From Candidatus Aphodenecus pullistercoris (GTDB lineage: Bacteria; Spirochaetota; Spirochaetia; Sphaerochaetales; Sphaerochaetaceae), in assembly GCA_017694495.1 (NCBI GenBank), contig JADIMU010000001.1, positions 1 to 52,001 of the forward strand: a DNA stretch of 52,001 nucleotides, given 5' to 3'. Below, piece by piece: positions 1-52,001 of the stretch. Under the pieces are notes generated by a model, which was not told the origin of the DNA, searched no databases, and was given only the letters and a program-made list of their open reading frames with translations. Numbering within the stretch: the first letter of the stretch is position 1; every line of letters starts with the position of its first letter. Position numbers and translations under genes: made by a program.

Positions 1-1214
1 GACTCAGGGATACGGCCAAGAGCATGGAGGTAAACCTGGCAAGCATCCAGGAAGGCCTGCGCTCCGCCAGCCAGATCGTCCAGACGATCAGGAGGAACAT
101 CGAGCAGAACACGGCCGCCCGCGAGGACGCCGAGGCCCAGTACTACCACATCCAGTCCCGCATCGGCCAGCTCAACGACCAGATGAGGCAGGCCGACGAG
201 GAGAAGAAGGAGCTTGGCGAGGACATCGCCTCACTGCGTCAGGAGCTGGCACAGGTCCAGGAGGAGACGAGGGGACGCAACGAGCTCCTCGTCCAGAGGC
301 AGAAGGAGAGGGACGAGGCGGTCAGCCTGACCTATTCGCTGCGCAGCGAGATCGAGAAGCTCAGCCTCTGGGAGAGCCAGGCCGACGAGCAGATCAAGAA
401 CTGCTTCGAATACTTCTTCAACACCTATGCCCGCTCGCTGAACGAGTACAAGGACGTCCTTGAGGCGGACGACCTTCCCGACCAGAAGCTCGTCGAGAAC
501 GAGCTTGAGGAAGTGCGCAAGAAGATTGCGGCCCTGGGACCGAACATCAACCACATGGCCGTCGACGACTTCAAGGAGGCTGAGGAGCGCTACGGCTTCC
601 TCAACCGCCAGCTTGACGACCTGAACAAGGCCAAGGCCGATCTGGAGAAGGTCCTCGAGGAGATCCAGCACAAGAGCGAGGACCTCTTCATGAAGACCTA
701 CAAGCAGATCAGCGACAACTTCCAGAACATGTTCAAGCGCCTCTTCAACGGAGGCCGCGCCGAGATCACGCTGACGGATGACGAGAACATCCTCACAAGC
801 GGCATCGAGATCTTCGCCCAGCCGCCGGGAAAGAAGCTGATCAACCTTTCCCTCCTTTCCGGTGGAGAGCGCAGCATGACAGCGGTCGCCCTGCTTTTCG
901 CGACCTACCTCGTCAAGCCGAGCCCCTTCTGTATCCTCGACGAGATCGACGCCGCACTGGACGACAAGAACATCGGCTACTTCCTCGCCGTGCTCCAGGA
1001 CTTCAGCCAGACGAGCCAGTTCATCATCATCACGCACAACACCCATACCGTCATGGGCTCGTCCAGCCTGCTTGGCGTCACGCAGATGGAGGCCGGCGTC
1101 TCGACGACCGTCACATACAAGCTCGCCTCCATCGCCGGAGAGCCCGTCATCCTCGACGAGAACGAGGAGCGCGTCGACTTCGACAAGGACGGCAAGAGGA
1201 AGGCGAAAGCTTGA
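1..1214 (+). CDS. smc: Chromosome segregation protein SMC, C-terminal part (5' partial)
   Basis: The open frame enters from the left edge (first complete codon at position 3), so only the last ~404 residues are present. SMC is the ATPase arm of bacterial condensin and works with ScpA and ScpB, both encoded at 29083-30626. The visible part starts as long heptad-rich coiled coil. It then contains the C-terminal ATPase lobe: the ABC signature LSGGERS near 855-880 and the Walker B/D-loop FCILDEIDAALDD near 928-966, followed by a switch histidine in ITHN. The C-terminus ends in a short basic tail. The ATG at 24 is internal, not the start. The stop overlaps the proposed ffh promoter. Confidence 0.95.
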   Translation, partial: LRDTAKSMEVNLASIQEGLRSASQIVQTIRRNIEQNTAAREDAEAQYYHIQSRIGQLNDQMRQADEEKKELGEDIASLRQELAQVQEETRGRNELLVQRQKERDEAVSLTYSLRSEIEKLSLWESQADEQIKNCFEYFFNTYARSLNEYKDVLEADDLPDQKLVENELEEVRKKIAALGPNINHMAVDDFKEAEERYGFLNRQLDDLNKAKADLEKVLEEIQHKSEDLFMKTYKQISDNFQNMFKRLFNGGRAEITLTDDENILTSGIEIFAQPPGKKLINLSLLSGGERSMTAVALLFATYLVKPSPFCILDEIDAALDDKNIGYFLAVLQDFSQTSQFIIITHNTHTVMGSSSLLGVTQMEAGVSTTVTYKLASIAGEPVILDENEERVDFDKDGKRKAKA

Positions 1215-1240
1215 CCCTTGAAAAGGAAAACGTGTATAAA
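1211..1240 (+). promoter_or_regulatory. Candidate sigma70 promoter of ffh
   Basis: TTGACC at 1211-1216 and TATAAA at 1235-1240 are separated by 18 nt. The -35 overlaps the smc stop codon. It would start a transcript about 17 nt before the ffh ATG, just ahead of the purine-rich ribosome binding site. Seen by eye only. Confidence 0.5.
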
Positions 1241-1263
1241 TACCTTCGTTTCAGGTAAGGAAG

Positions 1264-2595
1264 ATGTTCGATAGTCTAAGCACGAAGTTCACATCGATAA
1301 TGAAGACCTTGTCCGGAAAGGGCAAGATCACAGAGAAGAACATACGCGACGCAGTGGAGGAGATCCGCCTCTCGCTGCTCGACGCAGATGTGAATCTCCG
1401 TGTCGTGCGCCGCTTCATCAACTCGACCCTCGAGGAGGCCCTCGGCGAGAAGGTCCTCCTGTCCGTCGATCCCGGCCAGCAGTTCACCAAGATCGTCTAC
1501 GACAAGATGGTCGCCCTGCTTGGCGGCGATGACCAGTCGCTGAAACTGAAGGGCAAGGACACGCTCTCGATCATCCTCATGATGGGCCTCCAGGGCTCTG
1601 GAAAGACGACGACGGCCGCCAAGCTCGCCCTCAAGCTCACGAAGGAGCAGGGCAGGCGTGTCATGCTCGTCGCCGCCGACCTCGTGCGCCCGGCAGCCAT
1701 CACCCAGCTCCAGGTCCTTGGAGAGAAGGTCGGCGTCAGGGTCTTCACGATTCCCGGCGAGAAGGATCCCGTGCGCGTCGCACGCGAGGCCGTCTCGACA
1801 GCCCGCCATGAGCTCTACGACACCCTGATCGTCGACACCAGCGGACGCATGCATCTGGACGAGACCCTGATGAGGGAGATCCAGAACATCGCCCAGACGA
1901 TACATCCGGACGAGACGCTCTTCGTCGCCGATGCGATGACAGGCCAGAACGCCGTGTCCATCGCCCAGGAGTTCGAAGAGAAGGTCGGCATCTCGGGCGT
2001 CGTCCTCTCGAAGTTCGACTCCGACACCCGTGGCGGCGCCGCGCTCTCGCTCAAGAGCGTCGTCGGCAAGCCGCTCAAGTTCATCGGTACGGGCGAGAAG
2101 CCTGAGGACCTCGAAGTCTTCCATCCAGACAGGATCGCGCAGCGCATCCTCGGCATGGGCGACGTCGTCTCCCTCGTCGAGAAGGCCCAGCAGGTCTACG
2201 ACGAGGAGCAGGCCGAGAAGCTCGCCAAAAAGATCCAGAAGAACACTTTCGACCTCCAGGACTACCTTGAACAGCTCGAGCAGATGAACAAGATGGGTTC
2301 GGTCGACAAGCTCCTCGAGATGATTCCCGGAGCCAAGGGGAACATCAGGGAGGAGGACATAGACCTGAAGGAGTTCGAGAGGCAGAAGGCGATCATCAAG
2401 TCGATGACGAAGTTCGAGAGGTCGAACTTCCGCATCATAGGACCCAGCCGCCGCAAGAGGATTGCGCGGGGCTCAGGAACCAGCGTGGCCGACGTCAACA
2501 GGCTCCTCAAGACATTCGAGAAGCAGAGGAACATGTTGCACAAGGTCATGTCGAACAAGAAATTGCAGGCTCAGATGCTCAAGTATTTCAGCTGA
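1264..2595 (+). CDS. ffh: Signal recognition particle GTPase Ffh (SRP54)
   Basis: Binds signal sequences of nascent membrane and secreted proteins together with SRP RNA and docks them to FtsY. The 443 residues match the family in length. They comprise an N-terminal helical bundle, then the NG GTPase with G1 GLQGSGKTT (about residue 108), DTSGRM, and SKFDSDTRGG. A methionine-rich M domain lies at the C-terminus, including the RNA-binding stretch IGPSRRKRIARGSG. The start ATG follows AGGTAAGGA at good distance. It leads the ffh-rpsP-khpA-rimM-trmD-rplS cluster, a widely conserved order. SRP RNA was not found in this window. Confidence 0.97.
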   Translation: MFDSLSTKFTSIMKTLSGKGKITEKNIRDAVEEIRLSLLDADVNLRVVRRFINSTLEEALGEKVLLSVDPGQQFTKIVYDKMVALLGGDDQSLKLKGKDTLSIILMMGLQGSGKTTTAAKLALKLTKEQGRRVMLVAADLVRPAAITQLQVLGEKVGVRVFTIPGEKDPVRVAREAVSTARHELYDTLIVDTSGRMHLDETLMREIQNIAQTIHPDETLFVADAMTGQNAVSIAQEFEEKVGISGVVLSKFDSDTRGGAALSLKSVVGKPLKFIGTGEKPEDLEVFHPDRIAQRILGMGDVVSLVEKAQQVYDEEQAEKLAKKIQKNTFDLQDYLEQLEQMNKMGSVDKLLEMIPGAKGNIREEDIDLKEFERQKAIIKSMTKFERSNFRIIGPSRRKRIARGSGTSVADVNRLLKTFEKQRNMLHKVMSNKKLQAQMLKYFS

Positions 2596-2627
2596 GCCTC
2601 ATCATGTAGATATAAGGAGTAACGACA

Positions 2628-2891
2628 GTGGTTAGCATCAGACTCAAGCGTTTCGGAGCTAAGAAGAGACCCTACTACCGCATTGTGGTCATGGACAGCA
2701 GGAGTGCCAGCACGAGCAGGACGATCGACGAGCTCGGCACCTATCATCCCATCGAGGGAGGCGAGAAGGAGATCAAGGTCGACGCCGACAAGGCCAAGGA
2801 CTGGATCCAGAAGGGCGCCCAGCCTTCCGCAACCGTCAAGAAGATTTTCAACAAGCAGGGGATCTCTCTCACACGCACGAGCCAGAACTGA
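2628..2891 (+). CDS. rpsP: 30S ribosomal protein S16
   Basis: Small-subunit assembly protein that binds 16S rRNA. The 87 residues open with the family signature IRLKRFG followed by [15 protein letters not shown]. The start is GTG at 2628, supported by AGGAG at 2615-2619, 8 nt upstream. It lies 32 nt after ffh and 20 nt before khpA. Length and sequence fit S16 throughout, with a C-terminal half typical of the longer bacterial forms. Confidence 0.97.
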
Positions 2892-2911
2892 ACCCCAGGG
2901 AGGTCTGGCTT

Positions 2912-3145
2912 ATGGAGAAAGAACTCGTAGAATTCCTCGTCAGGAGTCTCGTCGACAAGCCGGATGAAGTCTCTGTGAACATGGTCGAGGGCGAGAAGAC
3001 GAGAGTCCTCGAGCTCCATGTCGCCCAGGACGACATCGGCAAGGTCATAGGCAAGCAGGGACGCATCGCCAAGGCCATCAGGACGATCCTCTCGGCCTGC
3101 GCCACAAAGGATGGCAAGAAGGCCAGTCTGGAGATTCTCGACTGA
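2912..3145 (+). CDS. khpA: KH-domain RNA-binding protein KhpA
   Basis: Small single-KH-domain protein (77 residues) of the KhpA/YlqC family, which in other bacteria pairs with KhpB/Jag and affects RNA metabolism and cell elongation. The KH core [17 protein letters not shown] carries the GxxG loop (GKQG). Its position between rpsP and rimM is the usual one for this family. The start ATG is preceded by GGGAGG at 2896-2901. Family assignment is firm; the cellular role here is inferred from homologues. Confidence 0.92.
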
Positions 3146-3153
3146 GGACAAAC

Positions 3154-3187
3154 GACAGGGCATCGGGAAACCGGTGCCCTTCCTGTC
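3154..3187 (+). other. GNRA-capped hairpin in the khpA-rimM gap
   Basis: A 9-bp stem GGGCATCGG/CCGGTGCCC (3158-3166 and 3171-3179, one G-T wobble) is closed by a GAAA tetraloop. Outer arms GACA/TGTC flank it. There is no U-tract, so it does not look like a terminator. It sits just ahead of the rimM ribosome binding site and could tune rimM-trmD translation or processing. Confidence 0.55.
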
Positions 3188-3200
3188 AAAGAGGTGGACA

Positions 3201-3713
3201 TTGGAACAGGACATGATCGCTACAGCCTCGATTGGCCGCAGCCATGGCGTCGAAGGCTTTCTCAGAGTGACGCCGTACAGCGGATCGGTCGAGCATCTTC
3301 TTTCGCTCGACGAAGGCGTCGCGCTCACCCGTGAGGGGCGAGAGGTGCGCCTCAGCGTAGATTCGGTCCGCATGCATGCCGACTGCCTCCTGATGCGCTT
3401 CGTCGGCTACGCACAGAGGGAGAAGGCCCAGCGCCTGTCAGGTTCCGTGCTCTACGTTAGACGTGAGAAGGCGAGCGCGCTCGAGGAGGGCGAGTACTAC
3501 ATCGCGGACCTCTACGGACTGGCCCTCGTGAGCGGAGGACGTATCATGGGCAAGGTCGAGGCCGTCGCTGACGGCGCCCAGGCCGACTACCTCATCGTCA
3601 GGACGGACGATGGGCGCAGCGTCATCGTGCCCAACATGGCACCCTTCGTCTCCAGTCCCGACTTCGAGCATGGAACGATCGAGCTCCTCGAGCCTGCCAT
3701 ACTGGAGCGCTGA
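3201..3713 (+). CDS. rimM: 16S rRNA processing/maturation protein RimM
   Basis: Assists maturation of the 30S head domain and binds S19. The N-terminal RimM barrel begins IATASIGRSHGVEGFLRV, and the C-terminal PRC-barrel-like part contains EEGEYYIADLYGLALV. A longer frame opens at 3111 inside khpA, but it would include the hairpin and has no ribosome binding site. I chose TTG at 3201, 6 nt after GAGG (3191-3194), giving 170 residues, the usual family length. ATG at 3213 is the alternative. The stop overlaps the trmD start (TGATG). Confidence 0.9.
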   Translation: MEQDMIATASIGRSHGVEGFLRVTPYSGSVEHLLSLDEGVALTREGREVRLSVDSVRMHADCLLMRFVGYAQREKAQRLSGSVLYVRREKASALEEGEYYIADLYGLALVSGGRIMGKVEAVADGAQADYLIVRTDDGRSVIVPNMAPFVSSPDFEHGTIELLEPAILER

Positions 3714-4441
3714 TGCACATAGACATCCTCTCCCTCTTTCCAAAGATGCTTGAAGGCTTCTTCACCAACTCCATCATGGCGCGGGCGGTGGAGAAGGGCG
3801 TCGTCAGCTACAGGATAACGGACTGGAGGAGCTACGCGACGGACCGGCACCACAGCTGCGACGACGTACCCTACGGAGGAGGTGCGGGCATGGTCCTCAA
3901 GTGCGAGCCCCTGTCGAAGGCCCTGGAGGACCTCGATGCACGCAACCGCCGCGTCGTCTTCCCGACGCCCTCCGGCCGCCTCTTCACCCAGGCCTACGCC
4001 CAGGAGCTCAGCCGGGAGAAGGACCTCATCTTCATCTGCGGCCACTACGAGGGCCTCGACCAGAGGGTCATAGACACCTACGTCGACGACGAGATCTCGA
4101 TCGGCGACTACGTCCTTTCATGCGGAGAGACGAGCACGACAGTCATCATCGACGCCCTCTTCCGCCTGATCGACGGCGTGATCAGCAGCGACAGCCTCCA
4201 GGACGAGAGCTTCTCCGACGGACTTCTTGAATATCCTCAATATACGAGGCCGGAAAGCTATTGCACAAAGTCCGTTCCTGATGTATTGTTGTCAGGTCAT
4301 CACGAAAGGATTGCTACCTGGCGTGATTTCCGTATGCTCGAAAAAACGATGCTGAGCAGACCGGAAGTTCTTGTTCGGGCCTCTCTCGACCAGGACAGGA
4401 GAAGAAGACTTATCGAACTTATAGAAAGAACCAAGGGGTAA
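3713..4441 (+). CDS. trmD: tRNA (guanine-37-N1)-methyltransferase TrmD
   Basis: SAM-dependent SPOUT methyltransferase that makes m1G37 and prevents +1 frameshifting. The 242 residues show the family blocks VPYGGGAGMVLK, ICGHYEGLDQR and ISIGDYVLSCGE of the knotted SAM site, then LLEYPQYTRP in the C-terminal domain. The ATG overlaps the rimM stop by one base, so translation is likely coupled. Base composition drops visibly after about 4225, with more A/T-ending codons than the first two thirds, but the protein remains a normal TrmD to the end. Confidence 0.97.
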   Translation: MHIDILSLFPKMLEGFFTNSIMARAVEKGVVSYRITDWRSYATDRHHSCDDVPYGGGAGMVLKCEPLSKALEDLDARNRRVVFPTPSGRLFTQAYAQELSREKDLIFICGHYEGLDQRVIDTYVDDEISIGDYVLSCGETSTTVIIDALFRLIDGVISSDSLQDESFSDGLLEYPQYTRPESYCTKSVPDVLLSGHHERIATWRDFRMLEKTMLSRPEVLVRASLDQDRRRRLIELIERTKG

Positions 4442-4447
4442 TGTCGT

Positions 4448-4804
4448 ATGGACATCATCAAGGCCATTGAGGCAAGACAGATCAAGAAGGATGCGGAGTG
4501 CTTCTCCGTCGGAGATACCGTCAAGGTCTATTTCAAGATCGTCGAGGGTGCCACAGAGAGGATCCAGGTCTACGAAGGCATCGTCATCGCTAAGAACAAC
4601 GTCGGCGTCCGCCGCACCTTCGTCGTCAGGAAGATCAGCTACGGCGTCGGTGTCGAGAGGATCTTCCCCCTGCACAGCCCGAGGATCGACAGGATCGAGG
4701 TTGTCAGGAAGGGCAAGGCCAGGAGGGCCAAGCTCTACTATCTCCGCGACAGGGTCGGCAAGGCCGCCAAGGTCAAGGAGCTCATCAGGAAGAAGGCCGA
4801 CTGA
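4448..4804 (+). CDS. rplS: 50S ribosomal protein L19
   Basis: Large-subunit protein at the 30S/50S interface. The 118 residues contain the family core [18 protein letters not shown] and [26 protein letters not shown] at 4433-4438 lies just ahead of the ATG. It ends the ffh-to-rplS cluster and is followed directly by a strong intrinsic terminator. Confidence 0.97.
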
Positions 4805-4825
4805 GGCGTTCCATTCCACTTTACG

Positions 4826-4853
4826 ACCGGTTGTCTGTGGCAGCCGGTTTTTT
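4826..4853 (+). terminator. Intrinsic terminator after rplS
   Basis: Stem ACCGGTTG/CAGCCGGT (4826-4833 and 4841-4848, one G-T wobble) with a 7-nt loop, followed by a run of T to 4853. It closes the ribosomal-protein cluster. Confidence 0.9.
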
Positions 4854-4883
4854 ATTGCCCAAAGCCCCTCTTTCGGCAATAAT
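4852..4883 (+). promoter_or_regulatory. Candidate promoter inside an inverted repeat
   Basis: TTGCCC (4855-4860) and AATAAT (4878-4883) are 17 nt apart and end only 7 nt before the ATG at 4891, so the transcript would be leaderless. The same bases form a dyad: TTATTGCC at 4852-4859 mirrors GGCAATAA at 4875-4882, with inner AAAG/CTTT arms. It could be an operator covering the promoter, or a second hairpin after the terminator. Confidence 0.4.
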
Positions 4884-4890
4884 GTGTGGC

Positions 4891-5367
4891 ATGAAGAAAT
4901 ACCCATCCAGACAGGCGGCCAGCCAGAAGGGCAAGGCCGTCAGGAGCCAGGGAAAGGGAAAGCGGAAGAAGAAGGACGACAGCCGGCTCGTCGGCTTCAA
5001 GACCCTCCAGCAGGTCGCAGGAGGACCCAAACCCCACGCCTTCCACTCCCGCATTCCGGTGCCAGACCTGCCAAGCCTCTGCGAGCCCCATGACGAGTGC
5101 GCCATCTGCGGAGAGAGGATAGACTCGATCGCCGAGTCCTTCTACACGGACTCGGGCAAGCCTGCCCACTTCGACTGCGTCCTCGAGCATCTTAGGAAGG
5201 AGAACAGGCTGGAGGAGGGCCAGAAGCTCTCCTACTGCGGCTCAGGCGCCTTCGGCATCTGGCAGAAGGACGAGGAGGGCAAGTGGTCCCTCGTCAGGAA
5301 GATACCCTTCGAGGACGCCGAGACCTACGGCCGCATGAAGGCCTACGTCAGGGAGAACATGGCGTGA
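4891..5367 (+). CDS. Hypothetical zinc-ribbon protein
   Basis: Unrecognised 158-residue protein. The first ~30 residues are strongly basic, with Lys/Arg runs. A middle segment carries a likely metal knuckle: CAIC (C70, C73) followed by HFDC (H93, C96), the spacing expected of a small zinc ribbon. The basic tail plus zinc site suggests nucleic-acid binding, but this is inference. The start ATG has no ribosome binding site but lies 7 nt after a promoter-like -10; ATG at 4882 is in the same frame. The stop overlaps the coaD start. Confidence 0.7.
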   Translation: MKKYPSRQAASQKGKAVRSQGKGKRKKKDDSRLVGFKTLQQVAGGPKPHAFHSRIPVPDLPSLCEPHDECAICGERIDSIAESFYTDSGKPAHFDCVLEHLRKENRLEEGQKLSYCGSGAFGIWQKDEEGKWSLVRKIPFEDAETYGRMKAYVRENMA

Positions 5368-5867
5368 CGGATCCACATGTCGCAATGTTCCCCGGCTCCT
5401 TCGACCCGCCGACTCTGGGACACATAAACATCATCGAGCGCTCCCTCAAGCTCTACGACAGGCTCTACGTCGTCGTCGCCGACAACATCGCAAAGCACTG
5501 CCTCTTCACAGCCGACGAGCGCGTCGCTGTCCTTCGTGACATCTTCGCCTCCTCACACAACATCGAGGTCGTCGCCTACGATGGCCTCATGGTCAACTTC
5601 GCCCGCGAGCATGGCATAGGCGTCATGATCCGCGGCGTGCGCGCCGTAGGCGACTTCGGCTACGAGTTCGAGCTCGCGATGACGAACAAGCAGATGATGC
5701 AGGACCTCGAGGTCCTCTTCATGCCCACCGACCCCAACTACTTCATGCTCCGCTCCAGCCAGATCAAGGAGATGGCGGCCTTCGGCGCCGACGTCTCCCG
5801 ACTCGTCCCACGACAGGTCGTCGAGCTGCTGAAGACGAAAGGGGACATGAAGATCAAGGAGAATTGA
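5364..5867 (+). CDS. coaD: Pantetheine-phosphate adenylyltransferase
   Basis: Penultimate step of coenzyme A synthesis: 4'-phosphopantetheine plus ATP to dephospho-CoA. Family blocks are FPGSFDPPTLGHINII with the nucleotidyltransferase TxGH motif, then GLMVNFAREHG, IRGVRAVGDFGYE and the C-terminal SSQIKEMAAFGADVSRLVP. The start is GTG at 5364, overlapping the upstream TGA as GTGA and preceded by GGGAG, giving 167 residues as expected. The frame is open further upstream but that part is a shadow of the preceding gene. ATG at 5385 is a shorter alternative. Confidence 0.95.
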   Translation: MTDPHVAMFPGSFDPPTLGHINIIERSLKLYDRLYVVVADNIAKHCLFTADERVAVLRDIFASSHNIEVVAYDGLMVNFAREHGIGVMIRGVRAVGDFGYEFELAMTNKQMMQDLEVLFMPTDPNYFMLRSSQIKEMAAFGADVSRLVPRQVVELLKTKGDMKIKEN

Positions 5868-5868
5868 A

Positions 5869-6318
5869 ATGGTCTACGACACGATCGACAATCTTCACCG
5901 CTACGCTTCCATCCATCCGGCCATCGCGCTTGCCGACAGGATGATCCGCGATGGCGTCCTTGCGACGCTTCCCGCCGGAAGCAATCCGACCCAGCGCGAC
6001 GACATGCGCTGCCAGATCAACATCTACATGACGGAAGGGGAGGAGAAGGCCTACGAGTGGCACAAGGTCGAGGCCGACCTCCAGGTCATGCTCTCAGGCC
6101 AGGAGCGCTGCCTCTGGTCAAGCCAGCAGGGCGACCTGGACGACCCGGCCTTCGAGAAGGGCGACATCGCATTCACCGACGCCGAGAAGAGCGAGGAGTG
6201 CCTTCTGAAGGAGGGCACCTTCGTCCTCTACCTGCCTGGCGAGCTCCACAAGCCGGGAGTCAGTGTCCAGGGTGAGGCGAGGCAGAACCGCAAGGCCGTC
6301 TTCAAGATCAGATTCTGA
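5869..6318 (+). CDS. YhcH/YjgK/YiaL family protein (DUF386, EbgC-like)
   Basis: A 149-residue cupin-fold protein of the YhcH/YjgK/YiaL family, which includes EbgC and enzymes implicated in sugar metabolism. Visible family blocks are YEWHKVEADLQVMLSGQE in the middle (typical His and Glu positions) and YLPGELHKPG near the C-terminus, the usual metal-site region. It begins 1 nt after the coaD stop, with AAGGAGAA before the ATG, so it is probably co-transcribed with coaD. The substrate cannot be told from sequence. Confidence 0.88.
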   Translation: MVYDTIDNLHRYASIHPAIALADRMIRDGVLATLPAGSNPTQRDDMRCQINIYMTEGEEKAYEWHKVEADLQVMLSGQERCLWSSQQGDLDDPAFEKGDIAFTDAEKSEECLLKEGTFVLYLPGELHKPGVSVQGEARQNRKAVFKIRF

Positions 6319-6325
6319 CCGGACA

Positions 6326-6342
6326 ATTGCCCATACGGCAAT
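6326..6342 (+). repeat. Small inverted repeat after the YhcH-family gene
   Basis: ATTGCC (6326-6331) and GGCAAT (6337-6342) flank a 5-nt loop. No U-tract follows. The arms are identical to the core of the dyad at 4854-4880. Confidence 0.4.
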
Positions 6343-6380
6343 GACTTGAAGGCAAGATGCCAAAAACTTTCCACTGAGTG

Positions 6381-6410
6381 TTGACAAAGAAGGGCCTTTC
6401 CTGCTAAAAA
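6381..6410 (+). promoter_or_regulatory. Promoter of tRNA-Tyr
   Basis: Consensus TTGACA at 6381-6386, an 18-nt spacer, and TAAAAA at 6405-6410 preceded by TGC (extended -10). It lies 14 nt before the mature tRNA 5' end. Confidence 0.7.
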
Positions 6411-6424
6411 CATCGATGTTTGAC

Positions 6425-6506
6425 GGAGAGGTTCCCGAGCGGTCAAAGGGGGCAGACTGTAAGTCTGTTGGCTTAGCCTTCGAAGGTCCGAATCCTTCTC
6501 TCTCCA
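6425..6506 (+). tRNA. tRNA-Tyr (anticodon GTA)
   Basis: An 82-nt class II tRNA. The acceptor stem GGAGAGG pairs with TCTCTCC. The anticodon stem-loop GCAGA-CTGTAAG-TCTGT places GTA in the loop. A long variable arm (GGCTTAGCC) and T-arm GAAGG-TCCGAAT-CCTTC follow. The discriminator is A at 6506 and no CCA is encoded. The sequence resembles bacterial tRNA-Tyr closely. Confidence 0.96.
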
Positions 6507-6520
6507 ACTTGAAGACAGCG

Positions 6521-6550
6521 AGACCTCCCAGACGGGAGGTCTTCTCGTCT
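6521..6550 (+). terminator. Terminator-like hairpin after tRNA-Tyr
   Basis: Perfect 9-bp stem AGACCTCCC/GGGAGGTCT (6521-6529, 6534-6542) with an AGAC loop and a pyrimidine tail TCTCGTCT. The tail is a weak U-tract, so some transcription may reach the next gene. Confidence 0.65.
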
Positions 6551-6563
6551 ATGGAGGTGTCTT

Positions 6564-7001
6564 TTGGCCTGGTATTCCAAGGGTGTGCGTTTCGAGTGTC
6601 AGCGCTGTGGCCACTGCTGCGGCGGCGAGCCTGGCAATGTCTTCATCTCGCCCGACGACGTCCAGCGCATCGCAAGTCACCTATGTATCAGCAGTGGGGA
6701 CTTCCTCTCGCAGTATTGCCGCGAGGTCGACATGGGCAGCTACTATCAGACCTCGCTGAAGGAGAGGGAGGACTACAGCTGCATCTTCCTGACCGACAAG
6801 GGCTGCGCCATCTATGAGGTGAGGCCCTTGCAATGCCGCACCTATCCATTCTGGCCATACATCTTCTCGGACCGCGCCCTCCTGGAGACAGAGAAGGCCC
6901 AGTGCCCGGGAATAGGAAAGGGCGAGGTGCACGACGAAACCGAGATCAGGACATGCCTCAGCGCGATGACGAAGGAGAAAGTCGTCACGCGTGTGAAGTA
7001 G
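6564..7001 (+). CDS. YkgJ-type CxxCxxCC cluster protein
   Basis: A 145-residue protein of the YkgJ/UPF0153 family, thought to bind zinc or an iron-sulfur cluster through its cysteines. The N-terminal cluster is CQRCGHCC, and further conserved cysteines lie in YSCIFLTDKGCAIYEVRPLQCRTYPFWP. The start is TTG at 6564, fixed by GGAGGTG at 6553-6559, 6 nt upstream of the codon. The gene lies between tRNA-Tyr and dnaG. No substrate or partner can be inferred. Confidence 0.9.
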   Translation: MAWYSKGVRFECQRCGHCCGGEPGNVFISPDDVQRIASHLCISSGDFLSQYCREVDMGSYYQTSLKEREDYSCIFLTDKGCAIYEVRPLQCRTYPFWPYIFSDRALLETEKAQCPGIGKGEVHDETEIRTCLSAMTKEKVVTRVK

Positions 7002-7004
7002 TCG

Positions 7005-7033
7005 TTGCCTATTTCCTGGATAAGAGTTATCTT
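7005..7033 (+). promoter_or_regulatory. Candidate promoter of dnaG-rpoD
   Basis: TTGCCT (7005-7010) and TATCTT (7028-7033) with a 17-nt spacer, directly after the upstream stop codon. It predicts a leader of roughly 11 nt that includes AAAGGGG, the ribosome binding site of dnaG. Confidence 0.5.
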
Positions 7034-7051
7034 CTTAAAGGGGTTGCAGAC

Positions 7052-8863
7052 TTGGCGTTTTCAGACAGGACCATCGAGGAGATCAAGGGGAGGCTCAGCA
7101 TCGTTGATGTCGTCTCTTCGTACACTCAGGTGATCCGCCGCTCCGGCGGCTACTGGATCCGTTGTCCATTCCATGGCAACGGCAGCGAGCGCACACCCAG
7201 CTGCAAGCTCGACGAGAAGAATTCCCGCTTCTACTGCTTCGGCTGCCATGAGCATGGCAGCATGTTCGACTTCGTCATGAAGATGGAGCGCCTCAGCTTC
7301 CCTGAGGCCGTCCGTGAGCTCGCCGCAAAGGCCGGTGTCCAGATCGAGGACGAGAGTCCCAGGGAGAGCCATGAGCGGGAGAAGAGGACGAGCCTGTATG
7401 AGCTCAACGAGAAGATGGCATCCGTCTTCCACGACCTCTTGATGAAGAGTCCCGAGGCCCAGGAGGCCAGGGACTACCTTGCCAGGCGCAAGGTCGCCCA
7501 GTCGACAATCGAGCGCTTCCGCCTAGGCTATGCGCCGAGGGACGTCGACTGGCTTCATGATTACATGCGCAAGGAGGGGCTGGACGACGACTTCCTGCGC
7601 ACCTCTGGTTACTTCAGCCTGAACAGGTATCCTTACCCACTCTTCTGCAACCGCCTGATGTTCCCCGTCCGCTCCTGGCAGGGGCGCACTGTCGCCTTCG
7701 GCGCAAGGGACCTCTCCTTCAGGGAGGGCGCACCGAAGTACATCAACACGCCCGAGACTGCGGTCTACCAGAAGAAGAACAACCTCTACGGCTTCTACGA
7801 GGGCCTTGATGAGATCAGGAAGGCCGGCTATGCGATCGTGTGCGAGGGCAACTTCGATGCGATCAGCCTCCAGCAGGCGGGCCTTGGCATGGCGGTCGCC
7901 CCCTTCGGCACGGCCTTCACAAGCGAGCAGGCCAGCCTGATCAAACGCTATGCCGATGGCGTGAGGCTCCTCTTCGACACGGACGAGGCGGGGCAGAATG
8001 CGACCGTCAAGGCCATCCTCCTGTGCCAGGAGAAGGGACTGGAGTGCTCCGTCCTCTCGCTGGACCGCCACAAGGACGCTTCAGAGTACCTGGAGGCGGA
8101 GGGCGCCGAGGCCCTGAAGGCCACCTTGGCCGTATCGACAGACGCCTTCAGCTACCTTGTAAAGAAGGGCCTCAATACGTATAATACCAGAACGCCAAAA
8201 GGAAAGTCGGAGCTTGTCGGATTCCTCAGGCCCTTCCTCAACGCGACGGGAAGCAACGTCGAGAGGGAGGCCTACATCCGTCAGCTGTCACAGCTGATCG
8301 ATGTCGGAGAAGCGCAGATTGCGGGTGATCTTGCGGCAGGAGGCATGAAGGCCTACAGCCCCTCAGGGGATGATGCAGGCCGTAGGGAAGGAAGCGGTGG
8401 GCTCCGCGTATCGGCCATCAGCGCCGACCTCTACCTCATGCTGATGTTCGCGAACCACAGGGAGCTTTTCGCCTCCTACACCAAGGTTCTGCGTTTCGGG
8501 GACCTGAAGGACAGGCAGGCCCAGATGATCTATCTGGCGCTGGAGAGCATGAGACGGGATGGAGTCGGCAAGAGCGACGAGCTCTTCCTCTCCCTCATAG
8601 CGGACGAGCAGCTCAGGAACGACGTCGCCACCAGTTTCGAATTGCCACAATTCACGGTGGGAGAACCTAGAAAGGTCATTGATGAGCTCTTGGACAGGAT
8701 CGCTTTGAGGAAGCTGGAGGATGGCCGCCGACTTGTGCTGAGGCAGATATGGCAGAGCGAGAGCGAGGGACTTGAGGAGGCCCAGCTGAAGGAACTGCTT
8801 CAGGAGAAGGTCAGCCTTGATGGCCAGATCAGCGCACTTATGGAAAAGCTTCAGAATGCTTAA
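7052..8863 (+). CDS. dnaG: DNA primase
   Basis: Synthesises RNA primers at the replication fork with the DnaB helicase. The 603 residues contain the N-terminal CHC2 zinc finger (CPFH at 38-41 and CFGC at 62-65) and the TOPRIM core IVCEGNFDAISL and LLFDTDEAGQNA with its acidic residues. A C-terminal helicase-interaction region follows. The frame is open upstream to 6833, but DnaG similarity begins at FSDRTIEEIKGRLSIVDVV, so I chose TTG at 7052, 8 nt after AAAGGGG. Next to rpoD, as in the classic macromolecular-synthesis operon. Confidence 0.96.
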   Translation: MAFSDRTIEEIKGRLSIVDVVSSYTQVIRRSGGYWIRCPFHGNGSERTPSCKLDEKNSRFYCFGCHEHGSMFDFVMKMERLSFPEAVRELAAKAGVQIEDESPRESHEREKRTSLYELNEKMASVFHDLLMKSPEAQEARDYLARRKVAQSTIERFRLGYAPRDVDWLHDYMRKEGLDDDFLRTSGYFSLNRYPYPLFCNRLMFPVRSWQGRTVAFGARDLSFREGAPKYINTPETAVYQKKNNLYGFYEGLDEIRKAGYAIVCEGNFDAISLQQAGLGMAVAPFGTAFTSEQASLIKRYADGVRLLFDTDEAGQNATVKAILLCQEKGLECSVLSLDRHKDASEYLEAEGAEALKATLAVSTDAFSYLVKKGLNTYNTRTPKGKSELVGFLRPFLNATGSNVEREAYIRQLSQLIDVGEAQIAGDLAAGGMKAYSPSGDDAGRREGSGGLRVSAISADLYLMLMFANHRELFASYTKVLRFGDLKDRQAQMIYLALESMRRDGVGKSDELFLSLIADEQLRNDVATSFELPQFTVGEPRKVIDELLDRIALRKLEDGRRLVLRQIWQSESEGLEEAQLKELLQEKVSLDGQISALMEKLQNA

Positions 8864-8878
8864 GGCAAGGGGATAGAC

Positions 8879-11314
<2,436 letters not shown>

Positions 11315-11337
11315 AGAGTTAGGAGAGATAAGCGACA

Positions 11338-12156
11338 ATGGCTGAAGAATTATCGGTTGTTCATAGCCTTCTGCTGCAGCTGCAGGACGTATTGAGCAGG
11401 AAGTTCATCCTCGAGGAGGAGATCGAGACCCTTCCCGCCGCACTCAGGGAGAAGGAGGCCCGCCTTGGCGAGGCCAATGCGAAGTACGTCGAGCTGAACG
11501 ACGAGTTCACCAAGGCCCGCCAGGAGGCCACGAGCAACAGCATCAAGTATGATGATGCCGTGCGCGCCAGGACCGAGGCCGAGAAGATGGTCGAGAAGAT
11601 CACCTTGCAGCGCGAGTATGAGGCCATCACTAAGCAGATCGACGAGGCCCACCTTGTCGAGAATTCCCTGCTCAAGGCCCGCAATGCCTCGAACGCCCTC
11701 GTCAGCGAGCTTGAGGCCAAGCTTGCCTCCCAGGGCTCCGTATGCGATTCGCTCAAGGCTGAGGTCGAGGAGGAGAAGGCCAAGATCGACGGCATCCTCA
11801 GCGAGAAGAAGGCCGCCATCGAGGACCTCGACAACCAGTGTGTCCAGATCAAGGAGCAGGGCGTCAGCGACGAGATCTACGCCAAGTTCTGCAAGATCGT
11901 CAAGAACAAGAAGGGTGTGGGCATCACACCCATCATCCAGGGTCAGGTCTGCTCCGGTTGCCATATGATCCTGCCGATGCAGTTCGTCAACGATGTCAGG
12001 CAGGGCACGAACCCGATCGAGTACTGCCCCTACTGCTCCAGAATCCTCTACTACCAGGGCGACGAGGAGATGATCGACCTCAGCGGACTCGAGAGCGAGG
12101 CTGGAGAGGACTTCTTCGCCGACGCGATCAGCGACGACGACCTGGACAATCTGTGA
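11338..12156 (+). CDS. Coiled-coil protein with C4 zinc ribbon (DUF164 family)
   Basis: A 272-residue protein. Residues ~10-180 are almost wholly heptad coiled coil, followed by a zinc ribbon with two Cys pairs (VCSGCH and YCPYCS) and an acidic C-terminal tail. This matches the DUF164/zf-RING_7 family, often encoded near rpoD or RNase P RNA and of uncertain role, with structural hints of nucleic-acid or RNA polymerase interaction. It starts 23 nt after rpoD with AGGAGA, and its stop lies 6 nt before RNase P RNA. Confidence 0.85.
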   Translation: MAEELSVVHSLLLQLQDVLSRKFILEEEIETLPAALREKEARLGEANAKYVELNDEFTKARQEATSNSIKYDDAVRARTEAEKMVEKITLQREYEAITKQIDEAHLVENSLLKARNASNALVSELEAKLASQGSVCDSLKAEVEEEKAKIDGILSEKKAAIEDLDNQCVQIKEQGVSDEIYAKFCKIVKNKKGVGITPIIQGQVCSGCHMILPMQFVNDVRQGTNPIEYCPYCSRILYYQGDEEMIDLSGLESEAGEDFFADAISDDDLDNL

Positions 12157-12162
12157 TCTTTT

Positions 12163-12511
12163 CCGTGGCCAGCTAGACAACCGCTTCGCCTTACGGGGGC
12201 GAAGAGGAAAGTCCGGGCACCTTGGGGCATGATGCTGGGTAACACCCAGGTGCAGAGATGCAACAGAAAGTGCAACAGAAAACATACCGCCTGCCCGCAT
12301 AGGGCAGGTAAGGGTGAAAAGGCGAGGTAAGAGCTCACCGCGTCACTGGCGACAGGGACGGCAGTGTAAACCTCATCAGGTGCAAGGCCAAGCAGCAGGG
12401 TGTCCCGCCCCGGACCAGTCCCCTGCGGGTAGGCCGCTCGAGCCAGGGAGAGATCCCTGGCCTAGATAGATGGTTGTCGTTATACAGAACCCGGCTTATT
12501 GCTGACCACGG
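12163..12511 (+). ncRNA. rnpB: RNase P RNA
   Basis: Catalytic RNA that trims tRNA 5' leaders. The 5' half carries the universal P4 strand GAGGAAAGTCCGGGC (12204-12218) and the 3' half its partner ACAGAACCCGGCTTA (12484-12498). GTAAACC and GCAAGGCCAA mark the type A core. Ends are set by the P1 helix: CCGTGGCCAGC at 12163-12173 pairs with GCTGACCACGG at 12501-12511 with one mismatch. A U-rich stretch follows. No clear own promoter was seen, so it may be processed from the rpoD transcript. Confidence 0.95.
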
Positions 12512-12541
12512 TTCATTCTTTTCTTCAGGGAGGAAGCGCGC

Positions 12542-13348
12542 ATGGGAAAGATTCTGGTCTCTCTTGTCGCCTTCCTCCTTCTTCTATCCTCATGCTCCAA
12601 AGGTGAGGACTGGGCCTCGATCTACGAAGGCGGCGACTGGAGGAGGCTTGTCGAAGCCTCCGCTTCGGCGCTTGATGAGGGCATTGGGAGCGAGTCCTTG
12701 TACTACCGCATGATGGCCCTCTACAGACTTGGCGAATACAGCGAGGCCTGTGATTGCGCCGTCCTCTTCACACTCATGTACAGCGATGACGAGAAGTGGG
12801 CTGACCAGTGCCACGATGCAGACCTCATCCTCCTCTACTACAGCGGTAATCCGCGCCTCGAAGCCGAGGCGGGACTGCGCATCAGAGGGGATGGAAGGGC
12901 TGGAACGGGCGAGCTCGTCGCCCTCTTCTCGGCACTGACGGCACTCGATGACTGGGAGAATGCCGCAGCTGTATACAATGAAGTGAGGCCACACCTCTCG
13001 GCCCGTACGGCGAGCCTGATGTGCATCGCCTCCCAGGCCTCCTCGACCATCATATGCCCGAACCTCGAAGCCTGGATGAGCGAGGAGGGCTACAGCGATG
13101 AGCTGCGTCTTGCGATCATGGCAGCTTCCCGCCTCCTCCTGTCGAGGGGAGAAGCCTCCCTGATCCTGCCTCTCGCATTGACGGCATACGTCTCAGGCGA
13201 GGCTGGGGATGGCGAGATGGCCATCGTCATCGGTGACATCTATGTCCAGATGGAAATGCTTGGAGAGGCGAGGACATATTACACATATGCCTACCAGAGC
13301 CTGCCAGACACGGCGATAGAAAGGCTCAGGGCCATCCAGGGACGCTAG
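12542..13348 (+). CDS. Hypothetical lipoprotein with TPR-like helices
   Basis: A 268-residue protein with a lipoprotein signal: MGK, a hydrophobic core and the lipobox LSSC with Cys18, followed by Ser/Lys. The rest is helical and repeat-like (YYRMMALYRLGEYSEAC, ALTALDDWENAAAVYNEV, LGEARTYYTYAYQSLP), suggesting degenerate tetratricopeptide repeats. GGGAGGA precedes the ATG. It ends tail-to-tail with mazG, the two stop codons sharing the palindrome CTAG. Function unknown; envelope-anchored assembly or scaffolding is a guess. Confidence 0.75.
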   Translation: MGKILVSLVAFLLLLSSCSKGEDWASIYEGGDWRRLVEASASALDEGIGSESLYYRMMALYRLGEYSEACDCAVLFTLMYSDDEKWADQCHDADLILLYYSGNPRLEAEAGLRIRGDGRAGTGELVALFSALTALDDWENAAAVYNEVRPHLSARTASLMCIASQASSTIICPNLEAWMSEEGYSDELRLAIMAASRLLLSRGEASLILPLALTAYVSGEAGDGEMAIVIGDIYVQMEMLGEARTYYTYAYQSLPDTAIERLRAIQGR

Positions 13349-14160
13349 TTCTCTCCTTCCTTGACCTCTTCCCAGAGGCGGTCGAGCTCCTCCATGTGCT
13401 CATGGTCCACTGCGATTCCGCGCTCACTGGCGAGCTGGGAGAGGCGGGTGAAGCGGGATGTGATCTTCCGGTTGGCGCGCTCCAGGGCCTGGTCAGGACG
13501 CACGCGCAGCCAGCGGGCCAGGTTGACTATGGTGAGGAAGACGTCGCCAAGCTCATCCTCAATGTGCTCCTGGCTGCCTTCATGGATGGCGTCCTTGACC
13601 TCGTCCAGCTCTTCGTAGACCTTGTCGATGACCTCGTCGATGTTGTTCCACTCGAAGCCCATGCGACCCAGCTTCTTCTGTATCTCGAAGCTCTTCTCCA
13701 GCGGTGGCATGCCTGAGGGGATGTGGCCGATGACCTCCTCGATCGATGACCTGTGTCCCTTCTCCTCCTCCTTGACGGAATTCCAGAGGCTGAGGCCTTC
13801 CTCGACGCTCTCCACGCTCTTGTCGCTGAAGACATGGGGATGGCGGCGTATCAGCTTCTCGCACACTTCATTGACGGCGTCGACACAGGAGAAGTCCTTC
13901 TTGTCCTGATGGATCTGGAGGATCGAGATGACGTTCAAAAGGACATCGCCGATCTCCTCCCGGCACGAGGCCATGTCATCCTTGTTGACCCCATCGAGAT
14001 ACTCATAGACTTCGTCGATGAGGTTGCCTGCCGAGGACTTTTCCGTCTGGGCCCTGTCATAGGGGCAGCCGTCCGGGCTCCTGAGCATGCTGATGATCTC
14101 ATACAGCTGGCTTAGGGCTGTACCGGCGTCCTTGGCGGCCTTGAAGTGGTAATCAATCAT
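13345..14160 (-). CDS. mazG: Nucleoside triphosphate pyrophosphohydrolase MazG
   Basis: Hydrolyses non-canonical or excess NTPs to NMP and pyrophosphate. The 271 residues hold two MazG domains. The first has GCPYDRAQTEKS, NLIDEVYEYLDGV and EEIGDVLLNVI; the second has VYEELDEVKDAI and IEDELGDVFLTIVNLARWL. The ExxE/ExxD metal-binding sets are intact in both. The ATG lies 8 nt after a TATAAT and has no ribosome binding site, so the mRNA is probably leaderless. Convergent with the upstream lipoprotein gene. Confidence 0.93.
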   Translation of the reverse strand: MIDYHFKAAKDAGTALSQLYEIISMLRSPDGCPYDRAQTEKSSAGNLIDEVYEYLDGVNKDDMASCREEIGDVLLNVISILQIHQDKKDFSCVDAVNEVCEKLIRRHPHVFSDKSVESVEEGLSLWNSVKEEEKGHRSSIEEVIGHIPSGMPPLEKSFEIQKKLGRMGFEWNNIDEVIDKVYEELDEVKDAIHEGSQEHIEDELGDVFLTIVNLARWLRVRPDQALERANRKITSRFTRLSQLASERGIAVDHEHMEELDRLWEEVKEGEN

Positions 14161-14168
14161 GGTCTCTG

Positions 14169-14198
14169 ATTATAGTGCTAGACGAGTGGACTGTGCAA
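14169..14198 (-). promoter_or_regulatory. Promoter of mazG (leaderless)
   Basis: On the minus strand TTGCAC (14198-14193), an 18-nt spacer and perfect TATAAT (14174-14169) are followed by 8 nt and the ATG at 14160. Transcription would begin at or next to the start codon. Confidence 0.6.
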
Positions 14199-14431
14199 GA
14201 TGCTGTGTGATTTGGAAAATAGCAACTATAGAATTATAATATGATTATTCATATATAACGGCACTATAATACTTGTTTTCATATGTATAACAATATTATA
14301 TGATAATTCAATCATTATGCTATCTTTAAGGCCATTTGACTCTGTAAAGGGACTGTGAAAATTTAACTAAATTTTACCATTCATGTTGACTAGCCGGACA
14401 AAGCATTGTTGAATGTAGCCAAGGAACGCAC
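14199..14431. other. AT-rich intergenic region between mazG and the LacI-type gene
   Basis: Very AT-rich sequence between divergent genes. It holds several short A/T dyads (for example ATGAT-AATTCA-ATCAT near 14300) and TTGACT boxes at 14336-14341 and 14386-14391. The second, with TTGAAT at 14409-14414, could be the promoter of the regulator gene. No clear LacI-type operator with a central CG was found. Confidence 0.4.
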
Positions 14432-15334
14432 ATGGCCTCTATTCGGGAATTGGCAACAAGCTGCGGCGTCTCGCCCGCGACAGTCTCCAGGGTGCTGAAC
14501 AAGGACCCGATGCTCTCCGTCACCACCGAGGTGCGGGAGCGCATCATCCGTGAGGCCGAGCGCACAGGGTACATGACACCCAGGCAGCGGAGAAGGGCGG
14601 AAGTGCTCGACATCTCGCTTGCCCTGGCTCCATTCGACAAGCCCGGTTTCGAGGAGCGTCTCGTATCGAAGCTGCAGAGCCTCGCAGGAAGCGGCGTCAA
14701 CATCCATCTGTACAACAGGAACATCCCGACTGGAGCCGTCATCGCAGTGGGAGAGTTCAGCCGTGACGAGGTCGCCGACTTCGAGAAGGCCTCGAACCAC
14801 CTGCTTATGATCAACAATCTTGGAACGAGCTATGCCCACGACTCGATAATGATGGACTATGCCCAGAGCGAGGAGAACGTCGTGCGCCTCTTCGTCGAGG
14901 AAGGACTCGACAAGGTCGGCTACTACGGCGGTACCTTCATGCGTGGTGGTGTCGAGATAGGGGCGAAGAGGGCTGAGCAGTTCGTGAAGATCCTCTCGTC
15001 ATACGGACTCTTCGACGAGGCATGCTTCAAGCTTGCTGGCATGGACGAGGAGTCGGGATACAGGACGATCAAGGAGGCGGACAGGCTTCCTGGAGGCATG
15101 ATCTTCTCCGATCCCGACTTTGCACGCGGCGCCTTCAAGGCCCTCGAGGAGAGGGGAGCCGATCCGATGAGCGTCACATATACGAACTTCTTTGCGGAGG
15201 ATGTGGCGAAGGGAAGGCGGCTGCTTGTCTTCCCGGACGACATCTGGCGCACGGCAATCCAGCTCATCGGTGAGAAGATGACGGGAGAGCGGGTGCAGAG
15301 CTACTGCATCTACTCGCCCTCGTTGATAATCTGA
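14432..15334 (+). CDS. LacI/GalR-family transcriptional regulator
   Basis: A 300-residue repressor-type protein. The N-terminal helix-turn-helix SIRELATSCGVSPATVSRVLN is the LacI DNA-binding motif, followed by a hinge and a periplasmic-binding-protein-like effector domain. AAGGAA precedes the ATG. It is immediately upstream of, and co-directional with, the PhnDCEE transporter and nucleotidase genes, so it most likely controls them and senses the transported compound or a product. LacI-type control of a Phn-type importer is unusual; such regulators normally sense sugars or purines. Confidence 0.9.
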   Translation: MASIRELATSCGVSPATVSRVLNKDPMLSVTTEVRERIIREAERTGYMTPRQRRRAEVLDISLALAPFDKPGFEERLVSKLQSLAGSGVNIHLYNRNIPTGAVIAVGEFSRDEVADFEKASNHLLMINNLGTSYAHDSIMMDYAQSEENVVRLFVEEGLDKVGYYGGTFMRGGVEIGAKRAEQFVKILSSYGLFDEACFKLAGMDEESGYRTIKEADRLPGGMIFSDPDFARGAFKALEERGADPMSVTYTNFFAEDVAKGRRLLVFPDDIWRTAIQLIGEKMTGERVQSYCIYSPSLII

Positions 15335-15336
15335 AA

Positions 15337-15350
15337 ACTTGTCCCCAAGT
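15337..15350 (+). repeat. Short inverted repeat between the regulator and phnD-like gene
   Basis: ACTTG-TCCC-CAAGT, a perfect 5-bp dyad starting 2 nt after the regulator stop and 6 nt before the AGGAGG of the next gene. Could be a small mRNA hairpin or a binding site; evidence is thin. Confidence 0.3.
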
Positions 15351-15368
15351 GGGAATAGGAGGAAAAGA

Positions 15369-16406
15369 ATGAAGAAAGCAATCATGCTCGCCATTGTCGC
15401 CCTCGTCGCGCTGACGGGCCTCTTCGCCCAGGGTGCTGGCGAGGCTTCGTCTGATGCCAACGTCATCGACACGCTGAGGATCATGTATGTCCCGTCCAGG
15501 GAGCCGGCCGAGATCATCACGGCGACCGAGCCCCTCAAGGACCTCCTGACCCAGGAGCTCGCCGCACAGGGCTATACGGTCAACAACATCGACATCTCAG
15601 TCGGTACGAACTATGAGGCCGTCGGTGTCGCCCTCACCGCAGGCAGCGCCGACGTCTCCGTCGGAATGCCCGCCAACACCTATCTGCTCTACGACCAGGG
15701 CTGCGACGTCATCCTGACGGCGACCAGGGACGGACTGTCCGTCGACAGCGACGACCCGAGGGACTGGAACAGCAATGAGCCCATCACCGCCAGCACTGAG
15801 CAGGCCGTCGGCTACAGGGCCCTGATCATCGCAGGACCTTCCGCCAAGGGACAGGAGCTCGCCGCCAAGGTCAATGCAGGTGAGGCTCTCACCTGGGAGG
15901 ACCTCGACAGCGCCAACTGGGCCGTCATGAGCTCAACGTCCAGCGCCGGCTACGTCTATCCGACCATGTGGCTCATGGAGCGCTATGACAACAGGACGAT
16001 CGCCGACCTCACCCACACTGTCCAGGTCGACTCCTATCCCAGCGCCTTCGCCCGCCTCGCCAGCGGCCAGGTCGACGTCGTTTGCTGCTTCGCCGACGCC
16101 AGGAGGGACTACGAGGACGACTGGAACACCAGCTTCGGCATGACCAACACAATCTGGGAGGACACCGACCTGATCGGCGTCACACCCATGATCTACAACG
16201 ACACCGTGTGCGTCTCCAAGGCCAGCCCCATCATGACGGACGAGTTCAAGGCGGCTCTCCAGCAGGCCTTCATGAACCTCAACCAGACTGAGGAGGGCAG
16301 GGGCGTCATCGCCATCTACAGCCACACCGGCTACCTTCCTGCGACCAGCGCCGACTATGACAACGAGCGCGTCGCCCAGGAGATCATGAGGAGCCTCAAC
16401 GGCTGA
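15369..16406 (+). CDS. PhnD-type substrate-binding protein of a phosphonate/phosphate-ester ABC importer
   Basis: Periplasmic binding component, 345 residues. It has a signal peptide (MKKAIMLAIVALVALTGLFAQG) with no lipobox cysteine, so it is probably secreted or held by an uncleaved signal. The mature part has the PhnD-family fold: a first strand TLRIMYVPSREPAE, the anion-binding loop SSTSSAGYVYP, and ASGQVDVVCCFAD. AGGAGG at 15357-15362 sets the ATG at 15369. It heads the importer genes. The ligand could be a phosphonate, phosphite or phosphate ester; the binding-loop class does not decide. Confidence 0.88.
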   Translation: MKKAIMLAIVALVALTGLFAQGAGEASSDANVIDTLRIMYVPSREPAEIITATEPLKDLLTQELAAQGYTVNNIDISVGTNYEAVGVALTAGSADVSVGMPANTYLLYDQGCDVILTATRDGLSVDSDDPRDWNSNEPITASTEQAVGYRALIIAGPSAKGQELAAKVNAGEALTWEDLDSANWAVMSSTSSAGYVYPTMWLMERYDNRTIADLTHTVQVDSYPSAFARLASGQVDVVCCFADARRDYEDDWNTSFGMTNTIWEDTDLIGVTPMIYNDTVCVSKASPIMTDEFKAALQQAFMNLNQTEEGRGVIAIYSHTGYLPATSADYDNERVAQEIMRSLNG

Positions 16407-16425
16407 CACGGACCGGCATTCCGTG
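16407..16425 (+). other. Intercistronic hairpin 1 after phnD-like gene
   Basis: CACGGA (16407-16412) pairs with TCCGTG (16420-16425) around a 7-nt loop; CAAAAA follows. The first of two tandem hairpins between the binding-protein and ATPase genes. Confidence 0.45.
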
Positions 16426-16435
16426 CAAAAATCCC

Positions 16436-16462
16436 GAGGGCATGGAAAGATTCCATGCCCTC
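16436..16462 (+). other. Intercistronic hairpin 2: perfect 12-bp stem
   Basis: GAGGGCATGGAA (16436-16447) pairs perfectly with TTCCATGCCCTC (16451-16462) around AGA. No U-tract follows. Such hairpins after binding-protein genes usually stabilise the upstream mRNA so the binding protein is made in excess over the membrane parts. Confidence 0.7.
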
Positions 16463-16479
16463 ATTGGAGTGAAGAGCAG

Positions 16480-17232
16480 ATGATCAAGTTCTCAGACGTC
16501 AGCAAGGTCTATCCCAACGGCACAGTCGGCCTGAAGGACATCGACCTGACAATCCAGGACGGCGAGTTCGTCGCCATCATTGGCCGTTCCGGCGCAGGAA
16601 AGTCGACATTGATCCGTGCGATCAACCGCATGCATCCGATCACAGGAGGCCTCCTCGAGGTCGATGGTGTCGACATTGGCAAGCTCTCGAGCAAGGAGCT
16701 TCGCGGCCTGAGGCGGAAGATCGGCATGATCTTCCAGTCATTCAACCTTGTGACCAGGACGACTGTCATCAAGAACGTGCTCACAGCCTTCGTTCCGGAT
16801 CTTCCCCTTTGGAGAAGGATTCCTGGCATCTTCAAAAGGGAAGACAAGCTCAAGGCCCTCGAGTGTCTGGACAAGGTCGGTATCCTCGAGAAGGCCTTCG
16901 TGCGCGTCGACCAGCTCTCCGGTGGCCAGCAGCAGCGTGTCGCACTTGCGCGAACTCTGGCCCAGAACCCGTCGATCATACTGGCCGACGAGCCCGTCGC
17001 AGCCCTGGACCCCGTCACCGCCAAGCTCGTCATGGACGACTTCAGACGAATCAACAAGGAGATGGGCATCACGGTCCTGATCAACATCCACCATGTTGAG
17101 CTCGCCCTCGAGTACTGCGACAGGGTCATAGGCATCAAGGCGGGTCAGATCGTCTACGACGGCCCCGCATCATCGGTCGACCAGAGTGTCCTTGACGAAA
17201 TCTATGGAGAGGCAGGCAATGCAGAAGAGTGA
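16480..17232 (+). CDS. PhnC-type ABC transporter ATPase
   Basis: ATP-hydrolysing subunit of the importer, 250 residues. It has Walker A GRSGAGKST, Q-loop MIFQSFNLV, signature LSGGQQQRVALAR, Walker B IILADEPVAALDP and the switch histidine in NIHHVELALEYCDR, all matching the PhnC subfamily. A longer frame opens at 16423, but it would lie within the hairpins. ATG at 16480 follows GGAG (16466-16469). The end overlaps the next gene by 14 nt. Confidence 0.92.
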   Translation: MIKFSDVSKVYPNGTVGLKDIDLTIQDGEFVAIIGRSGAGKSTLIRAINRMHPITGGLLEVDGVDIGKLSSKELRGLRRKIGMIFQSFNLVTRTTVIKNVLTAFVPDLPLWRRIPGIFKREDKLKALECLDKVGILEKAFVRVDQLSGGQQQRVALARTLAQNPSIILADEPVAALDPVTAKLVMDDFRRINKEMGITVLINIHHVELALEYCDRVIGIKAGQIVYDGPASSVDQSVLDEIYGEAGNAEE

Positions 17233-18055
17233 GCTCGGCCTCTATGACCGCATCCTGAAACCCAGGAAGTATACCTTGCCGGACGGCAAGGAGGTTGTCG
17301 AGAAGCGCTCCAGGCTGCCTCTCGTCCTCCTCATCCTGGTCGCTGCCACAATCGCATCAGGAGAGCTGACAGGCTTCAGCTTCTCGACCCTCGCCAGGCG
17401 GATCAGCTACTTCTTCGTCATACTGCGCGACATGGTCCCACCTGACTGGGCCTACATGCCCCGCGTCTGGGAACCCTTGATGGACACGATAAAGATGAGC
17501 CTCCTCGGCTCCTTCATCGGCGCCGTCCTTTGCATCCCATTCTCCATCGTCTGTGCCTCGAACCTGGTCCACAGCAGGCTTGTCACAGCTTTCTTCAAGC
17601 TCTTCTACAGCGTCGTCAGGACCTTGCCGACACTGGTGATCGCACTGATCGCGACCTACATCTTCGGCCTGGGAACCTTCGCAGGAACGGTCGCCATCGC
17701 AGTCTTCACCTTCGCATACTGCGGCAAGATCCTCTACGAGCAGATCGAGACTGTCGACATGGGCAGCCATGAGGCCCTCGAGGCCCTGGGCATGGGACGC
17801 ATCAGCGCGATCCGCTACGCCGTCTGGCCGCAGGTCCTGCCACAGTTCATCTCGACGGTCCTTTTCTGCTTCGAAGGCAATGTGCGCTACGCCTCGATCC
17901 TCGGCTACGTCGGAGCCGGCGGACTTGGTCTGATCCTCAACGAAAGGATCGGCTGGATGGAGTATGCGAGGGTAGGCATGATCCTCCTGGCGCTCTTCGT
18001 CACAGTCGTCGTCATCGAAGGCGTGAGCTCCTACCTCCGCTCGAAGCTCACATAG
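17219..18055 (+). CDS. PhnE-type ABC transporter permease (first)
   Basis: Inner-membrane permease, 278 residues, with several hydrophobic segments. It has the binding-protein-dependent transport signature near ALEALGMGRISAIRYAVWPQVLPQF (the EAA loop that contacts the ATPase). PhnE-like features include VVRTLPTLVIALI and GYVGAGGLGLIL. ATG at 17219 follows GAGG and overlaps the ATPase gene by 14 nt, suggesting translational coupling. Two PhnE paralogues in tandem probably form a heterodimeric channel. Confidence 0.9.
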   Translation: MQKSELGLYDRILKPRKYTLPDGKEVVEKRSRLPLVLLILVAATIASGELTGFSFSTLARRISYFFVILRDMVPPDWAYMPRVWEPLMDTIKMSLLGSFIGAVLCIPFSIVCASNLVHSRLVTAFFKLFYSVVRTLPTLVIALIATYIFGLGTFAGTVAIAVFTFAYCGKILYEQIETVDMGSHEALEALGMGRISAIRYAVWPQVLPQFISTVLFCFEGNVRYASILGYVGAGGLGLILNERIGWMEYARVGMILLALFVTVVVIEGVSSYLRSKLT

Positions 18056-18070
18056 GTTGGGGGGCTTTCA

Positions 18071-18889
18071 ATGGAAAACATCAAGCTTACATACGCGGAG
18101 ACGCTCTCCAAAGAGCCGAAGAAGTGGATCGCAACACTTGCGGCCACCCTTGTGACAGTCCTTCTCCTCGGCTGGTCTGCGACTGCGGTCGAGTCCAGCC
18201 AGTCTGGAGGCAGCGGACTTGCCGTCGCCAGGGGAATCGTCAGCGGCATCCTCCATCCGACGGCCGACCTGCTGCTCACATTCGGCACGGACGGCGTTCC
18301 CTATCTTCTCTTCGAGACGATGGCGATCGCCTTCCTTGGAACGCTGGTGGGTGCGGTCCTCTCGATACCCTTCGCCTTCCTTGGAGCCTCCAATATCGTG
18401 CCACGGCCAGTCGCACTCATCGTCAGAATGTGCGTCATGGCGATCCGCACCATACCGGCCTTCGTCTACGGCCTCATGTTCATCATGGTCACAGGTCCCG
18501 GCGCCTTCGCTGGACTCCTCACGATGTCGACATGCTCTATCGGAATGCTCTCGAAGATGTTCACCGAATCCATCGAGGAACTGGACAAGGGCATCCTCGA
18601 GTCGCTTGATGCGGCCGGATGCAACACCTTCGACAAGATACGCTACGGCATCCTGCCACAGCTGATGCCCTCATTCTCGTCGACCCTGATCTACCGCTTC
18701 GACATGAATCTGCGTGACGCTTCAGTCCTTGGCCTTGTTGGGGCCGGAGGCATTGGCGCGCCCCTCATGTTCGCGATGAACAGCTACCGATGGAACGATG
18801 TTGGCGCCATCCTGCTTGGGCTCATCATACTCGTCCTCATCGTCGAGTGGGTCTCGAACAGGCTCAGGACAAAGCTTGCCAGAGGCTGA
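18071..18889 (+). CDS. PhnE-type ABC transporter permease (second)
   Basis: Second PhnE paralogue, 272 residues. Hydrophobic segments and the EAA-type loop SLDAAGCNTFDKIRYGILPQLMPSF are visible, as are AIRTIPAFVYGLM and GLVGAGGIGAPL, the counterparts of blocks in the first permease. A G-rich ribosome binding site precedes the ATG. It ends 2 nt before the nucleotidase start. With the first permease and the ATPase it completes a D-C-E-E importer. Confidence 0.9.
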   Translation: MENIKLTYAETLSKEPKKWIATLAATLVTVLLLGWSATAVESSQSGGSGLAVARGIVSGILHPTADLLLTFGTDGVPYLLFETMAIAFLGTLVGAVLSIPFAFLGASNIVPRPVALIVRMCVMAIRTIPAFVYGLMFIMVTGPGAFAGLLTMSTCSIGMLSKMFTESIEELDKGILESLDAAGCNTFDKIRYGILPQLMPSFSSTLIYRFDMNLRDASVLGLVGAGGIGAPLMFAMNSYRWNDVGAILLGLIILVLIVEWVSNRLRTKLARG

Positions 18890-18891
18890 AG

Positions 18892-20373
18892 GTGGACATC
18901 TACTTCACAAGCGACACGCACTCATATATCTATCCTTATGATTATGTCACAGCTGACAGGAAGGCCATGGGCTACATGGCCGCCTCGTCATGCTTCAGCA
19001 AGGATGGAATCATCATCGATGGGGGAGACTGCCTCCAGGGCTCTCCGCTCATGCGCTACGAGATGAAGAACGCAGTGCGGCCGCACCTTGCGGCCAAGGC
19101 TTTCAACGCGGCAGGCCTGGACATCTATGTCCCGGGCAACCACGATTTCGATTTCGGCTACGATGAGCTTGAATCCTTCCTCTCGTCCCTTGATGCCCAG
19201 GTCGTGTGCGCCAACCTCATCGATGAGCTGGGCAGGATGCATGTGGAGCCGTATGTAATCATACATAGAAACAGATTCACTTTACTCGTCACAGGGGCAG
19301 TCACCGACTATGTCAATGTCTGGGATGGAAAAATGCTCTCTGGAGTGAAGGTGGCCGACTCCGTCCAGTCCCTCAAGGCAGTCCTTGAGGAGACGAGGAA
19401 CCTCGAAGTCGATGCCAGAGTGTGCGTCTACCATGGCGGCTTCGGTGCCGATGTGGGAGGAGTGTACAGGGAGAACAGGGCCGACGAGATCTGCAAGCTC
19501 GGCTTCGACGTCCTGCTCACAGCCCACCAGCATCAGCTGATCGAGCCGCATTGGGTCAACGGAACCCTCGTCATGCAAGCCGGGAGCAAGGCGAGCCACT
19601 ACGCCCATGTCAGGCTTGGGAAGGGAAAGCCTCCAGTTGCAGAGCTGTGTGCTGTCCCAAAGGACTTCGTCCTCTCGAGTGCGATGGAGGTTCTCGCATC
19701 TGAAGACAGGACGGAAGCGAGGGTCCAGGACTTCCTGCGTCAGAGCGTCGGCCATGTCGATGGAATCCTCGAGGACAGGTCGAGGATCGATAGCTTCCTG
19801 TACGGTTCAAGCCTTGCCGACTACATCAACGAGGTCCAGCTCGCCCTGACAGGTGCGGACATCTCGGCAACATCGCTCTTCAACACTCCATATTCCATTG
19901 GACCCGATGTTGCGATGTCGGACATCCTTAAATCCTATCCATTTGCGAACAGTCTTGTGACGCTGAGCATAAAGGGCTGCGAGCTCAAGAAGGCCATGGA
20001 ACGGACTGCAGCCTTCCTTGAGATCGAAGAGGGAAGGGTAGTGGAGTCGGCGAGCTTCTCGCCTGGAAAGGATGAGCGCTACAACCAGGACTTCTGGCGT
20101 GGCCTCTCATACAGCTTCGATTTGAGGCGCAAAGTCGGCGACAGGGTCGTCCGGCTCAACTACAAAGGTCACGACCTTCTCAAGGAAGCGGACTTTACCC
20201 TGACAATTGTCCTCAACAGCTATCGTGCCTCAGGAACTGGCGGCTATGAGGTCTACAGCCAGCTTCCTGTCATATGCAACTATTCAATCGACATCCAGGA
20301 TGCTCTGATCGACAGTTTCGCATCCACACAGGTCGAGGTGCCCGAGCCGACCGATTACAGAGTCCTGTACTGA
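18892..20373 (+). CDS. 5'-nucleotidase / 2',3'-cyclic phosphodiesterase family metallophosphatase, no signal peptide
   Basis: Two-domain UshA-type phosphatase, 493 residues. The N-terminal metallophosphatase domain has D8xH10, GGD46, GNH84D85, H181 and H212xH214, a complete dinuclear metal set. The C-terminal 5'-nucleotidase domain holds SLFNTPYSIGPDV, YPFANSLVTLSIKG and LNSYRASGTGGYEVY. The GTG at 18892 is set by AGAGG at 18881-18885, 2 nt after the permease stop. The protein begins right at the catalytic strand with no signal sequence, so it should act in the cytoplasm, presumably on the imported substrate. Most relatives are exported. Confidence 0.9.
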   Translation: MDIYFTSDTHSYIYPYDYVTADRKAMGYMAASSCFSKDGIIIDGGDCLQGSPLMRYEMKNAVRPHLAAKAFNAAGLDIYVPGNHDFDFGYDELESFLSSLDAQVVCANLIDELGRMHVEPYVIIHRNRFTLLVTGAVTDYVNVWDGKMLSGVKVADSVQSLKAVLEETRNLEVDARVCVYHGGFGADVGGVYRENRADEICKLGFDVLLTAHQHQLIEPHWVNGTLVMQAGSKASHYAHVRLGKGKPPVAELCAVPKDFVLSSAMEVLASEDRTEARVQDFLRQSVGHVDGILEDRSRIDSFLYGSSLADYINEVQLALTGADISATSLFNTPYSIGPDVAMSDILKSYPFANSLVTLSIKGCELKKAMERTAAFLEIEEGRVVESASFSPGKDERYNQDFWRGLSYSFDLRRKVGDRVVRLNYKGHDLLKEADFTLTIVLNSYRASGTGGYEVYSQLPVICNYSIDIQDALIDSFASTQVEVPEPTDYRVLY

Positions 20374-21471
20374 GTCTGAAGACAGTAAATTTTTCATTAC
20401 ACACATTCAAGCATAGAAATATCAATCTAGGTGTTAATAAAACTTTATATAATCTAAAGTCAAATCTTAATAATATGAATGACAATAAAACTTAATGCAA
20501 AGATTAATCAACAAGACTTGAGCATAATGTAAAAAATTCATAGCTGAGTCTTTAGTCAATATAACATGATTGAAAAAGTCATGTATTCTGTATTGAAAAA
20601 CAGATAATAAAGTTTGTCATAATCAGTAAATAAACATATATTTAGAGTTAGATATTTAAAACCATACAGATTTAGTCAAGTCTAATACACCATCACAAAA
20701 TAGGCCTCAGAACGCGTCAGAAGGCAGTCCAGGGTAGTTCACCACCTCTCAGACCTGAAAATGCCTTCCAGAGCCGTTTCAAATGCTTGGAAAAACAGTC
20801 TAGTTGACAGAATATACATTATATCCAATTTGTTTTCTGTCGTTCCAACTTGGACCTCGGGGTCCTTCAAGACTCAATTTCTGTCATTTGGGTTCTGTAC
20901 AGCGCCATTGAGAATTCAGGCTGATCAGGAAATCGGCGAGACGGTCCATCTGATGAGACCATCGCCCTTCGCTTCATTTCTATCCGCTTTCCAGGTTGCC
21001 GTCAAGAAGAGATTTCAGAATGGAATTCTGCAAAGCTATGAGCCCAATCTGCAGCATCACAACCCTTCAGAATCGAAAAAACGGGCTGAAATCCTGCTTT
21101 GATTGCTAGTAATGTTTTATTATCTAATTTAGATAAGTTATATTATTTATAAATTCTATCAAGTTAACTTTATGTTTTTAGACAGATTCTATATTCCAAA
21201 ATCTATATCAATAAACATTGATATAAATAGTTTATAACACTTTACTGCATTTTTCAGTAACCCCAGCGTCCAATCATCAAAGCAGATTCTTCCTCGGAAC
21301 TCATTTCACTCCAGATTCTACCAATACCGCTCTTATGCCATTTTTGTAATATTTCTGTCCAATTCCAAACAGTAATCGATGCAAAGCGCTATTGTTCAAG
21401 GTTGAGTCTCTTTTGTCTTCCGCCTATAATAGCTGCAGAAAAAACAATAGCCAAATACAAGGAGAAACAGT
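20374..21471. other. AT-rich intergenic stretch with no convincing gene
   Basis: About 1.1 kb, mostly very AT-rich, with a block of more balanced composition at about 20698-21105. An open frame there (20761-21102, 113 codons) has no ribosome binding site and no recognisable features. The balanced block contains a hairpin GGACC-TCGG-GGTCC (20852-20865). A 9-bp dyad TATATCAAT/ATTGATATA lies at 21204-21225 and TTACTG/CAGTAA at 21242-21260. It may be a decayed gene, an intergenic repeat or a non-coding RNA; nothing decides. Confidence 0.5.
21402..21430 (+). promoter_or_regulatory. Promoter of the sulfur cassette
   Basis: TTGAGT (21402-21407), a 17-nt spacer and perfect TATAAT (21425-21430). The predicted leader is about 35 nt and includes the AAGGAG of the TusA-like gene. 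Confidence 0.75.
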
Positions 21472-21699
21472 ATGGCTGAAAAGTATCTCGATTGCCTCGG
21501 AGAGGCATGTCCCGTTCCACTCGTGAAGACGCAGAACGCGATCAAGGAAATGGCTGTTGGCGACACGCTCGTCGTCGGCATCGACCACACCTGCGCTATG
21601 AAGAACGTTCCTGACTGGGCCCGCGGCCAGGGTTACAACGTTGAGATCGAGGAAGTCGGCGATGGCGAGTGGGAAGTCGTCATCGAGAAGACGAAGTGA
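21472..21699 (+). CDS. TusA/YeeD-family sulfur carrier protein
   Basis: A 75-residue sulfurtransferase of the TusA/SirA/YeeD family, which carries sulfur as a persulfide on a single cysteine. The active block LDCLGEACPVPLVKT includes the conserved Cys-Pro-x-Pro. The rest (VGDTLVVGIDHTCAMKNVPDWARGQGYNVEIEE) has the two-layer fold pattern. AAGGAG precedes the ATG. It is followed after 11 nt by a YeeE/YedE permease gene, the arrangement of YeeD-YeeE thiosulfate uptake pairs, known from Spirochaeta thermophila. A role in selenium handling is the alternative. Confidence 0.9.
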   Translation: MAEKYLDCLGEACPVPLVKTQNAIKEMAVGDTLVVGIDHTCAMKNVPDWARGQGYNVEIEEVGDGEWEVVIEKTK

Positions 21700-21710
21700 G
21701 GCTGACCCCA

Positions 21711-22931
21711 ATGGACCAGAACAATCAGCTTGAAAAGCCGAGCCTCTATGACATCGTCCTGAAGAGGGAGTGGTCGTATTACACAGGTGCCGTCCTCATC
21801 GTCATCTTCGCGATGGCCCTTTGCATGGTTGGCAGCACCTGGGGTGTCTCCGGTGCCCTTGGCACCTGGGGATCGATGTTCCTCGGACTCTTTGGAATCG
21901 ACACCGCAACCGTCTTCAACAACAACACTTCCAACTACAGCTTCTTCGCCAACCAGGCTTCCATCACCGATATCGGACTCCTGCTCGGCGCAAGCATCGC
22001 CTGCCTTCTGGCGGCCCAGTGGAAGATCAGGAACATCAAGCACTACAAGCAGGCCCTCGCCGCCATCATCGGCGGTCTCCTGATGGGTGTCGGTGCCAAG
22101 ATGGCTGGCGGCTGCAACATCGGTGGACTCTTCTCCCAGCTGCCCCAGTTCTCTCTGGCTGCCTAGCTCTTCCTCCTCTTCGTCTTCCTCGGCGCGACAG
22201 TCGGCGGAAAGCTGCTGAAGTTCTTCATGCCGCCCGTGTCCAACAAGAGGCCCAACAGGAAGAGGCTTACAGCTGAGCAGAAGCTCAGGAACAAGAGGAT
22301 CCAGATCATCGTCGCATGCGTCCTGATCGTCGCCCTCCTCATCGTCGCCTTCGTCGTCGCTCCGACCTACCCCAAGGCTCCGCTCCTCATGGTCATCGGA
22401 CTCGGACTCGGCTACGTCATGCAACGCTCCCGCTTCTGCTTCACAGCGGCCTACCGCGACCCCGGCCTCACCGGTGAGACCAAGCTCACCAGGGCTGTCA
22501 TCGTCGCTTTCGCCCTGTCCACAATCTTCTTCTTCGGCAAGCATGCATCCCAGTTCGGTGCCGACCTCAGCGGCCTGAGCGCCGACAACATGCCTGGTAA
22601 CGTCATCAACCTGCAGATGTGCATCGGTTCCTTCATCTTCGGAATCGGAGCCGTCCTCGCTGGCGGATGTGCTTCCGGCACCTTCGTCAGGATGGGTGAA
22701 GGCTATGTCCAGCTGTGGATCTGCTTCCCCTTCTTCTGTATTGGAAACGCAGTCGCCGGTGCCATCACCAAGGCTACCGCCGGTACCTGGTTCACTGCCG
22801 GTTCCAAGGTCTACCTGCCCCAGCTCTTCGGCGGTCTCGTCCCTGCCCTGCTGATCCAGCTCCTGGCCCTTCTCGGCCTCTGGATCCTGGCCTGGTGGTG
22901 GGAGAACAAGAAGAGAGCGCAGTTCAACTAA
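21711..22931 (+). pseudogene. YeeE/YedE (TsuA-like) permease, interrupted by an in-frame TAG
   Basis: Multi-pass permease of the YeeE/YedE family (thiosulfate or other sulfur/selenium compound uptake). The frame is continuous over 407 codons except for TAG at codon 152 (22164-22166). Both halves carry the family signature: AGGCNIGG (Cys135) in the first, AGGCASGTF (Cys320) in the second. A basic linker separates the two repeats. At the TAG, relatives usually have Trp (SLxxW), so TGG to TAG is the simplest change. The downstream half (from ATG 22227) has no ribosome binding site. TAG acts as a normal stop elsewhere here. Real nonsense mutation, strain variation, readthrough or sequencing error all remain possible. 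Confidence 0.85.
22164..22166 (+). other. In-frame amber codon in the YeeE/YedE permease
   Basis: TAG follows SLAA and precedes LFLLFVFLGATVGG, within a transmembrane helix; the frame is open on both sides. See the permease entry. Confidence 0.9.
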
Positions 22932-22944
22932 GCCCCTTCTTATT

Positions 22945-22989
22945 ACCTGTCCTCGTGGCTCACTCATTTGCCATGGGGGCAGGTTTTTT
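22945..22989 (+). terminator. Intrinsic terminator/attenuator between permease and flavoprotein
   Basis: A 15-bp stem with G-T wobbles, ACCTGTCCTCGTGGC (22945-22959) with GCCATGGGGGCAGGT (22970-22984), a 10-nt loop and TTTTT. The flavoprotein start lies only 17 nt further, so readthrough or its own promoter must express it. Confidence 0.85.
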
Positions 22990-23006
22990 ATTGGAGAAAC
23001 GAAACC

Positions 23007-24221
23007 ATGGAAAAGAGAATCGAAGATTATGATGTCGTCGTCATCGGCGGTGGCGCTGGTGGAATGACGGCCGCCCTCTACGCTGGACGCGCAAGGCTCA
23101 AGACATTGCTCATGGAGAAGTCCCTGATCGGAGGACTTGCCACCTACACTTCCGAGATCGAGAACTACCCCGGCTTCCCCGAGGGAATCGACGGAACCGA
23201 GCTCATGAAGCTCTTCGACAAGCAGTTCAGGAAGTTCGGCGTCAACGTCAAGCTGACCGACTGCAAGGGCGTCACCAGGCTTGAGGATGGACGCTGGAAC
23301 GTCTCGACCTTCCGCACCGACTACCACACCAAGGCCGTCGTCCTTGCCACAGGTGGACGCAACAGGCTCACAGGTGCTCCTGGTGAGGAGAAGTTCCTCG
23401 ACAAGGGAATCAGCTTCTGCGCCACCTGCGATGCCGCGCGCTACACAGGAAAGAAGGTCCTCATCATCGGTTCCGGTGATGCTGCCATCGAGGAAGGACT
23501 CTTCCTCACCCGCTTCTGCTCAGAAGTCTGGGTCTCCGTCGTCCATGACGAGGGTCATGTCGACGCCAACCAGGTCGCCCGCGAGAAGGCCTTCAAGAAT
23601 GAGAAGATGCACTTCATCTGGAACAGCTCCGTCGACTCCTTCGAGGGCGACGATATGCTCAAAAGGGTCAACCTGAAGAACCTGAAGACTGGAGAGGTCA
23701 TGCCTGTCGACGTCGACGGCTGCTTCCTCTTCATCGGCTACCTGCCCAACACGAAGCTCTTTGAAGGTCTTGTCGACCTCGACTCCCGTGGCTACATCGT
23801 CACGAACGTCGATATGGAGACGAACCAGCCTGGCATCTTCGCCGCAGGAGACGTGCGTGCAAAGACTCTCCGCCAGGTATCCACCGCTGTCGGCGACGGT
23901 GCGGTCGCAGGCTACATGTGCGAGAGGTACATCGGCGATCTTGAGACGATCCACGACGACATCCTGAGCAAGAGCGAAGTCCTTGTCCTCTACTACAACG
24001 CCAGTGAGGAGAACGACAGGGCCACTCTGCTGAAGTGCGAGACATATGCCAAGGAGAAGGGTGTCGAGATCAAGCCTGTCGACATCTACAAGAGCGACAA
24101 GGTCATGAGGATCCTCGGCGGCTCTCCCCTCGCCCTCTCCCTTTACAAGGATGGCAAGCTCGTTGCAAGCACAAGCGTCAAGGAGAACTTCGATCTCAGC
24201 GCGATCGAGAATAGTCTCTGA
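23007..24221 (+). CDS. Thioredoxin reductase-like flavoprotein with C-terminal thioredoxin-fold domain
   Basis: A 404-residue FAD/NAD(P)H oxidoreductase. The N-terminal FAD site is VVIGGGAGGM, the redox pair is CATC (C138, C141), the nucleotide-binding site is IIGSGDAA, and the second FAD motif is GIFAAGDVR. Up to about residue 320 it resembles TrxB. The last ~80 residues look like a thioredoxin/glutaredoxin fold (VLVLYYNASEENDRATLLKCE ... LALSLYKDGKLVAS) without a CxxC pair. ATG at 23007 follows GGAGA. Beside TusA and YeeE it could reduce a sulfur-carrier persulfide; this is inference. Ordinary thioredoxin reductase is the alternative. Confidence 0.85.
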   Translation: MEKRIEDYDVVVIGGGAGGMTAALYAGRARLKTLLMEKSLIGGLATYTSEIENYPGFPEGIDGTELMKLFDKQFRKFGVNVKLTDCKGVTRLEDGRWNVSTFRTDYHTKAVVLATGGRNRLTGAPGEEKFLDKGISFCATCDAARYTGKKVLIIGSGDAAIEEGLFLTRFCSEVWVSVVHDEGHVDANQVAREKAFKNEKMHFIWNSSVDSFEGDDMLKRVNLKNLKTGEVMPVDVDGCFLFIGYLPNTKLFEGLVDLDSRGYIVTNVDMETNQPGIFAAGDVRAKTLRQVSTAVGDGAVAGYMCERYIGDLETIHDDILSKSEVLVLYYNASEENDRATLLKCETYAKEKGVEIKPVDIYKSDKVMRILGGSPLALSLYKDGKLVASTSVKENFDLSAIENSL

Positions 24222-24245
24222 GAAGAAACTGTCTGAAAGACTTCA

Positions 24246-24278
24246 ATCCCATGGTGGGCTTCCCGCCATGGGATTTTT
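24246..24278 (+). terminator. Terminator after the flavoprotein gene
   Basis: A 13-bp stem ATCCCATGGTGGG/CCCGCCATGGGAT (one G-T wobble) with a CTT loop and a T run to 24278. The final bases overlap the stop codon of the convergent lipoprotein gene. Confidence 0.9.
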
Positions 24279-25104
24279 AAATCGAGAATGAATCGCTAGT
24301 CAGAGAAGACCAATATATGTTGCTATATTCACTGCCATCCCCAGGGAGAACGCAACATGCACAGAATAGATTCACATAAATATCTTCATTTGGACTTTTT
24401 TCCCGATAATACTCATAGTCCAATCTACTCGAAACGCTACTGGAATACTGTGCATAGAATGGCTGACCTGAATAGCTGTACAGTTGTATATCATCGGCAA
24501 CAAGTTGAGCATTTCCACTGGAATCTGCTTTCCATACATCCAATACTAAGTTGAAAGAACTGTCTGCAGAATTGGAGTTGGACACATCAATCATGAAGTA
24601 CCAATATGGATATGCCACTTCATTTTCACTGTCAATGCCACTGTCTCCCTTCCACCATATGATTGGACCATAAGAATATAGGGGAGCATTATACAATGAT
24701 GAGCCATCATTGCCTGTCATTCCATACAAATGCAAGGTGGTTCCTTCATAGCTATATTCTACATTGTTGAGCCTGCCCTCATCGAATACGGCAGGAGAAC
24801 CATTATGATGTGTCGAAGAACCACCTTTGTAGTAAGACAAGAACTGACTTGAAAAACCAGTCGAAACACCTTGTGGGTACAAAGAATACATTAAAAGGAT
24901 AGATGGTGTATTGCTATCCAGTTTATCCAGAATCGTTGGATCGGAAAGAGTTAGTCTGAAACCAGCCTTATAGGTTATGCCTCCAACAGATGAAACACTG
25001 GAGATGGCAATTTCATCCTGGTAGTCATGATATGTCGGCATCCCGCAGGAGGCAAAAAGAAAGAGGATGGAAGAAAGGAAAGCCAGTGTAAGGTACTTCC
25101 TCAA
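24277..25104 (-). CDS. Hypothetical lipoprotein, AT-rich gene
   Basis: A 275-residue protein with a lipoprotein signal (MRKYLTLAFLSSILFLFASCG, lipobox FASC, Cys20). The mature part is rich in Ser, Tyr and Asp with beta-type patterning and no domain I recognise. A TTG start at 25104 lies 6 nt after AGGAGG; the ATG at 25110 directly abuts that site and is less likely. Base composition is clearly more AT-rich than its neighbours, suggesting transfer or fast evolution. Last gene of the yhhQ-to-rpsA cluster, 35 nt after the TPR gene. Confidence 0.7.
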   Translation of the reverse strand: MRKYLTLAFLSSILFLFASCGMPTYHDYQDEIAISSVSSVGGITYKAGFRLTLSDPTILDKLDSNTPSILLMYSLYPQGVSTGFSSQFLSYYKGGSSTHHNGSPAVFDEGRLNNVEYSYEGTTLHLYGMTGNDGSSLYNAPLYSYGPIIWWKGDSGIDSENEVAYPYWYFMIDVSNSNSADSSFNLVLDVWKADSSGNAQLVADDIQLYSYSGQPFYAQYSSSVSSRLDYEYYREKSPNEDIYVNLFCACCVLPGDGSEYSNIYWSSLTSDSFSI

Positions 25105-25139
25105 ATCCATCCTCCTTATGATGTAGCGCTGAGCTTCCC

Positions 25140-25832
25140 CTACTCGAGGACGATCAGCCTTGCGCTTGCCAGCTGGCTGTACTCGGAGCTTGTGAACTGG
25201 TCGACAAGCTGGTTGTAGGTCGCTGTGGCAAGCTCTGTGTCACCGGTCTGCTCGTAGATCCTGGCGGCGTTGAAGAGGGCCTTGGGGCTCTCTGGAGCCT
25301 CCGTGCCGTAGTCGTCCCAGATCTGGTTGTAGTACTGCAAAGCCAGGTTCTGGTCGCCGTTGTTCTCTGCACAAGCTGCGGCGTTTGCGAGTGCGAGGGA
25401 GCCGAAGTATGTTCCCTGTCCATCCGTGGCCACAGTCTGGAAATAGGATAGAGCTGTAGCCCAGTCCTCTGCGAAGGCATAGTAGAGGCCAAGCAGGTAG
25501 TTGGTCTTCAGGCTGGCGTAGTCGCCGCTGGCACCGGCGTCCGCAAGGATGGCCTCAGCGTCGCTGACGAACTGACTTGCGGCCGTCGTGTAGTCGCTCG
25601 AGTTGACGTCCATGAGCAGGAGCGCGTTGTAGTCGCTCTCGAGCTGGTAGACGGCATCAGCCCTGCTGGAAGCGGAGTTGCCAGCGATGACGGAACCGAT
25701 CCAGATGCCGACACAGGCGACTGCGATGAGGACCAGGATTATGATCAGGAGCCTGTAGTTCCTGGCGAAGAAGCCTTCGGTCTTGGCCGCGAGCTTCTCG
25801 GAGGAAGTCAGATTCTTGTTCTTGTCTTTCAT
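25140..25832 (-). CDS. TPR-containing single-span membrane protein
   Basis: A 230-residue protein. One transmembrane helix lies near residues 29-51 (LLIIILVLIAVACVGIWIG), with a charged cytoplasmic N-terminus. The rest is extracytoplasmic helical repeats (LLGLYYAFAEDWATALSYF, ALQYYNQIWDDYG, ALFNAARIYEQTGDTELATATYNQLVDQF) of tetratricopeptide type. The topology resembles YfgM/YbgF-like periplasmic scaffold proteins, but identity is not established. It follows rpsA across a hairpin. Confidence 0.8.
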   Translation of the reverse strand: MKDKNKNLTSSEKLAAKTEGFFARNYRLLIIILVLIAVACVGIWIGSVIAGNSASSRADAVYQLESDYNALLLMDVNSSDYTTAASQFVSDAEAILADAGASGDYASLKTNYLLGLYYAFAEDWATALSYFQTVATDGQGTYFGSLALANAAACAENNGDQNLALQYYNQIWDDYGTEAPESPKALFNAARIYEQTGDTELATATYNQLVDQFTSSEYSQLASARLIVLE

Positions 25833-25856
25833 TTGATATCAATCCCCCTTATATCA

Positions 25857-25890
25857 GATTAGGCGGGTAAATTCCTCTCCCCGCCTAATC
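25857..25890 (-). other. Hairpin between rpsA and the TPR gene
   Basis: Perfect 11-bp stem GATTAGGCGGG/CCCGCCTAATC with a 12-nt loop. No U-tract follows on the minus strand, so partial termination or mRNA 3'-end protection for rpsA is more likely than full termination. Confidence 0.55.
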
Positions 25891-25910
25891 CAATTGATGA
25901 CTCAGGACAA

Positions 25911-27608
25911 TCAGATCTCTTCGTCCTTGGCCTTCAGAATGTCGCCAAGGGAGAAGGTGTCATCGTCCTCGTCGTTGTCCGCCATGTACTTGGCCATCTC
26001 GGACTCCTGGTTCTTCTTGATCATCTCCTTGATGGAGAGGGAGAGCTTCTGGGTCTGGGGGTTGATCTCGACGACCATGGCGGTGATCGGATCGCCGACC
26101 TTGAAGTTCTCGAGGACCTTGTCGCTGTACTCCTCATCGGGTCCGACGAGGTTGTACTTGGAGATCAGTCCCTCGATGTCGCCAGGAACCTTCACGAAGA
26201 CGCCGAAGTCGGTGACGTTCGAGACGGTACCGGTGATGACGGAGTACTTGGGATAGTTCCTCCTGAGGTTGGACCAGGGGTTGCCACCAAGCTCCTTGAC
26301 GGAGAGGCGGATCCTCCTGTTCTGGGGCTCGACACGGGTCACCTGAACCTCGAGCTCGTCGCCCTCCTTGCAGAACTGGGACATGTTCTTGAGCTTCTTC
26401 GTCCAGGATACGTCGTCCATGTGGAGGAAGCCGTCGATGCCGTTCTCAAGGGTGACGAAGGCGCCGCTGGATGTGACCTTGGCGACTGTGCCCTTCACGA
26501 CTGTGCCGACAGGATAGCGCTCAGCGATGGTGTCCCAGGGATTGTCCTGGAGCTGCTTGAGACCGAGGGAGACCCTCTTCTTGTCGAGGTCGTAGCCGAG
26601 GATCTTGGCCTGGACGACGTCGCCGATCTTGACGACCTCGGCCGGGTTGGTGATCTTCCTCGTCCAGCTCAGCTCGGAGATGTGGGCAAGGCCCTCGATG
26701 CCGGGCTCGAGCTCGATGAAGACGCCGAAGCTCGTGATCTTCGTGACGGGAGCCGTGATGACGTCACCGACATGGTACTTGTCGGCGAAGGTCGTCCAGG
26801 GATCGGCCGTCATGTGCTTCAGGGAGAGGTTGATCTTCTGCGTCTCGGGGTCGATGTTGATCAGCCTGAGCTGGACGACCTGACCCTTCTTGACGAAGTC
26901 CTTGGGCTTGGTGACGTGGCCCCAGCTCATGTCGTTGATGTGCAGCAGACCGTCGAAGCCACCCAGGTCGATGAAGGCGCCGAAGCTGGTGAAGCTCTTG
27001 ACCTCGCCCTGGACGACGTCACCGATCTGGACCGAGTCGAAGAACTTCTTCTTGTTCTCGGCGATGATCTTCTCGAGATACTCCCTTCTGTTGACGACGG
27101 ACTTCATCTTGCTCGCACCATGGAACTTGTCGATGATGAAGTAGTCCGTCTTGCCGATCAGGGACTCGGGATCCTCGACCCTGACGACATCTGCCTTGGA
27201 GAGGGGGCAGAAGCCCTTATAGTCTGCTCCGAGGTCGACCTCGAAGCCGCCTTTGATCACCTTGCTGAACTTGCCAAGCACAGGAGTCCTGTTCTCGGCA
27301 GCCTCGCGGAGGGCCTCTGTGCGCTCCTTCGCGTCAGCCTTCCTCTTCGAGACGATGACCTGGCCACCCTTGCCTTCCTTGTTGACGATGACGACATTGA
27401 CCTTGTCGCCGAGCTTCGGCAACTCGATGAACTCGTCTACAGGAATCTTTCCCTCGCTCTTGTAGCCCACATCGACAAAAACATAGTCGTTATTTAACTG
27501 TACAACAGTTCCGGTTACGATCTGACCGTCTTCAATGCCCGCAAGTGACTTTAGATACTGCTCCTGCAGGAGGGACTGCATGTCAGTCATCTGAGTTTCA
27601 TCTTCCAC
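25911..27608 (-). CDS. rpsA: 30S ribosomal protein S1
   Basis: Brings mRNA to the 30S subunit. The 565 residues form a row of six S1 (OB-fold) repeats with the recurring pattern GxV-FGAFV/I-G-GLLH-SWT (for example SFGAFIDLGGFDGLLHIND and SFGVFIELEPGIEGLAHIS), plus an acidic C-terminal tail. The start is GTG at 27608, 8 nt after AGGAG (27621-27617); the frame runs further upstream but without signal. It lies 19 nt after cmk, the common cmk-rpsA pairing. Confidence 0.95.
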   Translation of the reverse strand: MEDETQMTDMQSLLQEQYLKSLAGIEDGQIVTGTVVQLNNDYVFVDVGYKSEGKIPVDEFIELPKLGDKVNVVIVNKEGKGGQVIVSKRKADAKERTEALREAAENRTPVLGKFSKVIKGGFEVDLGADYKGFCPLSKADVVRVEDPESLIGKTDYFIIDKFHGASKMKSVVNRREYLEKIIAENKKKFFDSVQIGDVVQGEVKSFTSFGAFIDLGGFDGLLHINDMSWGHVTKPKDFVKKGQVVQLRLINIDPETQKINLSLKHMTADPWTTFADKYHVGDVITAPVTKITSFGVFIELEPGIEGLAHISELSWTRKITNPAEVVKIGDVVQAKILGYDLDKKRVSLGLKQLQDNPWDTIAERYPVGTVVKGTVAKVTSSGAFVTLENGIDGFLHMDDVSWTKKLKNMSQFCKEGDELEVQVTRVEPQNRRIRLSVKELGGNPWSNLRRNYPKYSVITGTVSNVTDFGVFVKVPGDIEGLISKYNLVGPDEEYSDKVLENFKVGDPITAMVVEINPQTQKLSLSIKEMIKKNQESEMAKYMADNDEDDDTFSLGDILKAKDEEI

Positions 27609-27627
27609 TTCTTTGACTCCTATCCGA

Positions 27628-28284
27628 TTACTTGTCGACGCCCATGCCGGAGCGCGAGCGCACAACTGAAACAACTTTCTCACAAACTTGTGCGATGGTC
27701 AAGTGAGAAGTGTCTATGATGACGGCATCTGGAGCCACTTTGAGGGAGCCGACTTCCTTGTTCCTGTCCCTCTCGTCCCTTTCCATGATCAGGCGCAGGA
27801 CTTCCTCGTAGGACTGGCCTTCCCCCTGCTGGGCGATGCGGCGCTGGGCACGCACCTGAGGTGTGGCGTCGAAGTAGAACTTGCACGCTGCGTCGGGGAA
27901 GATGACGGTCGTCGTATCACGCCCTTCGGTGACGATGTCCATCTGGCCGGCGATGCGCCTCACGGCATCCGTGACGACCTGTCTCAGCCTGGGATCGGTG
28001 GAGACGATGCTGCTGGCCCTGTCGACGGGTTTCGTGTGGAGCCTGTCCTCGACATCCTCACCGTCGACGCACAGGTCGCCATCCTTCACGCTGAAGGCGA
28101 GCGAACGGGCAAGCGACAGCGCCCCTTCCCTATCCTCAGGATCCCCACCCTTCTCCAGAAGGCTGTAGGCGATTGCCCTGTAGAAGGAGCCTGTGTTGAG
28201 GAAGTAGTATCCAAGCTCCTTCGCGACGAGCTTCGCGATTGTGCTCTTCCCGCAGCCGGCGGGTCCGTCGATCGCGACGATCAT
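27628..28284 (-). CDS. cmk: Cytidylate kinase
   Basis: Phosphorylates CMP and dCMP. The 218 residues have the P-loop IDGPAGCGKSTIAK at the very start, the NMP-binding region NTGSFYRAIAYSLL, and TEGRDTTTVIFPDA, then the lid region with RDERDRNKEVGSLK. The ATG at 28284 overlaps the rluB stop (ATGA). A longer open frame upstream is a shadow of rluB. Confidence 0.95.
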   Translation of the reverse strand: MIVAIDGPAGCGKSTIAKLVAKELGYYFLNTGSFYRAIAYSLLEKGGDPEDREGALSLARSLAFSVKDGDLCVDGEDVEDRLHTKPVDRASSIVSTDPRLRQVVTDAVRRIAGQMDIVTEGRDTTTVIFPDAACKFYFDATPQVRAQRRIAQQGEGQSYEEVLRLIMERDERDRNKEVGSLKVAPDAVIIDTSHLTIAQVCEKVVSVVRSRSGMGVDK

Positions 28285-29090
28285 GCCTTGCCCTCCAGCT
28301 TCTTCGTAGAGCTCTGACGGCTCTTCTTCGCCGCGACCATGCGGCGCGGCGATCCGTCGAGGCTGGTCCTGCCGGCCAGAAGGCCGTCGATCTCGCGCCT
28401 GGAGAGGTTGCGGAAGTCGCCCGGCTCGAGCCGGCCGAGCTCGATGCATCCGATCCTCACCCGTGTCAGTCCCTTGACTTCGTAGCCGAGGTAGCTGAAG
28501 ATCTTGCGTATCTCGCGGTTCTTGCCCTCTGTGAGGACGATGCGCACATAGTCCCGTCTGGGCATGTAGGAAAAGCTCTTGATCCTGTAGGGCTGGCTCA
28601 TGTCGATGTACAGGCCCTTGAGCGCCTTGTGCAGGTCCTCGGCCTCAGGCTTGCGGTCGAGATGGACGATGTACTCCTTCTCGATCTCGCAGCGCGGATG
28701 GGTGACCTTGTTCGCGAAGTCTCCGTCGTTGGTGAAGAGGATCAGGCCGTTGCTCTCCTTGTCCAGGCGGCCGACGTTGAACAGCAGATGCTGGTCGCGG
28801 ATCTGGATGAGGTCGCGGGCATAGCGGTCCTCCTTGGGGTCGTAGTTCGTGCACACATAGCCGCGCGGCTTGTTCAGGGCGATGTAGTACAGCTTGTCGG
28901 TCAGCTCGATCGTCTCACCGTCGACCTGGACGATGTCCTCGGGAAGGACCTTGACGCCCATCTCCTTTACCGTCCTGTTGTTGACCATGACGCGCCCATC
29001 GGCGATGAGGGTCTCGCAGAAGCGTCTGCCGCCGACCCCACACTTGGCCATGTAGACCTGCAGCCTCATGGCCTCCTCTCTCTCACTCAT
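28281..29090 (-). CDS. rRNA pseudouridine synthase, RluB/RsuA family
   Basis: Makes pseudouridine in rRNA. An S4 RNA-binding domain (LQVYMAKCGVGGRRFCETLIADGRV) is followed by the RsuA/RluB catalytic domain: NKPRGYVCTN, the catalytic-Asp block NVGRLDKESNGLILFTNDGDF, and GKNREIRKIFSYLGYEV. The C-terminus is a basic tail. I chose ATG at 29090, overlapping the scpB stop; ATG at 29069, next to a purine-rich stretch, is possible. It sits beside scpB, as in many bacteria, and RluB is the likeliest member. Confidence 0.92.
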   Translation of the reverse strand: MSEREEAMRLQVYMAKCGVGGRRFCETLIADGRVMVNNRTVKEMGVKVLPEDIVQVDGETIELTDKLYYIALNKPRGYVCTNYDPKEDRYARDLIQIRDQHLLFNVGRLDKESNGLILFTNDGDFANKVTHPRCEIEKEYIVHLDRKPEAEDLHKALKGLYIDMSQPYRIKSFSYMPRRDYVRIVLTEGKNREIRKIFSYLGYEVKGLTRVRIGCIELGRLEPGDFRNLSRREIDGLLAGRTSLDGSPRRMVAAKKSRQSSTKKLEGKA

Positions 29091-29670
29091 CCTTGAAAAG
29101 TTCTCCTTCATCCTCTTCGTCGCCCTTGTCGAAGCGCTGCCTGTCGATCTCGCTGAGACGTGGCAGGTCGCTGATCGACTTCAGGCCGAACTCGAAGAGG
29201 AACTTGCGGCTCGTGCCGTAGAGGCAGGGATGCCCCTGCACGTCCTTGCGTCCCACGACCTTGATGTACTCCCTCTCCCTGAGGAGGCGGACGATCGAGT
29301 CGGAGGCGACGCCCCTGATGTTGTCTATCTCCTTGCGCGTGATCGGCTGGCTGTATGCCACGATGGACAGCGTCTCCATTGCCGCGCGTGTCAGCCTGCG
29401 GTCGACCTTCCGCCCGTAGGTGGAGCGCAGCAGGTCGTAAAGGTCGCTGCATGGGGCGAACTCCCAGCTTCCGTCGCTGTTCTCCTTAAGCCTCAGGCCA
29501 TGGCCCCTTTCCTGATAGGCCTCGTCAAGCTCACCGAGGGCCTTCTTCACGCTCTTGGCGTCAAGGTTGGTCATCGAGCACAGCCGCTCGAGGTCGAGCG
29601 CCTCGTTCTCGATGAAGAGGACGCACTCGACGATGCGGGCATCGGTGCTCATCAGCTGGTTCTTCGTCAT
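29083..29670 (-). CDS. scpB: Segregation and condensation protein B
   Basis: Condensin accessory subunit that dimerises and binds ScpA. The 195 residues form two winged-helix domains, with the family block AAMETLSIVAYSQPITRKEIDNIRGVASDSIVRLLRER and a short acidic tail. The ATG at 29670 overlaps the scpA stop by one base (TGATG). Its partner SMC is encoded at the left end of the window. Confidence 0.94.
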   Translation of the reverse strand: MTKNQLMSTDARIVECVLFIENEALDLERLCSMTNLDAKSVKKALGELDEAYQERGHGLRLKENSDGSWEFAPCSDLYDLLRSTYGRKVDRRLTRAAMETLSIVAYSQPITRKEIDNIRGVASDSIVRLLREREYIKVVGRKDVQGHPCLYGTSRKFLFEFGLKSISDLPRLSEIDRQRFDKGDEEDEGELFKDE

Positions 29671-30626
29671 CACTCATCCTCGTCGAGGAGGTCCTCCTCG
29701 TCACCGACATAGGTCTCTTCAGGGAGGCTGGACTCCTTGCCCTCCTCCTCGTCGAGGGCCTCGTCGATCTCGGCCTTGCGCTCCTGGGAGATTATCGAGA
29801 AGTCGTCGGGATCGGCAAGATCGTTCTCGACGACCTCATCATAGTCCTTGTCATACTCGTCGGCAAGCTGGGGACTCCAGTCCTGCGGGCGCAGGACGAT
29901 GTAGATCTCGCCGTAGGGCTCCTTCTGCTGGAAGATGATCACCTTGTCCTTGGCCGCCTCGAGGATGGCCATGAAGGAGCATATGATGTGCAGCGGCTGG
30001 TCGAAATGGAGGATGACCTGGCTGATCGTGACCTCGTCGTTCTCCTCAAGCAGCTCCATCATATAGGCCCTCTTCTCCTTGACGGTGACCTCCTTGAAGA
30101 CGTTGAAGAGCTTCGTCGGCGCCTTCGTCTCGAGGATGCGGGTATAGGTCTCCAGCAGATCCTGGATGCTCAGCCCCTTGAAGAGGTCCTCGTCGAGGAA
30201 TGGAAGGGCGAAGAAGTTCTCACGCCGCGGGATGTGGAAGTTGTCGCCAGTGGCCGCACCGGTCAGCAGGTCGGTATAGCGCTTGAACTTCTGGTACTCG
30301 AGCAGGCGCTCGACGAGCTCCTTCCTCGGGTCCTCGTATTCCTCGTCGAACTCGACATCATGAGGCAGGAGCATCCTGCTCTTGATGTACAGCAGGTCTG
30401 CGGCCATCTTGTAGAAGTCGGCCAGGTTGCGCAGGCCGGAGTCCTTGTGCTGGTCGATGTAGTCGAGGAACTGCTGCGTGATCTCGGCTATGGGAATGTT
30501 GTAGATGTTGATCTCCGACTTCTGGATCTGGTACAGCAGGAGGTCGAGGGGACCCTCGAACTCCTGTGTCCTGAAGACCTGCTTCTCCTCCTCGTCGAAG
30601 ATGAGGTCCCGTGCGGCGTTGTCCAA
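29670..30626 (-). CDS. scpA: Segregation and condensation protein A
   Basis: Kleisin that bridges the two SMC heads. The 318 residues begin with the family signature FEGPLDLLLYQIQKSEINIYNIPIAEIT and LADFYKMAADLLYIKSRMLLP, and the C-terminal winged helix lies near VTISQVILHFDQPLHIICSF. An acidic tail of about 60 residues extends past the usual length. The start is TTG at 30626, 7 nt after GGGAAGG and 2 nt after the recA stop. Confidence 0.94.
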   Translation of the reverse strand: MDNAARDLIFDEEEKQVFRTQEFEGPLDLLLYQIQKSEINIYNIPIAEITQQFLDYIDQHKDSGLRNLADFYKMAADLLYIKSRMLLPHDVEFDEEYEDPRKELVERLLEYQKFKRYTDLLTGAATGDNFHIPRRENFFALPFLDEDLFKGLSIQDLLETYTRILETKAPTKLFNVFKEVTVKEKRAYMMELLEENDEVTISQVILHFDQPLHIICSFMAILEAAKDKVIIFQQKEPYGEIYIVLRPQDWSPQLADEYDKDYDEVVENDLADPDDFSIISQERKAEIDEALDEEEGKESSLPEETYVGDEEDLLDEDE

Positions 30627-30628
30627 GG

Positions 30629-31696
30629 TCAGGCCTTCCCGGCTTCGCCCTTCTCCTCGGTCTTGGCTTCCTTGGAGGGGAACATCTTCTCACGCAGCCG
30701 GGCCACGAGCTCAGAGGTCAGCTCAGGATTGTTCTCGAAGTACTCGACCGTCTTCTCCCTGCCCTGCGCGATCTTCTCGCCGTTGTAGGAATACCATGAG
30801 CCGGACTTCTCGACCATGTCGTACTTCAAGGCCGCGTCGAGCATGCTGCCCACGTAGCTGATTCCCTTGCCGAAGAGCAGGTCGAGCTCGCACTTCTTGA
30901 AGGGGGGAGCGACCTTGTTCTTCACGATCTTGACGCGCACACGGTTGCCGTAGATGTCGTCCTGGCCCTTGCCGAGCGTGTCGATCTTGCGCACATCCAT
31001 CCTCACTGAGGCGTAGAACTTCAATGCGTTGCCGCCGGTCGTCGTCTCGGGATTGCCGAACATGACGCCGATCTTCATCCTGAGCTGGTTGATGAAGATG
31101 ATCGTCGTATTGCTCTTGGACAGGATGCCTGTGAGCTTGCGCAAAGCCTGGCTCATCAGACGGGCCTGGACGCCCATGTGGCTGTCACCCATGTCGCCTT
31201 CGATCTCGGCCTGGGGCGTCAGGGCGGCGACGGAGTCGACGACGATGATGTCGACGGCGCCCGAGCGCACGAGGGACTCGGCGATCTCGAGGGCCTGCTC
31301 GCCGTTGTCAGGCTGGCTTATCCACAGCTCGTCGATGTCGACGCCGAGGTTCTTCGCATAGGCCGGGTCCAGGGCGTGCTCCGCATCGATGAAGGCGGCG
31401 ATGCCGCCAAGCTTCTGGCTCTCGGCGATGGCATGGAGGGCGAGCGTCGTCTTGCCAGAGCTCTCCGGACCGTAGATCTCGATGATCCTGCCCTTGGGAT
31501 AGCCTCCGACTCCGAGGGCCTCGTCCAGAAGGAGGGAGCCCGAGGGGATGACTTCGACGTCCATCGTCCCCTGTGCGTCGCCAAGCCTCATCAGGGAGCC
31601 CTTGCCGAACTGCTTGTCGATCTGGCTGCGTGCAGCCTCGAGGGCCTGCTCACGCGCCTTCTGCACGTCAGTTGAAATCTCAGCGATCTTTGCCAT
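30629..31696 (-). CDS. recA: Recombinase RecA
   Basis: DNA strand-exchange ATPase and LexA co-protease. The 355 residues include Walker [21 protein letters not shown], Walker [17 protein letters not shown], the L2 DNA-binding loop [17 protein letters not shown] and the C-terminal domain. TAGGAGA lies 8 nt before the ATG. It is within a long co-directional cluster, between dtd and scpA; no SOS box was recognised upstream. Confidence 0.98.
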
Positions 31697-31718
31697 TCTT
31701 GAATCTCCTATCGAGGCC

Positions 31719-32192
31719 TTATACGGAATCTCCGTCCCTTTTGTGCAGGAGCCTGTCGGACTCCAGTATGAAGGTCTCCGGCCCGTCGTTGACGTAGGCG
31801 ACCTTCATGTGGGCCCCGAAGAGGCCTGTCTGGACTCTATAACCCATTTGGCCCAGCTTTTCAACAGCCTTCTCGTAGAGGCTGCGGGCCAGATCGGCTC
31901 CCGCCGCCGTCTCGAATCCGGGCCTGTTGCCCTTGTAGATGTCGCCCGCCAAGGTGAACTGGCTGACGATGAGGATGTCACCACCGCTCGAGGCGAGGTT
32001 CAGGTTCATCTTGCCATTGGCGTCCTTGAAGATCCTCAGCTTCATCATCTTCTCGAGGAAGGGGTCGAGGATGGACTCCTCATCCCCCTTCTCCACCCCG
32101 AAGTAGACGAGCATGCCGCGCTCGATCTGGCCAACAATGATGCCGTCGACCTTGACGCTGGCCTCCTCGACGGTCTGTATCACGGCCTTCAA
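31719..32192 (-). CDS. dtd: D-aminoacyl-tRNA deacylase
   Basis: Removes D-amino acids wrongly attached to tRNA. The 157 residues carry the two hallmark motifs VSQFTLAGD and GNRPGF (cross-subunit active site). The start is TTG at 32192, overlapping the rpe stop as TTGA, so translation is coupled. The frame continues upstream as a shadow of rpe. Confidence 0.94.
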
Positions 32193-32866
32193 TGGAAGCT
32201 CTCCTCGGCCAGGGCCAGCATCCTCTCCATGAAGAGGGCCTTGTCGACCTCGCCGAAGAAGGCGGAGCCGGTGACGGCGACGTCGGCGCCGGCGGCCACC
32301 ACGTCCTGGATCGTGTCCAGATTGACGCCACCGTCGACGCTGACCAGATAGGAATAGTCCTCGCTCTGGCGGATCTCGCACAGCTCGACGACCTTGTCCA
32401 TGCAGCTCTGGATCAGGCGCTGTCCACCGTAGCCCGGATTGACCGTCATGACGAGGACGAGGTCGACGAGGTCAAGGAGGGGACGGATCGCAGACACTGG
32501 CGTGGAGGGGACGATCGAGATGCCGCACTTGACGCCCTTGTCGCGGATCATGTTGAGGGCGCGGTTGAGGTGGATGCAGCTCTCCTGATGTATCGTGATG
32601 TAGTCGCATCCGGCATCGACGAAGGCCGGTATGTGGCGCTCAGGCTCGACCACCATGAGGTGGGCGTCGAAGACCAGGTCGCTGTGGGGTCTGAGGTCCT
32701 TGACGAGCTTGGGGCCGAAGGTGATCTGGGGCACGAAGACCCCGTCCATGACGTCAAGATGCAGGAAACGCGCCCCGCTCTCCTCGACCTCTGCGACCGC
32801 CGCCCTCATGTTTGAGAAGTCGGCCGAGAGGATGGAAGGGGCTATCTCGATTCTTTGGCTCTTCAT
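32189..32866 (-). CDS. rpe: Ribulose-phosphate 3-epimerase
   Basis: Pentose-phosphate pathway enzyme interconverting ribulose-5-P and xylulose-5-P. The 225-residue TIM barrel shows APSILSADF, LHLDVMDGVFVPQITFGP, DAHLMVVEPE, VMTVNPGYGGQ and VDGGVN, including both metal/catalytic Asp residues. The ATG lies 8 nt after TAGAAT (extended by TGC), so it probably has its own leaderless promoter inside the cluster. Confidence 0.95.
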   Translation of the reverse strand: MKSQRIEIAPSILSADFSNMRAAVAEVEESGARFLHLDVMDGVFVPQITFGPKLVKDLRPHSDLVFDAHLMVVEPERHIPAFVDAGCDYITIHQESCIHLNRALNMIRDKGVKCGISIVPSTPVSAIRPLLDLVDLVLVMTVNPGYGGQRLIQSCMDKVVELCEIRQSEDYSYLVSVDGGVNLDTIQDVVAAGADVAVTGSAFFGEVDKALFMERMLALAEESFH

Positions 32867-32874
32867 GAATCCTG

Positions 32875-32883
32875 ATTCTAGCA
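32875..32883 (-). promoter_or_regulatory. Extended -10 upstream of rpe
   Basis: TGCTAGAAT on the minus strand ends 8 nt before the rpe ATG. The -35 is poor. One of five cases with this spacing. Confidence 0.4.
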
Positions 32884-32895
32884 CAATATGGAGTC

Positions 32896-33576
32896 TCAGC
32901 CCACTCCCAGATCGGTGTTCTCGAGAAGGAGCTCGGCCTTCGTGCTTTGCGCAAGGAGGCCTGGCAAGGTGGCCTTGGCCCAGCGGGAGAGCTCCTCGTC
33001 CCGCCTGACGGACGTGGAGTTCGGGCAGAAGAGGTTGACCGAGTAGTAGTCGAAGCTGTCCTCGGCGATCCTTATCGACGAGAGCACATCTTCCCTGCTC
33101 TGCCCCTCGACGCCCACGAGGAGACATACTCCTTCGAAGTACCGCCTCACCTCCTGTGGCGTGACATCCTCCCCGATACCCTTCCGCCAGGCGGTGCGCA
33201 GCTGGCCCGAGAAGCTCTCGACGCCCGTCCTGAAGTGGACGCGGCAAGGAAAGCGGGAAGCGAAGTCGGCCAGCCTGTTCCTGTACATCCAGTGGGCCTC
33301 GAACCAGAGGTCCTGGATGCCCTTCTCCACAACGATCGATGCGATGAGGTCCACAGTCCTCCCATCCAGTTCCATGGCGCTGCCCGAGTTGATGACGTCA
33401 AGCACGCCGAAGTCCCCGCTGACGAGCTCAAGGACGGCCCTGTTCACCTCATACGGGTCTCCTGAAGTGTCCAGGTGGTAGTCGCAGAAGGTGCACTTCC
33501 TCCAGCGGCAGCCAAGCCCCTGGAGGAGGACGAACTCCCGTCTCAGGCCCTTTTCGATGCGGCTGTAGCGGATCAT
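32896..33576 (-). CDS. Radical SAM protein, candidate queuine lyase (QueL-like)
   Basis: A 226-residue radical SAM enzyme. The cluster motif GCRWRKCTFCDYH has spacing C-x4-C-x2-C rather than the usual C-x3-C-x2-C. A GSAME-like segment (INSGSAMELDG) follows in the SAM-binding region. The ATG overlaps the yhhQ stop (ATGA), so the two are translated together. In gut Clostridia a radical SAM queuine lyase (QueL) works with queuosine-precursor transporters to yield preQ1. Context makes this the best hypothesis, but I could not compare sequences. It is not QueE, whose motif differs. Confidence 0.65.
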   Translation of the reverse strand: MIRYSRIEKGLRREFVLLQGLGCRWRKCTFCDYHLDTSGDPYEVNRAVLELVSGDFGVLDVINSGSAMELDGRTVDLIASIVVEKGIQDLWFEAHWMYRNRLADFASRFPCRVHFRTGVESFSGQLRTAWRKGIGEDVTPQEVRRYFEGVCLLVGVEGQSREDVLSSIRIAEDSFDYYSVNLFCPNSTSVRRDEELSRWAKATLPGLLAQSTKAELLLENTDLGVG

Positions 33577-34244
33577 GCGAACCTCCGCTCAAGCCAGGCG
33601 ACGAGGCCATAGGCGAGAGGCGTGCCGAAGAGGGCCTCGATCAGGAGCTTGGCGGCGTACTGGACGAGGATCATCGAGACGAGCTCGGATGCGGGGACGG
33701 TGAAGCTGAAGCCGAGGATGACGAAGAGGACCGTGTCGAAGAGGTAGCCGACCATCGAGGAGCCGATCGTGCGCACCCACAGCTTCTCCCTCCGCTTCTG
33801 CCGGCTTCGGATCCACACGAGGGCCTTGGCGTTGGCGAGCTCACCGGAGAGGAAGCTTATGAGGCTCGCGGCCACGATGCGCGGCACATAGCCGAAGATC
33901 GTCTCGTAGGCGCTCTGGGTGTCTGCCATGTAGTCCGGGTATGGAAGGACGATTCCAAGGGCCGTGAAGAGGACCAGGAGGATGTTGCACAGGAAGCTCA
34001 GCCAGATGACGCGTCGAGCCACCTTGTAGCCCCAGACTTCGGCAAGGACGTCACCAAGCATGTAGGTCAGCGGAAAGGTGATCGTCCCGGCGTCGAAGAG
34101 CGACAGTGGTCCGATCGAGATGACTTTGACGGCCATGAGGTTGGCGGTCAGATACAGTGTGATCAACAGGCAGGATACGACTACAAGGGCGTTGAAGTCG
34201 CCATCCCGGTTTTTTGAAGGGTTTTCCGGCACCTTTTCGTTCAT
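33573..34244 (-). CDS. Queuosine precursor transporter, YhhQ family
   Basis: A 223-residue inner-membrane protein with about six hydrophobic segments. Family blocks are TANLMAVKVISIGPLSLFDAGTITFPLTYMLGDVLAEVWGYK and, later, GSSMVGYLFDTVLFVILGF. YhhQ members import preQ0/preQ1, and some import queuine. The ATG is 8 nt downstream of TATAGT with no ribosome binding site, so the transcript looks leaderless. It heads the minus-strand cluster and is divergent from the AI-2E-family gene. Confidence 0.92.
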   Translation of the reverse strand: MNEKVPENPSKNRDGDFNALVVVSCLLITLYLTANLMAVKVISIGPLSLFDAGTITFPLTYMLGDVLAEVWGYKVARRVIWLSFLCNILLVLFTALGIVLPYPDYMADTQSAYETIFGYVPRIVAASLISFLSGELANAKALVWIRSRQKRREKLWVRTIGSSMVGYLFDTVLFVILGFSFTVPASELVSMILVQYAAKLLIEALFGTPLAYGLVAWLERRFA

Positions 34245-34252
34245 GACCCGGG

Positions 34253-34282
34253 ACTATAGCAGGAGGCGGGGCAGACAGGCAA
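34253..34282 (-). promoter_or_regulatory. Promoter of yhhQ (leaderless)
   Basis: Minus strand TTGCCT (34282-34277), 18-nt spacer, TATAGT (34258-34253), then 8 nt to the ATG at 34244. Confidence 0.5.
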
Positions 34283-34309
34283 GGCCCTTTTGTCCTATCA
34301 TTGTCAGCC

Positions 34310-35419
34310 ATGGAGACGCGTCGATTCCTCAGCTATCTGGCCCTTGGTGCCATCCTTGTCGTCCTGTACAACGTGACCGCCAACATCGGCCAGTTCTGGA
34401 GCGCGATGACAGGCTGGCTCTCCGCGGCCTTCCAGACCTTCTTCATCGGCATCGTCTTCGCCTTCGTCCTCAACATCCCCTCGTCATTCTTCGAGAGGAA
34501 GCTGGATGGAGCGACGAAGGGCCATGGACGGGCCGTAGGCATCCTGATCTCACTCGTCCTCCTCGTCATCGCCCTCGTCATCGTACTGGGCTTCCTCATC
34601 CCCTCCCTCATTGAAGCGGTCTCGACCCTGCTGCAGTCGGTCGGCGCCCTCTCCCAGCAGGTCTCGGGGGCCTCTGCGGACGGAGATGGAGGACTCGCGA
34701 CGGCCTTCTCCACCCTCCTGTCCTGGCTTGACATGTCACTCGACGAGCTCCAGGTCCTGCTCCTCGACTTCGCCCGTACCAACTCTCCGCGTCTGATCGA
34801 GAGCACGCTCAACACGATCATGGGCACGATAAACGGGGCCCTGACCTTCTTCATCAGCCTGATCTTCGCCATCTACTTCGTCAGCGCCAAGGAGATGATC
34901 AGCCGCCACATGAGGACCTTGCTGGCAATGGTCCGCCGTCCCCGCCTGGCAAACCGCGTCGAGCACGTCTTCTCATTGGCCTACCGCACATTTAAGAGCT
35001 TCGTCCTGGCCCAGGGCCTGGAGGCCGTCATCATCGGCTGCCTGTGCTTCGCCGGGATGTTCATCCTCCGACTGCCCCAGGCCTCCTCGATCGGTGTGCT
35101 CGTCGGAGTGACGGCCCTCATCCCCGTCTATGGAGCCTACGCGGGCGCCATCATCGGCGCAATCGTCATCGCCGTCTCCTCGCCCGTCCAGGCCGTCTTC
35201 TTCCTCGTCTTCCTCATCATCCTCCAGCAGCTCGAAGGCAACCTCATCTACCCCCGTGTCGTCGGAGGATCCCTCGGACTACCTCCCGTATACACCTTCA
35301 CACTGGTCACCGTATGCGGCGCCCTCTTCGGCCTTGTGGGCATGCTCTTCGCCGTACCCGTGGGCTCGATCCTCTACACCCTCCTCAAGGAGAGGAAGGC
35401 CCATCTGGAAGCCGCCTGA
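34310..35419 (+). CDS. AI-2E/PerM-family membrane transporter
   Basis: A 369-residue multi-pass protein of the AI-2E exporter/PerM family, whose members include signal exporters and Na+/H+ antiporters. Hydrophobic segments cluster at both ends, with a soluble loop in the middle. Family blocks include the C-terminal IGVLVGVTALIPVYGAYAGAIIG and QQLEGNLIYPRVVGGSLGLPPV. I chose ATG at 34310, 8 nt after TATCAT (34296-34301); a TTG at 34301 is in frame. The exact substrate is unknown. Confidence 0.88.
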   Translation: METRRFLSYLALGAILVVLYNVTANIGQFWSAMTGWLSAAFQTFFIGIVFAFVLNIPSSFFERKLDGATKGHGRAVGILISLVLLVIALVIVLGFLIPSLIEAVSTLLQSVGALSQQVSGASADGDGGLATAFSTLLSWLDMSLDELQVLLLDFARTNSPRLIESTLNTIMGTINGALTFFISLIFAIYFVSAKEMISRHMRTLLAMVRRPRLANRVEHVFSLAYRTFKSFVLAQGLEAVIIGCLCFAGMFILRLPQASSIGVLVGVTALIPVYGAYAGAIIGAIVIAVSSPVQAVFFLVFLIILQQLEGNLIYPRVVGGSLGLPPVYTFTLVTVCGALFGLVGMLFAVPVGSILYTLLKERKAHLEAA

Positions 35420-35422
35420 CAC

Positions 35423-35451
35423 TTGAACTGCCCTCCGCGCAGGTCTAGAAT
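35423..35451 (+). promoter_or_regulatory. Promoter of the unknown membrane protein
   Basis: TTGAAC (35423-35428), 17-nt spacer, TAGAAT (35446-35451). The leader of about 25 nt includes GAGAGGGGA before the ATG at 35484. Confidence 0.65.
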
Positions 35452-35483
35452 CGGACGAAGACACCACTTGTTGAGAGGGGAAA

Positions 35484-36887
35484 ATGGCAAGAAAGAAAGA
35501 AGGCTACGATTGGGTCACAAACACTTATTACATCAATGATGGAGGCGCATGCGGCTGCCTGATCACACTATTCATCATCATTGCCGCATTCAGTGTGTTT
35601 TCAGACTGGTATGAGGATCATTCCGGCCTCTTCTGGGGCATCATCATCGGCATCATCGTCCTCATAATCTTCATCATCGCAATGAGGAAGTCCAGCCAAG
35701 AAAGGCAGGAGGAGGAAGCCGCCCAGGAGGCGAGGAAGCAAAGGGATGAGGCCCAGAAGGCACGCAGAATGCTATGGTGCACTGAAGGTCTCGAGGCCTT
35801 GCGCCGCTATTCCCAGGCCTACGGGGTGAATCCATTGCTCAGACGCAATACGGTGTCCACCGGTCCGATCGCCGACCTGGTGGCGCCAAAGGATGTCGTA
35901 CAGCTCCTCGTCTACCTCGACTTCCCATTCAAGGAGCCGACCTGCTTCAATGGCAGGCTCAGCCTGACCATCAACTCTCAGGAAGTGCTCAGCATCGCAA
36001 GTGGAGCGGACTTCACCAAGCCGCTGCTCTTCAAGGTCGAAAGCGGAGACCACGTCGAGCTGCGATGCGTCAATGGTGATGCCAGTGGAATCGCCCATCT
36101 TGGAGACCTCCAGCTCGCCTGGTGTCTGGAAAGCTCCAATCCCGATGCCCTCTTCAATATCATTCCTTATGACGTCGACGACCGCGAGACCATGATCAAG
36201 CTCCAGAGCGCCATGTACATGGCGTATCGATTCGTCGTCGACTTCTCATCCATCGACAAGGTCCGGACAGGTTTTGGCTGGAAGGGCCCTTCACGCAAGA
36301 GCATGCTCTTCTATGCGAAGGTGCCTGAGGGATGCAGTCGGCTCTATATGATGCCCAGCCTCGACGGAAGCGCCTACAACCTTCGTGACAGCGGAATCAG
36401 CCTCGCCATTATCAACGATGGCAAGGTCCTGGACATCATCGATGATGACGGCTTCTCGCCCAACAGGAGGCTCTATCCCTTGACTCCAGGCACCAGCCTC
36501 AGCATCAATGTCTGCTACGACATGCGCAAGGAGCTGAAGGTCTCCTACATGAGATTCTTCGTGCTGAAGGACGATCTCCCCGAGGATGAGGCCAAGGCGC
36601 TCACAAGCTACCTCACAGACTACTACGCCAACGAGGACAGAAAGCAGAAGATTGAGGAGTATGAGGAGAAGATCGCCGACAAAGAGAAGGAGATCAACAA
36701 GGACTTCGTCACGAAGAGGGAGAAGGACGATGGAAGGAAGCTCATCGACATGTGGCAGGAGGAGGCAGGCAAGCTGAAGGCCCAGCTCAAGGATGTCAAT
36801 GTCGACGACTATATAAAAATCGACACACAGCCCCTTGTCATCGAGAACAGCCTTCCTGCGATCGCATCCACAATCATCGAAGACTGA
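35484..36887 (+). CDS. Unknown two-span membrane protein with large cytoplasmic domain
   Basis: A 467-residue protein I do not recognise. Two transmembrane helices lie near residues 24-41 and 49-67. A charged Glu/Lys-rich coiled coil follows (about 70-95), then a beta-rich central domain (about 110-370). A second helical charged segment (about 385-435) precedes a short C-terminal part. Both ends of the hairpin appear cytoplasmic by charge. It has its own promoter and ribosome binding site and is not tightly linked to its neighbours. Function unknown. Confidence 0.7.
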   Translation: MARKKEGYDWVTNTYYINDGGACGCLITLFIIIAAFSVFSDWYEDHSGLFWGIIIGIIVLIIFIIAMRKSSQERQEEEAAQEARKQRDEAQKARRMLWCTEGLEALRRYSQAYGVNPLLRRNTVSTGPIADLVAPKDVVQLLVYLDFPFKEPTCFNGRLSLTINSQEVLSIASGADFTKPLLFKVESGDHVELRCVNGDASGIAHLGDLQLAWCLESSNPDALFNIIPYDVDDRETMIKLQSAMYMAYRFVVDFSSIDKVRTGFGWKGPSRKSMLFYAKVPEGCSRLYMMPSLDGSAYNLRDSGISLAIINDGKVLDIIDDDGFSPNRRLYPLTPGTSLSINVCYDMRKELKVSYMRFFVLKDDLPEDEAKALTSYLTDYYANEDRKQKIEEYEEKIADKEKEINKDFVTKREKDDGRKLIDMWQEEAGKLKAQLKDVNVDDYIKIDTQPLVIENSLPAIASTIIED

Positions 36888-36897
36888 TCGATTCAAT

Positions 36898-36926
36898 TTG
36901 CCAAATGCACCGAATGGTGCTATCAT
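36898..36926 (+). promoter_or_regulatory. Promoter of the GreA-fusion gene, with dyad in the spacer
   Basis: TTGCCA (36898-36903), 17-nt spacer, TATCAT (36921-36926) preceded by TGC. The spacer holds a perfect dyad GCACC-GAAT-GGTGC (36907-36920), a possible operator. Confidence 0.6.
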
Positions 36927-36947
36927 TCAAGTACAAGTACAAGACTG

Positions 36948-36983
36948 AGCCGAGCAGGTGACCCGCCTGCCCGGCTTGTTTTA
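36948..36983 (+). terminator. Terminator-like hairpin in the GreA-fusion leader
   Basis: AGCCGAGCAGG (36948-36958) pairs with CCTGCCCGGCT (36966-36976) with one mismatch, then TGTTTTA. It lies between the promoter above and the start at 37014, so it may act as an attenuator. It may instead end the upstream transcript. Confidence 0.6.
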
Positions 36984-37013
36984 CGACTGTGAATTCCATG
37001 GAGGTTTTTCAAT

Positions 37014-39707
37014 ATGAGAACCAACGCCATCACAAAAATCCTTGCCAACGACAAGGAATACACGAAGAGCGCCCTCGCCTCCCTCGACCTGGAGAGCTTC
37101 AAGGCCATCGACAAGGCCATGGAGAAGCTGGACTACGAGGACCTTGGAGAGCTCGCCGACAAGGCCAATGAGATCATCGAGGCCCACAGCGAGTCCGTCA
37201 TGGCCCGCTACACGCTTGGAGCCATCGCCTTCGTCCGCCGTCCCCACGAAGACAACATCTTCATGCAGAACCTTCTGATAAGCTTCTACGACGTCCAGAA
37301 CTGGCCGGCCGTCGAGTTCCTGTGCCAGCGCATCCTTGCCTACAACGAGAACCGCTATGCATTGCGCATGCTTGCCGACTGCTACGAGGAGACGGGCCGC
37401 GAGGACGAGAAGTGGTCCGTCCTCGAGCGCCTTGTGAAGGTCGACTTCGACGAGAAGAAGCTCACCCGCCTTCTTGGCGACCACTTCAATGAGCTTGGCG
37501 ACAGGGAGAAGGCCCTCCTCTACTACAGGAGGACGCTGACGCGCGCCATCTCGAGCCATGACGGAGACACAGTCAAGGCCATGTGGGCCGTCCTCCTTCC
37601 CCTCCAGGGCGAGGACTACGGCTACTTCCTCGGCATCGCGGAGAAGGTCGCAACCAGCGTCGACAAGGCCCTCGCCCTCTGTCTGCTGACCGAGCTGTAC
37701 AGCCACTACTCCAACGATACGTCCAAGGCCATCCTCATCCTGAAGAAGGCCCTTGAGATCGACCCGCACAGCAGCCAGGCCCGCGAGGCCCTGGTCAAGA
37801 GCTACAAGGCCAAGTACGCCAAGAGCTCGAGGCTCGCCGAGTGCCTGAAGAAGTCCCGCCTCTCGGACCCGAACGAGGACATCGCGAAAGCCATCGCCTT
37901 CTTCGAGACCGACATCGCCTTCGACGTGGGCTCCTTCGTCTACCAGAGGAGTACGGACAGGCTCGGCCTGATCCAGTCGATCGACGACAGGCAGGTCGTC
38001 GTCGCCTTCAACAAGGCGAGCAAGGTCTCGATGGCCTTCGACATGGCCTTCAAGGCCCTCACTCCGCTTCCGAAGAACAACATCAGGGTCCTTAAGACCG
38101 CTGTGCCAGCCAAGCTTGCCGCGAAGATCAAGGCCGATCCCCGCTGGGCCCTCGTGACCATCCTCGAGAGCCACAACGACAAGTGCTCCCTCAAGGAGAT
38201 GAAGGAGGAGCTCGTACCCTCCGTCCTCAGCCAGAAGGACTGGGAGAGCTTCCGCACCGCCGCGCGCAGGATCCTCCAGGAGGACCCCTACTTCAGCGCA
38301 GTCCTGGATGAGAACGACACCTACATGCTCCGCTCCACCCCGATCACGCAGGAGGAGAAGCAGCTTGCAGTCTTCGACTCGGAGAAGGACTTCTACGGCA
38401 AGGTCAAGATCATGCGCGACTTCGTCTCGAAGGGCCTCGACGTCGAGTCCGAAGCCTTCAGCGAGATGGTCGTCTACTTCAACACTTGCCTGGCGAAGCA
38501 GGCTGAGGGCGTCAGCGACCGCATCATGTCCAGCTACCTCCTTCTTGACCAGCTCAGGAGCCACGAGCACATCGCGACTGCAGTCATAGAGACGAATGTC
38601 ACCTTCGCCGACCTCTACAAGAAGGTCGATGACAAGATCCGGCTCTTCGACAGGATCGGCAACGGCGACCTCAAGCGCGCCTTCCTGGAGAACGTCATGG
38701 CCTGTGACCGCTCCTGGAGCGAAGTCTTCCGCAAGTGCTTCCCCTACTACACCTATGCCTGGATTCCGACCTGTCTGAAGAACAACGGCAAGAGCTCGGT
38801 CTACATCGGCATGGTCGCCGACAGCGTCCACTCCTGGAGGGAGAACGTCGACGTCTTCCTCTGGTTCTACAAGAACGCCGACCAGAACGACTGGGTCAAG
38901 GCCGGAATCAGCCGCGAGGAGCTGCTGCTCACCCTCCTGCTGGTCCTCGACTACAGCGCGAGCAACATCGAGCTGAGGAAGGACGTCAGCGAGAACAGGA
39001 AGCGCAACGAGCTCGTGACGGGCTACCTCTTCAGCGACCGCAAGCTCTTCGAGGCGATCGACAAGGGCGACCGCGACCTGGCGAGCAAGATCTACTCGAT
39101 CGTCGCCAACGACAGGAACATCGACCCGGGCCACGTCATCGAGGTCAAGCACTTCATCAGCGAGAAGTACCCCGACTTCACCTTCTTCGACGACAACCCG
39201 GTCCAGATCCGCGAGGACGAGCTCATCCCCATGGGCTTCCTGTGCACGAAGAAGGCCCTTGACGAGAAGATCAGGGAGAAGGAGCACATCGAGCATGTCG
39301 AGCTCCAGGCCGTCGCCAGCGAGATCGCCGACGCCCGCGCCCTGGGCGACCTCAGGGAGAACGCCGAGTACCAGTACGGCAAGGACAAGCAGAAGAACCT
39401 CAACGCCCGCCTCAGGACGCTGAGCGACGAGATCGAGAAGGCCCAGGTCATCACGCCGGAGAGCGTCAACCCCTCCCGCGTCAGCTTCGGCACGACAGTC
39501 ACCCTCCACGACCGCATCCAGAACAGGGAGCTCCAGTACACCATCCTCGGCCAGTGGGAGAGCGACCCCGACCACGGCATCCTGAACTTCAAGACGCCGC
39601 TTGGAATGAAGCTCCTGAACAGGAGCGTGGGCGACGAGCTCGACTTCGAGATCAACGGCACGCCGTACAGCTACACGGTCAAGGACATCAAGGTCGCCGA
39701 TTTCTGA
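37014..39707 (+). CDS. greA: Transcript cleavage factor GreA with long N-terminal extension
   Basis: An 897-residue protein whose last ~155 residues are GreA. The coiled-coil tip ALGDLRENAEYQYGKDKQ keeps the Asp and Glu needed to stimulate RNA cleavage by RNA polymerase, and the FKBP-like C-terminal domain ends FEINGTPYSYTVKDIKVADF. The preceding ~740 residues are mainly helical with TPR-like repeats near 110-260 and no other domain I recognise. Fusions of this size (~900 residues) are characteristic of spirochaetes such as Borrelia. ATG follows GGAGG in the leader. Overlaps murJ tail-to-tail by 20 nt. Confidence 0.9.
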   Translation: MRTNAITKILANDKEYTKSALASLDLESFKAIDKAMEKLDYEDLGELADKANEIIEAHSESVMARYTLGAIAFVRRPHEDNIFMQNLLISFYDVQNWPAVEFLCQRILAYNENRYALRMLADCYEETGREDEKWSVLERLVKVDFDEKKLTRLLGDHFNELGDREKALLYYRRTLTRAISSHDGDTVKAMWAVLLPLQGEDYGYFLGIAEKVATSVDKALALCLLTELYSHYSNDTSKAILILKKALEIDPHSSQAREALVKSYKAKYAKSSRLAECLKKSRLSDPNEDIAKAIAFFETDIAFDVGSFVYQRSTDRLGLIQSIDDRQVVVAFNKASKVSMAFDMAFKALTPLPKNNIRVLKTAVPAKLAAKIKADPRWALVTILESHNDKCSLKEMKEELVPSVLSQKDWESFRTAARRILQEDPYFSAVLDENDTYMLRSTPITQEEKQLAVFDSEKDFYGKVKIMRDFVSKGLDVESEAFSEMVVYFNTCLAKQAEGVSDRIMSSYLLLDQLRSHEHIATAVIETNVTFADLYKKVDDKIRLFDRIGNGDLKRAFLENVMACDRSWSEVFRKCFPYYTYAWIPTCLKNNGKSSVYIGMVADSVHSWRENVDVFLWFYKNADQNDWVKAGISREELLLTLLLVLDYSASNIELRKDVSENRKRNELVTGYLFSDRKLFEAIDKGDRDLASKIYSIVANDRNIDPGHVIEVKHFISEKYPDFTFFDDNPVQIREDELIPMGFLCTKKALDEKIREKEHIEHVELQAVASEIADARALGDLRENAEYQYGKDKQKNLNARLRTLSDEIEKAQVITPESVNPSRVSFGTTVTLHDRIQNRELQYTILGQWESDPDHGILNFKTPLGMKLLNRSVGDELDFEINGTPYSYTVKDIKVADF

Positions 39708-41211
39708 GCGCCGAGAGGAAGTCGACCTTGAATGCGATGTAGCTTGCCAGGGCCACGGCAAGCATGCCGAGGCCAGCAATAATGGTGAGGACCAGGGTCC
39801 TCAGTGTGGAGCCCGCAGTGTAGAACTGCGGGTTCCATTTTCCATACAGGACGACTGTGGCGGCAAGCGGTATGTTCGCAATGATGACTCGTCCCCCCTT
39901 GTGGATGAATCGCCTCCAGTCGAAGCCGTGGACGAAGGGGAAGAGGCAGAGCGTCCCGATGAGCGAGGACGAGAGGCTTGCAAGCGGCATGGAGACGACG
40001 CCAAGTCCCTGGGACATGTAGAAAAGCGTGAATGCGATGTCTGCAAGGCTCACAGCCACGCCTACTGCGAGGTTGCGCCAGTAGTCCAGCGTGCTGTACA
40101 TCCAGCGCTGGAGCATGGCATAGAAGGCCATGGGCAGCATGGCGGCGAGGTAGGCCGTCAGGACGGAGGCTGTGAGCACAGTGTCGTCGAGCGTGAAGGC
40201 CCCGCCCTGCAATAGGCTTGCGACGCACTCGCGGCTCAGGGAGGCGAGGACCAGGGCTGCGGGAAGGAGGAAGGTCGTGAGGTTCACGAGGGCATCGGAA
40301 AGGGCCGCTGCCCTTCCCCTTTCATCCTTGCGCCTCGAGATGAGGGGAAAGTAGACCGCGTTGACCGAGGCGAAGACGATTCCGTAAGGCGCGCTGTAGA
40401 AGACGATCGCATTGCTCAGCGCTGTGACGGATCCGGCTTCAAGCCGGCTTGCGAGGTACATCGTGACGCTTTGCGATGCGATGGCGACGAGGGATGAGGC
40501 GCTCGCCGGCAGCCAGGAGCGCATGAGGGTCCGGAAATCTTCATTCGCTGCGAAATGGAAGTCCAGACGGAAGCGGATGCCAAGCTTCCTGAAGTCGATG
40601 AGGACTATGGCGAGCTGGGCCAGCGATCCTGCGACGGCTCCAATGGCCATGGACCAGTATCCGACATCGTCGCTCAGGAGCCAGAGCGAGAGCAGCATGG
40701 TCAGGGTGAAGAAGATCGGGGCGATTCCCGATGCGAGGAAGCGCCGCTTCGTCTGGAGGATGGAGGCGGAAAGCGTCGCCAGGCTGATGAAAAAGAGGAA
40801 GAGCGTGAATGGAGGAAGGAGAAAGGCCGCCACCTCGAGGCCCTCGCCTTCGAAGTCGGAGAGCGCGGCCATGATCGGACGAGCGAAGATTGCGACAGCC
40901 GTGATGATGAGGGCGAAGATGAGGATGAGGAAGCTCGCCACCTGTCGGTAGAGCCGCGCTGTGCGGCCATCATCCTCACAGGAGGCGAAAAGCGGAATGT
41001 ATGAGGCCGACAGCGAGCCCTCGGCGAAGAGCTTGCGGAAGTTGTTGGACAGATTGTAGCTGAAGTTCATCGCGTCGCTGAGCGTCCCTGATCCGAAGAC
41101 CAGGGCGATCAGCCGGCTTTTCAGTATGCCTAAGAGGCGTGAGACGAAGGTCGCCGCCATCAGCAGGAGGGTCGACGCCTCGCTCCTGTCCCCCATCCTC
41201 TCCTCAGCCAT
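39688..41211 (-). CDS. murJ: Lipid II flippase MurJ (MviN)
   Basis: Flips lipid II across the membrane for peptidoglycan synthesis. The 507-residue protein has about 13-14 hydrophobic segments. The N-terminal block VSRLLGILKSRLIALVFGSGTLSDAMNFSYNLSNNFRKLFAEGSLSASYIPLF is the MviN signature, and basic residues of the central cavity (SRR, KDER) are visible. The ATG overlaps the tgt stop by 8 nt. It is the last gene of the infB-to-murJ cluster and overlaps the convergent GreA gene by 20 nt. Confidence 0.94.
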   Translation of the reverse strand: MAEERMGDRSEASTLLLMAATFVSRLLGILKSRLIALVFGSGTLSDAMNFSYNLSNNFRKLFAEGSLSASYIPLFASCEDDGRTARLYRQVASFLILIFALIITAVAIFARPIMAALSDFEGEGLEVAAFLLPPFTLFLFFISLATLSASILQTKRRFLASGIAPIFFTLTMLLSLWLLSDDVGYWSMAIGAVAGSLAQLAIVLIDFRKLGIRFRLDFHFAANEDFRTLMRSWLPASASSLVAIASQSVTMYLASRLEAGSVTALSNAIVFYSAPYGIVFASVNAVYFPLISRRKDERGRAAALSDALVNLTTFLLPAALVLASLSRECVASLLQGGAFTLDDTVLTASVLTAYLAAMLPMAFYAMLQRWMYSTLDYWRNLAVGVAVSLADIAFTLFYMSQGLGVVSMPLASLSSSLIGTLCLFPFVHGFDWRRFIHKGGRVIIANIPLAATVVLYGKWNPQFYTAGSTLRTLVLTIIAGLGMLAVALASYIAFKVDFLSALRNRRP

Positions 41212-42328
41212 AGAATCGCGCCAGGTATTCCTTCTTGAACTGGCTGAAGCGGCCTTCCCTGATCGAGGCCCTGATCCTCTCCAGAAGGTTGTACAGATAG
41301 GTCAGGTTGTGCTCTGTGGCGAGCATGCCTCCAAGCATCTCGTTGCACTTGACCAGGTGGTGCATGTAGGCGCGCGAATACTTCGTGCACGCCGTACATG
41401 TGCATCCCTCCTGGATGGGCCCTTCGTCGAACTTGTGGCAAGCCTTCTTCATCGCGATGACTCCATCGTCAGTGAAGAGGCCTCCGTTGCGCGCCATGCG
41501 GGTGGCAAGGACGCAGTCGAAGAGGTCGATGCCGTTGGCCACACACTCGAAGATGTAGTCGGGCGAACCTATTCCCATGACATAGCGCGGCTTATCCGGT
41601 GTGACGTACTGGGCCGTATAGGAGAGCATGTCGGCAAACTGCTCCTTGCTCTCGCCCACCGACAGGCCACCGATCGCGATGCCGGGAAAGTCCATGTCGC
41701 TCAGCACGAGGGCGCTCTCCTTCCTCAGGTCCTCGTAGAAGTTGCCCTGGACGATGCAGAAGAGATTGCCGCGGAAGGACTCGCCCAGCCTCCTCCTCTC
41801 CTCGAGGGAGCGCTCGGCCCACAGCTTCGTGACGCGCCAGGCCTCCTCGGCCTGACGATGGCTGATGCCGGGTGGCGTGCACACATCGAGGCACATCGCG
41901 ATGTCGCTTCCGATGATGCCCTGGACGTCGACGACCTTCTCGGGCGTGAAGACATGCCTCGAGCCGTCGATGTGGCTCTGGAAGGTGACTCCGGCGTCGC
42001 GTATCTTCCTCAGTCCTGAGAGCGAGAATACCTGGAAGCCGCCCGAGTCGGTGAGGATGTTGCCGTCCCAGTTGGAGAAGCGGTGCAGCCCGCCGAACTG
42101 GCCGATGACCTCCATGCCCGGTCTAAGGTAGAGGTGATAGGTGTTTGCGAGGATGAGCTTGTAGCCGATCTGGGCGACCTTGTCATGGTAGATGCCCTTG
42201 ACTGTTCCGTTCGTGCCCACAGGCATGAAGGTCGGAGTCTCGACGCGTCCATGTGGCAGGTCGATGTAGCCCAGGCGGGCCTTCGTGTCCCTGTCCTGGA
42301 GGGTGCATGTGAATATCTTTTCAACCAT
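41204..42328 (-). CDS. tgt: tRNA-guanine transglycosylase
   Basis: Exchanges G34 of GUN-anticodon tRNAs for preQ1, the key insertion step of queuosine synthesis. The 374 residues contain TDSGGFQVFSL (base-contacting Asp), MCLDVC, FCIVQGN, AIGGLSVGE, the nucleophile block FDCVLATRMARNG and the zinc site CTCTACTKYSRAYMHHL. Cys in MCLDVC and Val in GGLSVGE match bacterial preQ1-type enzymes, not queuine-type ones. FDCVLATRM differs from the usual FDCVLPTRN. The ATG overlaps the lptG stop by 8 nt and follows TAGGAAAGA. Confidence 0.96.
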   Translation of the reverse strand: MVEKIFTCTLQDRDTKARLGYIDLPHGRVETPTFMPVGTNGTVKGIYHDKVAQIGYKLILANTYHLYLRPGMEVIGQFGGLHRFSNWDGNILTDSGGFQVFSLSGLRKIRDAGVTFQSHIDGSRHVFTPEKVVDVQGIIGSDIAMCLDVCTPPGISHRQAEEAWRVTKLWAERSLEERRRLGESFRGNLFCIVQGNFYEDLRKESALVLSDMDFPGIAIGGLSVGESKEQFADMLSYTAQYVTPDKPRYVMGIGSPDYIFECVANGIDLFDCVLATRMARNGGLFTDDGVIAMKKACHKFDEGPIQEGCTCTACTKYSRAYMHHLVKCNEMLGGMLATEHNLTYLYNLLERIRASIREGRFSQFKKEYLARFYG

Positions 42329-43409
42329 TGATCTTTCCTATGAGGCGGATCGCCAGCGCCAGGGCAAGCGTCGCCACGACCGGTATGATAACACCTGAGG
42401 CGGGATGGAACAAAGCCTGGCTCGTCATGATCGAGCACAGCATCTGCAGCACATAGTAGACGACTGCGGTGCAAAGCGACTGGATGATCGAGAAGAGGAA
42501 GATGTTGCGCTTGAAGCGGTAGTTCATCATGAGGCACACAAGTGTGAGCACGAGGATCGAGAAGGGACTTGCAAGGCGGCTGTAGAAGTCGCTGGCCGCA
42601 GGGTACCAGCTCTCGACGTCGACCTCCCTCAATCGCCTGAGATGGTCGAAGGCGACTGAGGTGGGCATCGTGCTGATGTCCCTCGACTCGTCAGTGAAGA
42701 AGACCGGGGCCGTCGTCACATCTTCCCTCGTGAGAGTGTCGAAGCGGCTGGCGGTGACCTCATCTCCCGACAGGACCCAGAGCGCACCGTCGCTGAAGGT
42801 CCAGCATCCCTTCTCAGCGTCCCAGTCGGCATAGGAGGCTTCGAGGCGCTCGCTGACCCTGCCCTCCCCGTCCCAGCTGACCATGGTGACGGTGAAGAGC
42901 CGTCCCCGGGCCTCGTCGAAGTAGGCTGCGTTGACGAGGAAGTTGCCACCGGCCTCGCTGACCGTGACGTCGGATGCGTCACTTGTCGAGCTCTGGCCGA
43001 AAAGCTCCACGGAGAGCCTGTCGTGCCGGCTCTTGGCATCTATCATGAGAGTCTGGGAGAAGACGAAGGCGATGAGCGTGACGGCCAGGACCGTGAGGAT
43101 GACTGGTCGGCAGACCCTCCTGTAGCTCAGACCTGAGTTGAGCAGCATGATCATCTCGTTGTTGCCTTCCAGCTGGGAGAGGAAGAAGGTCGTCGCGAAG
43201 AGGAAGGAGATCGAGACGCACATCATAAGGTACTCGGGGACTGCCAGGATGGACAGCTGGAGTATCGTGCTGAAGGGAAGCTGGCTCGTCAGGTAGTCGT
43301 TCATCTGTCCGAAGAGCTCGACTGCCAGGATGATCAGCGTGCATATCAGGAGCGTCGCGAGGCCCGTCTTCAGTATGGAGAAGGAGATGTAGCGGTCGAC
43401 GATCTTCAT
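42321..43409 (-). CDS. lptG: LPS export permease LptG (YjgP/YjgQ family)
   Basis: Inner-membrane half of the LptF-LptG pair that extracts lipopolysaccharide or a similar lipid with the ATPase LptB. The 362 residues have three N-terminal transmembrane helices, a periplasmic jellyroll domain (about 130-270), and three C-terminal helices. The block NSGLSYRRVCRPVIL near the second helix pair is typical. ATG overlaps the upstream stop (ATGA). LptF and LptG are similar to each other, so the naming follows gene order. LptB and LptA are not in the window. Confidence 0.88.
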   Translation of the reverse strand: MKIVDRYISFSILKTGLATLLICTLIILAVELFGQMNDYLTSQLPFSTILQLSILAVPEYLMMCVSISFLFATTFFLSQLEGNNEMIMLLNSGLSYRRVCRPVILTVLAVTLIAFVFSQTLMIDAKSRHDRLSVELFGQSSTSDASDVTVSEAGGNFLVNAAYFDEARGRLFTVTMVSWDGEGRVSERLEASYADWDAEKGCWTFSDGALWVLSGDEVTASRFDTLTREDVTTAPVFFTDESRDISTMPTSVAFDHLRRLREVDVESWYPAASDFYSRLASPFSILVLTLVCLMMNYRFKRNIFLFSIIQSLCTAVVYYVLQMLCSIMTSQALFHPASGVIIPVVATLALALAIRLIGKING

Positions 43410-44677
43410 CCGACCCTCCTGCGCTTCCACCACAGAAGGCCCAGTCCGATGACGAACATGACGGCGTCGGGAAGGTACATCAGGAAGCCTGCGTTGAAGC
43501 TGAAGTCGAAGATCCTCAGCTGGCTCGCGAAGAGGAGGTACCAGTAGGCGACTGCGATCAGGAGGGAAAGGCCGAAGCCGACGAGGCGGCCGTAGCGTAT
43601 CTTCACAAGGCTTAGGGGCAAGGTGACGACCGTCAGGCAGAGGCAGGCCAGAGAGAGGGCGAACTTCTTGTTGAACTCCGCGCTGTAGTACTGGTAGTAG
43701 AACTGGACAGGCTCGTCCTCACCTATTGCCGCAAGGCTTGCATTTCCATCTTCGATGGCGCTCCTCAGCCCTTCGAGATCCTCCAGGCTTGCCGCATCGC
43801 GTATGGCCTGTCCCATGTCGAACTTCACGTCCTCCCTCTGGGCGTGGAAGCTGGAGACGAGCTCGTCCCTCATCATCTTGCGGCTCTGCATCAGGGGCCA
43901 GAGCTCGGCGCTCGAGAGGTTGCCAGGAGATGTGTCCACCATGCTGGGAAGCTGCTGTGAGAAGTCGAGGTACATGAGGGCGCTCTGGGCGCTGGAGAGG
44001 ACGGACCTGCCGATGTCGTCCTCGCTGAGCATGAGCTCGGCCTCTCTGAGGTCCAGCTCATAGATGTAGTTGACAGGGTCTATGAGGCTTACGCTTCCAT
44101 AGGGCGAGGAGAGCGTCACATGGGGGCTGCCGTCCTTCGTGAGCAGGACGATGTCCTCCACGCTGCCGCCCGAGGTCGCCCCGTTTCGCATCACGATGCC
44201 GCCTACAGTGTTCGTGGCGTTCTCCCTGAGCTCGAAGGTCGGCAGCTCGCGCATGACATCGGAGAGCATCTGCTGATAGAGGCGGCTGGAGAGCGGCATG
44301 AGGTAGTCGCATATGTAGAAGGTCAGTACGCTGAGGAGGATGGAGAGGACCACAAGGACCCTGTAGACCTTTGAGAGCGCTATTCCGCTCGACCTCAAGG
44401 CCATGAGCTCGTTGGCGGAAGCGAGGTCGCCAAGGACCATCGAGGATGAGGAGAGTGTCGCGAAGGGCACGACGTATTGCAGGAACTGAGGGATCGCGCA
44501 CACGACGAGGCGTATGATCGTCGGCACGTCGACGTTGCGCAAGGCGACCTGCTGCACGAGCAGGAGTATCTGGTTGATGAAGAAGATGACGAAGAAGAAG
44601 AGGAAGGACACGATGAAGGAGAGGATGAACTCCCTCGCGACATGACGGTCCAGGATGAGGTGGCTTGGGCGCGGCAA
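43406..44677 (-). CDS. lptF: LPS export permease LptF (YjgP/YjgQ family)
   Basis: Partner of LptG. The 423-residue product has the same 3 + 3 transmembrane layout and starts LILDRHVAREFILSFIVSF; LMALRSSGIALSKVYRVLV is the family coupling region. The periplasmic domain is longer than in LptG. I chose TTG at 44677, 1 nt after the dut stop with AGGGG 6 nt upstream. The frame is open to an ATG at 44725 inside dut. The product would act in the cell envelope. Confidence 0.87.
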   Translation of the reverse strand: MPRPSHLILDRHVAREFILSFIVSFLFFFVIFFINQILLLVQQVALRNVDVPTIIRLVVCAIPQFLQYVVPFATLSSSSMVLGDLASANELMALRSSGIALSKVYRVLVVLSILLSVLTFYICDYLMPLSSRLYQQMLSDVMRELPTFELRENATNTVGGIVMRNGATSGGSVEDIVLLTKDGSPHVTLSSPYGSVSLIDPVNYIYELDLREAELMLSEDDIGRSVLSSAQSALMYLDFSQQLPSMVDTSPGNLSSAELWPLMQSRKMMRDELVSSFHAQREDVKFDMGQAIRDAASLEDLEGLRSAIEDGNASLAAIGEDEPVQFYYQYYSAEFNKKFALSLACLCLTVVTLPLSLVKIRYGRLVGFGLSLLIAVAYWYLLFASQLRIFDFSFNAGFLMYLPDAVMFVIGLGLLWWKRRRVG

Positions 44678-44678
44678 G

Positions 44679-45119
44679 CTAGACCCCTGTGGAGCCGAAG
44701 CCTCCACTTCCCCTCTGGCTGTCATCGAGACGGTCTACGGGAACGAAGCGCGCCTGGACGACGGGGCAGAGCACGATCTGGGCTATCCTGTCGCCATCGT
44801 TGATGACGAAGTCCTCGTCGCCATGGTTGATGAGTATCACGCCGATCTCGCCACGGTAGTCGCTGTCGATCGTGCCCGGCGTGTTGAGCACAGTGACAGC
44901 CTTCTTCAGCGCCAGGCCGGAGCGTGGGCGGACCTGGAGCTCATAGCCGGAAGGAATCTGGACGCGCAGCCCTGTCGGAACGAGGGCGCTCCTGTGGGCA
45001 TGAAGGGTCAGAGGCCCGTCCTTGAGACGGGCCCTGACATCGGCTCCGGCGCTGCCAGAGCTCTGGTAGGAGGGGACGCTTGTCCCCTCCTCCAGCATTG
45101 TGGGCACGTCGAGGCTCAC
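44679..45119 (-). CDS. dut: dUTP pyrophosphatase
   Basis: Converts dUTP to dUMP, keeping uracil out of DNA. The 146-residue trimeric-type enzyme shows all five motifs: SAGADVRA, RPRSGLALK, GTIDSDYRGEIGVILIN, RIAQIVLCPV and RGSGGFGSTG. The GTG at 45119 overlaps the pnp stop as GTGA. The first codons contain a strong hairpin (45069-45090). Confidence 0.95.
   Translation of the reverse strand: MSLDVPTMLEEGTSVPSYQSSGSAGADVRARLKDGPLTLHAHRSALVPTGLRVQIPSGYELQVRPRSGLALKKAVTVLNTPGTIDSDYRGEIGVILINHGDEDFVINDGDRIAQIVLCPVVQARFVPVDRLDDSQRGSGGFGSTGV
45069..45090 (-). other. Hairpin in the first codons of dut
   Basis: Perfect 9-bp stem GGAGGGGAC/GTCCCCTCC with a 4-nt loop, about 30 nt inside dut and just after the pnp stop. 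It may limit exonuclease or ribosome progress at the pnp-dut boundary; no direct support. Confidence 0.35.
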
Positions 45120-47248
45120 TTCCTGCCGCCCTTCCTGTCGCCATCGGCGTCCGGCTGGGCGTCGATGTAGGAAAGGTTCAGGCGGTCCATCCTGTCGATG
45201 TCGATGAGCTTGACGTCGACTTCCTGACCGACCTGGAGGACATCGGTGACCTGCTTGACGCGTGTCTTGGCCAGCTTGGAGATGTGGCACAGGCCCTCCT
45301 TGCCGGGAAGAATCTCGATGAAGGCTCCGAAGTCCACGATCCTCTTGACGGTACCGTGGTAGATCTTGCCCACCTCGGGCTTCTCGATGATGGACAGGGC
45401 AAGCCTCTTTGCCTCCTGGGCGGAAGCGTTGTTCTTGCCGTAGACGGTGACTGTTCCGTCGTCCTCGATGTTGACCTCGGCTCCAGACTGGGCGGCGATG
45501 CTCTTGATCGTCTTTCCACCGGTTCCGATGATGGCTCCGATGGCGTCCTCGGGAACCTTGAAGGTCAGGATCTTGGGAGCAAGCTCGCTGATCTCGGCGC
45601 GCGGTCCAGACAGGGTCTCGGCCATGATGCCGAGGATGTGCATCCTGCCCTCCTTGGCCTGTGCAAGGGCCTTGGACATGATCTCGGGCGTGACGCCGGC
45701 GATCTTGATGTCCATCTGGAAGGCCGTGATGCCGTCCTTCGTTCCGGCGACCTTGAAGTCCATGTCGCCAAGGTGGTCCTCCTCACCAAGGATGTCGGAG
45801 AGGACGACGTACCTGGAGTAGTCGGCGCCTTCGGTGATCAGGCCCATGGCGATGCCGGCGACCGGCTTCTTGATGGGCACACCGGCGTCCATCAGGGACA
45901 GACAGCCGCCGCACACGGAAGCCATCGAGGAGGAGCCGTTGGACTCCATGATCTCGCTGACGACGCGGATCGTATAGGGGAAGCTCTCCTTGGGCGGGAT
46001 GACTGCCTCGAGGGCGCGCTGGGCCAGGTGGCCGTGTCCGATCTCCCTGCGGCCCGTGGTGAGCCTGCCGCACTCGCCGACCGAATAGGGCGGGAAGTTG
46101 TAGTGCAGCATGAAGTTGGAGAAGGTCTTGTCGCCGTCGATGGTGTCGAACATCTGCTCGTCGCTGGCCGTGCCGAGGGTCGTGACAGCCAGGGACTGGG
46201 TCTCACCCCTCGTGAAGAGGGCCGAACCATGGGTGCACGGCAGGACACCGACCTCGCAGGTGATGGGCCTGATCTGGGTGACGGAGCGGCCATCGGTCCT
46301 GACGCCGTCGTTGAGGATGGAGGAGCGCAGGATGTTGTACTCGAGGTCCTCGAACATGGCGGCCAGCTGGCCAGGCCTCTTCTCATCCTCCGCGATCAGG
46401 TCGGCGAAGTGCTCCCTGACCTGGGCGTGGGCCTTCTCGAGGGCGGCATAGCGGTTCATCTTGCCCTTGACGAAGCTCGCCTCCTTCTCGAGGGGAGTCG
46501 CGTACTCGCGCACGGGCTCGAGCCAGCTGAGGTCCTCATCAATCTCCATGAGGGGCAGCTTCTCCTTGCCGCACAGCTTCCTCATCTCCATCTGGGCCTC
46601 GCAGATCTTCGTGATGACGGGCTGGGCCGCGTTGATGGCGCCGAGCATCTCGTCCTCGCTGACCTCCTTGGCACCACCCTCGACCATCGTGATGCCGTCA
46701 TGGGTGCCGGCGACGACGATGTCGAGGCTGGCGGAAGGCAGCTGCTGGAAGGTCGGGTTGATGACATACTGGCCGTCGATCAGGGCGACGCGGACGGCGG
46801 CGATGGGTCCGTAGAAGGGAATGTCGGAGATCGTGACCGCGCAGCTTGCGGCGTTGATGGCCACGATGTCCGGAGTGTGGGACATGTCGGATGAGACGAC
46901 GGTGGGAACGATCTGGATCTCGCGTCCGAAGGCCTTGTCGAAGAGGGGCCTCATGGGGCGGTCAATCAGACGGGAGACGAGGATCTCCTTGTCCTTGGGG
47001 CGGCCTTCCCTCTTCAGGAAGCCTCCGGGAATCTTGCCTGCCGCATAGTACTTCTCGTTGTACTCGACCGACACGGGGACGTAGTCGATCGGCTGTGAGG
47101 GCTGTTCGCCGCAGCAGACGGTGGCGATGACAGCGCTTCCGGCGTAACGGGCATAGACTGCGCCGTTGGCCTGCTTTGCGATTCTTCCACTCTCGAAGAC
47201 AAGGTCGATGTCACCGATCTTGACCGAGACAGTTGTTGTGTTTGACAT
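45116..47248 (-). CDS. pnp: Polyribonucleotide nucleotidyltransferase (PNPase)
   Basis: Phosphorolytic 3'-5' exoribonuclease. The 710 residues comprise two RNase PH cores (first with RKEGRPKDKEILVSRLIDRP; second with RTDGRSVTQIRPI, QSLAVTTLG and the active-site region with MDFKVAGT), then a KH domain (AIGAIIGTGGKTIKSI) and an S1 domain (GTVKRIVDFGAFIEILPGKEGLCHIS). AAGGG precedes the ATG. It follows rpsO with an 86-nt gap holding a hairpin, the usual site of rpsO-pnp processing. Confidence 0.97.
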   Translation of the reverse strand: MSNTTTVSVKIGDIDLVFESGRIAKQANGAVYARYAGSAVIATVCCGEQPSQPIDYVPVSVEYNEKYYAAGKIPGGFLKREGRPKDKEILVSRLIDRPMRPLFDKAFGREIQIVPTVVSSDMSHTPDIVAINAASCAVTISDIPFYGPIAAVRVALIDGQYVINPTFQQLPSASLDIVVAGTHDGITMVEGGAKEVSEDEMLGAINAAQPVITKICEAQMEMRKLCGKEKLPLMEIDEDLSWLEPVREYATPLEKEASFVKGKMNRYAALEKAHAQVREHFADLIAEDEKRPGQLAAMFEDLEYNILRSSILNDGVRTDGRSVTQIRPITCEVGVLPCTHGSALFTRGETQSLAVTTLGTASDEQMFDTIDGDKTFSNFMLHYNFPPYSVGECGRLTTGRREIGHGHLAQRALEAVIPPKESFPYTIRVVSEIMESNGSSSMASVCGGCLSLMDAGVPIKKPVAGIAMGLITEGADYSRYVVLSDILGEEDHLGDMDFKVAGTKDGITAFQMDIKIAGVTPEIMSKALAQAKEGRMHILGIMAETLSGPRAEISELAPKILTFKVPEDAIGAIIGTGGKTIKSIAAQSGAEVNIEDDGTVTVYGKNNASAQEAKRLALSIIEKPEVGKIYHGTVKRIVDFGAFIEILPGKEGLCHISKLAKTRVKQVTDVLQVGQEVDVKLIDIDRMDRLNLSYIDAQPDADGDRKGGRK

Positions 47249-47296
47249 GAAAAATAACCCTTATCCTGTTCTTTTTTTGTTCTTTATTACTATGCG

Positions 47297-47327
47297 AAGG
47301 CCAGGCTGCCCATCACAGTCTGGCCTT
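47297..47327 (-). other. rpsO-pnp intergenic hairpin
   Basis: AAGGCCAG/CTGGCCTT (8 bp), one mismatch, then CTG/CAG around a 7-nt loop. No U-tract follows on the minus strand. In enterobacteria an RNase III-cleaved hairpin in the pnp leader controls PNPase; this may be its counterpart. Confidence 0.55.
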
Positions 47328-47334
47328 GCAATGA

Positions 47335-47601
47335 CTACTTTCTGAGACCGAGCTTGGCGATCAGGTCGCGGTACTCGTTGATGTCGCGGTTCTTGATGTA
47401 GCGCAGAAGCCTTCTCCTCTGGCCGACCATCTTCATCAGGCCGCGGCGGGAGGCATGGTCCTTGGGGTGCTGCTTGAAGTGGCCCTGCAGGTCGTTGATC
47501 CTGGCGGTCAGGAGGGCGACCTGGACTGCGACGTCGCCGGTGTTGATGGTGCTTCCACCATACTGCGACACGATTTCAGACTTTGTTTCCTTTGTGATCA
47601 T
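47335..47601 (-). CDS. rpsO: 30S ribosomal protein S15
   Basis: Binds 16S rRNA helices 20-22. The 88 residues contain the S15 signature [49 protein letters not shown]. The ATG overlaps the ribF stop (ATGA). Followed by pnp as in most bacteria. Confidence 0.97.
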
Positions 47602-48416
47602 ATGCTTTCCATTTCTCCTATGGGAAATATCTCGATGCTGTCGGCGCGGGCCACATCCACATCGGCCTCGGGACGGAAGGAAAGGCAGTCATGCCTTATC
47701 TCCAGACGTCCCTTGATCGACGAACCGTCCAGGAGGAGGAGCCTCGCGGCATATATGCCATCCCCCGGAAGGCGCTGTGTGCCCACAGCCTGGGTTACAA
47801 GACAGGATCCCAGACGTTCGAACCGGCATGAGACCAGATCGTAGCGGTAGGGAGAGCCTGCCAGCCTGTTGGCGCGGGCGATGTCCCCGGCCGAGACCAG
47901 CTGCCTGATATGTGTGGAAGAGATCCTCACGTGGTCGCTGTCCATGACGGGCGGGATGACGTCGACTTCGACTTCGCATCCTTCATCATGGAAGGCATCG
48001 GACAACTCTTTCGCCGTTATCTGGTCCGATAGACTGCCACATTTGAAATCCTCCCCGACTATGACGGCTTTCACACGGCACATCGTACATAGCAAGCGGA
48101 TGAACTCACGACCTGACATCTTACTGAAATCGGAGGAAAAGTCAATAACCACCATGTAGTCGACGCCGAAGGAGGCGACGTACTGCGAGCGCAGGCGCAG
48201 GCTGTCCAGACTCATCAGGCCCTTGACCTTCGGATTCGTGCCGAAGGTGATCACGCAGCTCTCGACTCCCTCGTGGCTCCTTGCGAAGGAGACGAGGCGG
48301 CTGAAGACCTCCTGGTGGCCCAGGTGTACGCCGTCGAAGACACCGATCGCCAAAGAAAGTTCATGTCCCTTCAGCAGGCCCTTCTCCAGGGCCAGGGAGA
48401 AGTCATAGATCCTCAC
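47598..48416 (-). CDS. ribF: RibF-type FAD synthetase with degenerate riboflavin kinase domain
   Basis: The 272-residue protein has the N-terminal FMN adenylyltransferase domain: [12 protein letters not shown] (HxGH site) and [17 protein letters not shown]. The C-terminal region keeps a kinase-like trace ([16 protein letters not shown]), but the GxPTAN nucleotide/metal motif expected after GHGRG is missing and the domain is short. It should therefore make FAD from FMN but probably not FMN from riboflavin. GTG at 48416 overlaps truB by 14 nt. The position between truB and rpsO is normal for ribF. Confidence 0.9.
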
Positions 48417-49269
48417 GACTGGCCAGGGCGGCGATGCGCCAGCCCCCCTCCTGTCGCTGCTCGAGCACGCCGATGAAGCGGCCACGGCAGTAGAGCATGG
48501 CCCAGTGGCCCTCGGGTCCTGAGAGTGAGAGCGCACCCTGGGGAAGATAGCCGTTGGCTATGCGCCTCAGCGCGCCATACTCGACCTCGACGACCGTCGA
48601 TATGAGCTTTCTGAGGTTCTCCTCGCTCTCTTCGGCTGTAGCGGGCAGGCCGTGGACATCCGAATAGCCGAAGGGCCCGACCTTGTAGCGCTCCAGAGCC
48701 TCGAGGTGGCCATAGGTTCCAAGAGCCCGCGCGATGTCGCGGCCGAGGGAGCGGATGTAGGTCCCCTTGCCGACATGAGCATCGATGATGGCGACGCCAT
48801 CCCTGTAGTCGACGAGCGAGAGCGAATGGATCGTTACAGGCCGGGGCTCCAGGACGACATCATTGCCCTTCCTCGCCTCCTGGTAGGCCCGCTTGCCACC
48901 GATGTGGATGGCGCTGTAGACAGGAGGAACCTGGAGGCAGGGCCCGATGAAGGAAGGCAGTACGGCCTCGACCTCTTCACGCTTCGGTATGCGGCCACCG
49001 GATGCGACGACCTGGCCCTCAGGGTCGAGGGTGTCGGTCTCGGCGCCGAAGCTCAATGCGGCGCGGTAGCGTTTGTCGCAGGCCGTGAAGAGGGGGTTGA
49101 GCCGCGTAGCCTCCCCCGTCAGGGCGACCATGATGCCGCTGGCGAACTGGTCGAGCGTACCTGTGTGGCCCACCTTCGAGCCCTTGACGGCCTGCTTGAG
49201 GGGAGAGAGGGCGCGGTAGCTCGTGATCCCACCCTCCTTCTTCATGACGGTCACCGAGAAGGTGCTCAT
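48403..49269 (-). CDS. truB: tRNA pseudouridine-55 synthase TruB
   Basis: Makes pseudouridine 55 in the tRNA T-loop. The 288 residues show KVGHTGTLDQFASG with the catalytic Asp, RYRAALSFGAETDTLDPEG, VPPVYSAIHIGGKRAYQEARKG and CSKGTYIRSLGRDI-like HVGKGTYIRSLGRDIA. The C-terminus has a PUA-like part. ATG overlaps the rbfA stop (ATGA). Confidence 0.96.
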   Translation of the reverse strand: MSTFSVTVMKKEGGITSYRALSPLKQAVKGSKVGHTGTLDQFASGIMVALTGEATRLNPLFTACDKRYRAALSFGAETDTLDPEGQVVASGGRIPKREEVEAVLPSFIGPCLQVPPVYSAIHIGGKRAYQEARKGNDVVLEPRPVTIHSLSLVDYRDGVAIIDAHVGKGTYIRSLGRDIARALGTYGHLEALERYKVGPFGYSDVHGLPATAEESEENLRKLISTVVEVEYGALRRIANGYLPQGALSLSGPEGHWAMLYCRGRFIGVLEQRQEGGWRIAALASREDL

Positions 49270-49616
49270 GCCTTGCCCAGAGCCTCGTCGATCAGGTGGT
49301 TGATCCTCTCGCCCTCCTGGTAGCTGCGGTCTGCGACGAAGCGCAGGACAGGTGTGTTGCGGGTCTTGAGGATGGCGCCCAGCCGGCCCTGGATGAAGCC
49401 GGAGGCGCTGGAGAGCGCCTTGACGCTGCGCTCCAGGTCCTTCTCCATGACGGTGGAGACGAAGACCGTCGCATAGGCGTTGTCGACGCTCAGGCGGACC
49501 TCGGTGATCGAGGTGAAGGGTGACAGGTGCGGATTCTTGATCGCACCTGTCACGATCATTGTGGAGATGGCCTCCAGGATGCGGCTCTCAAGCCGCGCCT
49601 CGCTGTGCTTCGTCAT
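49266..49616 (-). CDS. rbfA: 30S ribosome-binding factor A
   Basis: Late 30S assembly and cold-adaptation factor. The 116 residues follow the KH-type RbfA pattern: LESRILEAISTMIVTGAIKNPHL, TSITEVRLSVDNAYATVFVS and LRFVADRSYQEGERINHLID. The ATG overlaps the infB stop (ATGA). A longer open frame upstream is a shadow of infB. Confidence 0.95.
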   Translation of the reverse strand: MTKHSEARLESRILEAISTMIVTGAIKNPHLSPFTSITEVRLSVDNAYATVFVSTVMEKDLERSVKALSSASGFIQGRLGAILKTRNTPVLRFVADRSYQEGERINHLIDEALGKA

Positions 49617-51965
49617 ACGTCGAACTCCAGCTTGCGGGCGACCTCCTGCATCTGGACGAACTCCAGGGTGTCTCCCTTCTGGATGTCCTGGAAGTCCTCG
49701 AGGCCGATGCCGCACTCGTAGCCGGCGGTGACCTCCTTGGCGTCGTCCTTGAACCTCTTGAGGCTGGCGATGCGGATGTTGTCCTTGTTGATCTGGATCG
49801 AGTCGCGCACGACGCGCACATAGCACGAGCGCGTGACCTTGCCTTCCAGGATGTAGGCACCGGCGACGAGGCCGACCTTGGGCACGCGGAAGACTTCCCT
49901 GACCTCGGCCTTGCCGCAGTCGATCTCGCGGATCTCCGGCGAGAGCATGCCTTCCATCGCAGCCTTGATGTCGTCGACGACGTCGTAGATGATGTTGTAC
50001 TTGCGGATCTCGACCTTCTCCTGCTCGGCCAGGGCCTGGGCGCGCGGCGTCGGGCGGACATTGAAGCCGATGACCAGGGCGTTGGAGGCCGCGGCCAGGG
50101 TGATGTCGCTCTCGATGATGGCGCCGGCGGAGGCGCGGATGACGTTCAGACGGATCTCGTCCGTGCTGAGCTTCTGCAAGGTGCCCTGGAGGGCCTCGAC
50201 GGAACCCTGGACGTCACCCTTGATGATGACGTTGAAGTCCTTGATCTCACCTTCCTTGATCTTGTCGTAGAGGTTCTCCAGCGTGATCTTGTTGGCCGAG
50301 GCGCTGTTGCCGAGCCTCTCGAGCTCCTGCCTCTTGGCGCCGACCATCCTGGCCTGCTTCTCGTCCTCGGTGACCTGGAAGGGGTCTCCTGCGGATGGGA
50401 TGTCGGACAGACCGATGATCTCGACCGGCGTCGAAGGTCCGGCGCTCTGAATCCTCTGTCCCTTGTCGTCGAACATGGCCCTGACGCGTCCGGGGTAGAT
50501 GCCGGCGACATAGTAGTCGCCCTGGTGCAAGGTACCCTTCTGGACGATGACGGTGGCCACGGTACCCCTGCCCTGGTCGATCCTCGACTCGAGGATCTTG
50601 CCTACGGCGCGGCACTTCGGATTGGCCTTGAGCTCAAGCATCTCGGCCTGCAGCAGGATGGTGTCGAGCAGATCGTCGATGCCTTCCTTCTTCAGGGCGC
50701 TGATGCGGCAGTAGAGCGTCTGTCCGCCCCACTCCTCAGGCACGAGGCCGATGTCGGAAAGCTGCTGCATGACGCGCTCGGGGTTGGCGTCGGCCAGGTC
50801 GCACTTGTTGATGGCGACGATGATGGGCACATTGGCCGCCCTTGCATGGTCGATGGCCTCGCGTGTCTGGGGCATGACGCCGTCGTTGGCGGCGACGACC
50901 AGGACGACGATGTCGGTGACCTGGGCGCCACGGGCTCTCATCATGGAGAAGGCGGCGTGGCCCGGAGTGTCGAGGAAGACGACATCGCCGCGTCCAGGGA
51001 CGTTGACCTTGTAGGCGCCGATGTGCTGGGTGATGCCGCCGAACTCTCCGCCGGCGACGTCGGATGACCTGATGGCGTCAAGGAGCTTGGTCTTTCCGTG
51101 GTCGACGTGGCCCATGATCGTGACGATCGGGGCGCGCGGGACCATGTCCTCCTCCCTGTCGGCCTCATCCTCGATGACAGTCTCGTCGTAGAGGGAGACG
51201 AGGTGGACCTCGCAGCCGAACTCATTGGCGATGATCTCGGCCGTCTCATGGTCGATCTGCTGGTTGATCGTGACCATCATGCCCATCTTGAAGAGCTTGG
51301 AGATGATGTCGCTGGCCTTGAGGTTCATCTTCTTGGCCAGGTCGCTCACCGTGATGTTCTCCATGATGTCGATCGACTTGGGAACGGCGGCGAGCTTGCT
51401 CTCCTCCTTCTTCTTCTGCTGGTACTGGAAGTCGACTTCCTGGTCACGGCGTGAGCGGTAGTCGCCTCCCTCCTTCCTTCTGCCAACACCCTTGCGGGCC
51501 GCAGTCTTCTGGTTCAGGTCCATTCCGGAGCCGGAGGCGGGGGCTCCGCCCATGCCGGGCCTTCCTCCGGGCCTGTTGTAGGTCGGCCTTCCGCCGATGG
51601 GGCCATTCTGGCCGCCGGCGCGGTTGAAGCCGCCCTGCTGGCCGTTGCCGTTGAAGCGTCTGAAGCCGCCTGTCTGCTGACCACCCTGCCAGCCCTGGCG
51701 CTGTCCACCCTGGTATCCTCCCTGGTAGCCGCCACGCTGTCCGTCACGGGAGCGGAAACCTCCCCTCTCCCTGTCGTTGGAGCGGCCACCGACAACGCCG
51801 GCCACACGGGGCCTGCTGCTCGTTGGCGTGCCGGAGACGATCTGTCCCGGTACGGGAGGCAGGTCGCCGGACTTGATGACGATGGGACCGTTGTGGACGC
51901 TGCTCTTGATCCTCTCGCCACCGATGATGTTGCGGTTGGCGGCGGGGATGCCCGACATGGAAGCC
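49613..51965 (-). CDS. infB: Translation initiation factor IF-2 (5' partial, cut by contig end)
   Basis: GTPase that delivers initiator tRNA. About 784 genuine residues remain. The N-terminal part is a Gly/Arg/Gln/Tyr-rich low-complexity stretch (51580-51800) and a basic segment. It is followed by the IF2_N domain ([25 protein letters not shown]), the GTPase with [22 protein letters not shown] and NKCD, and domains 2-4. The frame continues to 51982 only because adapter sequence was assembled onto the end: the apparent start MCIRDR is adapter-derived. The true start lies beyond the contig. Confidence 0.96.
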
Positions 51966-52001
51966 CTGTCTCTTATACACATCTGACGCTGCCGACGATA
52001 C
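51966..52001. other. Nextera transposase adapter contamination
   Basis: Positions 51966-51984 equal the 19-bp Tn5 mosaic end (CTGTCTCTTATACACATCT). They are followed at 51985-51998 by GACGCTGCCGACGA, the rest of the Nextera read-1 adapter in reverse complement. The last three bases would be the start of the index. This is library adapter, not genomic DNA. Confidence 0.98.

Follow-up and report, generated by a model that had tools for sequence, protein, structure and literature searches.

Queuine, the base of queuosine, is a vitamin-like compound. The QueL enzyme family and its reaction were already described in 2019 work, as cited in PMC11130926 and PMC11570991, and QueKL has been mapped in human gut genomes (PMC11130926). 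In Clostridioides difficile, salvage follows a route in which QueK, QrtT and QueL are under a PreQ1-I riboswitch (PMC11477304). Known members of the YhhQ (QPTR) transporter family differ in substrate, which is preQ0/preQ1 in E. coli and queuine in Chlamydia, and tRNA-guanine transglycosylases (TGTs) that use queuine carry GG[LS][AS]G in the base pocket, while the valine of the E. coli-like pocket (GGLAVG), which points into the queuine diol, marks TGTs of the preQ1 type (PMC11570991).

The locus described here lies in a 52,001-nucleotide stretch of spirochaete DNA (the window; Table 1), part of a 2.07-Mb draft genome of 70 contigs that is 98.6% complete (G000, the window genome). As claimed in an earlier note on this DNA, a gene for a YhhQ transporter is followed by one for a radical SAM protein, and the stop codon of the former overlaps the start of the latter by four bases (ATGA). 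The radical SAM protein has its full length, fold, C-x4-C-x2-C motif and most conserved residues in common with QueL of C. difficile and Clostridium spiroforme (PDB 6p78), and the downstream need for preQ1 is alike, but the window enzyme is 37-38% identical to 6p78 and has a spirochaete host. As in the C. difficile queK-qrtT-queL operon, a transporter gene is coupled to queL in a genome without preQ1 synthesis; however, clostridial QueL is paired with QueK and the ECF S-component QrtT whereas the partner in the window is a QPTR (PF02592), and the window genome has no QueK-family nucleosidase and the window no PreQ1-I riboswitch. No preQ1 riboswitch was found upstream of yhhQ, either in the window at gathering threshold or when the vicinity of the pair was scanned under relaxed settings. 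A YhhQ-family transporter, probably for queuine, is common to the window and to the direct salvage system of Chlamydia trachomatis (YhhQ with a queuine-type TGT), but the window TGT keeps a preQ1-type pocket (GGLSVG) and queA and queH are retained, so that imported queuine would first have to be converted. The pair is flanked by a gene for an AI-2E-family permease on one side and by rpe-recA-scpA on the other, likewise in some close relatives, and sits elsewhere in other genomes of the genus.

Table 1. Positions of features in the window.
Feature	Coordinates	Strand	Details
yhhQ/qptr, queuosine precursor transporter	34244-33573	minus	223 aa; PF02592, TIGR00697
queL, radical SAM queuine lyase (predicted)	33576-32896	minus	226 aa; phmmer and fold match to 6p78
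tgt, tRNA-guanine transglycosylase	41204-42328	minus	PF01702, E=4.6e-148; pocket GGLSVGE, preQ1-type
tRNA-Tyr(GUA)	6425-6506		one of four GUN tRNAs carrying queuosine
TPR-GreA/GreB fusion protein	37014-39707		897 aa; TPR repeats fused to full elongation factor (N- and C-terminal domains)
Contig end	51966-52001		Nextera transposase adapter (CTGTCTCTTATACACATCTGACGCTGCCGACGA), an assembly artefact giving the IF-2 ORF a false N-terminus, MCIRDR

The earlier note had proposed that the radical SAM protein is a QueL, and this identification was upheld by both sequence and predicted structure. In a phmmer comparison with sequences of solved structures, the one real match (E=1.8e-43) was to 6p78, the characterised queuine lyase QueL of C. 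spiroforme, and the alignment covered the full length of the protein (residues 1-226 to 23-250 of 6p78). For an AlphaFold model built from 26 relatives (pLDDT 91.6, pTM 0.89), 6p78 was first by far in Foldseek (TM 0.92, E=3.3e-22) and gave Z=31.0 with an rmsd of 1.8 Å over 224 residues in VIA-align, as against values of about 13 or below for other radical SAM families (RlmN, viperin, HydE, lipoyl synthase and others). No acceptable match was obtained from Pfam or NCBIfam, the best in the latter being to TIGR01210 (archaeosine RaSEA; E=0.014, with a score of 14.7 bits where the cut-off is 212). The nearest QueL relatives of the window protein were from uncultured Spirochaetales/Spirochaetaceae.

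The cluster motif reads C23-RWRK-C28-TF-C31, and its cysteines, which correspond to C45, C50 and C53 of 6p78, were invariant in 84 aligned sequences. The C-x4-C-x2-C spacing pointed out in the earlier note is therefore present but is a trait of the QueL family rather than an oddity of the window protein, because 6p78 and all aligned relatives have it. In the 26-member alignment there were 40 invariant columns, including the cluster cysteines, most of them identical in 6p78. Besides the cysteines, residues kept across the 84 homologues were D32-Y33, D36, N45, N63-S64-G65-S66, E93, H95, G118, E120, K132, F175, N181 and N186, all identical in 6p78. Positions fixed in the YhhQ-linked group but different in 6p78 were G20/S42, G22/P44, D71/P96, G133/N159 and N220/P244 (6p78 residue second).

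Assignment of the transporter was straightforward, the window YhhQ exceeding the cut-offs of both PF02592 (E=6.7e-46; 156.8 bits against 27.2) and TIGR00697 (queuosine precursor transporter; E=5.1e-31; 108 bits against 50.95). The QPTR/YhhQ family corresponds to COG1738, and the window protein is its only member in the window genome. In a midpoint-rooted tree of 117 YhhQ proteins, in which deep branches were long, those linked to QueL formed two well-separated groups: a larger one (clade A) of 71 members with support of 100/97, which includes the window YhhQ and is 21-24% identical to other QPTR types, and a smaller one of five members that joins spirochaete QPTRs without QueL. The QueL-linkage label changed twice on this tree as opposed to 34 times in shuffles. 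Pairing with queL thus looks to have arisen in two separate YhhQ lineages, a statement about two groups and not about direction. That a single enzyme family is associated twice, and separately, with a single transporter family speaks for a substrate path in common. Queuine as the substrate of the window YhhQ is suggested by the pairing with queL and by the separate clade.

The association of yhhQ with queL extended well beyond the window. Genome contigs were scanned for QueL, which yielded 80 independent loci; Spirochaetota, Bacteroidota (for the most part from ruminant gut) and Bacillota were represented, together with a single Desulfovibrio. In 75 of the 80 loci yhhQ adjoined queL on the same strand with a gap of at most 53 bases and frequent overlap. 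The order was yhhQ-queL in 71 loci and queL-yhhQ in four, and Fusobacterium vincentii showed the latter order with a 4-base overlap. Other neighbours varied between loci, yhhQ-queL being the sole conserved pair, and the pairing is not a matter of chance. Carriage of the pair by mobile elements was considered and rejected, as there was no match among phages or viral contigs and the one "plasmid" match was an F. vincentii record labelled plasmid pSB055A (NZ_CP084075.1) that, at 2.1 Mb, looks chromosomal. Four loci (L036, L044, L046 and L067, from three Bacteroidaceae and one Ruminococcus) had queL without adjacent yhhQ, and another transporter would be needed elsewhere in those genomes. In an Oscillospiraceae MAG (L072), queL lay beside folate genes, also without adjacent yhhQ, and its frame was broken by TAG (positions 6280-6282) at the conserved Trp of EAHWMY, which could reflect a pseudogene, a sequencing error or TAG readthrough.

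The earlier note had also described a TGT with a preQ1-type pocket, which was confirmed, and had asked whether the genome lacks queD, queE and queC but has queA and queG or queH. Neither of the two conditions that the note named as refuting its reading held, as a full set of preQ0 synthesis genes was not present and the radical SAM protein grouped with characterised QueL. The single-copy tgt, located 7 kb from the pair in a separate operon, encodes the pocket GGLSVGE, and the window genome contains queA (E=1.1e-130) and queH (E=5e-53). No match was found in this genome for the QueD family (PF01242), QueF (PF14489) or a QueK-type nucleosidase (IU_nuc_hydro, PF01156). The sole QueC-family match (PF06508, E=3.7e-4) was rejected as QueC since it reads as ThiI beside a NifS-like cysteine desulfurase. 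Judging by the absence of QueD, QueC and QueF from this draft genome, the organism is unable to make preQ0 or preQ1 itself, and with a preQ1-type TGT the cell would need preQ1 that it cannot make. QueK was discarded as a part of the module, PF01156 being present in some congeners and absent from the window genome. A strong QueC was likewise missing from 48 of 50 QueL-bearing genomes of several phyla; the other two, both Bacteroidota (G067, 3.4e-82; G084, 7.9e-41), may keep both salvage and de novo routes. Weaker QueC-family matches in QueL genomes lay in open frames that differ in size, which is what ATP-pyrophosphatases other than QueC, ThiI and MnmA among them, would give; that of the window genome is the one that was read.

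Among 61 relatives, QueL was present in 12, always with yhhQ adjacent on the same strand and always without QueD. The association between QueD absence and QueL presence (p=0.022, with kinship ignored) is given no weight here, since 10 of the 12 QueL genomes belong to one genus. In most near relatives tgt, queA and a QPTR are retained without QueL, and for these preQ1 uptake alone is evidently enough, a point to be set against the salvage reading. The TGT pocket was of no use as a marker of the switch, as GGLSVG was found in every relative read, with or without QueL. Within the genus (16 congeners, window genome included), each genome had exactly one QPTR, of three types, one of them paired with queL: QueL with a clade-A transporter in ten, the common spirochaete-type transporter without QueL in three (G003, G006 and G010) and a third type without QueL in three (G004, G007 and G013). 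This divergent third type lay beside genes for a short-chain dehydrogenase and an RluA-like pseudouridine synthase (L184, L185 and L186). All 16 congeners had tgt, all except G013 (62% complete) had queA and none had QueF; a weak PTPS match (about 1e-10) was noted in three QueL-less congeners. The pattern suggests that one salvage transporter has been exchanged for another and that QueL came in along with one of the types, a direction and a set of substrates that we infer.

These findings make it very probable, as far as genes and homology can tell, that yhhQ-queL is a two-gene module for queuine salvage by import and subsequent conversion to preQ1. The queuine-to-preQ1 reading offered in the earlier note is thus supported at the level of sequence, queuine import by YhhQ and lyase activity both being presumed. 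The module looks like a replacement for plain preQ1 uptake and, given the lack of QueD, QueC and QueF, is likely the route of the window genome to queuosine. YhhQ would import free queuine released in the gut from tRNA of host or food. By homology, QueL would then remove the cyclopentenediol of queuine in a SAM-dependent cleavage that yields preQ1; it is a small enzyme of the radical SAM type, whose single [4Fe-4S] cluster would be held by C23, C28 and C31. Genes for the remaining steps are present, by which the preQ1-type TGT would insert preQ1 at position 34 of GUN tRNAs, QueA would add the epoxycyclopentane ring and QueH would reduce epoxyqueuosine to queuosine.

Other explanations of the pair were weighed against this one. 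That the transporter imports mainly preQ1, and QueL recovers queuine that leaks in or arises from turnover of the cell's own tRNA, is unlikely, though less so than the other two. In its favour, QPTRs of the E. coli type carry preQ0/preQ1 (PMC5372724, PMC11570991), and QueL-less relatives in which tgt and queA are the same and queD and queF are missing must obtain preQ1 or an equivalent through their QPTR. However, turnover of the cell's own tRNA yields nucleoside or nucleotide, for which the window genome has no enzyme of the IU_nuc_hydro (QueK) type, queL is coupled to a transporter gene as opposed to a nucleosidase gene, and the low identity of clade A to other QPTRs sets the QueL-linked transporter apart.

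A shift of the QueL-fold enzyme to another 7-deazapurine, such as glycosylated or aminoacylated queuine, epoxyqueuine or the Q nucleoside, appears quite improbable. Identity to 6p78 of just 37%, and the five columns fixed in the YhhQ-linked group but different in 6p78, would be consistent with such a shift, whereas the core conserved residues are common to both proteins, the fold match extends over the whole length and preQ1 is exactly the product that the TGT of this genome needs. Chance proximity of yhhQ to an unrelated radical SAM enzyme (QueE-, RaSEA- or MiaB-like) is scarcely credible, since the weak TIGR01210 score that might suggest it compares with E=1.8e-43 and Z=31 for QueL and since yhhQ-queL alone is conserved while all other neighbours vary, which together refute this reading.

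Novelty of the salvage module proposed here is modest and may lie in the spirochaete host and in the occurrence of yhhQ-queL across phyla. Indirect queuine salvage would be extended to spirochaetes, and coupling of QueL to QPTR transporters in several phyla provides a handle on the substrate specificity of YhhQ, the clades with and without QueL forming a contrast for residues that choose queuine over preQ1. From tgt, queA and queH alone, these gut bacteria would be classed as preQ1 users, whereas queuine of host and dietary origin is probably what they use. Evenly balanced between acceptance and doubt is the broader proposal that the QueL-linked YhhQ clade is a lineage of dedicated queuine importers and yhhQ-queL a two-gene cassette that moves between phyla, found within one spirochaete genus in place of other QPTRs, with close species competing for different precursors. 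If this is true, queuine from host and diet and preQ1 from microbes would be the precursors for which close species compete.
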